Assembly: GCA_026874595.1 (NCBI GenBank) | Contig: CM049309.1 | Span: forward strand, 52,736,079-52,800,078 | DNA: 64,000 nt | Source: Sipunculus nudus | Lineage: Eukaryota; Annelida; Sipuncula; Golfingiida; Sipunculidae | Reading direction: 5' to 3' | Made by a program: the position numbers and the translations under genes | Notes under the pieces: generated by a model | What the model saw: the letters and a program-made list of their open reading frames with translations, nothing else | What the model was told of the DNA's origin: nothing | Database searches by the model: none | Shown here: positions 1 to 64,000 of the stretch, in pieces | How the letters are laid out: each line of letters begins with the position of its first letter | Numbering within the stretch: the stretch's first letter is position 1

Positions 1-869
1 TGTCAGGACAGGAAAGGCTAATCTCTCTGAAATTGGGTTTATTTGCACCACAAAGTCAGTTTTAGGATTTCTGATAAAAGTATTGACTTTTTTTCCAGCA
101 CAGTAGGTACAAGACCATTCCCTAATTACTTCAGTTTACATTTAATCAGTCTGTGAATGTCTGGGTCTGCACCTGCTGAGAATCTCATCATATGCATCTT
201 ACTTTCTGGTGAAGTGAAGTCACTGTGTAATGTTTGATTTTTATCTTGGTTCACACCAGCTCACTTGTTAATCACTGCTAGGCTCGTATATTCAAGACTT
301 CAGATATGTTTGTGTTATAAATAAGGAAATTACTCTCTTAGCTGTAATATCATTGCAGTTTGCTTTGGAACTTGGTAATAATAGTATCTACAAAAGAGTC
401 ATTTTGAGAATATGTTAAAATTAATTGAGTGATCCAGTACCCTGGTCCCTGGCATACATTTTTCATATAAAACTTTTGTGAACTTAAAGGCTTTGAAAAC
501 AAGTTATGTTCAGTCAGAAGGAATTTTTGTAGTGCATGCCAAGTGTCATCAGTGATCTTGTGTGTATTTGGATAAATGGAAGATTCACCGACCCTGTTTT
601 CTCGTAGTATTTTCAAACAAACTGTTGAAGTCAGGCATAATTTAGAGTAATTGTTGCATAATGTCAAAGTTCTTTCAATTAAAGTCTGAGGTATTAAAAT
701 AATGCCATTCTAGCATATTTTGCCTCTGTGGTAAACTAAGTTAACCCAGAGTTTCAGGAATGGACGTATAATAATCATAATTTTCCAGCTCCTGACCAAT
801 TTTGAGCACTCAAGTAAACAGCTATGAATACCTGACTTAAGGTAGAAAGTTCATGTATTTTTTCAAAAT
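1..869. other. AT-rich non-coding stretch, no gene seen
   Basis: I see no splice-bounded open frame, RNA gene or clear repeat here. The longest open frame (minus strand, 350-667) has no recognisable domain and is the length expected by chance in AT-rich DNA. Start motifs and codon patterns do not stand out. Confidence 0.6.
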
Positions 870-1022
870 TTTACGTATTTTTTCTGTATTTTTGGGACCT
901 TCAAATGTGTTGAAGTGGTCATCTGTTAACAAGGCACAAATAGTTACCATTTGACCTAGAACCTTCTTACTTGACACCCAGTGAGGTCCATGAACAATCT
1001 CCATGGAAACCTGAAATGAGGT
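870..1022 (+). repeat. Fragment of an old ~150-bp repeat
   Basis: The motif series GGCACAAATAGTTACCATT, TTTGACCTAGAACCTTCTTAC and GAGGTCCATG...GAAACCTGAAATGA recurs in degraded form at about 3505-3650 and 3690-3795. The copies therefore lie on both sides of the Helitron-like element at 1082-3359. The simplest reading is that the younger element landed inside an older array of these units. Boundaries are approximate and I do not know the family. Confidence 0.55.
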
Positions 1023-1139
1023 CTCTGTTACTTATATCCTCTGAGCTATGGGGCTTGTAAATACCTCTGAGAATAATTGTATCGCCAGACATAGTCTGGA
1101 GATACTTTGGTTTCGGCATGGTCAAGCCGCCACCGCCGC

Positions 1140-3235
1140 AGAGATTTCTTTTGGACACAATAACTCAAAAAATATTTCACGGATCTTTACCAAACTTGGT
1201 ATATGTATAGATATGGGTGAGAGGAAGACGCCTATTTAAAATGAGGTCATGACCTCAAGTAGGAGAGTGACCTTGACCTTGAATAGGTTCAATTTTGGGG
1301 AAAATCACACAAATTCTTAAATATCTCAAGAAAACTTGCATGGATTGATCCCAAAATCAAGTTGATCAAAGATCATGGATAGGGTTGTCATGTTCCAGAA
1401 ACTGGTGGCGCCACCTGTTATTCTTTACTTGTTTTCATGCCGTTTAATATCCCCAAAATTGCTACTTGACAGTACTGTGAGCATTATAAGTCAAAAACTT
1501 ATGGACAGATTTCTTTCATATTATGCAAATACATAGATATGGCTTATGGGATGATGTTTGTTTTAATTGGGGTCATGACCTTTCCTATGAGAGTGGCCTT
1601 GACCTTGAATATTGCCATATATGGTGAAAATCACACAAAATCATTAATTTCTCAATAAGGGATGCATGCATTGGTCCAAAAATCAACTTGACGGAAGATC
1701 TTGGATAGTAATGTCATGTACCGGAAACAGGTGGCACCACCTGTTTTTCTTTTACTTGTTTTCAGGCCGTTTAATACCCCATCATTGCCACTTAACAGTA
1801 CATTTATAAACTGTGAGCATTATCAGTCAAAAACTAATGGACAGATTTCTTTCATATTATGCATATACATAGACATGGGTTATGGGATGATGTATATATA
1901 AATTGGGGTCATGACCTTTCCTATTAGAGTGGCCTTGACCTTGAATATTGCCATATATAGTGAAAATTACACAAAATCATTAATATCTCAATAAGGGATG
2001 CATGCATTGGTCCAAAAATCAACATGTTCGAATATCTTAGAAAGTATTGTCATGTACCGGAAACAGGTGGCGCCACCTGTTATTCTTTTACTTGTTTTGT
2101 GCCGTTTAATACCCCATCATTGCCATTTATCAGTACTGTGAGCATTATAAGTCAAAAACTAATAGACAAATTTCTTTCATATTATGCATATACATGGATA
2201 TGGGTTATAGGATAATGTTTATTTGAATAGGGGTCATGACCTTTCCAATGAGTGGCCTTGACCTTGAATATTGCCATATATGGTGAAAATCACACAAAAT
2301 CATGAATTTCTCAATAAGGGATTTCATGCATTGATCCAAAAATCAACTTGACTGAAGATCTTGGATAGTAATGTCATGTACCGGAAACAGGTGGCGCCAC
2401 CTGTTATTCTTTTACTTGTTTTCGTGCAGTTTAATACCCCATCATTGCTACTTAACAACTTACATTTATAACCTGTGAGCATTATAAGTTAAAAACTAAT
2501 GGACAGATTTCTTTCATATTTTGCATATACATAGACATGGGTTATGGGATGATGTATATATAAATTGGGGTCATGACCTTTCCTATTAGAGTGGCCTTGA
2601 CCTTGAATATTGCCATATATAGTGAAAATTACACAAAATCATTAATATCTCAATAAGGGATGCATGCATTGGTCCAAAAATCAACATGTTCGAAGATCTT
2701 GGAAAGTATTGTCATGTACCGGAAACGGGTGGCGCCACCTGTTATTCTTTTACTTGTTTTCTGCCGTTTAATACACCATCATTGCCATTTATCAGTACTG
2801 TGAGCATTATAAGTCAAAAACTAATGGACAAATTTCTTTCATATTATGCATATACATGGATATGGGTTATAGGATAATGTTTATTTGAATAGGGGTCATG
2901 ACCTTTCCAATGAGTGGCCTTGGCCTTGAATATTGCCATATATGGTGAAAATCACACAAAATCATTAATTTCTCAATAAGGGATGCATTGATTGGTCCAA
3001 AAATCAACTTGAACAAAGATCTTGGATAGTGTTGTCATGTACGGGAAACAGGTGGTGCCACCTGTTATTCTTTTACTTGTTTTCGTGCCGTTTAATACCC
3101 CATCATTGCCACTTAACAGTATTGTGAGCATTATAAGTCAAAAACTAATGGACAGATTTCTTGCATATACATAGACATGGGTTAGGGGATGATGTATATT
3201 GAAATTTGGATCATGACCTTTCTATGTGAATGACC
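1140..3235 (+). repeat. Tandem core array, ~330-bp units in ~661-bp dimers
   Basis: The palindromic block related to AACAGGTGGCGCCACCTGTT starts at 1400, 1726, 2062, 2386, 2724 and 3047. Spacings are 326, 336, 324, 338 and 323, so every second unit is closest in length, with a dimer period of 660-662. Sequence agrees: the units around 2062 and 2724 share variants (the 63-codon frames starting at 2024 and 2686 differ at only about four residues), while those around 1726 and 2386 share an extra ACATTTATAA segment. Each unit also carries GGTCATGACC (1245, 1571, 1907, 2232, 2569, 2894; degraded near 3209) and TTGACCTTGA. The short open frames in the units are not credible genes. Confidence 0.9.
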
Positions 3236-3296
3236 TTTTCTATGAGTGTGGTCTGATATTAATTGTTGCTGAAGATGGGGGGCCTATTCTTAAAAA

Positions 3297-3309
3297 GGGG
3301 GGGGGGGGG
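3297..3309 (+). repeat. Poly-G tract (13 bp)
   Basis: A run of 13 G separates the core array from the 3' tail of the Helitron-like element. Related bivalve elements carry a simple repeat at this position. Confidence 0.9.
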
Positions 3310-3489
3310 ATTAATTGTCTGGGGATACTATGGCACCTGCGGTGCCAAGAAATATCTAGTTATAAATTTGATACAAAAGCACTAGTATCTGAATAACTAA
3401 TGCATTGATGGGCATGATACTTTCCATGCATATTGATCAATGAGTGTTTCATCAATTCCTGCAGACTGGTGGCGCCACCTTATTTTTTT

Positions 3490-3900
3490 TTAATTTTTAC
3501 ACATTTTTTCTTTATTTTTAAGAACTTCAAAACAAAGCAATCTGGCTGTTTAAAAAACACAAAAGGTAACTGTTAGACCTAGAAACTTCTTACTGTACAT
3601 CATGGGAGTTCCTAGGCAAGTCTCCTTTGAAACCTGAAATTAATTATGGTGAACTATATTTTGTGAATTACGGACCGAAAACACCTAGTGAGTCAGATGG
3701 GGCACAAATTGGTTCTATTTGGCCTAGAATCTTCTAACATGACTTTAAGGGAGGTCCATAAAAAATCTGCTTTGAAACCTGAAATGATGTCACTCGACAC
3801 TGTGACCTATTTTCTGCAACCAGTGTCGAAGAACATGATTTTATAACTCTAATATTCAGATGGGCACAAATGGTACCAGCTGGATGTAGAATATGGTCAC
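3490..3900 (+). repeat. Remnants of the ~150-bp repeat, about three units
   Basis: Degraded units recur with the landmarks GACCTAGAA (near 3576), GGCCTAGAAT (3721) and GGATGTAGAA (near 3887), plus GGCACAAAT and TTTGAAACCTGAAAT. Spacing is roughly 145-165 bp. They match the fragment at 870-1022. Just upstream, at 3468-3479, is one further GGTGGCGCCACC. The age difference from the intact core array next door is obvious by eye. Confidence 0.5.
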
Positions 3901-4611
3901 TGTAAACTTTACCTAAGATCTATTGGCAATATGCATGATATTTAGCACTTTGGGAGTCATTTTACCATTTGTTTAAGGCTCCTTGAATTCATCTCAGCGT
4001 CATTGCCTATGGGTCACTTGTTTTAAGTGACTGTACCTGTAAGTCATGAGGTGTTGTCAAAAATGAAGAAAATATTTGCATCCTCAGTCCTTGTGATTAC
4101 TGAACATGGCATTCTGACATCTCAAATGACTTTCTTATGTCAGATCCAGAGGGGAAGAATGGTGTTAGTAAACAGGTGACTCACCCTGTGAAGGAGAAGA
4201 TGGATGATTCAGGATTTATGCCTAATTAGCTGAGCAAAGGAAGCTCCAGTTAAGGACATCAACATGTGCTTAAACTGGACTATGGAAAAGAAGCTCCTTG
4301 GTTCAAAGCCGGCCTAAGAGCCACTAAGCAGCAATGGGAAAAAGGAGAATTCTAGATAGATAGTTTGTTTTAATGACAAGTTATGACTCTTGGGCTATTT
4401 CTAGTACCATGTCTGTATATCCTTAAATCCTCAAGGCTTAATAAAGCCATACCATTCTCATCATATGGTTACCTTCATATTCATTCAGTAGACTGCAGGG
4501 CCACCTACAGGCCATTAAACATGCCTTCATAAAATGATCCTGTACGATCCTGAATTGCCATTGTGGCCTCATTTGTGGATATCACATATAGAAGTTTTGA
4601 TTTCCTTTTCA
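3901..4611. other. Non-coding stretch, no gene seen
   Basis: No open frame, RNA gene or repeat stands out in these ~700 bases. Confidence 0.55.
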
Positions 4612-4902
4612 GAGATGACCTTTTGTAAACTGGAGTAAGTTTGAATTGCTACGGCTCTGAGATTACCTTTTGTAAACTGGAGTAAGTTTGAAATGCTACT
4701 TGGAGATGACCTTTGTAAACTGGAGTAAGTTTGAATTGCTACGGCTCTGAGATGACCTTTTGTAAACTGGAGTAAGTTTGAAATGCTACTCTGAGATGAC
4801 CTTTATAAACTGGAGTATGTGTTATTTACTACTCTGAGATTACCTTTTGTAAACTGGAGTAAGTTTGAATTGCTACTCCGAGATGACCTTTTGTAAACTG
4901 GA
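4612..4902 (+). repeat. Minisatellite, seven units of 43-47 bp
   Basis: Units begin GAGATGACCTTTTGTAAACT and continue with GGAGTAAGTTTGAATTGCTAC; units ending in CGGCTCT partly alternate with shorter ones. There are about seven copies, with the last cut short after GTAAACTGGAA. Unit length is not a multiple of three and no frame stays open. The array has sharp edges and is surrounded by unrelated sequence. Confidence 0.9.
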
Positions 4903-6233
4903 ATTGTGGTATTGTGTATAGAAACTGTTTAATGTTTTTTTTTTTTCCTTAAATGAACTGACATATTTCCAAGATATTGAATCATCACTTCATATGGTGT
5001 ATGATGATTTCACTTATTGCACCATCAGGCACTGTCTGTTGCCTGACCTAAGGATGCTTGGTATTTTAAATTGGTGTTTTTCTCATTAGCCCGGCTGATG
5101 TTATCTTTAGTTTGGTGTCTGTGAGTAGGGCCTGTTTTTTCACTCTATAGTTCTGTATCAGTGTTCAGAGGCATGGTTTTAGGCTAGAAAAATAAGGTCT
5201 GGTCTACCAATAATATTATTGTGACATTGTATCTTAAATCATTTGTGTAATGGACTGTCTGGAAAGTTACTTGCAGAGACATGTAACCAAGTTCTGCAGG
5301 TAAGTGTCTGGACATAAAGGTCACTTGTTAAGTTACCAAGACTGGAAACTGGACAGGGTTAGAATTGAAACACGTTTGTGTCTGTGTTCTGCCTGAAATG
5401 TACTTGAAAATAAGCACCTGATTGAACTTTGGTATGTGGTCTTTGGTTCCTGTTGGTAATGAGAATTTGGATTGTTACTCTAAGCACTGTTCTCTTCTAT
5501 TTCCTTTGGATCTGAAAAAAGGTCATAGCTGATATCCTGATTTGTCAGGAAGACAGAACTGTAGATTTGCATGCTCTTTTCCCACATCTTGATATAATGG
5601 TTTAATCAGCTAAAATGTGAATTTAATTATGTTTTTTTCTCTATAAGACTCATTATGAGGAAGCAAGTCATGTCGAGGGAAATCTGTTTGGGCAAAGTAC
5701 CTTTTGAATGCTGCTGTGAAAAACATCGGTTTCAGGAGTTTCAGTTAATAGAATAAATGTTTCCCCCTATATGTACATTCAGTTAAAGACATGTTTATTT
5801 TTAACCCTCCTGACAAAATACATAAGCTGACACAAATCTGGATTACTAAAAATTGTATAAAGAATCTAAGACAAGGAAGTGCCTTTATCATTTGAAATAA
5901 TTTGTTGAAATAGTGAACACATCTTTATTTGTAGATAATTAAACAAATTTAAAAGATTTTGGCAAATATTATATTTTGGCACAATATTTTTATTTCAGTG
6001 ACAAAATTGTCATTGTAGGTCTTAATGGAACTGTTCCGTACCACAGTGTCTTTGTCTATCCTTTTTTTAGGAATATTTTTTTTAAGATGGAAAGTTAATT
6101 ATAATTAAGAGGCATTTTGATGTTGAAACATTTGACATTAATCTGATTTGGAACAAAGGCATAATATATCCACTTTCCACATTATATAAGAAATAAAATT
6201 TTAAAAAGTCTGAGAAAACATTCCATGTGGCAT
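4903..6233. other. AT-rich non-coding stretch, no gene seen
   Basis: No supported gene or repeat. A poly-T tract lies near 4936-4946. The stretch ends at the TTAA preceding the R element. Confidence 0.55.
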
Positions 6234-6237
6234 TTAA

Positions 6238-6745
6238 AGGGGTCCAATTACCTATAAAGCATTTGGAATTAATGCGAAAAATAGTTTCTTCCCTTTAAAA
6301 TAAATCTGTACCTGCTGAAATGTTTCCTTGAAACCGTTTGCTTACTCCTGTAAACAAGTGTTAAAAACAGTGGACTGGGTGCGAACACAAGTGTCAACAT
6401 TAACACAGCATGTGGGGCCGTGTGCATCGCAGACCCCAAACATGTGTCAATCAGGAGATGCCCTGACTGACTTGGCCCAAAAAATGTAATACATGTTCCC
6501 ACTGGCTGAAAAACTGCGTGTTGTGGCTCACAATCAGACCTCAGGTCATGCGGCCTTGTTATGATAAACAGACACACATAGAATGTGTTTACCAACATGC
6601 AGAACCATAACAAGGTGTTAAACAGGCGTATGTGAGGTACTAAGATTGTGTGCTGGGATGGTTTTACTGGGGAACTTTTGTTTAAAGCAAAACTGAACTG
6701 ACAGTGTGAAAGAATAGGCATAATATTGCGCCTGATTATGTCCAT
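6238..6745 (-). mobile_element. R element copy 1: ~508-bp non-autonomous element flanked by TTAA
   Basis: The element lies between TTAA (6234-6237) and TTAA (6746-6749). Its ends are imperfect inverted repeats: AGGGGTCCAATTACC on the left against ATGGACATAATCAGG read from the right. A second copy, in opposite orientation, lies at 29759-34193, split by later insertions. The two match along their length, for example AAACCATCCCAGCACAC, ATGTATTACATTTTTTGGG and CCACTGTTTTTAACACTTG. The TTAA target suggests a piggyBac-like origin, but the AGGG end is not typical, so the superfamily is open. A 158-codon open frame on the minus strand (6269-6745) is just this element read through; it has no transposase motif and its equivalent in copy 2 is broken. 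Confidence 0.7.
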
Positions 6746-6749
6746 TTAA

Positions 6750-7898
6750 GCCCCACCTGAGGCATTAAAGGTCATAGGAACAATAACACTACAAAGCTGC
6801 TGATTGGATGATGTACAGTAATGCATACATTCTGAAAAAGATAACCAAGAAAAAATAAAGATGAAAATTTGATCTGTCAGATCAGGGGAAGAATCTAAAA
6901 GTAGTAAAATGTGAAGTTTGGATTTCATTAGCAGTTTTCTATGAAAATCCACAAAAAAACTAAAAGGCTTTATGAAAAATATCCCCCAAACCAGGTGGAC
7001 AAAGGGAAGTGGAACATTGTATATTTTATTCCGTAAGGAAATGATCTTCCAAAAGCAGTATCTCCTCAATAACACTGTAATCAATATTCCAAGGAGAAAT
7101 GCATCCTCCGTACCAGTTTACATATCATTGTTTCTTAGACATTTCTCCCCCCCCTTCCTGAAAATATGTTCTCTCTAGATCAATAATTCTATATATAGAT
7201 GTTCCTGTGACCAGGATTCCCTTGACATTTTATTCTAGGACCAACATTTCTAGAATATGTACATGTGGTATCACCAACTTAGAGTGTTTCTTCTGGCTCT
7301 GTATCCCTTGACCACTGACTATATGGTAGCTTCATCATTTCATCAGTATTCCTTGATGGATATTATTCCAGGATAAATATCCCCTGAATTTTTTCACAAA
7401 AATAATAAATTTGAATAAATTTTGCTGGACATGTATTCCCCAGACAAAGATCTCCCAGCCGTTCCAGCCTGGACCAGTGATTCCTGTACATGTATGGCTC
7501 GGACCATATATTGATATTGATTATATTGATAAATCAAAACAGACATATTGCCATGCACTACCACTATTGATGGCTCTAATAATGATTAGTGTCATAAAAT
7601 AAGCAGATGAGGTTCAGTCTCGTTAAGGTGGAGCAACAAATAAAATATTTTTTATCATTTGTATAAAAAATTTTCCCTGAAAAGAAGAGATTATCAATGG
7701 ATTTTAACACAAATGAGATAAAATTGTAAGGTTAGTCATTTAGGCTGGCTTCATCACTGCTCATGTGACCTGCATCAGTAATTCTTTAACTGCAAAATTG
7801 TACGTACACGTATGTCCACAAGTATATGGTCATTTAAATGATTGGCAGCCCTGTTAACTCTTACAAGTGTCATGGTTTGCCATACTTCCTGTATTATA
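6750..7898. other. Non-coding stretch with a possible decayed short-period repeat
   Basis: From about 7190 to 7510, phrases such as ATTCCCTTGAC, ATTCTAGGACC, ATTCCTTGATGG, ATTCCAGG and ATTCCCCAGAC recur every few tens of bases, as in a very old minisatellite. This is a weak visual impression. No gene is supported. Confidence 0.3.
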
Positions 7899-8220
7899 AC
7901 CTCCGTCGGGGACGAGGTATGGTTGGTAACTTTGTTGGTTTGTCTGTCAGCAACTTTACTCAAAAGTTGATAACAAATTTTGATTGAATGTATTTTTCTA
8001 AAGCTCACCAATCTGGAGTTGGTGAATCATGGCACTTGTATTTCTGTGTATACAAGTATTTGTAACACAGCACAGATTAACCAGATGTTTGCAATCCCCA
8101 AGCTATCACTGGATAACCCCTCCCGCAACCCCCCCCCCCCCCAATGTCTGCAACTGAGTGGTAATGGGGAATCAGCTATGAAGTATATGACCTTGGAAAT
8201 TAGGTCAAGTTAAAAAATCA
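7899..8220 (+). mobile_element. Truncated dispersed element with a 5' hairpin
   Basis: A hairpin at 7899-7918 pairs ACCT-CGTC with GACG-AGGT, with one bulged C and a GGG loop. It is followed by GGTTTGTCTGTCAGCAAC and ACTCAAAAGTTGATAAC, the style of a dispersed element I know from mollusc and other marine invertebrate genomes. A C14 tract follows at 8129-8142. I found no matching 3' end, so the copy is probably 5'-anchored and truncated. The right edge is a guess. Confidence 0.4.
8129..8142 (+). repeat. Poly-C tract (14 bp)
   Basis: A run of 14 C within the truncated dispersed element. Confidence 0.9.
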
Positions 8221-11200
8221 GATGGAAATCTGTCACCTAGGACTGATATTTTGATCAAAGATCACTTTTTAAAAATCTTGTGAAAAAAAAATGAAATTGA
8301 TGGTTTTGCAGTCAGGGGGGGCCTAAGAAAGCCGGCCCACCCAAAATAAGGACCCAAATATTGGTGTAGAAATAAACTGATCAACCCCTATAAGCCTCCC
8401 CTTGGTATGGGGTGGGGTGGGTCAAGGAGGAGGTATACAATGAAACCTGTGTAATAAGACTACATGTGGGACTGGCCAAAAGGGGTTTGAAATTCACAGG
8501 TGGTTGTTTTAGACAGGTGGTTTTTCAAACAGGTTCTACTGTATATTTATTGTGTCAGACTACTTTTCTTGTGTTTGTCCAGTGCAGTCATGGAAGCAAT
8601 AGAAACTGTAGACCAGTGACTCTTTTTTACCTTAAAAAAGACTTGAACTCAGCTCAAAATATAATTCCTTGATCTTGTCTTTTCATTCAATATTTCCACA
8701 CATAGTGCCATATGGCTTCCCCTGGAGGCCATTATGTAATTTTCAGTTTCACTGTAAATACGTTCTGCTTTTCCTTTTACACCAGGGTGTATCCTGTTTC
8801 ATGTGATTGGTTGAGCTTCCTTTCAGTTTGTTTTAAGGACAAACAGGATTACAGTGAGTCCTTTTAAAGTTGGATCATGAATCTCCCATGGGTGCTGTCT
8901 TTCAATATTTAGACAAGCTCCTTTTCAGTTTATTCATTACATGGGTGACATGCCTTTAATGTTTGTCTTTTAATTTTGCCGTATAATGATAATAATGACA
9001 AGACCTTCAGCTAGCGGAGCTGCTCATGTGGATAGTTTGATTCTTTAATTATACAGCAGCGCTATATTAATCCCTGGTTAAAACAACAGTTGATGAACGC
9101 ATGGTGTTTGATATGTAATCATCATTAATTTAGCAGGCCTACATCAGCTGCTTGGCAGTGCTGAACTCGTCTGCCGGCTGATTAACATGGCTTCCACCGC
9201 CTGGCAGGAACGACTCCCTCGTGAACTACTTAATTGGATGCTGCTGAAGTATTGTGGAGTGTTTTCAAAGCCTCCCACGAAAAGGGTTAAATGAAAATCT
9301 GCTACCAGCAAATTGTAATCCAGGTTTTGTTTTTGGATATTATACTCCATATTACACTGTGAAATGATTCGGGCTTAGAATGAGAAAAAAATTACTGAGT
9401 GTGATACTATTAATTAGATACCCAATACTCTGTCCACTGACTGACAAAATCAATTATTTCAGGTTTGTCAAAATTTGATTTGAACAGAACCCAGGGGACA
9501 ACGGAATGCAGTTTTCGGTTGACAAACAGAAGAGATTAAGGTCTCAAAAGGAACAATGGTGGATATTTTAGTTGAAATATATAAATAAAATAGATCATTT
9601 TAACTAAAGAAAAGGTGTAAATGATGTTTTTTTTTAAGTCAGTTGTTGGCATGCAGCTGAAATATGTATTAAAGGATATGGCATTAAACATCAAGAGGAT
9701 GTCTATATATGGCAAAGTGACACCCAAGGGGTAAAAAATTTCAAGATCTGAGTAAGGACATCCATTTGTAAAATGCCATTGTAGAAGTAGCCTACAGCCT
9801 CAGTGTAAGATGACTGTTAATAAGCTCAGCTTTGAAATAAAATGGCTATTAAAAGCCAGTAGAAGCTGTTTGATGGATTTTCTTTAATAGCATATTTCTT
9901 CTTTTGGTGCTAGCAATAGTATTACATGGTGATTCTTAAATGCTTATAGCTCCTCATTGTCCATGTTCTTGTTCATTACAATAAATGACTTTATTACAGC
10001 GAAATTCACATGTAGATAATTGTACTAATTTGAATAGCTCCCATCGGAAACTATTGTCATGCCTTGTATAATTTCATTTATGAAGAAACCATGTAAATAA
10101 TCTGTTGTAAAAAGGGGAAACTGGAGCCTGATAAATGAAATGATTTTGCTCAAAAGTAAGAAGAGAAAATTGTAGTCTATAAATGAAATGATTTTGTAAG
10201 TGTTTGGTATATTCAGTTAGATGTACCACAGCCCAATACTGAGCATATTACTCGGGAACTAAGGCCAAGAGGTTGGTAATGTTGTGTGATACATCTTAAA
10301 CTTATGGTATATGAACAGTAAAATTTTTTTATTCCTTCTTTGTGCATGATATAAATTTAATTATCTAGACAGGGGAAAAAGATGAACTGCCAACATAAAA
10401 TAAATTCTGGAATGGGATATAAAATGAGAATTGTAAAACGATGATGGATTACTTGTCATGCTAGCAGCATCAGTGATTTATATCCACAAATCCCTTCAAC
10501 TGGTAATGCCAAAGCTCACTGTGGAATAGCTAGTGGTTTAATAATATAACCCGGTATGGCATCCTGTAATGGAGGTGGGTACCCTGACAGGAGAGTGGAA
10601 ACAGAGAGATGGTGAATCTGATCAGAGATTGGAGGGACGACTGTGACTACGCTGACTTAAAATGTGGTCATGAAGTCAGCAACAGTTGGTGGAAGGAAAA
10701 GAAATTGAAATTGTAACTATGTTTAGAGAGGACAGCAGTGATCCCTGGTCTGAACAGTTAGAGGGCAGATGGCAGAGCAAAGAGCCATGATAGCCACATG
10801 TATGTGACAGGTTTGGACAACAATTAACTAGTCAGCTAACTATAAGGGTTAGACTTTGGGCTTAGTGATTTGTGAGGCCAAGTCTGACCATATTGCACTT
10901 GTTAGGCAGCTCTCTTTAGCTAAATACAGAATACGGTAACGGCAGGGACTGCAGGTAGACTGGGCTTGGTTTGATTTGGACCTGCTCAACTTTGGGCAGT
11001 GTGAAATAGTGAATCTAACTGGTATACATTCACATTTTTGGTAACTGACACTGCATAGAAAAAAAACTGGGGGAGACTAAGTTGGATAAGGGGGCTTGGG
11101 GCATTGCAGTTGATGACTCTTAGATGCAGAATTAAGTAGTATGGGCAGTGACTGTAGATGGAAAGTAAAGCAGTGGTGAATTTAGATGAAAAGTGAAATC

Positions 11201-11449
11201 ATGCAGGTGGACGCTGTCTAGGTATTTATGAAGAGAAGCTGTATCTGGTAGTTATTCAAGCATTTGGGGTCACTATATTGGTAATTCTGAATGGTAGGGA
11301 GCACTGTTGATTGTGAGTCCAATTAAGGTGAAGAGTAGCAGAGTATAGGTGATGCATGGTTTAGAGAAATGTAAGTTGACTAATGTTGGCAGTTGAAGAG
11401 AAAAGGTGTAGACTACAGTTGACGGAAGGGGCAGGACTGGTGGTTACTG
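8221..11449. other. Non-coding stretch, no gene seen
   Basis: No gene is supported. From about 10550 onward the sequence becomes rich in phrases like GGTGGTGACAG, GGGCAGTGACTGTAG and AGCAGTG. These may be strongly decayed outer units of the 30-bp minisatellite that follows. Confidence 0.45.
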
Positions 11450-13013
11450 GTAGAGGGAACAGTGTAGATGGTGACTGTTTATGGAGTGGGTCAGGTGGTG
11501 ACAGAGATGGGGAGCAGTGCAGATGGTAACAGTTTGGGATGCAGTGCAGATGGTAACAGTTTGGGGAGCAGTTAATCTGTAGACAGAGATTGCTGGAGCA
11601 GTGCAGGTGGTGACAGATTGCTAGAACAGTTCAGGTGGTGACAGAGATTGCTGGAGCAGTGCAGGTGTTTTCAGAGATTTGTGGAGCAGTGCAGTGTTTC
11701 AAAGATCTGTGAATCAGTGCAGGTGTTGATAGATTGGTGGAGCAGTGCAGGTGTTATCATAGAAGCAGTGTAGTTGTTGACAGATTGATGGAACAGTGCA
11801 GGTGTTCTCATAGATCGGTGGAGCAGTTCAGTTGTTGTCAGAGATTGGATGAGCAGTGCAGGTGTTGACAGAGATTGATGGAGCAGTGCAGGTGTTTCAG
11901 AGATTTTTGGAGCAGGGCAGAATTTTTCAGAGTGCAGGTGTTTTCATAGATTTGAGCAGTGCAGGTTTTCTCATAGATTGGTGAAGCAGTGTAGTTGTTG
12001 ACAGATTGATGGAACAGTGCAGGTGTTTTCAGAGATTTGTGGAGCAGTGCAGGTGTTTTCAAAGATTGGTGAAGCAGTGCAGGTGTTGACAGAGATTGAT
12101 GGAGCAGTGCAGGTGTTTCAGAGATTTTTTGAGCAGGGCAGAAGTTTTTAGAGTGCAAGTGTTTTCATTGATTGGAGCAGTGCAGGTGTTGACAGAGATT
12201 GGTGGAGCAGTGTAGGTGTTGACAGAGATTGGTGGAGCATTGCAGGTAAGAAACAAAGATTTGGGGAATACTGCAGTTGTTAACAAAGATCGAGGGAACA
12301 GTGCAGTTGTTAACAAAGATCGAGGGAACAGTGCAGGTGTTAACAAAGATTGAGGGAACAGTGCAGGTGTTAACAAAGATTGAGGGAACAGTGCAGGTGT
12401 TAACAAAGATCGAGGGAACAGTGCAGGTGTTAACAAAGATTGAGGGAACAGTACAGATGTTAACAAAGATTGAGGGAACATTGCAGGTGTTAACAAAGAT
12501 TGAGGGAACAGTGCAGTTTTTAACAAAGATCGAGGGAACAGTGCAGGTGTTAACAAAGATTGAGGGAACAGTGCAGGTGTTAACAAAGATAAGGGGAACA
12601 GTACAGATGTTAACAAAGATTGGGGGAATGTTACAGATGTTAACAATGATTGGGGGAATGGTACAGATGTTAACAATGATTTGGGGAATGGTACAGATGT
12701 TAACAAAGATTCGGGGAACAGTGCAGGTGTTAACAAAGATTCAGGGAACAGTGCAGGTATAAACAAAGATAAGGGGAAAGGTACAAATGTAAAAAAAGAT
12801 TGGGGGAATGGTGCAGGTGTAAACAAAGATAAGGGGAACAGTACAGATGTTAACAAAGATTAGGGGATTGGTACAGATGTTAACAAAGATTGGGGGAACA
12901 GTGCAGGTGTAAACAAAGGTTAGGGAAACAGTGCAGGTGTTGACATGTTTCAGGAAAAGTGCAGTTAACAGATATAGGGAGCAGTGCAGGTTGTGACAGG
13001 TAAGGGGACAGTA
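11450..13013 (+). repeat. Minisatellite, ~50 units of 30 bp, two subfamilies
   Basis: Left of about 12250 the unit reads GTTGACAGAGATTGGTGGAG + CAGTGCAGGT, with many indels. To the right it reads GTTAACAAAGATTGAGGGAA + CAGTGCAGGT and keeps exact 30-bp register for about 20 units. Beyond 12600 it shifts toward GGGGGAATGGTACAGATG variants and decays again near 12950. Because 30 is a multiple of three, long frames stay open by default: a 161-codon plus frame (12277-12762, repeating LTKIEGTVQV) and a 265-codon minus frame (12059-12856, repeating SLLTPALFPQ). Neither has a credible start, signal or flanking splice signal, and the left half is full of frame-breaking indels. I read this as non-coding. 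Confidence 0.93.
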
Positions 13014-13184
13014 CATTACAAGTGGCAAAAAAGTATGGGGGATCAGTACAGGTGGTAGCTGGTTGATAGAGGGAGGCGTGCTGGTTTACCATTAATATCA
13101 CTCGAGTCTTAGCAATATCTTGTTCATGTGTATTATGCAGCTGTAGAGGTTTGCACATCAAAATGCATCAGCTTTCAAAGTGCA

Positions 13185-13333
13185 AACAGATTATAATGTT
13201 GATTTGCAACAATCATAGCTTATGTTAAGTTGTGTTGTGTAGTGGTGTGGTGACATTAGTGCTAACAGATTACAGGGTTGATTGGCAACAGTCATAGCTG
13301 ATATAAAGTTTTGCTCTGTAGTGGTGTCATTAC
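13185..13333 (+). repeat. Degenerate tandem duplication, ~79-bp unit
   Basis: The phrase AACAGATTATAATGTTGATT...GCAACAATCATAGCTTATGT...TGTAGTGGTGT at 13185 recurs from 13264 as AACAGATTACAGGGTTGATT...GCAACAGTCATAGCTGATAT...TGTAGTGGTGT. Several substitutions show it is not recent. It lies just beyond the 30-bp array but is unrelated to it in sequence. Confidence 0.75.
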
Positions 13334-16300
13334 ACAGAGCTGTGTAACAGTGGCTGTGGTGGCAATAGTCAGTGTTGATACCACCAAGTTGGGATTAAGT
13401 CCTGATAACACAGGAAAGCTGTAAGCCTGTAACAGAAGAAACGCTACTGTTTTTTTTCTGTTGACAATAAAGATGAGGTGTCAGTATCTGGCACTATCTG
13501 CCCACTCAGAGCTGAACATTTCTGTCAATGATTAAAGATGAACAAGAAGATGTGGGAAGCTTTCTGAAAGAGCACATATCCCTCATCTCTTTTTAGGCAG
13601 GGAGTCTTTTGTGATACTTAATACAATTGAACGTCAAATTTCAAATCTCTTTTTTCTGAAAATTTGTTTTTCCGCAATTTAAAGTAAGGAACTGAAATTT
13701 ATCTTTATTAAATACTTTGCTGCTTTAAAAGGAAAATAGGATTAACAGTGTTTAAAAATGATCTGATAAGGTAACGGTACTGCATGCCAGGATTAGCATA
13801 TTAATGGAAGGTTGAAAATAATATGCCCAATGTACCTATCAACGTACCAGCAGTATACTTCTTGATAAATGTCTGACCTCACATATATCCATAACCTCAG
13901 TTATCTGAATAAATGTTTTCTCCTCCAAACCGTTTAAATATTCAAGGTGCTACTGTACCTGAATATGTCTAGAAAAAACATCATGGTTGCCACAATTAGT
14001 ACTAGTTTCAGCACAGATAGGTCATGTTGGTGAAGTTATGTTTTACAGTTCAATTACAGTTCTGACTGACTGAAGATGTATTAAGCCCTCCGAGCACTCC
14101 AGTTAGAAGGGTCTTAGACCCATTCCATGGGCACTCCCTAGGCATAGAATTTTGATTGGAGCTATAGACACAGATGCCATCAAGCCAAGCAGAGATCCAT
14201 TTCAGCCGTCAGCGTGCCCAAGGAGGCAAGCCAGAGGAGATGAGGAGACTGGAGAGCAACAGCACCCACAGGTACAATGTAGAAGCCAGAACATCTGTAA
14301 ACAGGCACAGCAACAGAGACAATGCCTCCCAAGAACCCCCGCTCCCTCTCCCCCCCCCCCCCCCCAGGACACCCCAAGGTTTGGCATCGTCAATATTGTC
14401 ATCAGCTCAATTACATTTCTTGGTCTTTGCTTCTCAAGATGTTTACTCTTATAAGTCTTAAGGGGCCAAAATATCAGTTCATGTAAATATTTATGTCACA
14501 GACTTACCTCTGTTGCAGTAGAATATTTTTTATACTATCAGGCTTGCTTTATTGAGTCAAACTAAGATCATGAATTGTCGAAGCTCAGATCTGCAAATCA
14601 AGTAAAGCTATGTGACCTAAAGTAGTCAGAATATTGTGAATTTTTACAGAATGTTTACCTCCTGCAAATTAAGTGACTCTTGGTGCCTGGCTGATGGTAA
14701 TGCTGTATTTCCTATGCGACTGTCATGGTAGTTGATAGGCATGACGCTGGGATCTTGTGTCCCTCGAGAGGCCAAACCATGCATGCTGATTGTCACTGGG
14801 AGCCAGTCACTTGCAAGTGGCCATTTTCTTAATACAGAATGAGGCCATTAAGTAGCCAGTGTATATAGGCCGTTAAATCTTGTCTTTACTTTGAAGGTTT
14901 ATGGCTTCCCTTTTGCTCAGATATAAATATATCTGGTACAGAGGATAAATCAAATAATAAATCTAAAATAACCTTTGTTTCTTGTATACTTCCAGTACAG
15001 AGACGTAGAGGGGTCAGTTATTATTAAGGAGAGGTTTGTAGATTCTGTAGGATATGATTTATATAGCACTGTTGAATCTGCTTTGATAAGAACTTCTATT
15101 ATAATCCTGCTAAATGTTACTGTCAGTGTCATAGCAAGGTCACAGTGAAGCTGCTGGCCCCTTGGCTGATGGTACATGTCTGGGATGAAAATTTTTATTT
15201 TTACTGGATTGAAACATGAAAAAGATCTCAGAAACATGTGAAGCACAGTGTCTATTAAGACCCTATCACTCCAGGGAACAAAGTTGTAAAAGTCTAGAAG
15301 AAACATGAATTTGAAAGACAAAAACAGATATTATAATCCAATAGCTTTAATCAGGAGCCTTTCATATTCCTAAAGTGGTTTAGTGCAGCAGGATTTGTGT
15401 CAATTTAGTTGTCTAGACACAAAAAAATGCTTATGTTGGCTTTTATCTGGCTAAATGTTTTGAAATTTTTTTACTTGAAGAGTGTTTGAGATTCTTGGAT
15501 AAGATACCCCGATATTATTGTCAGCTGTGTGTATTTTTAAAGGAACACATGATAATAACATTGGATCAGTTGATAAGAATGCATGTACTTCGGTAGACCC
15601 ACATGACATTTAGCTTGTCTCCCTAGTATGTTATTGTGCTGAAGTCCACCGCTATTTACTAGAACATGTCATAAGTCACGCTTTATCCTCTGTCAGTGTT
15701 AAAATAACTGTCGAAAGGGATCACCTTATGTTATTGACACTGTGGTGCAAACATAAATAATATACATAAGTGCACCCTCATCCAGCATATTTCATTGCCA
15801 GAATAGAAGTAATATTAACCGCTGGATGGATATTGCCATCAGGGACGTTACTTCTGGCAGACCTGCGGCCAAATGACCATTCACCTGGCGTTGACAGGTA
15901 CTCATTATGCAATATTAATCTCAGGTAACATACTGCCATGAAATAATGAGAATGCCATATCCATTTTGTGCCATTGTGTGTGACTATGGTCTGTAAATGC
16001 CTGGCTGCAGCTTGACCATTGTGGACAAGTTACATGTTTACAGACACGTGCATAACAGTGCATACAGTGCAGGACTTATTGCTCAATATATGGACGGCCA
16101 GGTGTTATTGCTCATTTCTCAAGAGACTATTGGTGACATGGTTTGAATTTTTTCATTGAACAGAATGTAAGTTTGAATTTTACAGTTTATTAGATGAAGT
16201 AGACATGATAAAAGATAGTATTTCTTTTATCAAATACAATATGAGTTGTTACTGTTGATTATTAAGTTTAAGTGTACAGATTCCTATAAATACTGTAGTA

Positions 16301-18309
16301 TTCTGTTTTGAAAGTAGAGTGTGTGATTTGAATAGAGTCGTGGAATGTGAATTGAATGCTAAGAATGGTGCTGCGTAAACAGCCTCCAGGATCTGCTATT
16401 TAAAGCTGGAGAGATCATACCCAGCCATCTCTGTAGGGAAAAATGCTGTCTCCTTGGTACAGCTTGAGTGATTGGATTTTCAGTCAGCTGGATAAAGTGA
16501 CTTTTTTTGTGAAACATTTTGTGCAGCCTTAAAGAATAATATGTGGGGCTTTGAAACAGCTGATAGGGGTCACTTATTATGCAACGATCGTCAGGTAGAT
16601 ATAGATTATTACTGCCATGTCCATGGGATGTATTGAATTTCTCTTCACCATGTTTTGAATATGTCTTGTCCCTAGACTTGGGTATGGTTTGAATAGACAT
16701 GCTGGCACCATTTTATACACTGGCTCATATTTCAACTGTTATGGACTATTGGTACTGGTGAACTGAGAATGTATATTTCATCAACTAGTCATTTTATCTT
16801 AATTTATCTTTTATTTACTATTTAGTGTCTGCTACTTTTTTTTATACAAGATAGGTCCATTGCCTGTTCAGTCACTGTATTTAGTCTCTGCTGTTTGTCT
16901 TTAATATACAGAATGGGTCCTTGTTCTGTTTTACACACTGTCTATTGAAAGATAATGCAGGTAACTTAAATGACTGGAATGATATGTCCTCATTAAGCCT
17001 CCTGGAATTCAGGATTAATAAGCACAGGTCAAATTTAATAATTTCTCAAGTAGTTGGGTAAAATTAAAATGAGATCAGTCAGCACAGAAGTCCAGTGCCA
17101 TAACCACATATCTATGTTTTACCTGTATCTCAGCTTAAATTTATAACATGAAATAATATAGCTGTTGTAAACTTTAGAGACGGGATTATTCATAATTTCT
17201 TGAATAAAAGTAATTATTGTGGTTGGCTTCTAGTTTAAGAGGGATTCCAATTCAAGACTTTTGCAAAAGTGAAATTATCACAAAAATAATACCTTCTTTA
17301 TAAAGTAACCCCGTCTACACAGGTAAACAGTGATTTATACCAGGCCTCATTGGCTCCTTATATCTGGTATCCGTGACTTTACCACCAACAGATTTATCAT
17401 AAAATGAATAACATATATTTTTGTTACGCTTAATTTATATTTTTAACATTGTCAGCCAATGATGGAGAATTTTCACTAGTTCAAGAATCCCATGTCAAAA
17501 CAATAAGAGTTTTGTTGTATATCAGATAATTAGGATAATGACAAATATATTCCGTGTAGTTCAATGCATAGTAAGATCACAAACCCTCATAACAGTACAT
17601 ATATGATGCCAACCACAGTAAATGGAGCCTTTGAAATAAAACAATCTACCAGGAGGAATTATGACCATAGCTGTAAAGTCTCTTGATATGATCCATATAC
17701 CAGGAATACCACAGAAAGGATTTGTCAGCTGGGGATGATAGTGATCTAGCTACACACTAAATCACCTGAAAACTTGCAGATTTGATTAAATCGGTCTTGA
17801 TAGAGATCTGTGGCCTGATGTATTGTTAGATATCTGTGAAAATAAACTTGTGGGTAAGCACCTGCGATAGTTCTCCAACAGCTGCAGTATTGTAGTGGAT
17901 CATAAATGTATCCAGTCATGGTCAGAGACAGGCTACACCAGCTGGCTGAGGCTAATGCACACAAAAACCGTATGCAGGAGCATGTACCAGTCTATAATAA
18001 TATTGATACTACAGATAAAAGGGTGAAACTTTATTCAGGGAACCAGTCAACAAGAAACTTCCTCAGTTGCTTTCAAGTGGAAATGCCCCTAATTGGGTGT
18101 GTTGTCCAACTCTCAGGGAGTTTCCTTTGGGTGTGTCCATTAACCAGTGTTAGCTAATGAATAATGGTTTATGTTTGGGATAAACTCTTATTTTGTCTAA
18201 ATTATATATGACCAAAGCTTGACTCAGGTTGTTGTTATAGAGTGCTGCAGTGGTGGAGTTTGATTTTACTCGACACAGTTTTAGATAAATTTCTGTTTCA
18301 GAGACTCCA
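13334..18309. other. ~5 kb non-coding stretch, no gene seen
   Basis: No gene is supported. A C16 tract lies at 14350-14365, and overlapping short frames there (14152-14461) are artefacts of GC- and C-rich composition. At 15796-15859 an imperfect inverted repeat (TGCCAGA..AGAAGTAA against TTACTTCTGGCA) sits in a locally GC-richer patch of unknown role. Confidence 0.5.
14350..14365 (+). repeat. Poly-C tract (16 bp)
   Basis: A run of 16 C following a pyrimidine-rich stretch (GCTCCCTCT). Confidence 0.9.
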
Positions 18310-18371
18310 AGAACACTGACAATCAAGTCAAATATTCCATAGAACACTGACAGTCAAGTCAAATATTCCAT
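18310..18371 (+). repeat. Tandem duplication of 31 bp
   Basis: Two adjacent 31-bp copies (18310-18340 and 18341-18371) beginning AGAACACTGAC and ending AATATTCCAT. They differ by one base (AATCAAG against AGTCAAG), so the duplication is recent. Confidence 0.95.
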
Positions 18372-18803
18372 AGTTTAGGTCTATTAGTAGGCGGCACTCT
18401 GCTGAATTAGTATGAAAGTCACTGTATGATCAGAATGATCTGTAATTATAAATTCTAATATATTTCAGGTCTTATATGCAAGGACAAGGAAATAGTCCAG
18501 TTAAGCAATAACCTGTAGTTAAGACTTTGGAGCGAATCTCATAGATTAAGATTTCACCCTCTTGCCTTAGAGGTACTGGCCGGGTCATACCCTTCAGTTC
18601 GGAAGTCCAGTGCCCAAACTACAAGGCTACTACTCTTCCTTAGTTCTTTTCCCAGTCCAGTGATACTGATACTTCACATTTGTGATAGCTAACCCAACTG
18701 TTTACCTCTAAGCACAAGGATTGTGGAGTATAATACTGCATGTCTGTGACGGCTAAGACAGCTGGGATTGAAAACAGGGGTACCTAAATTCATGGTGCAG
18801 AAC
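18372..18803. other. Non-coding stretch, no gene seen
   Basis: Nothing recognisable in about 430 bases before the 48-bp array. Confidence 0.55.
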
Positions 18804-19510
18804 AGCAGTAATATCTGCCCCCTTCAATGTACAACTGTCAGCCTTCTTCAGGACAGTAATATCTCCCACTAGAGTACAACTATGAGCCTTCTCCAACAGT
18901 GATATCTGCCTCCTAGAGTACAACTGTAAGCCTTCTCCAGAGCAGTAATATCTGCCTCCTCTAGAGTACAACTGTTAGCCTTCTCAAGGACAGTGATATC
19001 GGTCTCCTCTAGAGTACAACTGTGAGCCTTCTCCAGGACAGTGATATCTGTCTTCTCTAGAGTACAACTGTGATCCTCCTCCAGGGTAGTGATATCTGCT
19101 TCCTCTAGATTACAACTGTTAGCCTATCCAGGGTAGTGATATATGCTTCCTCTAGATTACAACGTATTAGTTATTATAACTAGTTGTACAATCCATGTAA
19201 AATAAATAAAGTTTATAAATATACCTGCCTTCTCTAGAGCACAACTGTTAGCCTTCTCCAGAGCAGTAATATCTGCCTCTAGAGTACAAGTGTGAGCCTT
19301 CTCCAGGAGAGTGATATCTGCCTCCTAGAGTACAACTGTAAGCCTTCTCCAGAGCAGTAATATCTGCCTCCGCTAGAGTACAACTGTTAGCCTTCTCGAG
19401 GACAGTGATACCTGCCTTCTCTGGAGTACAACTGTTAGCCTTCTCCAGGAAAGTGATATCTGCCTCCTCGAGTACAACTGTGACTATGAGTCTTCTCCAG
19501 GACAGTGATA
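18804..19510 (-). repeat. Minisatellite, ~14 units of ~48 bp, interrupted once
   Basis: Units carry AGTACAACTGTGAGCCTTCT, CCAGGACAGTGATATCTGCC and TCCTCTAG. Read on the minus strand, full-length units translate as a 16-residue repeat similar to EKANSCTLEEADITVL. Several units have lost 2-5 bases in the TCCTCTAGAG segment, which breaks the frame, so coding is unlikely. An AT-rich block at 19164-19221 splits the array into two parts with similar unit variants. Confidence 0.92.
19164..19221 (+). other. AT-rich insertion inside the 48-bp minisatellite
   Basis: About 58 bases without any array motif, containing AATAAATAAAG, lie between ...TAGATTACAAC and ACCTGCCTTCTCTAGAG. The array resumes on the other side. 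It could be a small insertion or replacement; I see no terminal repeats. Confidence 0.6.
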
Positions 19511-21194
19511 GACACACAAATAGTTAATCACAGAGATAACCAACAAAAACTGTGTTTGATCAAGAGATTTTTACAACATTTGGTTAATAATCTGGTTCTG
19601 AATCCATATTGCAAGTGGTTGTTCATTTCTATCTAAACTTTGATTTCCTTTTATGGAAGCTGGAATACATACCCTATCGTTGTATGCAAATTTATTCTGG
19701 TATACACTATAGAGGACAAGGTTACATTACTACAAAAAAATGTGTGGGGTTTTTCATTCATTTATATTAGCAAAAACTATCCACACATGATTAGGTTACA
19801 TAGCATTCTACATAACAAAGACATTATACAGTTTGTTCTGGGCAGACCCATCAAAGTAATCACCCAGGAGTCTGCCACCAGGTGCAACTGGTGTCGATTT
19901 CATATCATTGGGGAACAAAATCTGCACTGTAAGGCCAGGTGGACCTGACATCACATACAACAATAGTTCAGAACAAAGCAGCTTACAGGTAGGTGATATT
20001 GAACCTCAAAGAGGGTGGGGTCATGCTTACAAACTTGAAAAATGCAAGAGGACTCAGAGGGCTGGCTGATTTTTGATAGTGGGTGATATCTGGCCCGAGT
20101 TGAGCCCCATCTGGATTTGGCTAACAGTATTGATTTGGCCCCAGTCCTGGCTTCACCATGTATGCTATAGGCGATCAATGGCTCCACAAGGCAGGACTGG
20201 CCTACCCCACTCCTCCCGCTCTCTACCAGATATTGGCACAAGACAACCAGTAAGCCAGAAAAGGTTGTAGGGGCACCAGCCGCTTGGTCTTGCCGTGGCA
20301 GGTGTAAGTGCTGTTCTTGCTGCTGTCACTGCCCTTTGGTCCAGCACTGGCCAAACAGGTGAGCACGCTTGTTTTATACACTTTGCAGGGTCAGATATGC
20401 TGAATGTGAACAGTTACTGAGCCAGCAGCAAGTTCACACCAGCTGACTTCTTGCTGACCAGCAACAGGCATTGTCTTGGCTAAAGAGTGTAATATCAGCA
20501 CTGTAGTATAGTGGGGAAACTATGAATAAGTGATAAAAACAGTGTTTGGTTTCACAGTCTATATGTTTGGAATAACAACGGCATGATTGAGAAATTATTT
20601 TAATCTTAAGTATAAATGAATGAAAACAGGTATTTAGGTATAAATGGATGAAAAACAGGTGAGTTCCTCAAGAAAATCAAGCATCATTGATTTTGACCAG
20701 ATTTATGTCAAATTCAGTATTTACCAAAAAAAAAATTTTTTTTTTTCACCCTTTAGAGTGTGTAACATAATGTTTTAAGCAACACATATCAGATTTTATT
20801 GCCATGAGACATAAGAGTCTTTATTAAGACTGGATACCATGCAGGACCAGCTGTTCATGGAAATACAAATAACAGGAGATATCAGCAGTCTGTGAACAAA
20901 GAGAGGATTTTTAGACAGGTGTGCTGTATCAATAGACATCAGTTGCCTCAAAGTTGTTACAGTTGATAAAAATATACCAGAAGGATATATCAACTGCCAG
21001 GAAATCTTTACCATTAGATATTTGAGTATGTCTACCAGCTGTAGAATCCACTGCTAGCAAACCATAGAGCTCATGTGATTCAGCTCTGACTGAATCCATT
21101 ACCAGGTTAAACAACCAGACAAGGACTGGAAATGGCAAGGGAGAACAGTGCAAAGGTAGGTGACAAATTATGAAAAAAAATTGAAGGAAACTTA
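19511..21194. other. Non-coding stretch, no supported gene
   Basis: An octamer ATGCAAAT lies at 19684-19691. A patch at 20266-20360 ends in ACAG followed by GTGAGC, which resembles a splice donor, but its proposed acceptor has no pyrimidine tract. At about 20726-20746 an A10/T11 run forms a simple palindrome. No gene is called. Confidence 0.45.
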
Positions 21195-21340
21195 GACAAT
21201 CAGGACTGAAACAGGAAATCATTTGAAAAACAGGACATAAAGAAGAAGAAATTACATGAAAATCAGGACATAAAAAGTTTGATAGTAGATGAAAGGAAGG
21301 ACATAAAAAAAAGAAACTTATGAAAATCAGGACATGGGGG
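21195..21340 (+). repeat. Degenerate minisatellite, ~5 units of 30-33 bp
   Basis: AGGACATAAA-type motifs recur near 21201, 21231, 21264, 21297 and 21328, each preceded by GAAAATC- or GAAAAAC-like sequence. The purine-rich strand makes the opposite strand read as repeats of CPDFHVISS. Units are diverged and the array is short. Confidence 0.7.
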
Positions 21341-24300
21341 GGAAAAAGAAGAAATTTTATTCTGCTGGCTGTCAGGAGAAAGATTGAATTTAACTTTAAT
21401 AGAAGGAATACATCAATGAAGACTTTCAAAATAATGTTTAAATATTCAGGTAGGAATACCTAATTCCTTTTTATGATTTGATCATTTTATGTTCTTGACT
21501 TATTATAGGACAGAAATAAAGGAACACCCTATATATTTAAGATTTAGGTAAAATTTAGAAGCAAATTAATTTTCAAGAGGTCATTGCCAGATCTTATGTC
21601 TTGTAGGTATTGGATCCAGTAATTTTAACAAATTCAGTTTGAAAGCAGAGGGTTATCAAAACTCTTTAAATCTCATCTTTGAGGTGTCTGTTTCCTAATC
21701 TATTTAAAAGATCTGAAAAATCCAAAAGACACTGTAATATTAAAGAATATAGCTACTTTCATGATACAGCAGCATCAACATGGGCCAGCATATAATTAAT
21801 ATTAACTTTAAAAATATAAAAAAGATACAGCTTTTAAATGCGATGAACACAAGACCAAATTAATACAAAACACCCCTTTCTAGGGCAAATTTGGTAAAAT
21901 TAAAGTTTTCTGTTTAGTCTTCATTTCTTGCTGTTAGTCCTGCTAAGTGGATGCAGACAGATTACAATCACAGGAAGTTATGTAGGAGATGCAGATGATG
22001 TTAGTTATCAGATAAAGCCAAGACACCCCTTAAAGGCTATCGGCTTGACTGTCCTATTTGCTTTCTAATTTCCCTCCGGGTTGTGGTCCGGTGTCATCCT
22101 GTGTGAGGAATGATGGAACTTGAGATGCTTTGCGGCTTGAGGCCAGGAGGCAGTGAGCCACCCACCTGATCAATAGTCGGCCTCATACAAGTCTTTTGCG
22201 AACTCAGAGAGGCCTGTTAGATCCATGGTTATAATTATATTGTCTTTGGAATCTTTCTTTCAAGTGATCTATGCCTGGATCATCTATAAAGAGAACAGTG
22301 GGGGTTATATAAATATTCCTTTATGATCTTGCCTGTTGAACACACTGACTATTGTCTCAGTGATGTGCTGTAAATCATGAATGATATTAGACTTATTCCA
22401 TTGTCCATATGGCTCAGTAGACCAGCAGAAAGAGCCCCCCAGCCCCATGTATCTTAAAGACTCTTGTCTGTGTGATTCTAATGCTGTTCTGTATAGAGTT
22501 GATTGAAGTCTTTGAAGTGTAAGAATAAGATATCAGACACTGCTGGGCATTAGATTGCTGGCTCGAGCCAGGGAAACAAGACCTCCTTGGCAGCACTTTT
22601 TTCCCTCAAAATGATAATTGTAAATATGTCTGAGTTCATCTGATAAGCACCAGAGGAAATTGAAAAGAGTGGCTTTGTTATAAATATCATAAATAACAAA
22701 TAGAAATTTGTGTTCTTTAAAATTGATTTGAACCACATAGATGTCTGGGTTTTGTTTAAAAGCTTATTTAGTAGTCTGATACCTGAGATTGCATTGAATT
22801 TCGTGAACTGCAGACACAAATGGTCCAGCTGATATACACTTTTATTACTTGGTAATGGTCCATATAAAATAAAACATATCTGACCTATCTATGTGTTGGA
22901 TTCAGAAACTCTGATGACCTTGCATGATATGAGAACAGTTCATGGAAAAGTTCTTGGCTAGACTCCATTATGCTGATGGCATGAATCTCTGTGTACAATA
23001 AAATATAGTATCAGTTTTGCATTTTACAGACATTGGGATGCACATGAACTACAAGGTTTTATGGGTGTATTAATTTCTTGTGGTGTTAATTTCTTGAATG
23101 TTTTAATCAAGAAAATTAACTCAAACAGAGGATGTTGTTTTCACTGATATAGTGTTCTCTGCTTCCTGCTGTGCTGATATCAGCCTGATAAGTAGGCTCC
23201 GGCTAATCTTGAGGTTTTATATGGCAAATAGTCTATTCACTATCTGCTATGAACAATGTAACTTATGACAAGTGTTAACCTTTTTTTCTACAGTCTGCTG
23301 TTTTTCATGTTACATAGTGCTTCATTGATTTCAATATAATGATTAGATTTATCTTAAATTAATGAAAAGAGTCGTCTTGTTTGCGTAGGCAAGCAATATT
23401 GAAAACCGTGGCATTGTCCATCACTATAATAACATCCAGAACTTCTTTGTCCATGTTTTTAAAAGATGGGGCCCCCATTCATATTCACATGAAAGGCGGG
23501 TGCATTAACTGCATTATCTTGATTATGGAATACATTATTTATTGAAATCTCCGACTTTTTGCGTTTATGAAGAAGGCCAGCAACTGATTCAGCTTTATTG
23601 AAGAAAATAAGTGGTGTCAGCTTGGAGAATGATATAGAGGGTCAGGTCTCTGGAGCCTCTGTCTTCAGACTTTCGGCTTGAGACCTTGACAGCAATTTAC
23701 AGCCAGGCCCATGGGTGATGAGGCAGAAATTTCAATGGCCTTTTATAGTTGGCAGGAAAGGTGACAGAATGGCTGTATTGGGGGTCTCCAGCACTAATAA
23801 AAGGCACGATTGAAATAGAAAGAACTAAATAGACTTGCCACATTCTGCATTGGTCACCTGTGGCGAGCTGGCATTCCCCAGTGATGGGCAGCCCACTTGG
23901 TGCCGCAGTTGGTTAAATCTGATGGGGGTAAGGTCACAAGGCCACAAAGGCTGTATTAAAGGCATGAGGGTACAGCCTTCCCCTGATGGGAGGCCTATGT
24001 TTGAAGGGTCTCCCCACTTCCTTTGGTTGCCATGTCTTGATGAGGCGAGTCCCTTGTGCCCCATTAAGTTATCGACTCAGTGCTGCCAAGAAGTGGAAAC
24101 CATTAGATCAGCCCAAATATGCCCAAACCTCACAATAGATGTACGAAGGGATGTTGCTGTTTTTGCTCTGTAGATTGGCCAAATTGAGAACTATTCGCTG
24201 ATGGAAAATTGTGTTAGAGACCATTCTTGCGTGGCATCGATGGATGCATGGACTGAGAGCTGCTTCTAAGCTGGCCAGTAAAATCCATAGAAACCAACTG

Positions 24301-27300
24301 GTGTGTGAGTGGGACCTAAGCCATCCCAGTGTTGTGCTGCACCAAGAATTTAAGAGGAACTGGCAGGTCTGTGGGGAACCCCATAGTAAGGGTCTCTGCC
24401 TCGCGAAAATTGGCTGGGACCCCTCTATCAAACATGCTATAAGAACGCTATTTTCCCTAAGGGGCCCTTCTATTTTCACGTCTTACTGTGGTCATAAAAA
24501 AACCTGGATTGGGATGGAGATTTCACATTTAATCCAGATACTCAATGTTCTACGACCAGGCTGTTTTGCCCCCTTTTCAGGCTGTTACATAAGTTACACG
24601 GCGGCAGAAAATTTCATGGTTGTCAAGCAAAACCTCCAGGGATAATGTTTTAAAGTATTTCATTTGCAGTCCACCAGTGGACAAAACCATTATTGTTTCT
24701 TTTAAGTACTAATAGATATGATGACCAGTATATGTAATTGAGTTCTTCATGTTGACTGTGCTTATTTCACAAAGGGATAAAATTTCCAATTGTGATTAAT
24801 TTAAAAAACTTTATATAAGGTCCACATGAGGATTTCTTTGAAATTTTGCACATTCAAGGATTCAGGATAAAGACTGGATGAAGAATTCTTGAACCAGCAA
24901 TAATAAACATTCATATAACTCAGACATTTGAAACTTGGTGAATATGTACTGTAATTTTGTAGGACAAAATTTAGGTTTCAGGCCGTGATAGGCTTTTACT
25001 GCTAGCCAGCCATAGACTTCTTGTTTAGTGTCATATTTTGAACATTTTCATTTATGACGATGGTTCATTTTCCTTTTTAACCTTGTGACTATGATATTTT
25101 ATTAAGGGAAGATTAAAATAACTCACTAATAACTTTGATATAAAACATTAAATAATTATTATCAGACATGTTGATGTAACTGATTAACGTTTCAAGGTGT
25201 TGGACCTCTTTTTGTAGTCATGCACCAGGATCATTTGCTAATGAATGATCATGGATCATAAGGGTATATTGATTGGAGAATCTTAATTGTTCTTGAAGCC
25301 TTTGTTCCTGTCAAACTGATATTTCAGCTGGTAAACAGCATCATTTTGTCGGCCATGTTTTCTGGCCAGGGATGCCGTGATAGACACCTATGAATCTTCC
25401 ATGATGCCTTGCAAGTTAGTGGTCTGACAAGTGTAGTTGGCTCTGTGCTTGGCGTCCCACTCTTGATGTACAGACCTTACACTCTGCCCCCAAGTGAACA
25501 GTTTTGTTTGCCTTCACACATGGTCAAATGTAACAATGTTCATTAATGTCATTATAGAACACTAAAGAACTATTTGGTTAAGTATGGAATTTCATTAACG
25601 TCTGATATGTAGCAACTGTCACATTACCTGGATAATCTTGTGCTACAGACATATTAAACGGGAATGGTTGAATTTATAGACCAGTGTGTGAAAAAGTGGA
25701 TATAGCTGCAGTGGCAAGTGTCAGATAAATAAAAAGAATACAGATTAAAAACAAAGGTGTGCAGGAATCAAGAAAAATGATCAGTTCCTTTTTAATGTTT
25801 TATTGCCCTCATTTTGCTCACCATACCAATCTCTAGTGATTGTAAATAAAAAAAAATAGTTTATTTGTATTCCCAGCAGAAGCAACATTAAAAATATGTC
25901 CTTTGAATAAGTAAAAGAGCCCATTTCAGATTTGGAACAGGTGCATCCATCTTTTGATGCAGTTCTGGAGATTCACCAAGGGCAGTGTGAGCAGAATACA
26001 AAATAGCAGGTACAAGCTAGGAAGATTTTTTTGCAGTTTTTTTTTTCTGTAGCCTTTTTTCTCAGTTCTGTAGCTGTGATAATGTCAGCCAACAAAGTTT
26101 CTTCCCCTGTTCCTTGGCAGGCATTGTGGATAAAGGGGCCAGAGAAAAGAGCAAAACTGCTTTGCAGGTGGCAAATTAAACAAATTACCATTTATTCTAG
26201 CAGTGCCCTTGGGGTTTAATAGAAACGACTAATATGCTGTAATCTAATAATGAGTCAAGTAAATCCTTGTGGTAATTGCATTCGTGAAAAATCTGTGGTC
26301 ATCCCGTAAGGAAGCAGGCATGGGAAATCTTCTTGGAGATTAGAATGCATAATTAGATTAAGGTAACTTTGGGTATCATTTTAGATTAATTAAAAAAAGA
26401 CATACTATTACAAGTGAGATTAGTGGTAATATGCTAATAAGCTTACAAATGGAAACCTTTTTAATTTTATGCTACTTTTCAGGACAGCATTTGTCTTACA
26501 CACCACATGTCCATTGCCAAAGATAAGCAATCATACATACACAATTGAACATCTTAGCTGCAAATTACAGAACATACATGGACATGTGTTCAGAGCTAGT
26601 TAAGTCTGTTGGGAAACCATCAGTGACAGATCACAAAACTATTGACCAGCAGCATTAGTGTGCTTAATGACGGGGACAGATAGATCCTCGCCCCACTATC
26701 ACGGCTGACCTTCTCCGACCAGCTGTCATTACTGCCTCTGTTTTGCCATTGATAGGAGACAAAAACGGCTGTATCGTGCTTCAGCAATGCATCAGGCTTC
26801 CATTCAATCATCTGTTGAGGGAAAAGAAGATTACACAGAATCACATGCTTTTGTTTTATTGTGAAGGCAACATGTTTTGGTATTGGGATTGAGTCTGGCT
26901 TTATTATCTTTCTTATTCGCACTGCTTTTCAGCAACCAGTAGACTTAAACCACTCTGATATCTTTCACTTACTGTTCCTAAGTACGCACAAAATGACCTC
27001 AGATGTACATTTTCCATTATGAGCACAAATATCAATTATTTTACTACAAACAAGAATTATTCTGTTTTCAGCCATTCCTCTTCAGAAATAAACGGAAAAA
27101 CATTTCATTAATAGTTTTTAAGTATCTTTGGAAATTCTAAATGTCTTTAATTCTAAATTTATAATATATAATTATGATATTTAGAATTCAGATTATTGGA
27201 TAAGATTGTCTTTGAAACTTCTTCTATTAATTTTGCCACAAAGGAAACCTTTCTCACCACATATTTTCAAGAGAAATGCAAATTATAAGGAAAGTACTAA

Positions 27301-27780
27301 AATGGGATGACAGAGAATTTCGCTTTGCAACCCTTTCAGTGTTTTGGGTCCCATGTTTACTGTTCTTCATGTCATTATCAGTCATGGGTTTTGCCATGTG
27401 ATGTATACAGCTGAAAAACTATGTCTATATTTGGAACAAAGCTGCAGTTTCTTCATGGATCCATTGATTACTCAGCCCTGGATTTCCTAAGAAAACATCA
27501 GCTCTCGTGCCTACATGTGACATTGTTCTTATCATCCTCCTGAACTGGGGTCAGTAACTGAATTACTAAAACCACATAATGATTAAAAGAAGGTCTGCTG
27601 TTGAATAGATGAATAATTCATGGTTAAGCCTATGGTTGGTTGGGAACTGTGCTGTTGAGTACATTATTTCACAGTATATACATTTTCTTTCAAGAAGGTA
27701 TCAAAATATTGCCACAAAATATTGATGTATTTCTTATCCATGATGTTTGGACAATTTCAATAAATAGGGCGTCATCTAGA
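21341..27780. other. ~6.4 kb non-coding stretch, no confirmed gene
   Basis: GC-richer patches near 22020-22210 and 23640-24480 hold overlapping open frames on both strands (up to 144 codons at 24211-24645) but no recognisable domain. A possible minus-strand exon at 26710-26811 is listed as a finding only. Nothing here is strong enough to annotate as a gene. Confidence 0.45.
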
Positions 27781-27820
27781 AATGAAAACCCCATCTGATT
27801 AATGAAAACCCCATCTGATT
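27781..27820 (+). repeat. Perfect tandem duplication of 20 bp
   Basis: AATGAAAACCCCATCTGATT is present twice in a row with no differences. Confidence 0.97.
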
Positions 27821-28089
27821 AAGTATTGTATAAAATAAGCAAGAAAGTTTAGTTTCTGTTTGATCCATTAGAGCTATACAGCACTACATTAGACCAGATC
27901 TGCGTGAAGTTTTTGTGAATATTTTATGTCCTGCTTTCAAGTTACTCTGTGGCAAGAAAATGTGTCAATCATGTCCCGCTCCTGTCTTGATAACCAGCTG
28001 CCAGTAAGGAATACAATAAACGCTGAGTTTACAGATTATTATAAACTAGGCAATAATAAAATCTCACCCTAGAAGGAATGCAAGCAGTA

Positions 28090-28215
28090 GGGGGAAAGGA
28101 ATACATTTAAAACCTAAGAATTCAATGTTTTGAGGTGTTTATTTATCAAGCACTGGGGGAGGGGACTGGAATACATTTAAAACATGAAAATGGAATGTTG
28201 TAAGGTATTTATTCT
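28090..28215 (+). repeat. Degenerate tandem duplication, ~70-bp unit
   Basis: GGAATACATTTAAAAC starts at 28098 and again at 28168. Each is preceded by a G-rich run and followed by AATGTTTTGAGGTGTTTATT or its variant AATGTTGTAAGGTATTTATT. Confidence 0.8.
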
Positions 28216-29754
28216 TTGTCTTTTGAGTCGTCTTGCACCTGTACCCTGGTCAGCAGGTGGCAGAAGAAAATGGCAAAGTGCTGCCATAGCATGGCACATC
28301 TCCTGTCACAGGTGACGATAGGTCATGTTTACAGGAATAAAAAAGTCAACTTCCAGTGGAGGGAACATACAGCTGATACAACAGTACACTGGTACTAATA
28401 GTTATTATTTTGATGATTACAAGGTTGTTAGAGGGTTATTAAAGAGGTAGGGGGCACCATTTATGGATGATGGCGGTGACGACAGCTTGCATGTGGCTGA
28501 TTACTGTGGCTGGTCTGTTCTGACATAGCAGCCATTGGGGCCACCTGCTTCTGTCATGGATGCTGACAACAGGAGATGGCAAACTGCTGATGTATGTAAA
28601 AGGAAGCAACGGAGGATAGAACTGTCACATTTCTCCTCACCAACCAGCCTCTCTTGACATCTGTATCAACACAACTAACATTAAATGTACCAGCAGGCTT
28701 CCCAAAGTGCTGTTCTTGTGTGGGAGAACTAGCCAGCAACAGGACTTGTGTTTCCAGGATGCTGAAGTGGTTATATGCTTTTATGGCTGATGCTTTTTGA
28801 TGAAGTTGATCCGGGGGACGCACCAGCCTTTGTGCGTTACATAATGCCTCCCCATCACATAACAGAAGCCCCAAACAATAACTGTCAGTGGCCCCTGATG
28901 TATTACGGCCTATTTCATGTTCCATTAGGCACATTTCCCTCCACCGGCACTATGTACATCCCTCCACGGATGGCGTTGCTAATCTGTAATAGTCAGTAAG
29001 GGCTGCAAGAAGACTGTTCTCTCCAGGGCATCCTTCCATCACCTGTTAGCAGCTCCTACAGAAGGTAATCCAGCACCAGTTCTAGGCCATGTTGAATTGA
29101 AGATAATAAGGACTTAAGAAGATGCTTAGCAGAGTTCTTGGTAAGACTTGAGTGTTCTGTCAATCAAGCCACATATAAAACACAAACCAGAATGGCCAAT
29201 GTAGGCGTATCATACAAAAGTTATCTTTTAAAGGATTCAGCACAAAAAAAAGATCAATATTTTTCTGCACAGACACAGCCAGGTACCACGGTGATTGCTC
29301 AGCAACGCGAAAAATAGAGTCTTTCAGGAATTAATGTTATTATGGTTTTAGAACCAGTTCATATTTGTTGGTTTCCTTACTTTATGGCAGGTAATAATAG
29401 TAAGTCCTTTTAATATAAAATCAGTTGCATGTCTCATGTGCAGGTGTTACCACAGGCATGGTTGTTATTGTTTGGCACATTCATGTATAAGGTAATGTTT
29501 TTCAGTTTTGATTACGAGGGTTTATCTGTTGCCTGGGGTCACTTAAAAAGTTATGAATGGATTTTCACAAAGCTTTATTGGATGATTATTCATTATTTAG
29601 CTGCAGTTTTGCTGTGATGACTGTAATTACAATCATATGGAGAGACCGTGGAAGCTTCATAAAATCTAGATATGACCATACATGTTTCCTATTCTTTAAA
29701 CAATGATTAATTGTTTGTAGGTTTCATGCTGTACCAAATAAACTTGACCAGTTG
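28216..29754. other. Non-coding stretch with a GC-richer, regulatory-looking patch
   Basis: No gene is supported. At 28795-28990 a patch contains CGCAC...GTGCG, TTACATAA (28837-28844, C/EBP or PAR-bZIP type) and TGTATTACGGCC (Cdx/Hox-like). It is open in one plus frame (28775-28999) but matches nothing I know. Confidence 0.4.
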
Positions 29755-30116
29755 TTAAAGGGACATAATCAGGAGCTAAATTATGCTATTCTTCCACACT
29801 GTCAGTTCATTTTTATTTTTATGCCCCCGCCACAAAGTGGCCAGGGCATATAGTTTTACCCATGTCCGTCCTTCCGTCATTCCGTCATTCTGAAATCAAA
29901 CAGTTGTACAGACTTTTTTTCGCAATGGCTGCAGATATTGGCCTGATTTTTGGTGTGTGGGCAGATAATGTCCATCCGTCCGCATCTGTTAACTTTTACC
30001 TTGTGAGCGGGATATCTCTAAAAGGATTCACCGTTGGAAATTTATAACATCAGTGAAGATGTATATTGATAAAATTCTCAGTAAAGTTCGAAGTTGGTTG
30101 ACCTTGACCCATTTTT

Positions 30117-30145
30117 AGCTCAGCTGACTATAAGTCATCTGAGCT
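30117..30145 (+). other. Terminal hairpin of the I element
   Basis: Two 13-nt arms with a 3-nt loop and a single C/T mismatch. The arm sequence is re-used in inverse near the 3' end (32741-32749). Confidence 0.9.
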
Positions 30146-30161
30146 ATAGTCGTGGTCCATT

Positions 30162-30230
30162 GTCCGTCGTCCGTCCGTCTGTCCGTCCGTCCGTCCGTCC
30201 GTCCGTCCGTCCGTCTGTCCGTCCGTCCGT
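30162..30230 (+). repeat. (TCCG)n-type microsatellite
   Basis: A tract of TCCGTCCGTC with a few TCTG variants, about 69 bp, just inside the start of the I element. It translates as PSVRPSVR by default and is not coding. Confidence 0.95.
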
Positions 30231-30263
30231 AGATGTGGCACGTTTTGAAACCGTAAGACATAG

Positions 30264-31560
30264 GAATCCAAAATTCAGCATAATGTTAGATGTCCCAAAG
30301 ATCTCCTACCAAGCCGAAAACTGGGTCTTTGCGACTTCGTTCCTTTGAGAAATTAAGGAAAAACCTCAATTTTTTATTAAAAACCTATTTTCACACTTCA
30401 GGACTGCCTAATATCAAAACCACTCATCTGTTTTCCCTCATATTTACCATAAATATTCTTCTATATAGTTCCTATGTACATGCCAGAAATTATGTCTGTA
30501 TTATATAATTTAAAAAAGTTATGGGCCCAAACATAATGCATTTTGTGAAAAATCAGGAAAGATATTTGATCACTTAACACAAAACTTGTTAAAGCTATGG
30601 ACTTTTTTTCCAGTAATATAACTTTAATTTATCAAAATTAAATTGTATACCCAAAATTAGATCAAAATCTTTTAAATTTTTTAAAATATTAACAAAAATA
30701 AAAAATTGGTACCTTAAATTTTGCCCAACTTTGACCATGGCACGTTTTTTTCCTGTAAGTACTGTGGATTTAATTTTCTCAGCATGTTTTTGTTAGCATT
30801 TTGTCTGTTAACACCAAAAATTTGAAACCAGTTGATAAAAAACTGTAGATTTTATTCAAGTTTTCAAGCACCATGTAACAAATTGTTTACATCAAGCTAG
30901 TGTTATGCAGTTTTCAAGAGCTCAGCTCCCCAGCTTCAGCTGTCAGTTCCTAAAATTTGGCATACAATTAGATGTCTCCAAAATTCCCTACCATGCCAAG
31001 AATTTGGTCACTAGGACTTAATACCTTCGAGATATTAATGAAAAACTTCATTTTTCCATTAAAAACCTATTGTTACACTTCAAGACTGCCTAATATCAAA
31101 ACCACTGATGTGACTTTAATCATATATAATATACATATTTTTCTATACATTCTCTATGCATATGCCAGAAATGATGTCAGTATTGCGTAATTGTTTTAAG
31201 TTATGGGCCCAAACATAATGCACTATGTAAAAAATCAAGAAATATATTTACTCCCTTAACAAGGGGATTGCTGAAGCTAGAGTTTTTTTGCCAGGGATGT
31301 AACATTATTTAATCATGATTCAATTGAATACCCCAAATTAGTTCTGAATTTTTCAAATTTATATGTAATTAGTATAAATATAAAATTAGTACCTTAAATT
31401 TTGCCCAACTTTGACCATGGCACATTTGTTTCCTGTGAGCACGGTTGATATAATTTTCATATCATGCACACAAGGATTTCAGCTTTTTAGTTTAGAAAGC
31501 TGAAAGAAATTGGCCAAAAATTGTAGCTTTTATTAATGTTTTTATGAGACCATGTCAGAC
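30264..31560 (+). repeat. Two internal repeats of ~680 bp in the I element
   Basis: ATATCAAAACCACT occurs at 30411 and 31093, and TTGCCCAACTTTGACCATGG at 30721 and 31401, giving a period of 680-682. The two units are clearly diverged. Each has a 72-codon frame (from 30290 and 30972) with alignable but strongly diverged translations. Confidence 0.85.
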
Positions 31561-31699
31561 CTTAACTCTCTCCAGCCCCTCTTGAGTCACCTGTATGTTG
31601 ACCTTGTTGAACTTTCAGCAAATTATGCATGCTTGAGGCGAGCCATACACTGTTGCAGGTAGTATGGCCAGCCACAGTTGGTCTAGGTGTCCAACCCAA

Positions 31700-32740
31700 C
31701 TCATCTAGTAGTTTTAACCAACAACATAACAATTAACAATAAATAAATAAATTTTTTATTGTTTTTTAATAACAAATTAAAGAAAAATAAAAAAGAATTT
31801 GTTAGTTTATAATAACAGGAAATCAACTTGCTGTTACTGATGATAAAAGAATCTTGTATCGATGGATAGAATGTCATGTACTCCAAATAACACCATGCAG
31901 TCACCTATGGTATTTTTCAGTTCAATTTTAATGATAAAAAAGTAAATCATATTATTCATTACTTATCATTAGGGATCATATGAAGGAAATAAATGATAGA
32001 CAAAGATGCAGTTGATATTATTAATCTAGATTCCTTTTGTGTCTAGTGTGTACATTGATGTGAAATTAGTCCAAAATGAATATATTACATTTTTTTTTTT
32101 TAATATAAATAAAAGCCATAAAACCAGGTACTTTTGATCATAATTTAAATGTGTGAATTTTGTATATTCTGGATTCTCAACATAATTGTTTGGTGAAAAC
32201 TGAATAAATGCCAGTAATGGTGGGAAAACTTTGCAATTGTATTTAAATACGAATATGAATATGTACTCCATTATAAAATTTCTTGCATAAAGAATTGGAA
32301 TTCAGGTAAAAATGAAATTATATGAATACCAGTGCAAATACTTTCAAAATGTATTCATGAATGCATTCATGAATATATTCTTTAATATTATTTTAATAAT
32401 CATATCAGTTATATTTCATTTTAAAAAATCATATGATTCTCTTATTATTTTTTATAAAAATTATATTTGGGACAATATTTGTAATTTTTTTTAATAAATA
32501 GTTAAACTCTTATATTATATGTTCTGCTTATAAGTTATATGGCCAAGTCAAAATCTGTGTGACAATAGTACTCCATTTGTTAATAAAATAAATGAAATCA
32601 GTCCTCTTCCCTGTCTCCAAAGGTACTATCAAAATCATACATAAGCTAAACAACAACAACTCATAATACAGCTTATATTTATTACCACACAAAACCAGCA
32701 TGTGCCTCATTTCTAAATAATATTTTTTTATCATATATAA
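31700..32740 (+). other. Very AT-rich block, no gene seen
   Basis: This kilobase is visibly poorer in G and C than anything else in the window, with many A and T runs. It has no recognisable protein and no tandem structure, apart from a 24-bp perfect palindrome at 32352-32375. It lies between the second ~680-bp repeat and the 3' end of the I element. Confidence 0.7.
32352..32375. repeat. Perfect 24-bp palindrome
   Basis: The half-site TATTCATGAATG is followed directly by its exact reverse complement, centred on ATGCAT. Confidence 0.97.
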
Positions 32741-32782
32741 CAGCTGAGCGTCGTGACCCATAGGTCCCTTGTTCTACATTTA

Positions 32783-33470
32783 AGAGCTGATTATAGAAAA
32801 ACACTCAGTAGCTTATATCTCAGGAACCCTTGTGTGGATTTTCACAAAACTTGCTATGATAATTCGGACTGATGGTCTGTACGTGCTGCACAAATTTGGT
32901 GGCGCCACCTGCAATTTCTGATTTTTCAATCAATTTTTATCGGATTTTTCAATTTTAGCCTTTTGAGTGGGATATCTCTAAAAGGATTCACCGTTGGAAC
33001 TTTATTTCATCAGTGAAGATGTATATCAACAAAATCTTGGTCAAGTGCAAAGGTGGGTGACCTTGACCTATTTTTCTTTGTTTTAGAGCTGATTATAGAA
33101 AAACACACAGAAGCTTATATCTCAGGAACCATTGTGTGGATTTTCACAAAACTAACTATGATCATTTGGAATGACGGTCTGTGCTTGCTGCACAATTTTG
33201 GTAGCACCACCTACAATTTCTGATTTTTTAATGTATTTTAATCAGATTTTTCAATGTTGGCCTTTTGTGCAGGATATCTCCAAAGGAATTCAACACAGGA
33301 ACTTCATTTCTTCAGTGCTAATGCATGATATTTACAAAATCTTGGTCAAGTTCAAAGATGGGTGTTCTTGACCTACTTTTCAAGGTCACAGAGCTTAGAA
33401 TAGAAAAAACTTAGGAGCTTATTTCTCAGGAAGCATTTGGTGGATTGTTATGAAACATGGTACATACCTC
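32783..33470 (+). repeat. Tandem core units of the O element, ~302-bp period
   Basis: AGAGCTGATTATAGAAAAAC starts at 32783 and 33085, with a diverged third start (GAGCTTAGAATAGAAAAAAC) near 33390. Each unit carries TATCTCAGGAACC, GTGTGGATTTTCACAAAACT, then GGTGGCGCCACC (32898-32909; GGTAGCACCACC at 33200-33211), then TGACCTTGACCTA. The third unit decays after about 80 bp. Confidence 0.85.
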
Positions 33471-34197
33471 TCCAATTTAAATTTATAACTGATTATCAGC
33501 TTTTGCTAATATTCTAGTTTTGCAATGCAATGCTTACAGATACTGGCCTAATGTTTGCACATGTATGGACTTTTTTTCACTGTGCCTGCAGATACTGGCC
33601 TGATGTTTGGTGTGTTGCTTGATAATGACCCGTTACAGATTGAGTTTGTATTTTGCCCTTGTTGACCTACTTTTGACCATACGACACCTCCTGATGAACT
33701 ACAAAATTTAACAAATGTTTCTAATTTGCCCCAGGCGGGGGCATTCGTGTCATTCCATCACATCTAGTTACAAATGTTTCCCAGCAAAACCATCCCAGCA
33801 CACGGTCTCATTTCCTTGCTTACAGATGTTTTACACCATGTTATGGCTCTGCTTGTTGTTAAAGACAGTCTTTTTACCATAACAAGGCTGCTGACTGGAG
33901 GTCTGATTAAGGAAGGCGCCCCCAGATTTTCAGCCAGCAGAAGCATGTATTACATTTTTTGGGTCAAGTCAGTCGAGCATCTCCTAATTGACAGGTGTTT
34001 TGGCTCAGCGATGCTCAAGCGCTGTGTTTATGTTGACACCTGACATCGCGCCCGGTCCACTGTTTTTAACACTTGTTTACAGGAGAAAGCGAATGATTTC
34101 AGGGCAATATTTTGGCAGGTACAGATTTATTGTAAAGGGAAAGAGCTATTTTTTCGTGTTAACTCAACATGCTTTATAGGTGATTGGGCCCCTTTAA

Positions 34198-37100
34198 ATG
34201 TTTGTTTAGTTTCTAATGGCACTTAACATATTATTGAGTGCCAGTGAGGTTTATAGTTCAATTCGAACTGCAGAACATCAGTGTATGTAGGTTATATCTA
34301 TCCATGAGTTAAAAATACAATATAATAAGTAAATGGAAGTTTATATGAGAATGAAGGTGAAAAAGGCGTCATCAGAGTTTTTGGCAGTTCTGTCGATCGA
34401 GCAGGTTGAGGAGATAGAGACATTTAAAAAAATGATCAATAAATTACATGTAAAACTGGTGACGTCTCTGTCACATGTCATAGGTCATGGCACACCAATC
34501 AGAGTTTGTTTGATTAACATTGATTTATGTAAAATACAACTGATGAACGAGTGCCACCCTCAAAAGAAACATGTAATGAGTTCTATTATTGACTCCCACA
34601 GAGTATTAGAAGGTTTGTACTTAAATCAGCAGCAACTCATGTGTCATACAATAAAATTAAAAATGAAAAAAAAACCTATATTCTGGGGGATGGGTGTGAT
34701 TTATTTGGCTAATTCATTATTGATTGATATTGATGTTGGCTGTTATAATCATGACTAAGTTTAGAGAATGGTCGTCTAAGCTGATTTACATAAATTTAAA
34801 GCAGCCATTTGTGAGTAATCATTTCGACATTAAACAGAGCACCAAACTTCTCTCGTTAACAGGACTGTCATTCCAGAATGATGTCAGCTGCTACATAAAC
34901 AAAAAAAATAGACATAAATGTTGGCTTTGAAAAGTTTCTGCATTATTTTAAGTATAACGCCAGAGTGGAAGTACATGTATTTCTTATGTAAGTGCATTCT
35001 CATACATTGGAAAAGTGTTGAGATTATGAGCATACTAGGCTTTTTATGTTGCAGTTTACATCACACATAATTTAATTTTTAGCTTAGCTGATTGCAAGTT
35101 ATTTAAGCTATAGCTATATTTCTTTGCAAAATTTGATCTTTATCAAGTCAGTTTTGCACACTTTATTATTTGTAAAAAAATGTGTCAGAGTCTTTGCTGC
35201 ATGAACATAAATATATTGTTTTCTCAAACTGGAGACACAGTATCTCCAATATGAGGTAGACATTCAGACATAATATAAGACATACATCATCACAATGGAT
35301 AGACTTGTAAACTATTTGGGTATCTTTAATAGGATATTATCCACGTTACCAGGTCAGGATACCATCGCATCATAGCTTATCTTGTTCACAGAGGAAGAAA
35401 GTCAGTGTCACTGTTTGGGGTTTTCTGATGTCTCATATTATAATTGATTTTATAATGCATGTTACCAGTTGAAAGGATTTCAAGTCTTAGTTACATCACA
35501 ATTGAAGAAAAGCCTCTACTGCCTGCTTTTATATATTCTAAGCTTCATGTTGTACATTCCCTTTGGGTTTGTTGTCTTTGTAATATCAAGGATTGGAACC
35601 ATTCTTGGCATTGAGTGAAACCTGTTACTTGATGATTAATCCAGAAACCACTGAAAAACTGTTGCTGACAGGACAAGAAAGGGAAAAGAAAATTCTTGTC
35701 TCTGTTCATAGTAACTTCATACCTTTAATCAGTGTTGTGGGTGCAAACAAGGTTTTGGTTGTGAGACTTTCAAGCTAAATTCAATATTGATGGAGACCAA
35801 GGTGTTTATTAGTACCCTGTATACAACAGTAGTTTTTGGCTTGGCCACAGGTATCTTTTTCAGTCAAATAAGTGTGTTCTTGCTCAAGTATCTGAATCTG
35901 CCTCAAGAAATATCATTTATTGTTGATGCAAGAAGACACAAACTAGATTAAAAATTTGACACTTGTAAGTGCCCACACTGTAGAAACGCCACTGTTGTCT
36001 AATACACAACAGAATAAGCACAGGATTGTTTCACCCGAGAAAAGCAGCTTCTGGGAATTTTTCAACTTTTATTGTGTGGTGTTAATGCATGTAAAGGTCT
36101 TAGGACAGGTTTTCAAAAGATCATTTAATTTGTGTGAATCGCTTGCATTTCTTCACTGTGGTTCTTTGATCTATGTTATTAGCTTTCTTATCCATACTAA
36201 AAAGATATCCTGCTTAGCACATGGAAAATGTTTGCTCCTTGATAAAGGAAAGTTTGTTTAAAAAATTACCTCTTCAGAATTTTCATGGGCTGGATAATCC
36301 ACAAAACAGAAAAGTTGATTATATTTCTTTTGAAAATACTGATGAAAGAGATTTAATTATGAAAGAAAAAAGCTTTTCCCAGTAATAAAGTGATTCTTTC
36401 CTAGAACTTTGGAGATTTACTCAACTGAGTAAATTGTTTATTTGCAAATCGGCTGTATAGAGCCAGTATATTGCCAATCAGCTAACGAAGTACTAATTAT
36501 ATATCCACCCAGCTGCATGTGGCAGGGAACGTCGGTATGAATGACCAGGAAATTGGCAGTAGGTGGTGACGGAATCGGTTGATACAGGGCTGTACAAGTA
36601 CTGCATAAACTCATTGATCCAATCACCTTCATCCCAAGCAGTGCTAGGTGGTGATCAATGGATGAATTATTACCAGCAATCTAATTTGCCTGCCAGCACA
36701 CTGCCTGTTCCCAGGTAAAATTGCTTCATATTAGCTGTGTCTGTAGCAGAAAATTTATTGTATCGAGACGGCCTCTGGAAAACGTAGCAATTTTCCCCAC
36801 TGACCCCACTTGGGTTAAGCTGATCAGCTGGGCTTACATACAAAAGCCTCTCAATAAATGGCACAGGCAATTCTCCCCCAGTGTGTTCTTCATAATATTG
36901 AACATGCAACGCTAGTCATGTCTCAAAGAACTTCACAGATTGATACAAGTAATTATTCCTTTGTGCTACTTTGGATGAATATTGAACAAAGTATTGGATA
37001 TATTGATGCACGCTTTTAGTGAGGAAGTTACAGTCATAATACTGTGTTATCTGTAGGTTTTACATTATTTATGCTTTCTGCGGCAAAAAGGATCCTGGAA

Positions 37101-39040
37101 ATGAAGGAGTAATGTTTTTGTTGAGAGCTCCTGATTGGTCATCCATTCTTACAGACTTAAATAATTTACCTTTTGAACCTACAAAAGAAATTTCAGAATA
37201 TGAATTGTTTGCAAGATGTTAACAAAATTTGTCAGTGTGTGGAATTCATCTTATCTGATACACTGGTTCATATTTTTTAAACATATTTTGTTTCTTGTTT
37301 GTACAAGTTAAATATTCTTGACAGATTAATTCAACTCAGTACCATGTCTCACGATCCTTGGTTTATTTTTTGCAACTTGTGGTTTTCAAATTTTGTTACC
37401 ACACTTTTCATTAATTGCAGTTGGATTGCATTACTTCAGTTAATTATGCCTACTGGTGTATTAAGATACTAATTAAAAAAAACAGGTTGAGGATAGTAAA
37501 TTTTCTTGAGATCGCAGGGGGCAGGACGTTTGTCTAGACATGCTGTAGTACTTAATATTAATGAACACTTTGGGGTTTGCCAGGATATTTTTCTTGGAAC
37601 AGCCGCAGTATATTTATAAATTCATGTGTTTCTCAAGTCTGATGGTAGCTTGCTACATCACCTTGCCAACTTGGCTTTGAATTATTCATAAGGAATAGCC
37701 AGTGGACCAAGACTAACTTGGGTATACTCAGCATATATCTGTACAGACTGACACTGGGTTTGTCTGCAGGTTCAGCTTCTTGTTGGATGTGCTGAGGAAT
37801 AGGGAAGAAAGCTCTCTATATGTGCTGCATACAAATGTCCTCATAAGCTTCTTCTGTCTTCTTCTTGCTTGACCTGATGGGGCTTGGTAGGACCATCAGC
37901 TGCTGTAACTTTTTTGGTTTTATTTTCACTTTCCCTGTTTTAAAATTCAAGAGTTTCTCTCACTGCTCTGTAGAATCGTCACACCATCCTGGAAGGCAAC
38001 AGATTCAAAAGAATACTTTGGCAACTCCGCAGAATGAACTTGATCCTTGAAATGCCACATAACACTAATCAGTTTGAGGCCTACTGATCTCTGGTGTTTT
38101 TGCCTATCAGTGTCTGAAAGTCTCTCACACCAAAGGAAGCCCAGGGCACTGTGTTGCACTTTGCTTTTCTTTTTCTTCTCAAATGTCAAAATGTTCAGCT
38201 CAAGCCCTGGACAGTATTTTTTTTGCTAGCTGAACAAACAGGTTTTTGACAGGTAGTGTGGCAAGAGAATTCTAATGAGTTCTCAGAGAAAAGAGTGACT
38301 GTTTATCACTGAATTGGTTGTAAGGGTAAACCTACCTCATGTAAAATAAACCCAGTAGTTTATAAAACATAGATGATTTAGTTTAAAATTATATTAAGAA
38401 ATATTTATTAATATTAGATAGATTAACGTAAATATTTAAGGTATAAAAATGTATTTTAAACTTTAAATTGTAAAATATTCAAATTATGTTCAGACAATGT
38501 GCCTGTGAGTGTTCTTAAACTTTTCTACTTTAAGTTTTACATTTTAAAATATAATTCATTCTGAAAGTTCTTCATAATCTAATATGTAGATATGTAAATA
38601 GCATTCTTATGATAATTAATATTTGCATAGTTGAAGCAGAGAAAAAACATCTTTTCTTTAATACCCAACACTATCAGGAACCTTTATTGTGACATATTGG
38701 AGATAACAGCTTAAAAGGTGAATATGAACAATGTAGGGTTGTCTTAGTAACTGATTTGTCAAGATTCCAAAGCAATTTATTGTAGGTCTAGATTTTTACA
38801 ACATCAGTTTTCAGGTTTCATTCAGTTGATTGGTAATGTCCCATTTATGTCTTTATTTGAGTGGCTGAGAGCAATTTATTTTTGTTATTTACTGGTTTTG
38901 TATATTGATAATGATTAACACCAATAAAGGCATGAATAAAGACACTTGTGAAAGAACTTCTTTTATATTCATTATCATTTACAAGTCAGTGACTGAGCAC
39001 TGACCGTAAGTGGATGGTATAAAATATCTGTATTACTCAT
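34198..39040. other. ~4.8 kb non-coding stretch, no confirmed gene
   Basis: The longest frame is a 141-codon plus frame at 34333-34758, without recognisable domains, splice context or compositional contrast. I regard it as chance in AT-rich DNA. One short element fragment lies at 35081-35109. Otherwise nothing is recognised. Confidence 0.5.
35081..35109 (+). mobile_element. Truncated 5' end of an I-type element
   Basis: AGCTTAGCTGATT-GCA-AGTTATTTAAGCT aligns over the full 29 bp with the I-element hairpin, and the following CTATAG also matches. It is preceded by TTTTT, as in the full element. No further element sequence is recognisable. Confidence 0.6.
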
Positions 39041-39379
39041 CAGGGCTCAACATTAATGGTTAACTACTTGCCTGGGTCAAGTAAAAGTTCTAGAAATGTT
39101 GGTAGGGCAACAAAAAGTGGGCTCATACTTGCACGACTGGGCAAGTGGGTCTAACTTCAACCTTTACTCAAAGGCGTAAATCTGATTTACTCTTCAGTCA
39201 GCCATTTTCTTTCTTGGAGAAATTAAATCATATTGATAATACCTCTTTATCTTAAATTACATGTAAGTGTTTTGTGTTTATGGCTGTAGGGCAAGTAAAA
39301 ATTCATGGAGGGCAAGTAAAACCTAGATGTTACTTTCCTGATCAGGCAGGTACTTTTCTAAAATTAATGAAGAGCTCTG
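39041..39379 (+). mobile_element. hAT-like MITE, 339 bp
   Basis: The ends are 17-bp imperfect inverted repeats: CAGGGCTCAACATTAAT on the left, and CAGAGCTCTTCATTAAT read inward from the right. CAGRG at the tip is typical of hAT elements. The expected 8-bp target duplication is degraded (TTACTCAT against TTAATTAA). Inside are repeated GGGCAAGT and TAGGGCAA motifs. It encodes no protein. Confidence 0.65.
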
Positions 39380-42300
39380 TTAATTAATTCAATGTTAATA
39401 CCTTCAGACAATAGAAAGAATGTTATTAACATCTAAATATTTCTATAAAAATTAATATTGTGACATTTGCTTTTGTCAGCTGACTGCATTCTAATAAATC
39501 TTATAATAATTCATATTTCTTATAAAATTAACTTCAGACTACCCTCCTAATCTAATTGATATTTATGACGAAGATCTTATCAAGCCCACATCCCCATTAC
39601 CAGTATTTATATTCCAAAGTGTGGCAGTGAAACAGTATCAAGATATTGTCTCTTCTTCTGTGTTTGCAACCAGCTTATAAAGTATTGTTCACTGGTTTAT
39701 TAGGCATCCAACAGGACACTAAGATTAATGATTTTCAGTTCTTTCAAACATTCAGGTTTTGATACTAGGAATTTCTAGTTCATTCCCTGATCACCTACCA
39801 CCCGTATTTAAGACCCTGCAATTTAAATGCAGTTTTTGTATCAGAAGGTTTCCAGGCCCATTATTATTTCACATCTCCCTGGTACATTATCACAGTCAAC
39901 AAAACCTCGGGTGTAGTTGTGCATTGTGCCAGTTACAGTACTATGCTTTTGTGGGCAGTGTTGTAAAAAAAACTAAATGAGCTGTTGGACACTTCTGGTT
40001 AACATCTACTTTCACGCCAGTAATTGGATTTCTGTCACATCATTTGTTTGTGGGGGCATCCCAGTTTCATTCTCACCTCAATATCAGCAGAAAACAAAAT
40101 TACACCAGCTATTTTGTAAGTGATGGCTGCTTTTAATTTACATGCTAGATAGTTTAGGCTATAGACTTTTTCAGCTAGGCAAGTTTACCTGTGCTAGGCT
40201 TAGTATTATAAATAGTAAAGATTCTGTCAGAGTTTGCTTTTTTCAGATATCTTGTGCTAAATTTGTTTTAATTATTTTAATGGGAAATGACATTCAAATT
40301 TTGTTACTGTTGGATTTATCTATGGGATCATAATTTTAGTCTAATCAGTGAAAGAAAGATTTATTATAATGAACACCTGCTTTTATATCTGTATGCAGTA
40401 TCAGCGTATTTCTATATTTTTCTTGGGCTGGTTTAGAAGCTCATTAAATGGATTTTCAGGAATAAGCTGTAGTATAAATTAGTTATGTTTTGGAAACCAA
40501 CAGCAGATGAACTAACCAACCTGTGTATTTTTATAATTACAATTTTATAATTTTCTTCAATTTATTAAATATCTGACTTTTGGGTTATTCATATTGCATG
40601 TAAGCTGAGTCAGTATCATAAGTCTTGCAAGGTTAAAATTTAGGTCTCTCATGAGAAATATTGTTTTGTGAAAAATACTCGTTATGTGAGAAACATTGAA
40701 TTGAAAGATATACTGTTTTGTGAGAAATATTGCCTCATGCTTTTTTCCAGTGTTTTCTTAAAATCTGAACAAAATTCTGAATACAGTGGTAAAATCTACA
40801 GAAGCTCGTCCATGGTTACTCCGCAGGATTAAATCTAACAGACATTACAATAAAATATCTGTTTGAAGGTACAATAAAACACCTATTGTGTTGCTGACAC
40901 AACTGGATTCCTCAAATCCTTCATATGATAAAGTGATCAAATGCAGCAACAGATCAAGGTATTTTTTGTTTGGCAGATCAACATTTTTTGAGTTTTACCT
41001 GACAGGTGTATAAATATAGTATAGATGATATGAACTGGCAGTGCTGTTTTGTCTGTGGGTTATGCTGAGGTCTTCACAAAGGGCTGGTGGCCCTGCTGTG
41101 TGGCCCCTGTTCTTGGCTGGTGGACCAGATGTCACAGGGTCATGAAGGTCAACCTGTTCAGCAGCTGCTTCTGTCAGTACAGCACTGGCAGTCTGTTGGG
41201 AGCTGCTGAGCAGACCTGAACCTGAGCAGACCTGAACCCGCGTGGGCTGGAGCTGTAGAGTTCTACTCCAGCCTTGCAATATCATAATTTGATTACATTA
41301 ATTCATCAGCGGCATGCTGCCATGGACAGCATCAGTTTACACTCTTTGTGTTGTTGCAGTGCTGTGTCAGTCAGTCAGTGAGCTGCTGCAGTTAGTGATG
41401 CGATGCATGTTCTCCCTATATTTTGAGGTGTAATTACAGTTGTCAATGTCGTAGCCAATCAGGAGTTTAGTCTGTCCATTACAAATGACCAGTGACATTT
41501 GTGTATATTACAGATGACTGGACGTAGGCTGGACGTGAGCTGGGTACCTCTGTGGTAACGCGGACTGGAGCATCATTATACATCTGAGTGGAAGCTGGCA
41601 TGGTTGGTTGTGAAAGAGAGAGGATTACTGGAATACTACCGGGTTGTGTGCCCTGATCAAACCAAGCCAGCCAGACTCGCGTTGAGATTGGATTATTAGG
41701 GGTCTTGCCTGGTGAAGATTTTGTGTTATCTAAGTGTGCAGTACTGGGATAGCCCGGCAGTGCAGCTCTCTGCAAGACTGGTGTGACTGGAATACCAGCA
41801 GATCGCTCTTTAAGTGCATGAACTTCAGACACCAAATATAGTAAGTGTTTCAAGAATTTTCATATCTGCATCATTGTCTCTTGTTATGTGGTACCAAGTT
41901 TAAAGTTAAATCTTTCTTTTACACTGATGAGTAATTGTTAAATTATCTTATCAGCTAAATAAGATGCACTAGCTTTTTAAATGAAATGGTGTATTAGTTT
42001 TATTTGAGATATTTTATTTTCAGTATTTAAATCATTCTCTTTGTAATGAAAACTCTGTGCATCAAGATTAATATTTCTTAGAATACGTTGATATTTGCTT
42101 TAAATCAGATTCATTGAGCTATTATTGTGCCTATACGAAAACATGCTGATGTCATATTTGATTACTGAATATTGTATAAATGCCTTGCATGTTATTGTGG
42201 GAAATATCATATCACACATATGGTACTTTGTTACATTATATTTTAATGAATGTTGGAATGTGAGACTAATATGAAACACACTGATTCACGTCAGCAGTCA

Positions 42301-43167
42301 TTACTTGGTGGATACAGCTGTTTACATTGATGAACAGTATTCAGTCTCTGTCTGTCATGTTCTTTATTGCAGGGAGTAGTTCCTGTCTCATATTGTATTT
42401 GTTTAATATAGTGACAGCAGTTTTCCTGACGTGCTGATTGTGTGCCCTGACATTCAGCTGGTAATCGAACAATGTGAATTAGTTTGTTATGAGACGAGCG
42501 AACTGCCACCAGAGTGTTATAATATAGATACTGCAACAGCTTGGCTATAAAATGATGACATATTACAGGTATTGTTCCACAGCCATATAAGAATGCTTTG
42601 TTAGCTCATATGTTATTATATTTTTATGTTCTTAAGTGTTAGCATGACTTATACAATATACATGTGAGGTCACCCTCACATTATTGGCTGACCTTCATTT
42701 GGTGGTTAGCTTGAGTTCAATAGGTCAGAGGGGCGTGTGCCTGCATGGCTGAAATTTATAAAAGTAAATGAAACATTAATTATGTAGTCTTGTCTGCTGT
42801 TACAGCGGGCATTGGAAACCTTTGGAAAGCTTTTACAGCAGCACAGCATCAGGTCATGTTTTAGTAAAATCACACATTTATTAAGAATACTGCCTTATTG
42901 AATTTATTAATTTTTCTGCTGATATGAGACATCATTTAAATGAAGTATAGTATTGGCTGATTGATATATATTAGTACAAAGATGGACAGGTTAGCTGATT
43001 AATATCCCTAGTTGTGTAATGTAAAAGGTTATGTGTATCATTATCTGTTATGTATTGTATTATTCAAATGTATGATGAGAAAGATGATATGTAAAGATGA
43101 TGAAAGCAAGTATGAAACTTATTTAAAAAACCCATCAGTCTAAGACAGATATATAAGAAAAGACTAA
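39380..43167. other. ~3.8 kb non-coding stretch, no confirmed gene
   Basis: At 40655-40735 GAGAAATATTG and GTTTTGTGA recur as a weak, decayed repeat. Minus-strand frames at 40995-41285 and 41479-41853 (124 codons) lie in a GC-richer patch, but show no domain and no convincing splice bounds. No gene is called. Confidence 0.45.
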
Positions 43168-43462
43168 GGCAACAAAAAAAGGTATGGTTCTCAGTCACCA
43201 CCCACGTCAATTTAACCCCCAGCATCAAAAATTTTGATTTTCATCTTTCAAGAAGATAAAATAATACAATTTTGATAAAAATTCCTTTGTTATGTATTAC
43301 TTTTACCTGTTTAGCAAAAAAATTCTGTTATTATTCTGTTATAATGTTTTTCTCTGATTATATGACATTTCTATCGAAACATACTATAAAAGGTGAAAAA
43401 AAATTCCCTCCCGCAGTGACTTCTGAAAAAAAGCGTCTGAGAACCATACCTTTTTTTTTGCC
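43168..43462 (+). mobile_element. PIF/Harbinger-like (Tourist-type) MITE, 295 bp
   Basis: The terminal inverted repeats are about 26-27 bp, starting GGCAAC and GGCAAA at the tips, with the inner AAGGTATGGTTCTCAG identical in both (left 43168-43194, right 43437-43462). They are flanked by TAA at 43165-43167 and 43463-43465, the TWA target duplication of this superfamily. The interior is AT-rich and non-coding. Near-perfect ends suggest a fairly recent insertion. Confidence 0.85.
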
Positions 43463-43701
43463 TAACATAAGGAATATTTATGATTAAAGTGTAGTAGCAG
43501 CGTAGGTAGTGTTTCTTATCAGGGTGGAAGCCATACATCATTCCATCAGCCTAGCTCTGACTGCTGTTGGCTTCACAGACAAAGACATAATGAAAGTGAA
43601 CATGAGAGGCTGGCTGTTGAAGCAGTAGTCAACAACTGAGTCAGCACAGGCCACAGCTGGATACAGACTGTTGCAGCCTGCTGGTGGTGAAGCCATGCAG
43701 C

Positions 43702-43724
43702 AGAGAGAGAGAGAGAGAGAGAGA
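43702..43724 (+). repeat. (AG)n microsatellite
   Basis: About eleven uninterrupted AG units. Confidence 0.95.
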
Positions 43725-45295
43725 TAGAGGGAAGCCTGGCAGCTGTTTTGTCATGGTTCTTATGGTGCCGGGTGACTCATAGTCAGGCTTGAGAATACTG
43801 CATTTATAGAACCAATCAGGTCACCCAATCACCATCCTTCGCTGCCAGCAGGCTAGGCACTGACAGACTTGGAGCTAGTAGGATTTATTCTCATCCATGT
43901 TAGATAGGCATGAGTATGATCTCGTTGCTGTTAATAGAGAACTAAACGACCTGGTCTCTATTCTTTATCCATACGTCATGGAAGGAGACACCGAACTGCT
44001 CATCACTGTTATCCCTGCGGAGGATGAGAACCCCTGATTAGTCTGTAACTGGCCTTATAGTCTTGCTGTAGATGGGAATCGGTATTGACCGGTCTGCAAT
44101 CAAAACTGAATGAATTTTCATAACAAGGTCACTGCAGTGTACAGGGTATCAGATATGGTCGCATTCTGGATGGAGACGGCCAGTAAATCTGTTACAGCTA
44201 CTCAGTCTACTGTTACATCCCGTCTCTGTGCCTGCGGCTCTTAAAGACTGGGCCAGTTATGTAGCCGTTCATCTGATCAATACCTGATTAGGGCCCTCAT
44301 TGCTTCCAGGATCTCTCTCCTTAACCTTTTTTCCACCATCATCGCTGATAATTAACTGAAATGTCTGCTATTTCCATGTAGCTCTTATTGCTCAGAACGT
44401 TATTGTGGGCAGACAAAAGCCCGCTGCGTGGGGCTGTTTTTTTGCAATCCTCGGTGTTCTCATTGTTGCTTTTTCATTGTCATGTGACTTCAGGCTGCAT
44501 CTCTACTTCTTCAGGATACTCTTGAATACCAGTATTCATGAAATCTCAGATTGCTGGATGAAGCATATTCTGACTGCTTTCAGAGTATGTATTTACTGTG
44601 TGAAACGCTACCCTGTGCTGTTTATATGAGCAGATGAGGGGATTTACTATAGCTCCCAACAGTTACACAGAATAAAAACTCCAGGGCTGACCCTCTTGGG
44701 GTCGCCAGTGCACATTTACACAAGATACTGGATGTTTGAAAGTACTTGGCTGAGCCAACACATCAGATCCCTGACAGCTACAGAGATTCGCTCATTGTTA
44801 CAACAGATAGATGACCGCTGGGCCATATGGTCTGTGGTCAACACCGGAGTACTTGATAGGATGTATTAACTCTGGGGATGTGTTTGCTGGCTGGAGTGGT
44901 TGCTGTGTTATTGCGGGTCCATTAGGGGTGCTGAAGGTATTGATTATGGTTTTCAGTCATTCAGTCTGTCCATCAATCACCCCTACAATACTTTACCATT
45001 CTTGTGCACCATTACACACATTAACCAAGGCTTCTAAATCTTAACAGTCCCCCCAAAGGGAAGGAGGATATGGGTTTTACCTATTTTTTTCCCTAAAATG
45101 TCTTTTTTTTTTCATGCATCTCAATGTGATAAAAGATGAAGTGAGACATTGAATGTTAAATATTTCAGAAACGCTGACAGTTATCAAATACAAAATTTAT
45201 TAAATGGAAAGCAATGAAAATATGCCATATTAATTTATCCTGTACATTATCCGTACATAATTCTGAACAGTCCCATCAGAGAGCTAACCTTTTGT

Positions 45296-45384
45296 TAATT
45301 AAGATAGTTAATTAATACCAAAGACAATGTCTATACAAATGTTGATAATTAATTACCTCTGGGCAATAGGGCTAATTTTAATTA
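45296..45384. promoter_or_regulatory. Cluster of five TAATTA homeodomain-type motifs
   Basis: TAATTA occurs at 45296, 45309, 45346, 45350 and 45379, with CCAAAGACAATG (Sox-like ACAAT) between the second and third. TAATTA is the core site of many homeodomain proteins. Regulatory function is inferred from density only; plain AT-richness could contribute. Confidence 0.3.
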
Positions 45385-46108
45385 AAGGATTTGTTTCTCA
45401 CCCCCAGTCAGTTTTCTGTCAGATAAACATTATTAGGACTGATGGTGGAGGACACTGCCCTGATATTCTCATGTTACTATTGTCAAATGAAGAATAACGG
45501 AAATCGTGTTAATCAAAACCTGGAAACATCCAAAGCTGTCATCTGACCAATGAGATGCAAGGTGATGTCATTGGCAGAATTAAATAATAAAATACATGCT
45601 GAAGTGCTGTCTAAAAATAGTATTAAACCTGTATTGTCTGTCTGATGACAAAACTTAAACACAGGTGCCCTTAAGAAAATATGTGGAAATTAAAGCAGTA
45701 TTTCATGTCTGGGATTTGGCCTTCCCATTTGTATCATATCACATGAATAATGTCAGAGACCCAGGCATGGGGTCAGGTATCGGGTCTCTGTGGATAGTAG
45801 TGGAAGCAATTTAGACAAAAAATCACATGACATTTTTAAATTCATAAATAAATATTAATCATGTTTTTAACCATTGCCATGCAAGTCGTGTTTCCACAAA
45901 TGCTTGAATTTTTGTAGCTAATCAGACAGATTTTCTTAAAGGTTCTGAGGATCCCAGAATTAAAACTAAAATGACTTAAAACTGTCAGGTATGAAATGCT
46001 CTGTAAGTGAAACTGAATCATTTTCTTGGCTAGTATGTACATTAGATAAGTGTGGCACTTTCTATGTCAGCACCTTGGTTTGAATTCGGATATCGTTGTT
46101 TCTTTTTT

Positions 46109-46192
46109 TACTTTGGCGTTTGCATATTTTGGCTTTTGGTGATGTATTTTAACATTGGCTTTGACATTTTTTGGCTTTGGGTGATGTATTTT
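46109..46192 (+). repeat. Tandem duplication, 42-bp unit
   Basis: TTTTGGCTTTTGGTGATGTA ending at 46150 recurs 42 bp later as TTTTGGCTTTGGGTGATGTA ending at 46192, with diverged sequence between. Confidence 0.8.
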
Positions 46193-47065
46193 GCTGACTG
46201 CTCTCTTTTATCAGGATTTATTATCACACAGCTTAGGTCAGCTGTATTAATGAACAACCAAGTTTACCCAGCACAGGAATGATGATGTAAGGACAAGCTT
46301 GAGCAGCATCTGCTCAGTGACTGTTATAGCATCATAACCCAGTACATGGCTGCCACAGCACATACTGTCTCTGCTGACAGTGGCACGTTTCATAGCATCA
46401 CAAGGGGAGGCTCAAGGTCCTTGTTCAAAACCCACCAGAGTCTTTAGTGCAAAGTGATTATGTTTCAGTGTGCTGCCAGAGCACTTGCATCAGAAATATT
46501 CCCAGCCTAGTACCTAGAAAACCCTGGAATATGATACTTTGATTAACGGATTAATTCATTAGGGATTTGCTGCTTGAAAATTAACACTAATAATATCCTC
46601 TCTATCGAGCAGTGGTTTGTTGTGCTGTATTTGAATTAAAGTGATATCTGCCACATTTATTTTAAATCAGAGAAAATGGCATTTTATTTGATCATTGAAG
46701 GAATTGAGTGGGATGTAATTTTGATGAACCAAACTTGAGCAACTTTCAGTCAAATGAAGAGGAGTTAGAAGTGTTATTATGTGTAACAAGATACCTTTAC
46801 TTCAAGGCTGCTCATGTGGTTTCAGATTTAAATTTCACTCACCACACATCATTCGTGCTTTTTGTTGTATAAGGTGGTTATTTTTTAGGAAAAAATAGCT
46901 TGGACAACTGTTACTGCAGAATAGAAAATTGTTTGTTTCCCCTCTGTCATGTGTTTTGAATCTAATTCCCAATATCTGGGTAGTTAAATGTATTTCGCCA
47001 TAATATTGTAACAAAAGTATTTGCTTTGAAGCATGGGTCTAATGTCAATGTACTGTACTATGATG

Positions 47066-47076
47066 CCCCCCCCCCC
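47066..47076 (+). repeat. Poly-C tract (11 bp) followed by poly-A
   Basis: C11 followed directly by a run of nine A. Confidence 0.9.
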
Positions 47077-47174
47077 AAAAAAAAATAATAAATAGCCAAC
47101 AATCTCATTTTCAGAAGGTGCGAAAGACTGAATAACCTAAATCTGTGTTTATTGTCTCTGTAACCAGTGTTCTC

Positions 47175-47192
47175 AGAGAGAGAGAGAGAGAG
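47175..47192 (+). repeat. (AG)n microsatellite, 9 units
   Basis: Nine AG units preceded by TCTC. Confidence 0.9.
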
Positions 47193-50100
47193 ACACATTT
47201 ATATTAAAACATCAGTATGTTTAAAATTTTGGATTAATAAGCAACCAGTTTGACTGGATATAGTGCAGTGTCTTTGATTAAATAAACATTTTCCCTGTTT
47301 CTTGTCAAACAGAGCAGACATAAGGGGGATCAGAATATGGTGGTTATAATATTTTCTTTGACACTTCAGTCAAGGGATACCACTAACAAACGGCAAGACA
47401 TGCCTCATGAAGTGTCTTGTCATGTGACTCAACTTTTGTTTGATGCAAAGTGTCATGAAGCTTCTTCAAATTTCCCTTGCCTTCATCAAAAGTTTTATTT
47501 TCCCTGCTTGCTCCCTTGTTGCATGTCACATCAAACAGTAATGGTTGTCATAACAACTGATGCTGACTGGCTACTGACATTTGATGGTTTCCATGGCAGG
47601 AGCTCAGATTCTCAGAAAAGTCACTAAAGGTCAGTCTGAAAGAGAGACTTACCATCCTTTGTGACATTGAATTTGTATTTGAATAAAAAAAAAGCATTTC
47701 ACAAAGATAGATTTCTGAGAGAAAACCCTTAATATCAGTGTACATTACCTTTAAAGAATGTATCAGAGGATTTTTTTTATAATTCTAAGATATTATTTGC
47801 ATGTTAAAACTTATTGTATACCAATAAAGAACACGCAAGCCTATATTTTGTCTGTTGTAGTTTGAGGTGAAAAAAACTATGAAATGACAGATATCACTGT
47901 TTAAATCTAATTAAATTACAACTGAGAATTTTCTTTTATGATTATTTTTTTAAAAATTATCTGAAGTGTACAGATATATAAGGATCCAATAATTGATCAT
48001 GTAATCTCTGTGTAAGCCTAGGAGTTGTACCTGTAGGGCTACTAGAGTGTATCAATATCAGTATCTTCCTTTATACAAGTGATACTTAAATGATCATTGT
48101 ATAGGCCAAAGGTATGTTCTTTTAGCACCAATTTGCTGAGTTTTAATGTTAAACGTGTCACATTCTCTATATTAACAGTGAGAGGTTACCCTCCAATAAG
48201 CTCTAGATAAATAAATCTTCTAGTTCAGATTATAGATAAGCTTAGTATCTTTATACACTTAATGTCAGTCTGTAGTGATATAATTGTATCCTCATAGATT
48301 GGATACCTAGTGTCAGTTTGTCTCCTGTTTCAGCCCATCAATTTTGCTTAAAAATGTAGGTTTAATCTCTGAAATTACATTCTGCTACTTTTTCCGTCAA
48401 GATCCATGTATTATTAAACTGTTTACAGTCAAGACTCTAGATATTTCTACGTCATCAGCTGTCCCCAAGCAAAATGATAGAGATTATCATTTAATGATAT
48501 TATCACATAATTAGTAAGGAATTTCATGAATCTAGTAATAACAGAGAGATAACTGTCATTAGTTGTGATGTTAAACTAGCCGTTCTTGTCTAACCTTTAC
48601 TTTACTATTATTGTTACTAATTATCTCCATAATTAGAAAGTAACTAGTCCCTGGCAGAGGTGATTCACTGACAGAATTACTGTTATTGGGTCCCTGATAA
48701 TTGGTCACTTTAACTTTAATTAAGAATGCTTGCAGGTCCTATCCCAGGGGCTCAGAAATACATTATGAATGCACCAGCGGCAGGCACAGAACATCCATAC
48801 ATGTTTGATCATTGTCTGAAGAGGCTGTGCATACATTAAACATACATCATTTCACTGTGGCGGACAGCTAATGAATGATATATAGATAAAATAATAATTT
48901 ATAAATTAGAGCATGATGGTAATAAGTGGCCTTCACACTCACAGTGAGGTGGAATATGATTTGGCCTTCAGTATCCAGGCAGTTTATAATGGATGAGTGG
49001 TCATTCACATTGGTTTTACTGTTTTGAAATAATTATTTGTGCACATTATTAAAACATTGCTTGCATGAGGCGGTGGCAAGGGTACTCCATGTAAACAACC
49101 AGCTGGGCTCCCTCTCTGCAGGTGCACACAAATTATTCAGCATTTCTCGACAACACAGAGAAAGGTATGACTCAGCATCATGATAATCTTTGTCTTTGCA
49201 ATGTTCGCTTCTGGTTTCATCAAAGCAAAACGCTCAGGGAGAGCATGGTTGAACATTTCTCGTTAGGGTGTTTGAGATAAGCTGGTTTTGTGCGACTGCA
49301 GATCAATTTTATTGATGATTCTTCAAATGAGTTTCTCTTGATGTATCATCCATATTGAAGCCAAATTTCTCCAGCAAATGCAGAGAAACTGCTGTCAGTA
49401 ACATTTATAATAAATATTGTTTTCTTGTTATGAATAATATAGATATTTGAAAAATTGAATGATTTATTTTAATAAAGAAACAGGAGTATGACATTTTCAC
49501 ACTATAAGATATTATTTGGCCTAATGTGTATAATTAAGTGTGACACCAATCAATGGGTTAATAAAAACTTAAGCATTTTCATTACTATATGACATATGAA
49601 TCCTGTGGTTTGTATCCTGTGTTTTTCATTGTATCATCTGATTCTCAGAATTATGGTAGTCATAGAATAGAATGGTAGTTACCTGGGATATACCATTACA
49701 CACCTGGAAGTGATGAGGATGCTTTTGTGTCAGGTAAGCACCTGTAGGGCTGGGACTAAACCACCACAGTGCTGCTGACTCACCTGCCAGGTATGCTCGT
49801 TAACATTGACGACTTTAGAAAGTTTCACAAAAGATCATGATACAGAGGTAGATTGGTGCATTCCTGTAGGTCTTTTATATAAAAGATAAGATGGATACAA
49901 GTGAAGGGAAGAGTTTTTGTTCGTGATGGAGATAGCAGGTGATCTTATCTCAGTGGGCCTTGTTATATGACCGCAATGATGTATGATGTCTGGGATAAGA
50001 GACTGAAGCGGGTATGAGTGTACTGTGATGTAATATATAGTTGGAGAATTTGCTGTATGCGGGCATACTTCAGTTGGCCAAATATACTTTGGCAGGAAAT

Positions 50101-50441
50101 CAATAGGCGTGGTTGAACTACTTCTAAGTTATGAAATATTCTCCGATAAAATGTGACATCGATGAATCAGCATGTCTGGGAATGTTAACAAGATGGTCTA
50201 GCATGTCGTAGGTAAAAGGTTTGGCAGTGAGAGATCAATAACAGATGTCCTATTTAAGTTTTGGAATGCTTGTAACGGCCACATGTTAGCACAGCCTTCC
50301 TTTTGGCAGAGTGTGCTCCGGTGACATCACAGATTCACTTTAGTAAACAGGCAAAGTAAATAGCTTTATTGTTCAGCATCATATTGGAAAACTAATATAA
50401 TTTTGTTTTGAAATTGCTATAAAGCCTTGGCTCATATTAAT

Positions 50442-50559
50442 ATTTTCTCCAAAGCTAAACTCAGATGTACAGATCTGTTGAAAGGCAAAATGTTGGTATC
50501 ATTTTCTCCAAAGCTAAACTTAGATGTACAGATCTGTTGAAAGGCAAAATGTTGGTATC
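50442..50559 (+). repeat. Near-perfect tandem duplication of 59 bp
   Basis: Copies at 50442-50500 and 50501-50559 start ATTTTCTCCAAAGCTAAAC and end AAATGTTGGTATC, with a single C/T difference. This is a recent event. Confidence 0.95.
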
Positions 50560-53500
50560 AACACATAGATTGATATGGCTGCCATTTTTTTCCCAAGTAT
50601 CAAACTTTTTAGAGAAAATTGAAATGTGTTGTTGCAGTACTTTAAAAGTTTTCAAAATATTGATATTAAAACTACTTTGTGTCTTGATGAATTAAACTGA
50701 ACATCCTTAAAATTAAAGTGGGTTCATTTTCATCATTATTTAAACTCATCATTATGTTTTGAAGGAACTTCATAACAGTTTGTATTCTTAATTTCTTGTT
50801 CTGTAGAATTTAGGGAGAGATTTATAGTTTGCACCCAGAAACAAATATTCTAAAAAATCTTGAGAAGAGGTTGTTTCAACCCGGGCAAAAACCACTGCAC
50901 ATTTGTATTGTATTTTCTCTTCATAGAATAGGCTTCAAACACCCTAAACCTCTTCTCTAGGGCCACTCCCGGTTACCAGCTGTTGCAGGCTCAGTTATTG
51001 TAAAGGAGAGATTAAGGATTAATTCATCAAGATCTTTTTTTTGGTCTTGGATACTTGCATTACCTTTTTAATATTGCAGCAGTTCCATTACTGGTGTCTG
51101 TATTGATAATGTGGAGCATGAAAGCTAGCGTCAAGAGGAGTGTATTTAACAGACATGAAACATGACTGCAGTCTAGGATATAAACACCTGTGCTGTGATA
51201 TTAGTAGGAGACCTCGTTTCTGAAAGCATGTGATACCTAGCCTTTATTGCTCGGATGGCAGTACTGCTGGCCTTATCTGAGTCTACAGAGCAGAAAATAG
51301 CTATTCCTGGGAGAGAGTGACAAGCCATTCTATGTGGGATCTGTATTGATGGCCAACAATAAAACATGGAAGAGCAGTTTGTCAGAGATTCCCACGGGGG
51401 ACCAGCCTCCAAGACTGATAGTCACCAAGCCCAGTGCTGCGACAGCCACTCACTGTCGCATGAATGTTGCATGTGATCCAGCAACTCCCAGCTCGTCTTG
51501 CAAGAATATCTCAAAAGCAAACTCATAATAACACCACCCAGGGCTCTTCCAGTAAGTCTAACTGGTACTGGTTCCACTTGCACAAGCAAAAGAAGCCAGT
51601 AATGTATTTACAGTTGTGCTGAAAGTGCTCCAAACAGGATTTGTCCCAGTTCAAAGGCTGGCATGTTGGCGGTTACTGTTGTAGCACCATTCAGGGATCT
51701 GTTTTATGTACTGGCTAGCTTTGATTGTGGATTCTTGTTTATCTTATAATGGTTTGAATGATAGGAACAGATTGAGGGGAGCTTCAGTCAGTGTAGGAGG
51801 GGATGAGGCGGTTGTTGTGGACCTTATAGTAAATAGTTATGTCTTCTGTTATAGCTGAAGTCTAGGCCTGGTTTACACACACAATGACTGTATGCCTAAC
51901 AATGCTGCTCTCATTAATAACACAGATGAATTTATGCTGGTTCAGTGATTCATTGAGTTCTCAATTAAATATTAATTCATTACATATGTGTGTAAGTGAA
52001 GTGGTCATTATAATCAGTATATAAGCAGCACAGAAATATGAAGGACCAAATGTCAAAGGTTCAGTCAAAGGTTACCCGCTCAGTCACACGACAAGCCAAA
52101 AGGTGAATGCAGTACTCTTTTGTCATTTGTTAGCTGATAGTGTGAGATACCATCAAGTTTCATTTGTTGAAATGAGAAAAAAAGCAGTTGTCTGCATATC
52201 AGTTCAGTGATGCGAGTGAAAAAATGTAATATCCCATCACAATGCAGACATGGCTGATGTAATAACATATTTGCAGTCTATAAATTTATATCTTTTTTAT
52301 ATGTCACAGGTGTTTGGGCATCTCAGTCACATTAAGGCAGAGGTCACATGTGGGTAATGCTGTGCCACCACTGCTGTGCAGGGAAAAACACATTATGGTT
52401 CTGTTTTATTTCAGATAGGCCAGGAGAGCTTAATGTTTAATACATTCTGTTTGTCCGTACAGGCATACCAGAGTGTAGTTAAAATTAGGTAACAGGTCCA
52501 TCAGATGCATGACTAAGCTGTACTGTAACTATTACTTACCCTGAGTTAGGATAAAAATTACAGGCTCTGAAAGTAAAAATTCATGACATCTCCTAAGCAA
52601 AATTATAAAATTTGATTGTCAAATATAAAAAAAAAATTGTGGCCATTGCAGTTTTTTGATTGCTGTGATATGATAAATGAACTGCGTGGCAAAGTTGGAG
52701 TCTATTGGTCATCACCTACATGTGGAGTCCATAAACATTTCACTGGATATAAAATGTAATAAAAATTGCCAACATTTAAATTTTGCTTCAAAAGATTTTC
52801 ACTGAAGAAACCAAAAAAATAAGATTCAACATATAAAAAGTTATGCAGTTAATTTGACATCTTCTTTTATCATGATGTATTATTTACTGATTAAATCACA
52901 TTGGATGTGCCTAGTTTGTGTCAAATGTTGTAAATTGTAAACAAGTAAGTTAGTTTATATGTTCTAAACATGAATATGATGTCTTCATACATATATATGC
53001 AAGTTTTTGGGATTTTATATTATTTAGTTTTTACATGATCTTTAGGTCCTTATTTAATTTGATGTATACCTATGGCAGATTTTAAAGAAAAATCAGTTTG
53101 TACTGAAGTTCCCTGTGTGTCCAGGACTGCTATATACTAGCTGATTGTACACAGAAGTTACTATAGATGAATGGCACGTACATATTGGATGTATGTGAGG
53201 ACTTACCATACCCTGTGACAAACGACCCTGTAGATGTAGGGAGATGTCACTGTTCAGGAGTTATAGATTATACATCAGGTATACACAGGGCCTGGCAGTG
53301 AGTGACTGACAGTTTCTTGTTGGTGAGCAGGCCTGGCTCCTGGATGGTATGGCAGGCTGACTGGCTGTGATGTACTACACAGACTGCTGTGGTTCCCTCC
53401 TGCCCGCTGAGGAGTCATGGGTTTTATTTTTATTAACCTTGCGTAGGATGGTTCAGCATCCACTGATCACGTCGGGATACCATTTATATTGCACACGTGG

Positions 53501-55944
53501 AACTAGATTGAAACCCCAAACTTTTTTAATGTAATAACTATGCGCCTATGAGGGATGGCATGTAGGGACTTCTTTATTGACACTAAAAAATTGAACTGAC
53601 ATGGGGAGCCCTGCTTACACTTGGGAAACAGTGGTTCATAACCTGCTGGCACTGTCACTTCATTTTGCAGCTACAATTTCTGAATATAGGACCACAGTAC
53701 TTTTTTTAATGGAAAAGAATGTTAGGTTTTTATACATCCATCAGTTTTCAAGATAACCACAGGAGCTTCCAAAGTTTTCCAGAGAGGCAGAAGAACAGGT
53801 GCACAAAATTTGTCAATTCTCAGTTTACAAGAAAAAAGTAGTAGCTGTCCACTCCTTCTCTATTACAAATGAAGCGGTAGATGGATGATTCTTGCACTGT
53901 ATCTTTGCAATAATATGCTACAGAAGCAAATTTAATGTACATATATTATAAAAAAAGTAGGATATGCAGGAATGAGATGGAGAAAAATTGGACATTGATT
54001 TGATGTGCAGACTTGATGGATATAAATATTTATAGACAAAGAAGTTTGCAAACTTAGATAGTTGAAAAATTGAAGTTAAAAGATGACATCTTCCTAAATA
54101 CTGACCTTTTGTAACAAAAATATATTAGGGAAATAAAAAATGACTCGCTTCCTTCTTAGCTTGTTAGTGTTCTTTTGCAAGAGCTGGAGCTACATAAGTC
54201 TTTGTTCAGATATCACCTGACTCATACAAAGAACTTCCGCCAGACCTCGGTGAACCTGCTGTAAATTTCCTGTTCCTGGTATTATGGTAGTTTGAGATTA
54301 TTTATGGTAGCGTTGCGATGCTGTTTGCTCCACTGCTGTGCTGTTGGATATTCCTGCTGTTTGACAGTCGTTTAATTACCACTTAAATTCAGGCCAGAAT
54401 CTGAGGTCCCAAAAGAAGAGATCTTGGAGCAGCAGCTTGTGACCTCATGAGAATACCACAAAATTATCTGCGGAAGCTGAGGACATGTTCATTTCTTAGG
54501 GATGCCCTGATTCCTGAGATCAGGCATTTCTTGAATAACTCAATGATGTTGGATTTGCTGTGATTAGAGCACTGTAGTGTACAGAGTGGCATTTGACATC
54601 ATGAAAAGAAAGCAGGCTCTAACTGTTTAATAAATTACAGCTTAATCTCTCGGGATTCATGTTCCTGTCGCATCTTTACAATTAAATCGTAGTGGCTTTA
54701 CCACTGGATGGTTTGGCAGTGTGTTTTTTCTGCGTCTTAATACTGGCTGTAAGCTGTTTATTACCCTTTGGGCACTGTAGCTGAAAATAGCGTTCTTCTT
54801 GTTGGTGGGTCCGTGTGATAATGATATGTGTACTACGAGGAGGGCAGTCTTCAGGGACGTTGATCAGGTCTGTGTGCCGATGATTCGGGAGACTGGGTCT
54901 GCTGCTGGCATTACTGGATGCCTCATTACAAGCAGCCTTTCACTTTCAGGATCAATACATCAGCTGCTTTACGGCCACATGCCAATACCACACCAATACG
55001 ATGTTCTATTGACCCTCACAATGTCCTTTCCATTCACTGACAGTTCATAATTTTTCATTGCTGTTTGCTTCACTAGAGTCGTATAGTGCAGTTTTTTTGC
55101 GCCAGGGTTGATAGTCTTGGGTCAATTCGGGCCTTTTTAATTCCAATTTGGTCAGAAATGGCACAAGGAATGATTGGTTGTAGCAGCAATGAGCTAGGGA
55201 ACAAGTTCCATGAATTCTCCCAGCATTATTAACCACCCCATCATGAAGAGCTGGCGTCAAGTTGCAATTTCTGACTCATTTTCTATGGATTCATCTTGTT
55301 GACCAGTTGTGTGTTGGCTACTAAATCATTTTGGATGTCATCACAGTGAATTCAAACGTCTAGCACATATAGACTACCCTAGGTTGTTTCTAAAAGTTCA
55401 TTGAAATACATGCAATGCTATTACAATGTTAAGTACTGGAAGTGTTTAACTAGAACCCTGTGGTCCATCATACTGCAATTATGTTTCTTATTTGTAAACT
55501 GTGTGCATGCAGCCTCAAACCTAAAAACCAGTGGGCTGAGCATGGCTTAAAAGCATGTGCATGTAAGCACAAACATATGTCCAGCAGGAAGTGCAAAGAG
55601 CTTCCTAAGTAATGCAGTAAGCTCTCTGCTGGAAGATGCTGGGCTGGATATTACATGTTTCACACATGTTCACCAGGAGTGATTTTCCCTGGTGTTTTCT
55701 GTGCACTTTCTGACAATTGAGGTTTTAGCCAGCTAAAATGTTAACATGCCTTGCCGTAATTGTGAAGTATTTTTCTCTAGTCAGTGTCTTATTGATTATT
55801 GTAACTACAGTTTTGATAAAAATGCTGATGTCATGTACTTTTAAAGGTTTTGAACTTTTTCATCGATAGAATATGTGTTACATCCACAGCATGTGATTTT
55901 CTGATAAATATTTTATCATCATAAGTATTCATTGCTTGCAAGGC
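50560..55944. other. ~5.4 kb non-coding stretch, no gene seen
   Basis: No gene, RNA or repeat is supported. GC-richer patches near 51170-51540, 53200-53420 and 54380-55000 hold short frames on both strands with no recognised domains. Confidence 0.5.
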
Positions 55945-57205
55945 ATTGACCTGTTTGCCACATGGCAAACACTAATATACATTTTCCTTATTTGCCACAT
56001 AGAAAACTCTGGTATACAATGTCATGATTGCCACATGATGTAAGTGCCTTGTCATATGGTGTTCACTGTAAGCACTGCCTTGTTTTGCCACATGGTTTTA
56101 ACTGTATACACTGCCTTGTTTGGCTACATGGCGTTCACTGTATGCACTGCCTTGTTTAGCAACTTGTTTTTCACTGTATACACTGCCTTGTTATGCTACA
56201 TGGTTTTCACTCTATACACTGCCTTGTTTGGCAACTTGGTTTACAATGCATACACTGCCTTGTTTGGCAACTTGGTTTACACTGTATACACTGCCTTGTT
56301 ATGCTACATGGTTTTCACTGTATGCACTGCCTTGTTTGGCAACTTGTTTTTCACTGTATACACTGCCTTGTTATGCTACATGGTTTTCAATCTATACACT
56401 GCCTTGTTTGGCAACTTGGTTTACAATGCATACACTGCCTTGTTTGGCAACTTGGTTTACACTGTATACACTTCCTTGTTATGCTACATGGTTTTCACTG
56501 TATACACTGCCTTGTTTGGCACCTTGGTTAACACTGTATACACTGCCTTGTTTTGCTACATGGTTTTCACTGTATACTTTGCCTTGTTTGGCTACATGGT
56601 TTACACTGTATACACTGCATTGTTTGGCTACATGGTTTACACTGTATACACTGCATTGTTTGGCTACATGGTTTTCACTGTATACACTGCATTGTTTGGC
56701 TACATGGTTTTCACTGTATACACTGCATTGTTTGGCTACATGGTTTACACTGTATACACTGCATTGTTTGGCTACATGGTTTTCACTGTATACACTGCAT
56801 TGTTTGGCTACATGGTTTTCACTGTATGCACTGCGTTGTTTGGCTACATGGTTTTCACTGTATACACTGCCTTGTTTGGCTGCATGGTTTTCACTGTATG
56901 CACTGCCTTGTTTGGCTACATGGTTTTCACTGTATACACTGCCTTGTTTGGCTACATGGTTTTCACTGTATACACTGCCTTGTTTGGCTACATGGTTTTC
57001 ACTGTATACACTGCCTTGTTTGGCTACATGGTTTTCACTGTATACACTGCCTTGTTTGGCTACATGGTTTTCACTGTATACACTGCATTGTTTGGCTACA
57101 CGGTTTTGAATGTAAACACTGCCTTGTTTGGCTACATGGTTTTCACTATGTAAACTGCCTTGTTTGGCTACATGGGTTTTCACGGTATACACTGCTGTGC
57201 CACAT
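55945..57205 (+). repeat. Minisatellite, ~33 units of 36 bp, with a 180-bp higher-order repeat
   Basis: The unit is TTCACTGTATACACTGCCTT + GTTTGGCTACATGGTT. From 56044 to 57150 no unit changes length, so all three plus frames and one minus frame stay open; the longest is 369 codons (56044-57153, repeating YTALFGYMVFTV). Five distinct units form a 180-bp block repeated once (56164-56343 and 56344-56523). Outer units decay, with TGCCACATGG-type remnants from about 55945. Open frames here follow from the 36-bp length, and I see no promoter, signal peptide or splice context, so a protein is unlikely. Uniform units at the right-hand side point to recent local expansion. Confidence 0.93.
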
Positions 57206-59399
57206 GATCTGCTTGACATTTTGAGTAAAATGTTAAAACTAAAGGAGAATTTATCTGTTGTACGAGTTCATTACAGATAATTTCTTTAACCTCATGCTGA
57301 CAGAGGAAGAATCCTTATTGACTAAGATCATGAAGAAAACTGGCTGTTGCATTGCAGCCGGGTTATAAATTAGTCTGGCGGATCTGTAGCTTAGAGGGTT
57401 TTTTCCCATAAAGCCCTTTGTATCTTGCTGGGTTCATGTCTGCTATGACGAGACCTAAATGATAGCAGCCAGGGCTGAACAGGGCTGATTCTTCATCAGG
57501 TGAAAGCCTGAAGAAGAAAAAGTCAGGTGGGGCTCGTTAAGGACAGGTGCACATATCTCTGTGGTACTCATCATGCAGAGTATATACTTGTGTTTACCAC
57601 TGCTTTGTTTGCATATTAAAAACAGTGCTGACTGCTGAATAGAAACATTAGTTTACACTGACACTCTGAACTGCATGGGAAATGTGTCCATTTATTTTTT
57701 ATTTTTATTTATTTTTTGGGGGGGGGGGTTATCATTTGTACAGTAAATTGAAATTCATTCTCATGTTTGCTGAAGCTTAAATTAAGAATGATGTGAAAAT
57801 GGAGTTGTTTACTCTGCTGTATCAGATGCAGACAGTGACACAAAAAAGGCAGATTCATGGGAACTAGTGTGTTGAAATTCTGTGTGTTGAACCTCACCAA
57901 AACTACGCTGCCTGTTGTGGCTGTCTCTAAAAATTTGTGAATACTTTCATCCCAGTTTATAGTAATAAATTTAATCAGAGTAATTGTATTACTAGCATTA
58001 TCAAGAAAATGTTTTACTAATACTGTGTGTTCAGATGATTTATTGGGTTGAAATAACATAGAATTTTGTGTTTTCATTAAAATATTAAAATTATTGAAGG
58101 CCCAATATTAAACAAGCATACCTTACCTGTTACTTCATAATGATCTCAAATACACATAATGAATCATTTGAATTTGATGAAATTATTAACACGTGATGCT
58201 GAGTCGTTGTCTGTGAGTGAAGGGATAGGAGTGTCCATTTAAACCTGCACTTTTATTCTGAACTATGCCAGGTTCTTTGTATCATGGAAGCTTACAAATC
58301 CATGAAATTCACATTATAAAAAAATCCATGAATAATCCATTAGCAGGTTTTGTGATCTGAAGTTCTCTTTTGAAGCTGTGTATTAGCCATGAGCTAACAT
58401 GTCAATTTTACTGGTCTTCTACTTCTCACAATGCTTTAAATGGGATGCATTTGCAGCAGCTCACATAAGGATATCAATATTTCACAGTTTCTTTTTCCAT
58501 GGTTGCATTTAGATGAAGAGATTATTCCAAGAGCTGTGTGCGGCTATAATTAATACATTTTGATAAATCTGATTAAAGATTAAATGTTATTTGATTTTTT
58601 TGGTCTCAAATATTTACTCAGATTAGACAGAAACAAAATCCACAACTGGGCTAATTGACAACATGAATTGCATGCATGTTGCATAAATAAAACACAAGTT
58701 ACTGGCAGATGGTATCTAAATATAAATGATGCCTAAAAAGAGTGCAATTAAATCTGGTAACAGATGGAAGAAGTTGGACTGCAAGAGCTAGATCATGTGA
58801 GCCATAAAAGAACTAGGGTAGTGTGAGGACTTTAAAGGTTGACAGACAAAAGCATAAGAACCTGAACCAGACAGCAGTGGTCACCCGGGAGTTCTTGCAC
58901 CCTGCTTGTGATGCCAGACAGCCATCTTGGTCCAGGCTGGAACAAGTTCCAAGTTGGTGCCATTTGTCTGAGCCATTTGGTGTCTGGTGGTGCCGCGGGT
59001 AGCATCAGTAACACTGCAGTTCACAACTCCTTCAGGGATAACTTCATGTCTATAGGGACTTTTAATGGTATTGTTCAACAAGAAACGCACGACTTATTAG
59101 ACAGGGAAGTGTTAAACTTATCTTTCGACAAGATTTAGTGTTTTTATTTGAGCAAGGGTGCCATTATTCACATGGGTTTGTATGAGAAAATATGTGCTGA
59201 GTTGTAGAAATTGAGACATTATGGTAGGGCTCCAATTGACCTGTGACCTCTTCTGTAAGGACACAAAAAGATGCAAGTATTAATGCTTTTTGGGCATGTA
59301 CAAATGTGTACGCATCAGTCCAGTGCAGAGGGATATGTACAAGTACACCCACAGACTGTTTTTTGGTAGAGTTAACTGTGGATAAGTAGCTCTGTGGCA
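57206..59399. other. ~2.2 kb non-coding stretch, no gene seen
   Basis: A patch at 57376-57450 contains TAGCTTAGAGG and GGGTTCATGTC, loosely like tRNA A and B boxes, but I do not call a SINE. A G11 run lies at 57718-57728. Several short frames near 58830-59140 overlap on both strands without recognisable content. Confidence 0.45.
57718..57728 (+). repeat. Poly-G tract (11 bp)
   Basis: G11 preceded by a T-rich ATTTTTATTT run. Confidence 0.9.
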
Positions 59400-60600
59400 G
59401 GAGTAACCTGCCAACCCTGTCACAAGGACAAGGTGTCAGGAGCTGGACACCTCTTCTGCGACAGGGACGAAAGTGTTGCTGGGCATCTCAGGACTGTGCG
59501 ACAGGGACAACCTGTCTTGTTGTTTGACAGCTCCTGTGTGACAGGAACAACTTGTCTGTTGTTTGACAGCTCCTGTGTGGCAGGGACATCCTGTCTGTTG
59601 TTGAGTAATTCTTCTGCGACAGGGACAAACTGTTTTTGTTTAGCAGTTCTTGTGTGACAGGGACAACCTGTTATTTGACTGCTCCTGTGTGACAGGGACA
59701 TCCTGTCTGTTGCTGAGTAGTTCTTCCGTGACAGGGACAACCTGTCTGTTGTTTTATAGCTCCTCAGTGACATGGAAAACCTGTCTGTTGCTGAGTTGTT
59801 CTTCCTTGACAGAGACCTGTCTGTTGTTTGACAGCTCCTGTGTGACAGGGACAACCTGTCTGTTGTTTGACAGCTCCTCTATGACAGGGACAACCTGTCT
59901 GTTGTTTGACAGCTCCTGTGTGACAGGGACAACTAGTCTTGTTGTTTGACAGCTCCTGTGTTAGGGACAACCTGTGATTTGACAGCTTCTGTTTGACAGG
60001 GCCAACTGTCTGTTGCTGAGTAGTTCTTCTGTGACAGAGACAACCTGTCTGTTGTTTGACAGCTCCTGTGTGACAGGGACAACCTGTCTGTTGTTTGACA
60101 GCTTCTCTGTGACATGGATAACCTGTCTTGTTATTTGACAGCTCCATTGTGACATGGACAACCTGTCTGTTGAGTCGTTCCAGTGACAGGGACAACCTGT
60201 CTGTTGCTGAGTATCTCCTCTGTGACACTGACAGGGACAACCTGTCTGTTGCTGAGTATCTCCTCTGTGACACTGACAGGGACAACCTGTCTGTTGCTGA
60301 GTAGTTCCTCTGTGACAGGGACAACCTGTCTGTTGCTGAGTGGTTTCTCTGTGACAGAGACAACCTGTCTGTCGCTGGGTAGCTCCTCTGTGACACGGAC
60401 AACCAGTTGTTTGACAGCTCCACTGTGACAGGGACAACCTGTTTGTTGTTTGACAGCTCTTCTGTGACAGGGACAACTTGTCTGTTACTGAGTAGCTCTT
60501 CTCTGACAGGGACAGCCTGTTATTTGACAGTTCCTCTGTGACAGGGACAACCTGTCTGTTGCTGGGTAGCTCATGACTCTTTTAACAGGGATAATTTGTC
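59400..60600 (+). repeat. Minisatellite, ~30 units of 39 bp with hairpin-forming motifs
   Basis: The unit is GACAGGGACAACCTGTCTGT followed by TGTTTGACAGCTCCTGTGT or TGCTGAGTAGTTCCTCTGT; the two types are interspersed. Each unit contains GACAGG-GACAA-CCTGTC (6-bp stem), and many also contain CCTGT-GTG-ACAGG across the unit junction. Two successive units near 60196-60290 carry a 6-bp insertion, giving a 45-bp period. Frames repeat CVTGTTCLLFDSS on the plus strand and SQRNYSATDRLSL on the minus strand. They break at indels (for example near 59650 and 59950), so coding is unlikely. Confidence 0.93.
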
Positions 60601-63441
60601 ACTGATTTCTGTGATGATGTTAGAGACAAAATAATGTTGGTTGTTAATGATGGATAGTTTTGTTTTAAATCCTTCTGTCATTGGTAAGCTATTCTCAGAA
60701 AATTAGCGGGTTTCACAAGTGAAAGCCTTTGCTTGGCATTCAATCTTTTTTCACTTTCATATTAGGACATGCCATCTTCCCTTTCACCTTGATTTTTCAT
60801 TATTGTTAAGCAGGTTTCATAACAGCACTTGTTCAGAATGTAGTTGTGTGACTCTGTGTAATATTATTAAATCTGTATCAGTCATTACCATGATATTAAC
60901 GTTAATGTATTAGCCACATTTATGATAGGAACATTTTTGTAATGGGTGGATCCTAAACCTATCAGATCAGTCATTATTTTAGTTATTTTACTAAATTGCC
61001 ATCAGCTGGTAATGTTAGTTAATTAAGGAGTATTTGCAAAGTGAAGAATCTTCAGTTGTTTTTACCACTGAATCTTCCCTATCCATTGTAGTTTGTCATT
61101 CCTCAACAACCATTAATGATATTTCTTAGTGTGCAGTAATTAAAAGAGACAGTTCTAGCTGATCATGAAAATAGGATTCATGTCACTGTTTGTTCTCCAG
61201 GATGATAAAATGATTTCAGTTCCTTATTGTGGAAGCATTGTATTATATATTCATTCCAAAGATATGAAGATGTCATAATATGTCCAGAGATTAAGTTTCA
61301 AAGCACTGTGTACTGTAAATTTATTTTAAATCATGGCACTTTTCATCCAAATTTAATAAATTGCATAATTATATCTGTTTTGACCTCCAGGAAAACAAGT
61401 AACTCTTGCTTGTAACATTTTTAATGGATGAATCCTTACAACATATATGAAATTGCTGTTCAGAAGCATTTTAGGTAAATATTTTACTTTGGAAAAGACA
61501 AATTGAAAAACAAAATGTAAGGGATTAATAGAAAATGAATTGGAGTCATGGCACCACTGTCTCTGTCCAGCTGTGATTCATACTTCAGATCATCGATCAT
61601 GGTCCTAACTGGTGGTATCGATCAGAACTAGGACCAGCTCTATGGATCCTGATTTGGACTATGACAGTTAGAAGATTTGATGGACAACCAATGCTGTCAA
61701 AAGAATTACCATTATGCAATCATATTCCCAGAATGCTAGATTAGTATTGCTCTGTGTGTTCCAACAGCTGATAACTCTTTTTAAAAAAAGTTTGACGAGT
61801 GACAGGTTTATAAATATCCCAAGTAAAAATAGCCGGTTTACTTTTGGCATTTGCAATGGAGTTACAATGAGGACATTTCTAATGTGGATGGGTAGGAATA
61901 CTGTTATGGTATTCAGTGCGTGCTTTATAGCTGTTGGGGAGAAATTGGCGGTCATGCTTACAAGCCTGGCCGGGAAACCGCTGGAGACTAGGTATTGATT
62001 CTTGGCCGAATGATGCCTCACCCCAGGCCAGAAAGCAGACAAGAAACACAAAGATGAATTTGTGGACTGCCCTTGTTGTCTAGCGCAAAGAGTCAGAGTT
62101 TAATTCAAGCTGCTACATTCTCCAATGGATTTTTGTGGATCAAATTTGTGATCGCTCACTAGGTGTGCATTCCTAGCATGTATATCAGCAGCCAGGTGGC
62201 GCCGCGTGCTGTGAATGGTGTGGCGACATGCGGGGCCGGCGGAGTTATACATGATTTATGGCTTGGGTTTTTGTCATATTTTATGGTACCAGGTACCAAG
62301 GCACGACCTGCCATCACCGTTTTGTGTTCCGCTTCTGCAGCTTGTGTGATTTTTATAATGCTTTCAGGAAGATGAGGAATGATTTCACTGGATCTTTTTT
62401 TACTTTATGGATATCCTAGTGTTATCCATTATGACCATTTGGTGGCCTTTTTGTGGCAGTAGTATGTATGTATGTCGCAGCTCATCAAATTGCTGTAAGG
62501 CTGCAAACCATGAAGCATATAACTCTCACGGTATTATAGCTATGTATTTTTATTAATTTTTTCCCCTCTGTCTAAATGGAAGGTACATAAAACATGAGAA
62601 AGCATAAGTGATGTAAAAGCTGTGTCATGCCCATAGGTTCTTTCAGAACACTACCTGGTGTTAAACCTGCATAAACATTACTTTGATAAAAAGATCACTT
62701 ATAAAATATGGTCCAAAATCCAAAATGACTTAAAAATTTGTTTAAGAGTTGAAAAAAAAGCAGTTTAAATATCTTTTAAAACTATACATGTGCATTGTGG
62801 TAAAATAACTTTCTTCATAAAAGTTCAGAACAAGAGGTGAAAAGGCAGGTGCTGTTCCCGTGGTAAGTTACCGCTACAAACAACTCTTTAAGGCATTTGC
62901 CCCAGAAACCTACTTTTGGTGTCGTTTTGCCACTGGGGTTGTTTCAAGTGCCATCAAGATCATTATTGTCTTTTTATGGCTAAGAACAAAGGTTTGTTTG
63001 ACACATTGAGGGGACTTTAAAATAGATTTGATGGTATGTTACCCATACACTGACCAGGACTTAAAATTTTACTGAAATGTGCAGATGAGGAGGTTACTAA
63101 TGAACTTTAATGGTAATTAAAAAAGACACAGCTCTGAGAGAAGTCAACCTTCAGGTAACAAGTACACGAAACTACTTAGGCACAACTCTAAACTTCTGAA
63201 AGTACATATAAAAGAAAGGGAGCTAGAGTAGGCCAAATATTGCTGGAAACTTGCTATCTTGACAGGTAAAAAGCTGTAACATTTAACTAGTATATAAAAA
63301 CAGGAAGATGTTTCAAAGAAATATGAGGTTTAGTATTAATGGACAATATCATCTGTTCAAACTTGTAACCTGTGGTGAGTTTATAAGCAACTATTTAAAT
63401 GGGTAGAGACTTTAAATGTACAATATATAGCAGTTAATATA

Positions 63442-63443
<2 letters not shown>
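60601..63443. other. ~2.8 kb non-coding stretch, no confirmed gene
   Basis: A patch at 61850-62060 is open on both strands without recognised domains. A CpG-containing patch at 62160-62345 holds a PBX-HOX-like site. No gene is called. Confidence 0.45.

Positions 63444-63474
<31 letters not shown>
63444..63474 (+). repeat. (AT)n microsatellite, 31 bp
   Basis: Uninterrupted alternating A and T. Confidence 0.97.
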
Positions 63475-63477
<3 letters not shown>

Positions 63478-64000
63478 TATGGCCCATTTCCACTGTTGTT
63501 TCCAGTTGAAAGACCAAGTGACTACCTGTGAATGGGAAGGAGCTAAAATGTACTTAATATAAATTAAAGCAAGTTATCACCTATTCATACTTTATTCACA
63601 CTAATTACCAGTGGTAAATGTATTTTACAACAATGAAAGTAGCAGAAAGTATACAAAACAAATTTAATGGGTATTACCACCTGTTTACATCAATAACCTG
63701 TTGAAAATAACACAGGGTATGTAACAAAGGACTTAAAGTGCAGTATGGTCATTAGCAAGGTATTATCACCTGTTTACCTAGGTAACCAGGTATGAAAACT
63801 ATGATGTGCTCTGACATGAGTGATGAGTGGATGATGCTGATGTGAGTGATGAAGCCAGTGACAAATGAGTGAAACCGTAGAGATGCAAGGAGCACAGAAG
63901 GTATGCCTGGAGAAACTGGCGGGAACTGTAACAACTCTCTGCAGCTGCGGCTGAAATATTACGTGCTGAGATGATTTTGTGGCTTCAGAGTGTGTGCCTA
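63475..64000. other. Non-coding window end, no gene seen
   Basis: Short phrases such as TATTACCACCTGTTTAC and TTATCACCTGTTTACCTAGG recur loosely between 63560 and 63790, but I could not define a unit. Confidence 0.45.

Follow-up and report, generated by a model that had tools for sequence, protein, structure and literature searches.

A legible three-level nest of transposable elements of known kinds in Sipunculus nudus

Self-BLAST and alignments across the joins placed three repeat elements one inside another within the window, the 64-kb stretch of Sipunculus nudus DNA analyzed here (Table 1). At 29755-34197, element I lies inside element O, which itself lies inside the second copy of element R, and the whole R[O[I]] composite is bounded by TTAA. 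This layout is real and legible, and both the parts and their nesting are of kinds already known. We consider it very probable that R, a TTAA-inserted, noncoding MITE of the Kolobok/T2 kind, was split by the HINE O, whose tandem array was split by a different HINE, I. Within that reading, the anatomy of O and I points to HINEs, i.e., non-autonomous Helentrons, which are rolling-circle elements, whereas R is assigned to its type less securely. The three nesting levels proposed in the initial annotation were borne out by the junction alignments of R copy 2 and of the O unit, and its coordinates for R copy 2 proved exact, with TTAA found at both ends.

Table 1. Features of the nest and of the unbroken R paralogue, in window coordinates
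Feature	Position	Strand	Detail
R copy 1, unbroken paralogue	6234..6749	-	opposite orientation; TTAA at either end
R copy 2, left part	29755..29820	+	starts at TTAA 29755-29758; tip AGGGACATAATCA
R copy 2, right part	33769..34197	+	ends at TTAA 34194-34197; tip (reverse complement) AGGGGCCCAATCA
O, HINE-like	29821..33768	+	1291 bp without I; edges uncertain by 1-2 bp
O ends			5' ATGCCCCC, 3' CTAGT
O 5' subterminal inverted repeat	29821..29831	+	ATGCCCCCGCC; perfect 11-bp match to 3' repeat
O internal inverted repeat	29839..29849	+	hairpin with 5' repeat, -19.0 kcal/mol (RNA parameters)
O partial tandem unit	29981-30116	+	left of I
O tandem units	32783..33389	+	two, ~302 bp; 251/305 columns alike
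O 3' subterminal inverted repeat	33734..33744	+	GGCGGGGGCAT; 24 bp from end
O 3' end	33764..33768	+	CTAGT, then T
I, HINE-like	30117..32773	+	2657 bp, in O's array; edges +/-1-2 bp
I ends			5' AGCTCAG, 3' CTTGT
I 5' subterminal inverted repeat	30118..30126	+	GCTCAGCTG
I 5' hairpin partner	30139-30145	+	CTGAGCT; -17.5 kcal/mol
I microsatellite	30162..30230	+	GTCC x 17.5
I tandem array	30270..31555	+	two copies, 682-bp spacing
I 3' subterminal inverted repeat	32741..32749	+	CAGCTGAGC; 24 bp from end
I 3' hairpin and end	32755..32773	+	GACC/GGTC stem; CTTGTT end

The two parts of R copy 2 matched R copy 1 on either side of a 2-bp gap (29755-29819 with 6749-6684, 86%, E 7e-15; 33770-34197 with 6681-6234, 78%, E 5e-96). 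The initial annotation had required the halves to fall on adjacent positions of copy 1, and they do abut there: joined and compared from TTAA to TTAA, R copy 2 (495 bp) and R copy 1 (516 bp) were identical at 408 of 519 columns, with 27 gap columns, and the alignment had no visible likeness in the flanks outside the TTAAs. Its second alignment gave the same kind of result: once I is removed, the rebuilt O repeat unit agrees with its neighbor over 132 of 154 columns. Both proposed "empty sites" are hence present and readable as paralogues; neither is the same locus before insertion. We regard a misassembly as scarcely credible: each join coincides with the ends of an element and gives back an unbroken unit, which would be unexpected of chance breaks.

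Breakpoints were located by scoring alternative joins. For O (41 x 40 breakpoint pairs, with R copy 1 as reference), the four top joins (scores 153, 149, 149, and 149) all excise exactly 3948 bp, with zero net gain; the best of them is 29822-33769, while 29821-33768, which ties for second, was chosen for listing because the subterminal repeat begins there. The insertion lies in T-rich DNA (left flank TTTTTATTTTT), the exact site being A|A or T|T depending on the join, and A|A rather than T|T in the best-scoring one. Joins leaving two extra bases scored 147 at most against 153, which disfavors the TA duplication at O that had been entertained earlier, although R copy 1, as a diverged paralogue, is too imperfect a reference for strict exclusion. 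Among the 44 x 50 breakpoint pairs scored for I, three joins share the top score of 217, each excising 2657 bp with zero net gain within ATTTTTC, and the next scored 215; the 1-2 bp uncertainty in its edges stems from the T run. The previous statement that neither O nor I has a clear target duplication thus stood, the best joins at both sites being without net gain or loss.

O and I share a layout: a subterminal repeat at the 5' end that folds into a hairpin (7-nt spacer in O), a tandem array, and that subterminal repeat recurring in inverted form 24 bp from the 3' end. Both end in CT[AT]GT and both sit in T-rich DNA without target duplication. The initial annotation had missed this common HINE/Helentron architecture. 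If both are HINEs or Helentrons, this would account for the absent target duplications; published HINE anatomy, as far as it is set out in the available portions of PMC4067079 and PMC7492417, includes T-rich target sites and a lack of target duplication. HINEs are expected to carry subterminal inverted repeats of about 11-15 bp at their 5' and 3' ends, and the perfect match is 11 bp in O and 9 bp in I. When pairs of random windows were drawn (pairs less than 200 bp apart left out), the O repeat score was reached in 3 of 2000 draws, and in 5 of 2000 shuffles; for I, perfect over 9 bp only, the corresponding figures were 47 of 2000 and 15 of 2000. The two copies in the I array (30270-30876 and 30952-31555) are alike at 457 of 609 columns.

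Across the 64-kb window on both strands, a scan for 9-bp subterminal repeats under a hairpin energy limit, written after the ends had been seen, returned O and I only. Among 100 shuffles the mean was 0.2 hits, with one hit in 20 and two hits in none. The same scan did not recover a HINE-like element at about 1080-3360. An earlier, stricter version, which accepted only internal repeats exact over 7 bp, missed the O and I pairs and was swamped by satellites, giving 54 clusters (60 shuffles: mean 9.4, maximum 18); two of its hits paired the right end of I with other starts.

Compared by layout rather than by subterminal sequence, O and I resemble the bivalve HINE/Pearl element Cg_HINE in the accessible text of PMC7492417. 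Its subterminal inverted repeat is 11-12 bp (11 in O, 9 in I), and both elements have, within a few bp of it on the downstream side, an internal repeat complementary to it, as well as the central tandem array and the T-rich site with target duplication absent. The 4-nt microsatellite is clear in I only; a short TCCG-like tract is visible by eye in the left module of O, where Tandem Repeats Finder lists none. The 3' repeat is followed by a palindrome that is weak here, a 3-bp stem only in O and the 4-bp GACC/GGTC stem plus one further pair in I. End layout and target behavior are also those of DINE-1/HINE-Mo in the portion of PMC4067079 consulted, where paralogous empty sites are employed likewise. 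The mite HINEs described there differ in having the 3' repeat 38-60 bp from the end (24 bp in O and I) and a longer palindrome of 5-10 bp. Satellite-like monomers in oyster are mostly 160-180 bp in the excerpted PMC8268682, against units of ~302 bp (O) and 682 bp (I).

Inverted repeats near both ends of O and of I would also suit ordinary cut-and-paste MITEs with imperfect ends and lost target duplications, and bivalve Pearl elements were themselves first described as MITEs before being recategorized as non-autonomous Helentrons (PMC7492417, in part). In both elements, however, the inverted repeat reaches the very edge on the left only, with a 24-bp tail on the right, and the best joins at either site involve no net gain or loss; we judge the MITE alternative for O and I very unlikely. 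Canonical Helitrons begin with TC at the 5' end and terminate in CTRR. They were rejected as a candidate: the 5' ends are ATGCC (O) and AGCTC (I), and CTAG of O fits CTRR but CTTG of I does not. As HINEs, and going by published families, the elements would have their 5' end nicked by a Rep/helicase from another element; copying would then extend as far as the subterminal repeat and hairpin at the 3' end, and the single strand would be joined into a T-rich site with no duplication made. From the published families we infer rolling-circle movement with trans helpers for O and I, and cut-and-paste for R.

The assignment of R draws on its ends. TTAA is present at all four ends of copies 1 and 2, and an AGGRR tip at three of the four. 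Kolobok/T2 tip features were taken from the available parts of PMC9587614 and PMC6004289; relative to the T2-MITE/Kolobok superfamily as portrayed there, R is alike in its TTAAs and AGGRR tips and differs in that its inverted repeats are badly kept and no transposase was seen. The terminal inverted repeats pair at 10 of 13 positions in R copy 2 and 7 of 13 in R copy 1, and as local matches they are no better than shuffles, which equaled or exceeded them in 638 of 2000 and 1954 of 2000 cases, respectively. Other TTAA-inserting kinds, piggyBac and a solo KolobokP terminal repeat among them, are fairly unlikely for R. piggyBac, too, uses TTAA (PMC9587614, in part). The piggyBac tip begins CC, whereas the R tips begin AG at three ends and AT at the remaining one, which speaks against a piggyBac MITE. 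Terminal repeats of KolobokP, judged from published descriptions rather than by sequence comparison, are ~450 or 660 bp, against 487-508 bp between the TTAAs in the two R copies; solo copies occur in every family analyzed by that work, as far as its available text goes, and KolobokP is rich in bivalves. In the same text, the duplications around solo KolobokP repeats mostly measure 3-4 or 4-5 bp, according to family, which speaks against KolobokP. A Kolobok/T2-type MITE is the preferred reading of R.

The longest stop-to-stop frame overlapping the nest is 92 aa, and 39 frames are at least 40 aa; nine of these 39, together with a 158-aa frame of R copy 1, gave no Pfam match at cut-off (one match at E 0.2 scored 12 bits, where 27 are required). 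Ten further open frames elsewhere in the window produced two sub-threshold matches, to PRIMA1 (17.9 bits; cut-off 38.6) and to Tryp_alpha_amyl (18.4 bits; cut-off 21.7). Window-wide, no RNA family reached its gathering score and no tRNA was detected. One conserved piece each of R, the I array, and the O array had no exact match in viral contigs, nor did a 17-base piece from the left end of O; the latter had eight matches in prokaryote contigs, which are taken as chance because about 30 are expected for a 17-base word in 257 billion bases, both strands, at equal base frequencies. The stretch 31540-32780, which includes the AT-rich part of I, held 23 inverted-repeat pairs, mostly AT-rich, none of them convincing as a further nested element.

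From the nest the initial annotation had also derived a relative order of activity, with R first, O next, and I last. For the families that order does not follow, because O could have moved with I, or R with O or with both, as a unit; one locus gives containment, not times of family activity. Interruption analysis of nested transposons (PMC2517846, seen in extract) likewise infers relative age from which element interrupts which but counts many interruptions, whereas here there is one locus and no family order. We think it somewhat unlikely that O arrived in R already carrying I, or that R moved carrying both; the nest would then still be real, but its insertions would not have taken place here in the sequence inferred. 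R[O[I]] keeps TTAA at both ends, and nothing within the window discriminates such composite movement from stepwise insertion. A rolling-circle element copies anything between its ends. Against composite movement stand the additional mobile intermediates it requires and the single copy each of O and I in the window by self-BLAST and end searches. It is compatible with the favored account of what the parts are. Helitron/Helentron parts within other elements were already known in oyster, where Helitron parts are reported inserted in other elements (PMC12628747, in the portion available). We hold it improbable that HINEs favor one another's T-rich tandem arrays as landing sites and that the composite copies on as one rolling-circle unit; if true, one HINE would spread another's repeats.

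The elements are of known kinds and well preserved, and the nest settles no open question, as one locus cannot date families. It places two probable rolling-circle insertions side by side, each legible almost base by base against a paralogous empty site and each in agreement with published T-rich, duplication-free insertion, and so offers a clean example and a starting point for annotating these families in the host. A second nest near 1-4022 was considered as a counter-example to O before I and rejected, because its elements have different subterminal repeats and can be placed in neither the O nor the I family; no outer left end was found for this nest, and the alignment at its empty site is poor. 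Less clearly, a second repeat family encloses the HINE-like element at about 1080-3360. All three HINE-like elements with both ends found in the window are inside other repeats.

The interrupted copy of R (a TTAA-flanked repeat), together with O and I, most likely represents two non-autonomous Helentrons (HINEs), one within the other, inside a Kolobok/T2-like MITE. All parts of this nest are of known kinds; the initial annotation was correct in its observation, and the locus is explicable to a greater degree than it supposed. R occurred twice in the window, in opposite orientations, with copy 2 interrupted. As had been proposed, the halves of copy 2 abutted on copy 1, with 2 bp between their self-BLAST matches, and when joined (495 bp, TTAA to TTAA) were identical to copy 1 in 408 of 519 columns, with 27 gap columns. 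With copy 1 as reference, 41 x 40 pairs of edges were tried at O; the top four joins each removed 3948 bp (O with I inside), placing the edge with a precision of 1-2 bp only. Joins leaving two extra bases scored at most 147, against 153 for the best, and a TA duplication, previously left open, is therefore not favored, while the reported lack of a clear target duplication at O stood.

Features of the nest and of other repeats in the window
Feature	Position	Details
R copy 1	6234-6749, minus	516 bp
R copy 2, left half	29755-29819	86% to 6749-6684 of copy 1 (self-BLAST of window)
R copy 2, right half	33770-34197	78% to 6681-6234 of copy 1 (self-BLAST of window)
O, best-scoring join	29822-33769	flanks A/A, as in copy 1
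O, listed edges	29821-33768	flanks T/T; score 149, tied second
I	30117-32773	
O tandem units	32783-33084, 33085-33389	251/305 columns identical
Third O unit	33300-33450	
69-bp O segment	29905-29973, 33562-33630	81% alike; flanks array on both sides, outside 302-bp units
5' subterminal repeat, O	5' edge	ATGCCCCCGCC
5' subterminal repeat, I	5' edge	GCTCAGCTG
GTCC microsatellite	within I	17.5 copies
Two-copy array	within I	spacing 682 bp; 457/609 columns alike
AT-rich 1-kb stretch	31720-32740	between I's array and I's right end
Second HINE-like element	~1080-3360	336-bp unit array, 6.1 copies
Presumed outer repeat flanks	858-1066, 3484-3686	67%
Presumed outer repeat flanks	933-1026, 3701-3794	79%
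Repeat family apparently split by second element	858-1066, 3364-4022	
Open frame in R copy 1	6269-6745, minus	158 aa
Long tandem array	56056-57195	36-bp unit
Long tandem array	12174-12945	30-bp unit
Long tandem array	59500-60561	39-bp unit
Long tandem array	18805-19481	48-bp unit

Edges of I within O were tried in 44 x 50 combinations, and three joins tied for best at 217, each removing 2657 bp inside ATTTTTC (next, 215). A paralogous form of the site before I was visible in the neighboring O unit, as claimed, with 132 of 154 columns identical to the unit restored by removing I; the third O unit aligned more poorly. Without I, O measured 1291 bp.

TTAA was found at all four R ends and AGGRR at three of the four tips (AGGGA, AGGGG, and AGGGG; the fourth was ATGGA), a combination described as the T2-MITE/Kolobok signature (PMC6004289; PMC9587614), and R is probably of this kind. 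Its inverted repeats were decayed, matching at 10 of 13 anchored positions in copy 2 and 7 of 13 in copy 1 (counted by eye from the tips), and as free local matches did not exceed shuffles (638/2000 and 1954/2000, respectively). R might instead be a solo terminal repeat of KolobokP, a related kind with long terminal repeats, which we consider unlikely.

O and I shared a common end layout. Their 5' repeats paired with a complementary repeat just downstream (-19.0 kcal/mol in O, -17.5 in I; RNA parameters), an inverted copy lay 24 bp upstream of the 3' edge, and the terminal motif was CTAGT in O and CTTGT in I. The score of the inverted match in O was reached by 5/2000 shuffles and 3/2000 random window-pair draws; the repeat of I is weak evidence by itself, because 15/2000 shuffles and 47/2000 draws reached its score. 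A scan of both strands for repeat, hairpin, and end motif returned two matches in the window, O and I, whereas 100 shuffles gave a mean of 0.2 hits (20 with one, none with two); built once both ends were known, it gauges rarity and is no independent prediction. An earlier version requiring an exact internal repeat did not recover the O and I pairs in the window. Stretches directly past the left hairpins were weakly alike (score reached by 25/2000 shuffles).

Published accounts of HINEs describe subterminal repeats, a complementary internal repeat, a microsatellite, central tandem repeats, and a 3' palindrome, with insertion at T-rich sites without target modification (PMC4067079; PMC7492417). 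The anatomy of O and I is that of HINEs, and both resemble elements of bivalves. Four features fit more poorly: the 3' palindromes have short stems, of 3 bp in O and of 4 bp with one additional pair in I; the perfect subterminal repeat of I spans 9 bp; a microsatellite is not clear in O (none in the tandem-repeat listing of the window); and the 3' repeats lie nearer to the end than in mite HINEs. Canonical Helitrons carry a 5' TC, which is missing in both O and I. The AT-rich stretch in I, without identifiable origin, is possibly captured host DNA.

I lies inside O and O inside R, from which activity in the order R, O, I had been deduced. Nesting does not show arrival here in that order, nor family activity in that order; one nested locus is insufficient, and composite transport could also be read from it. 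Since a rolling-circle element copies everything between its ends, O may have carried I in, and an R loaded with both would retain TTAA at both ends had it moved whole; such transport is possible. Relative dating from nested insertions is an established approach based on many events (PMC2517846). In oyster, Helitron parts have been found inside other elements (PMC12628747), so this type of nesting has precedent.

Another nest, more weakly defined, may occupy ~1-4022. Of 12 positions in the 5' TATCGCCAGACA of its HINE-like element, 11 agreed with the right end (score reached by 8/2000 shuffles and 22/2000 draws), and a GGCACC/GGTGCC 3' hairpin (7-bp stem) preceded a CTAGTT end; the layout scan of the window did not recover it. 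Parts of its units were 65-68% alike to O units over 127-153 columns. From its flanks, the element appears to sit inside another repeat, whose end at 4022 (CTTGTT) resembled the right end of I (score reached by 0/2000 shuffles) and folded poorly (-3.1 kcal/mol); its left end was not found. Against a clean second nest, 3364-3498, just beyond the element's right end, resembled its units (61-64%), and the empty site aligned poorly.

Over the R-O-I nest, the longest stop-to-stop frame was 92 aa, among 39 frames of at least 40 aa. A Pfam scan of nine nest frames and the open frame of R copy 1 gave none at cut-off and one stray match (E 0.2); the R frame, without a Pfam match, is probably due to chance. 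Some of the long tandem arrays elsewhere in the window were likewise open in several reading frames.
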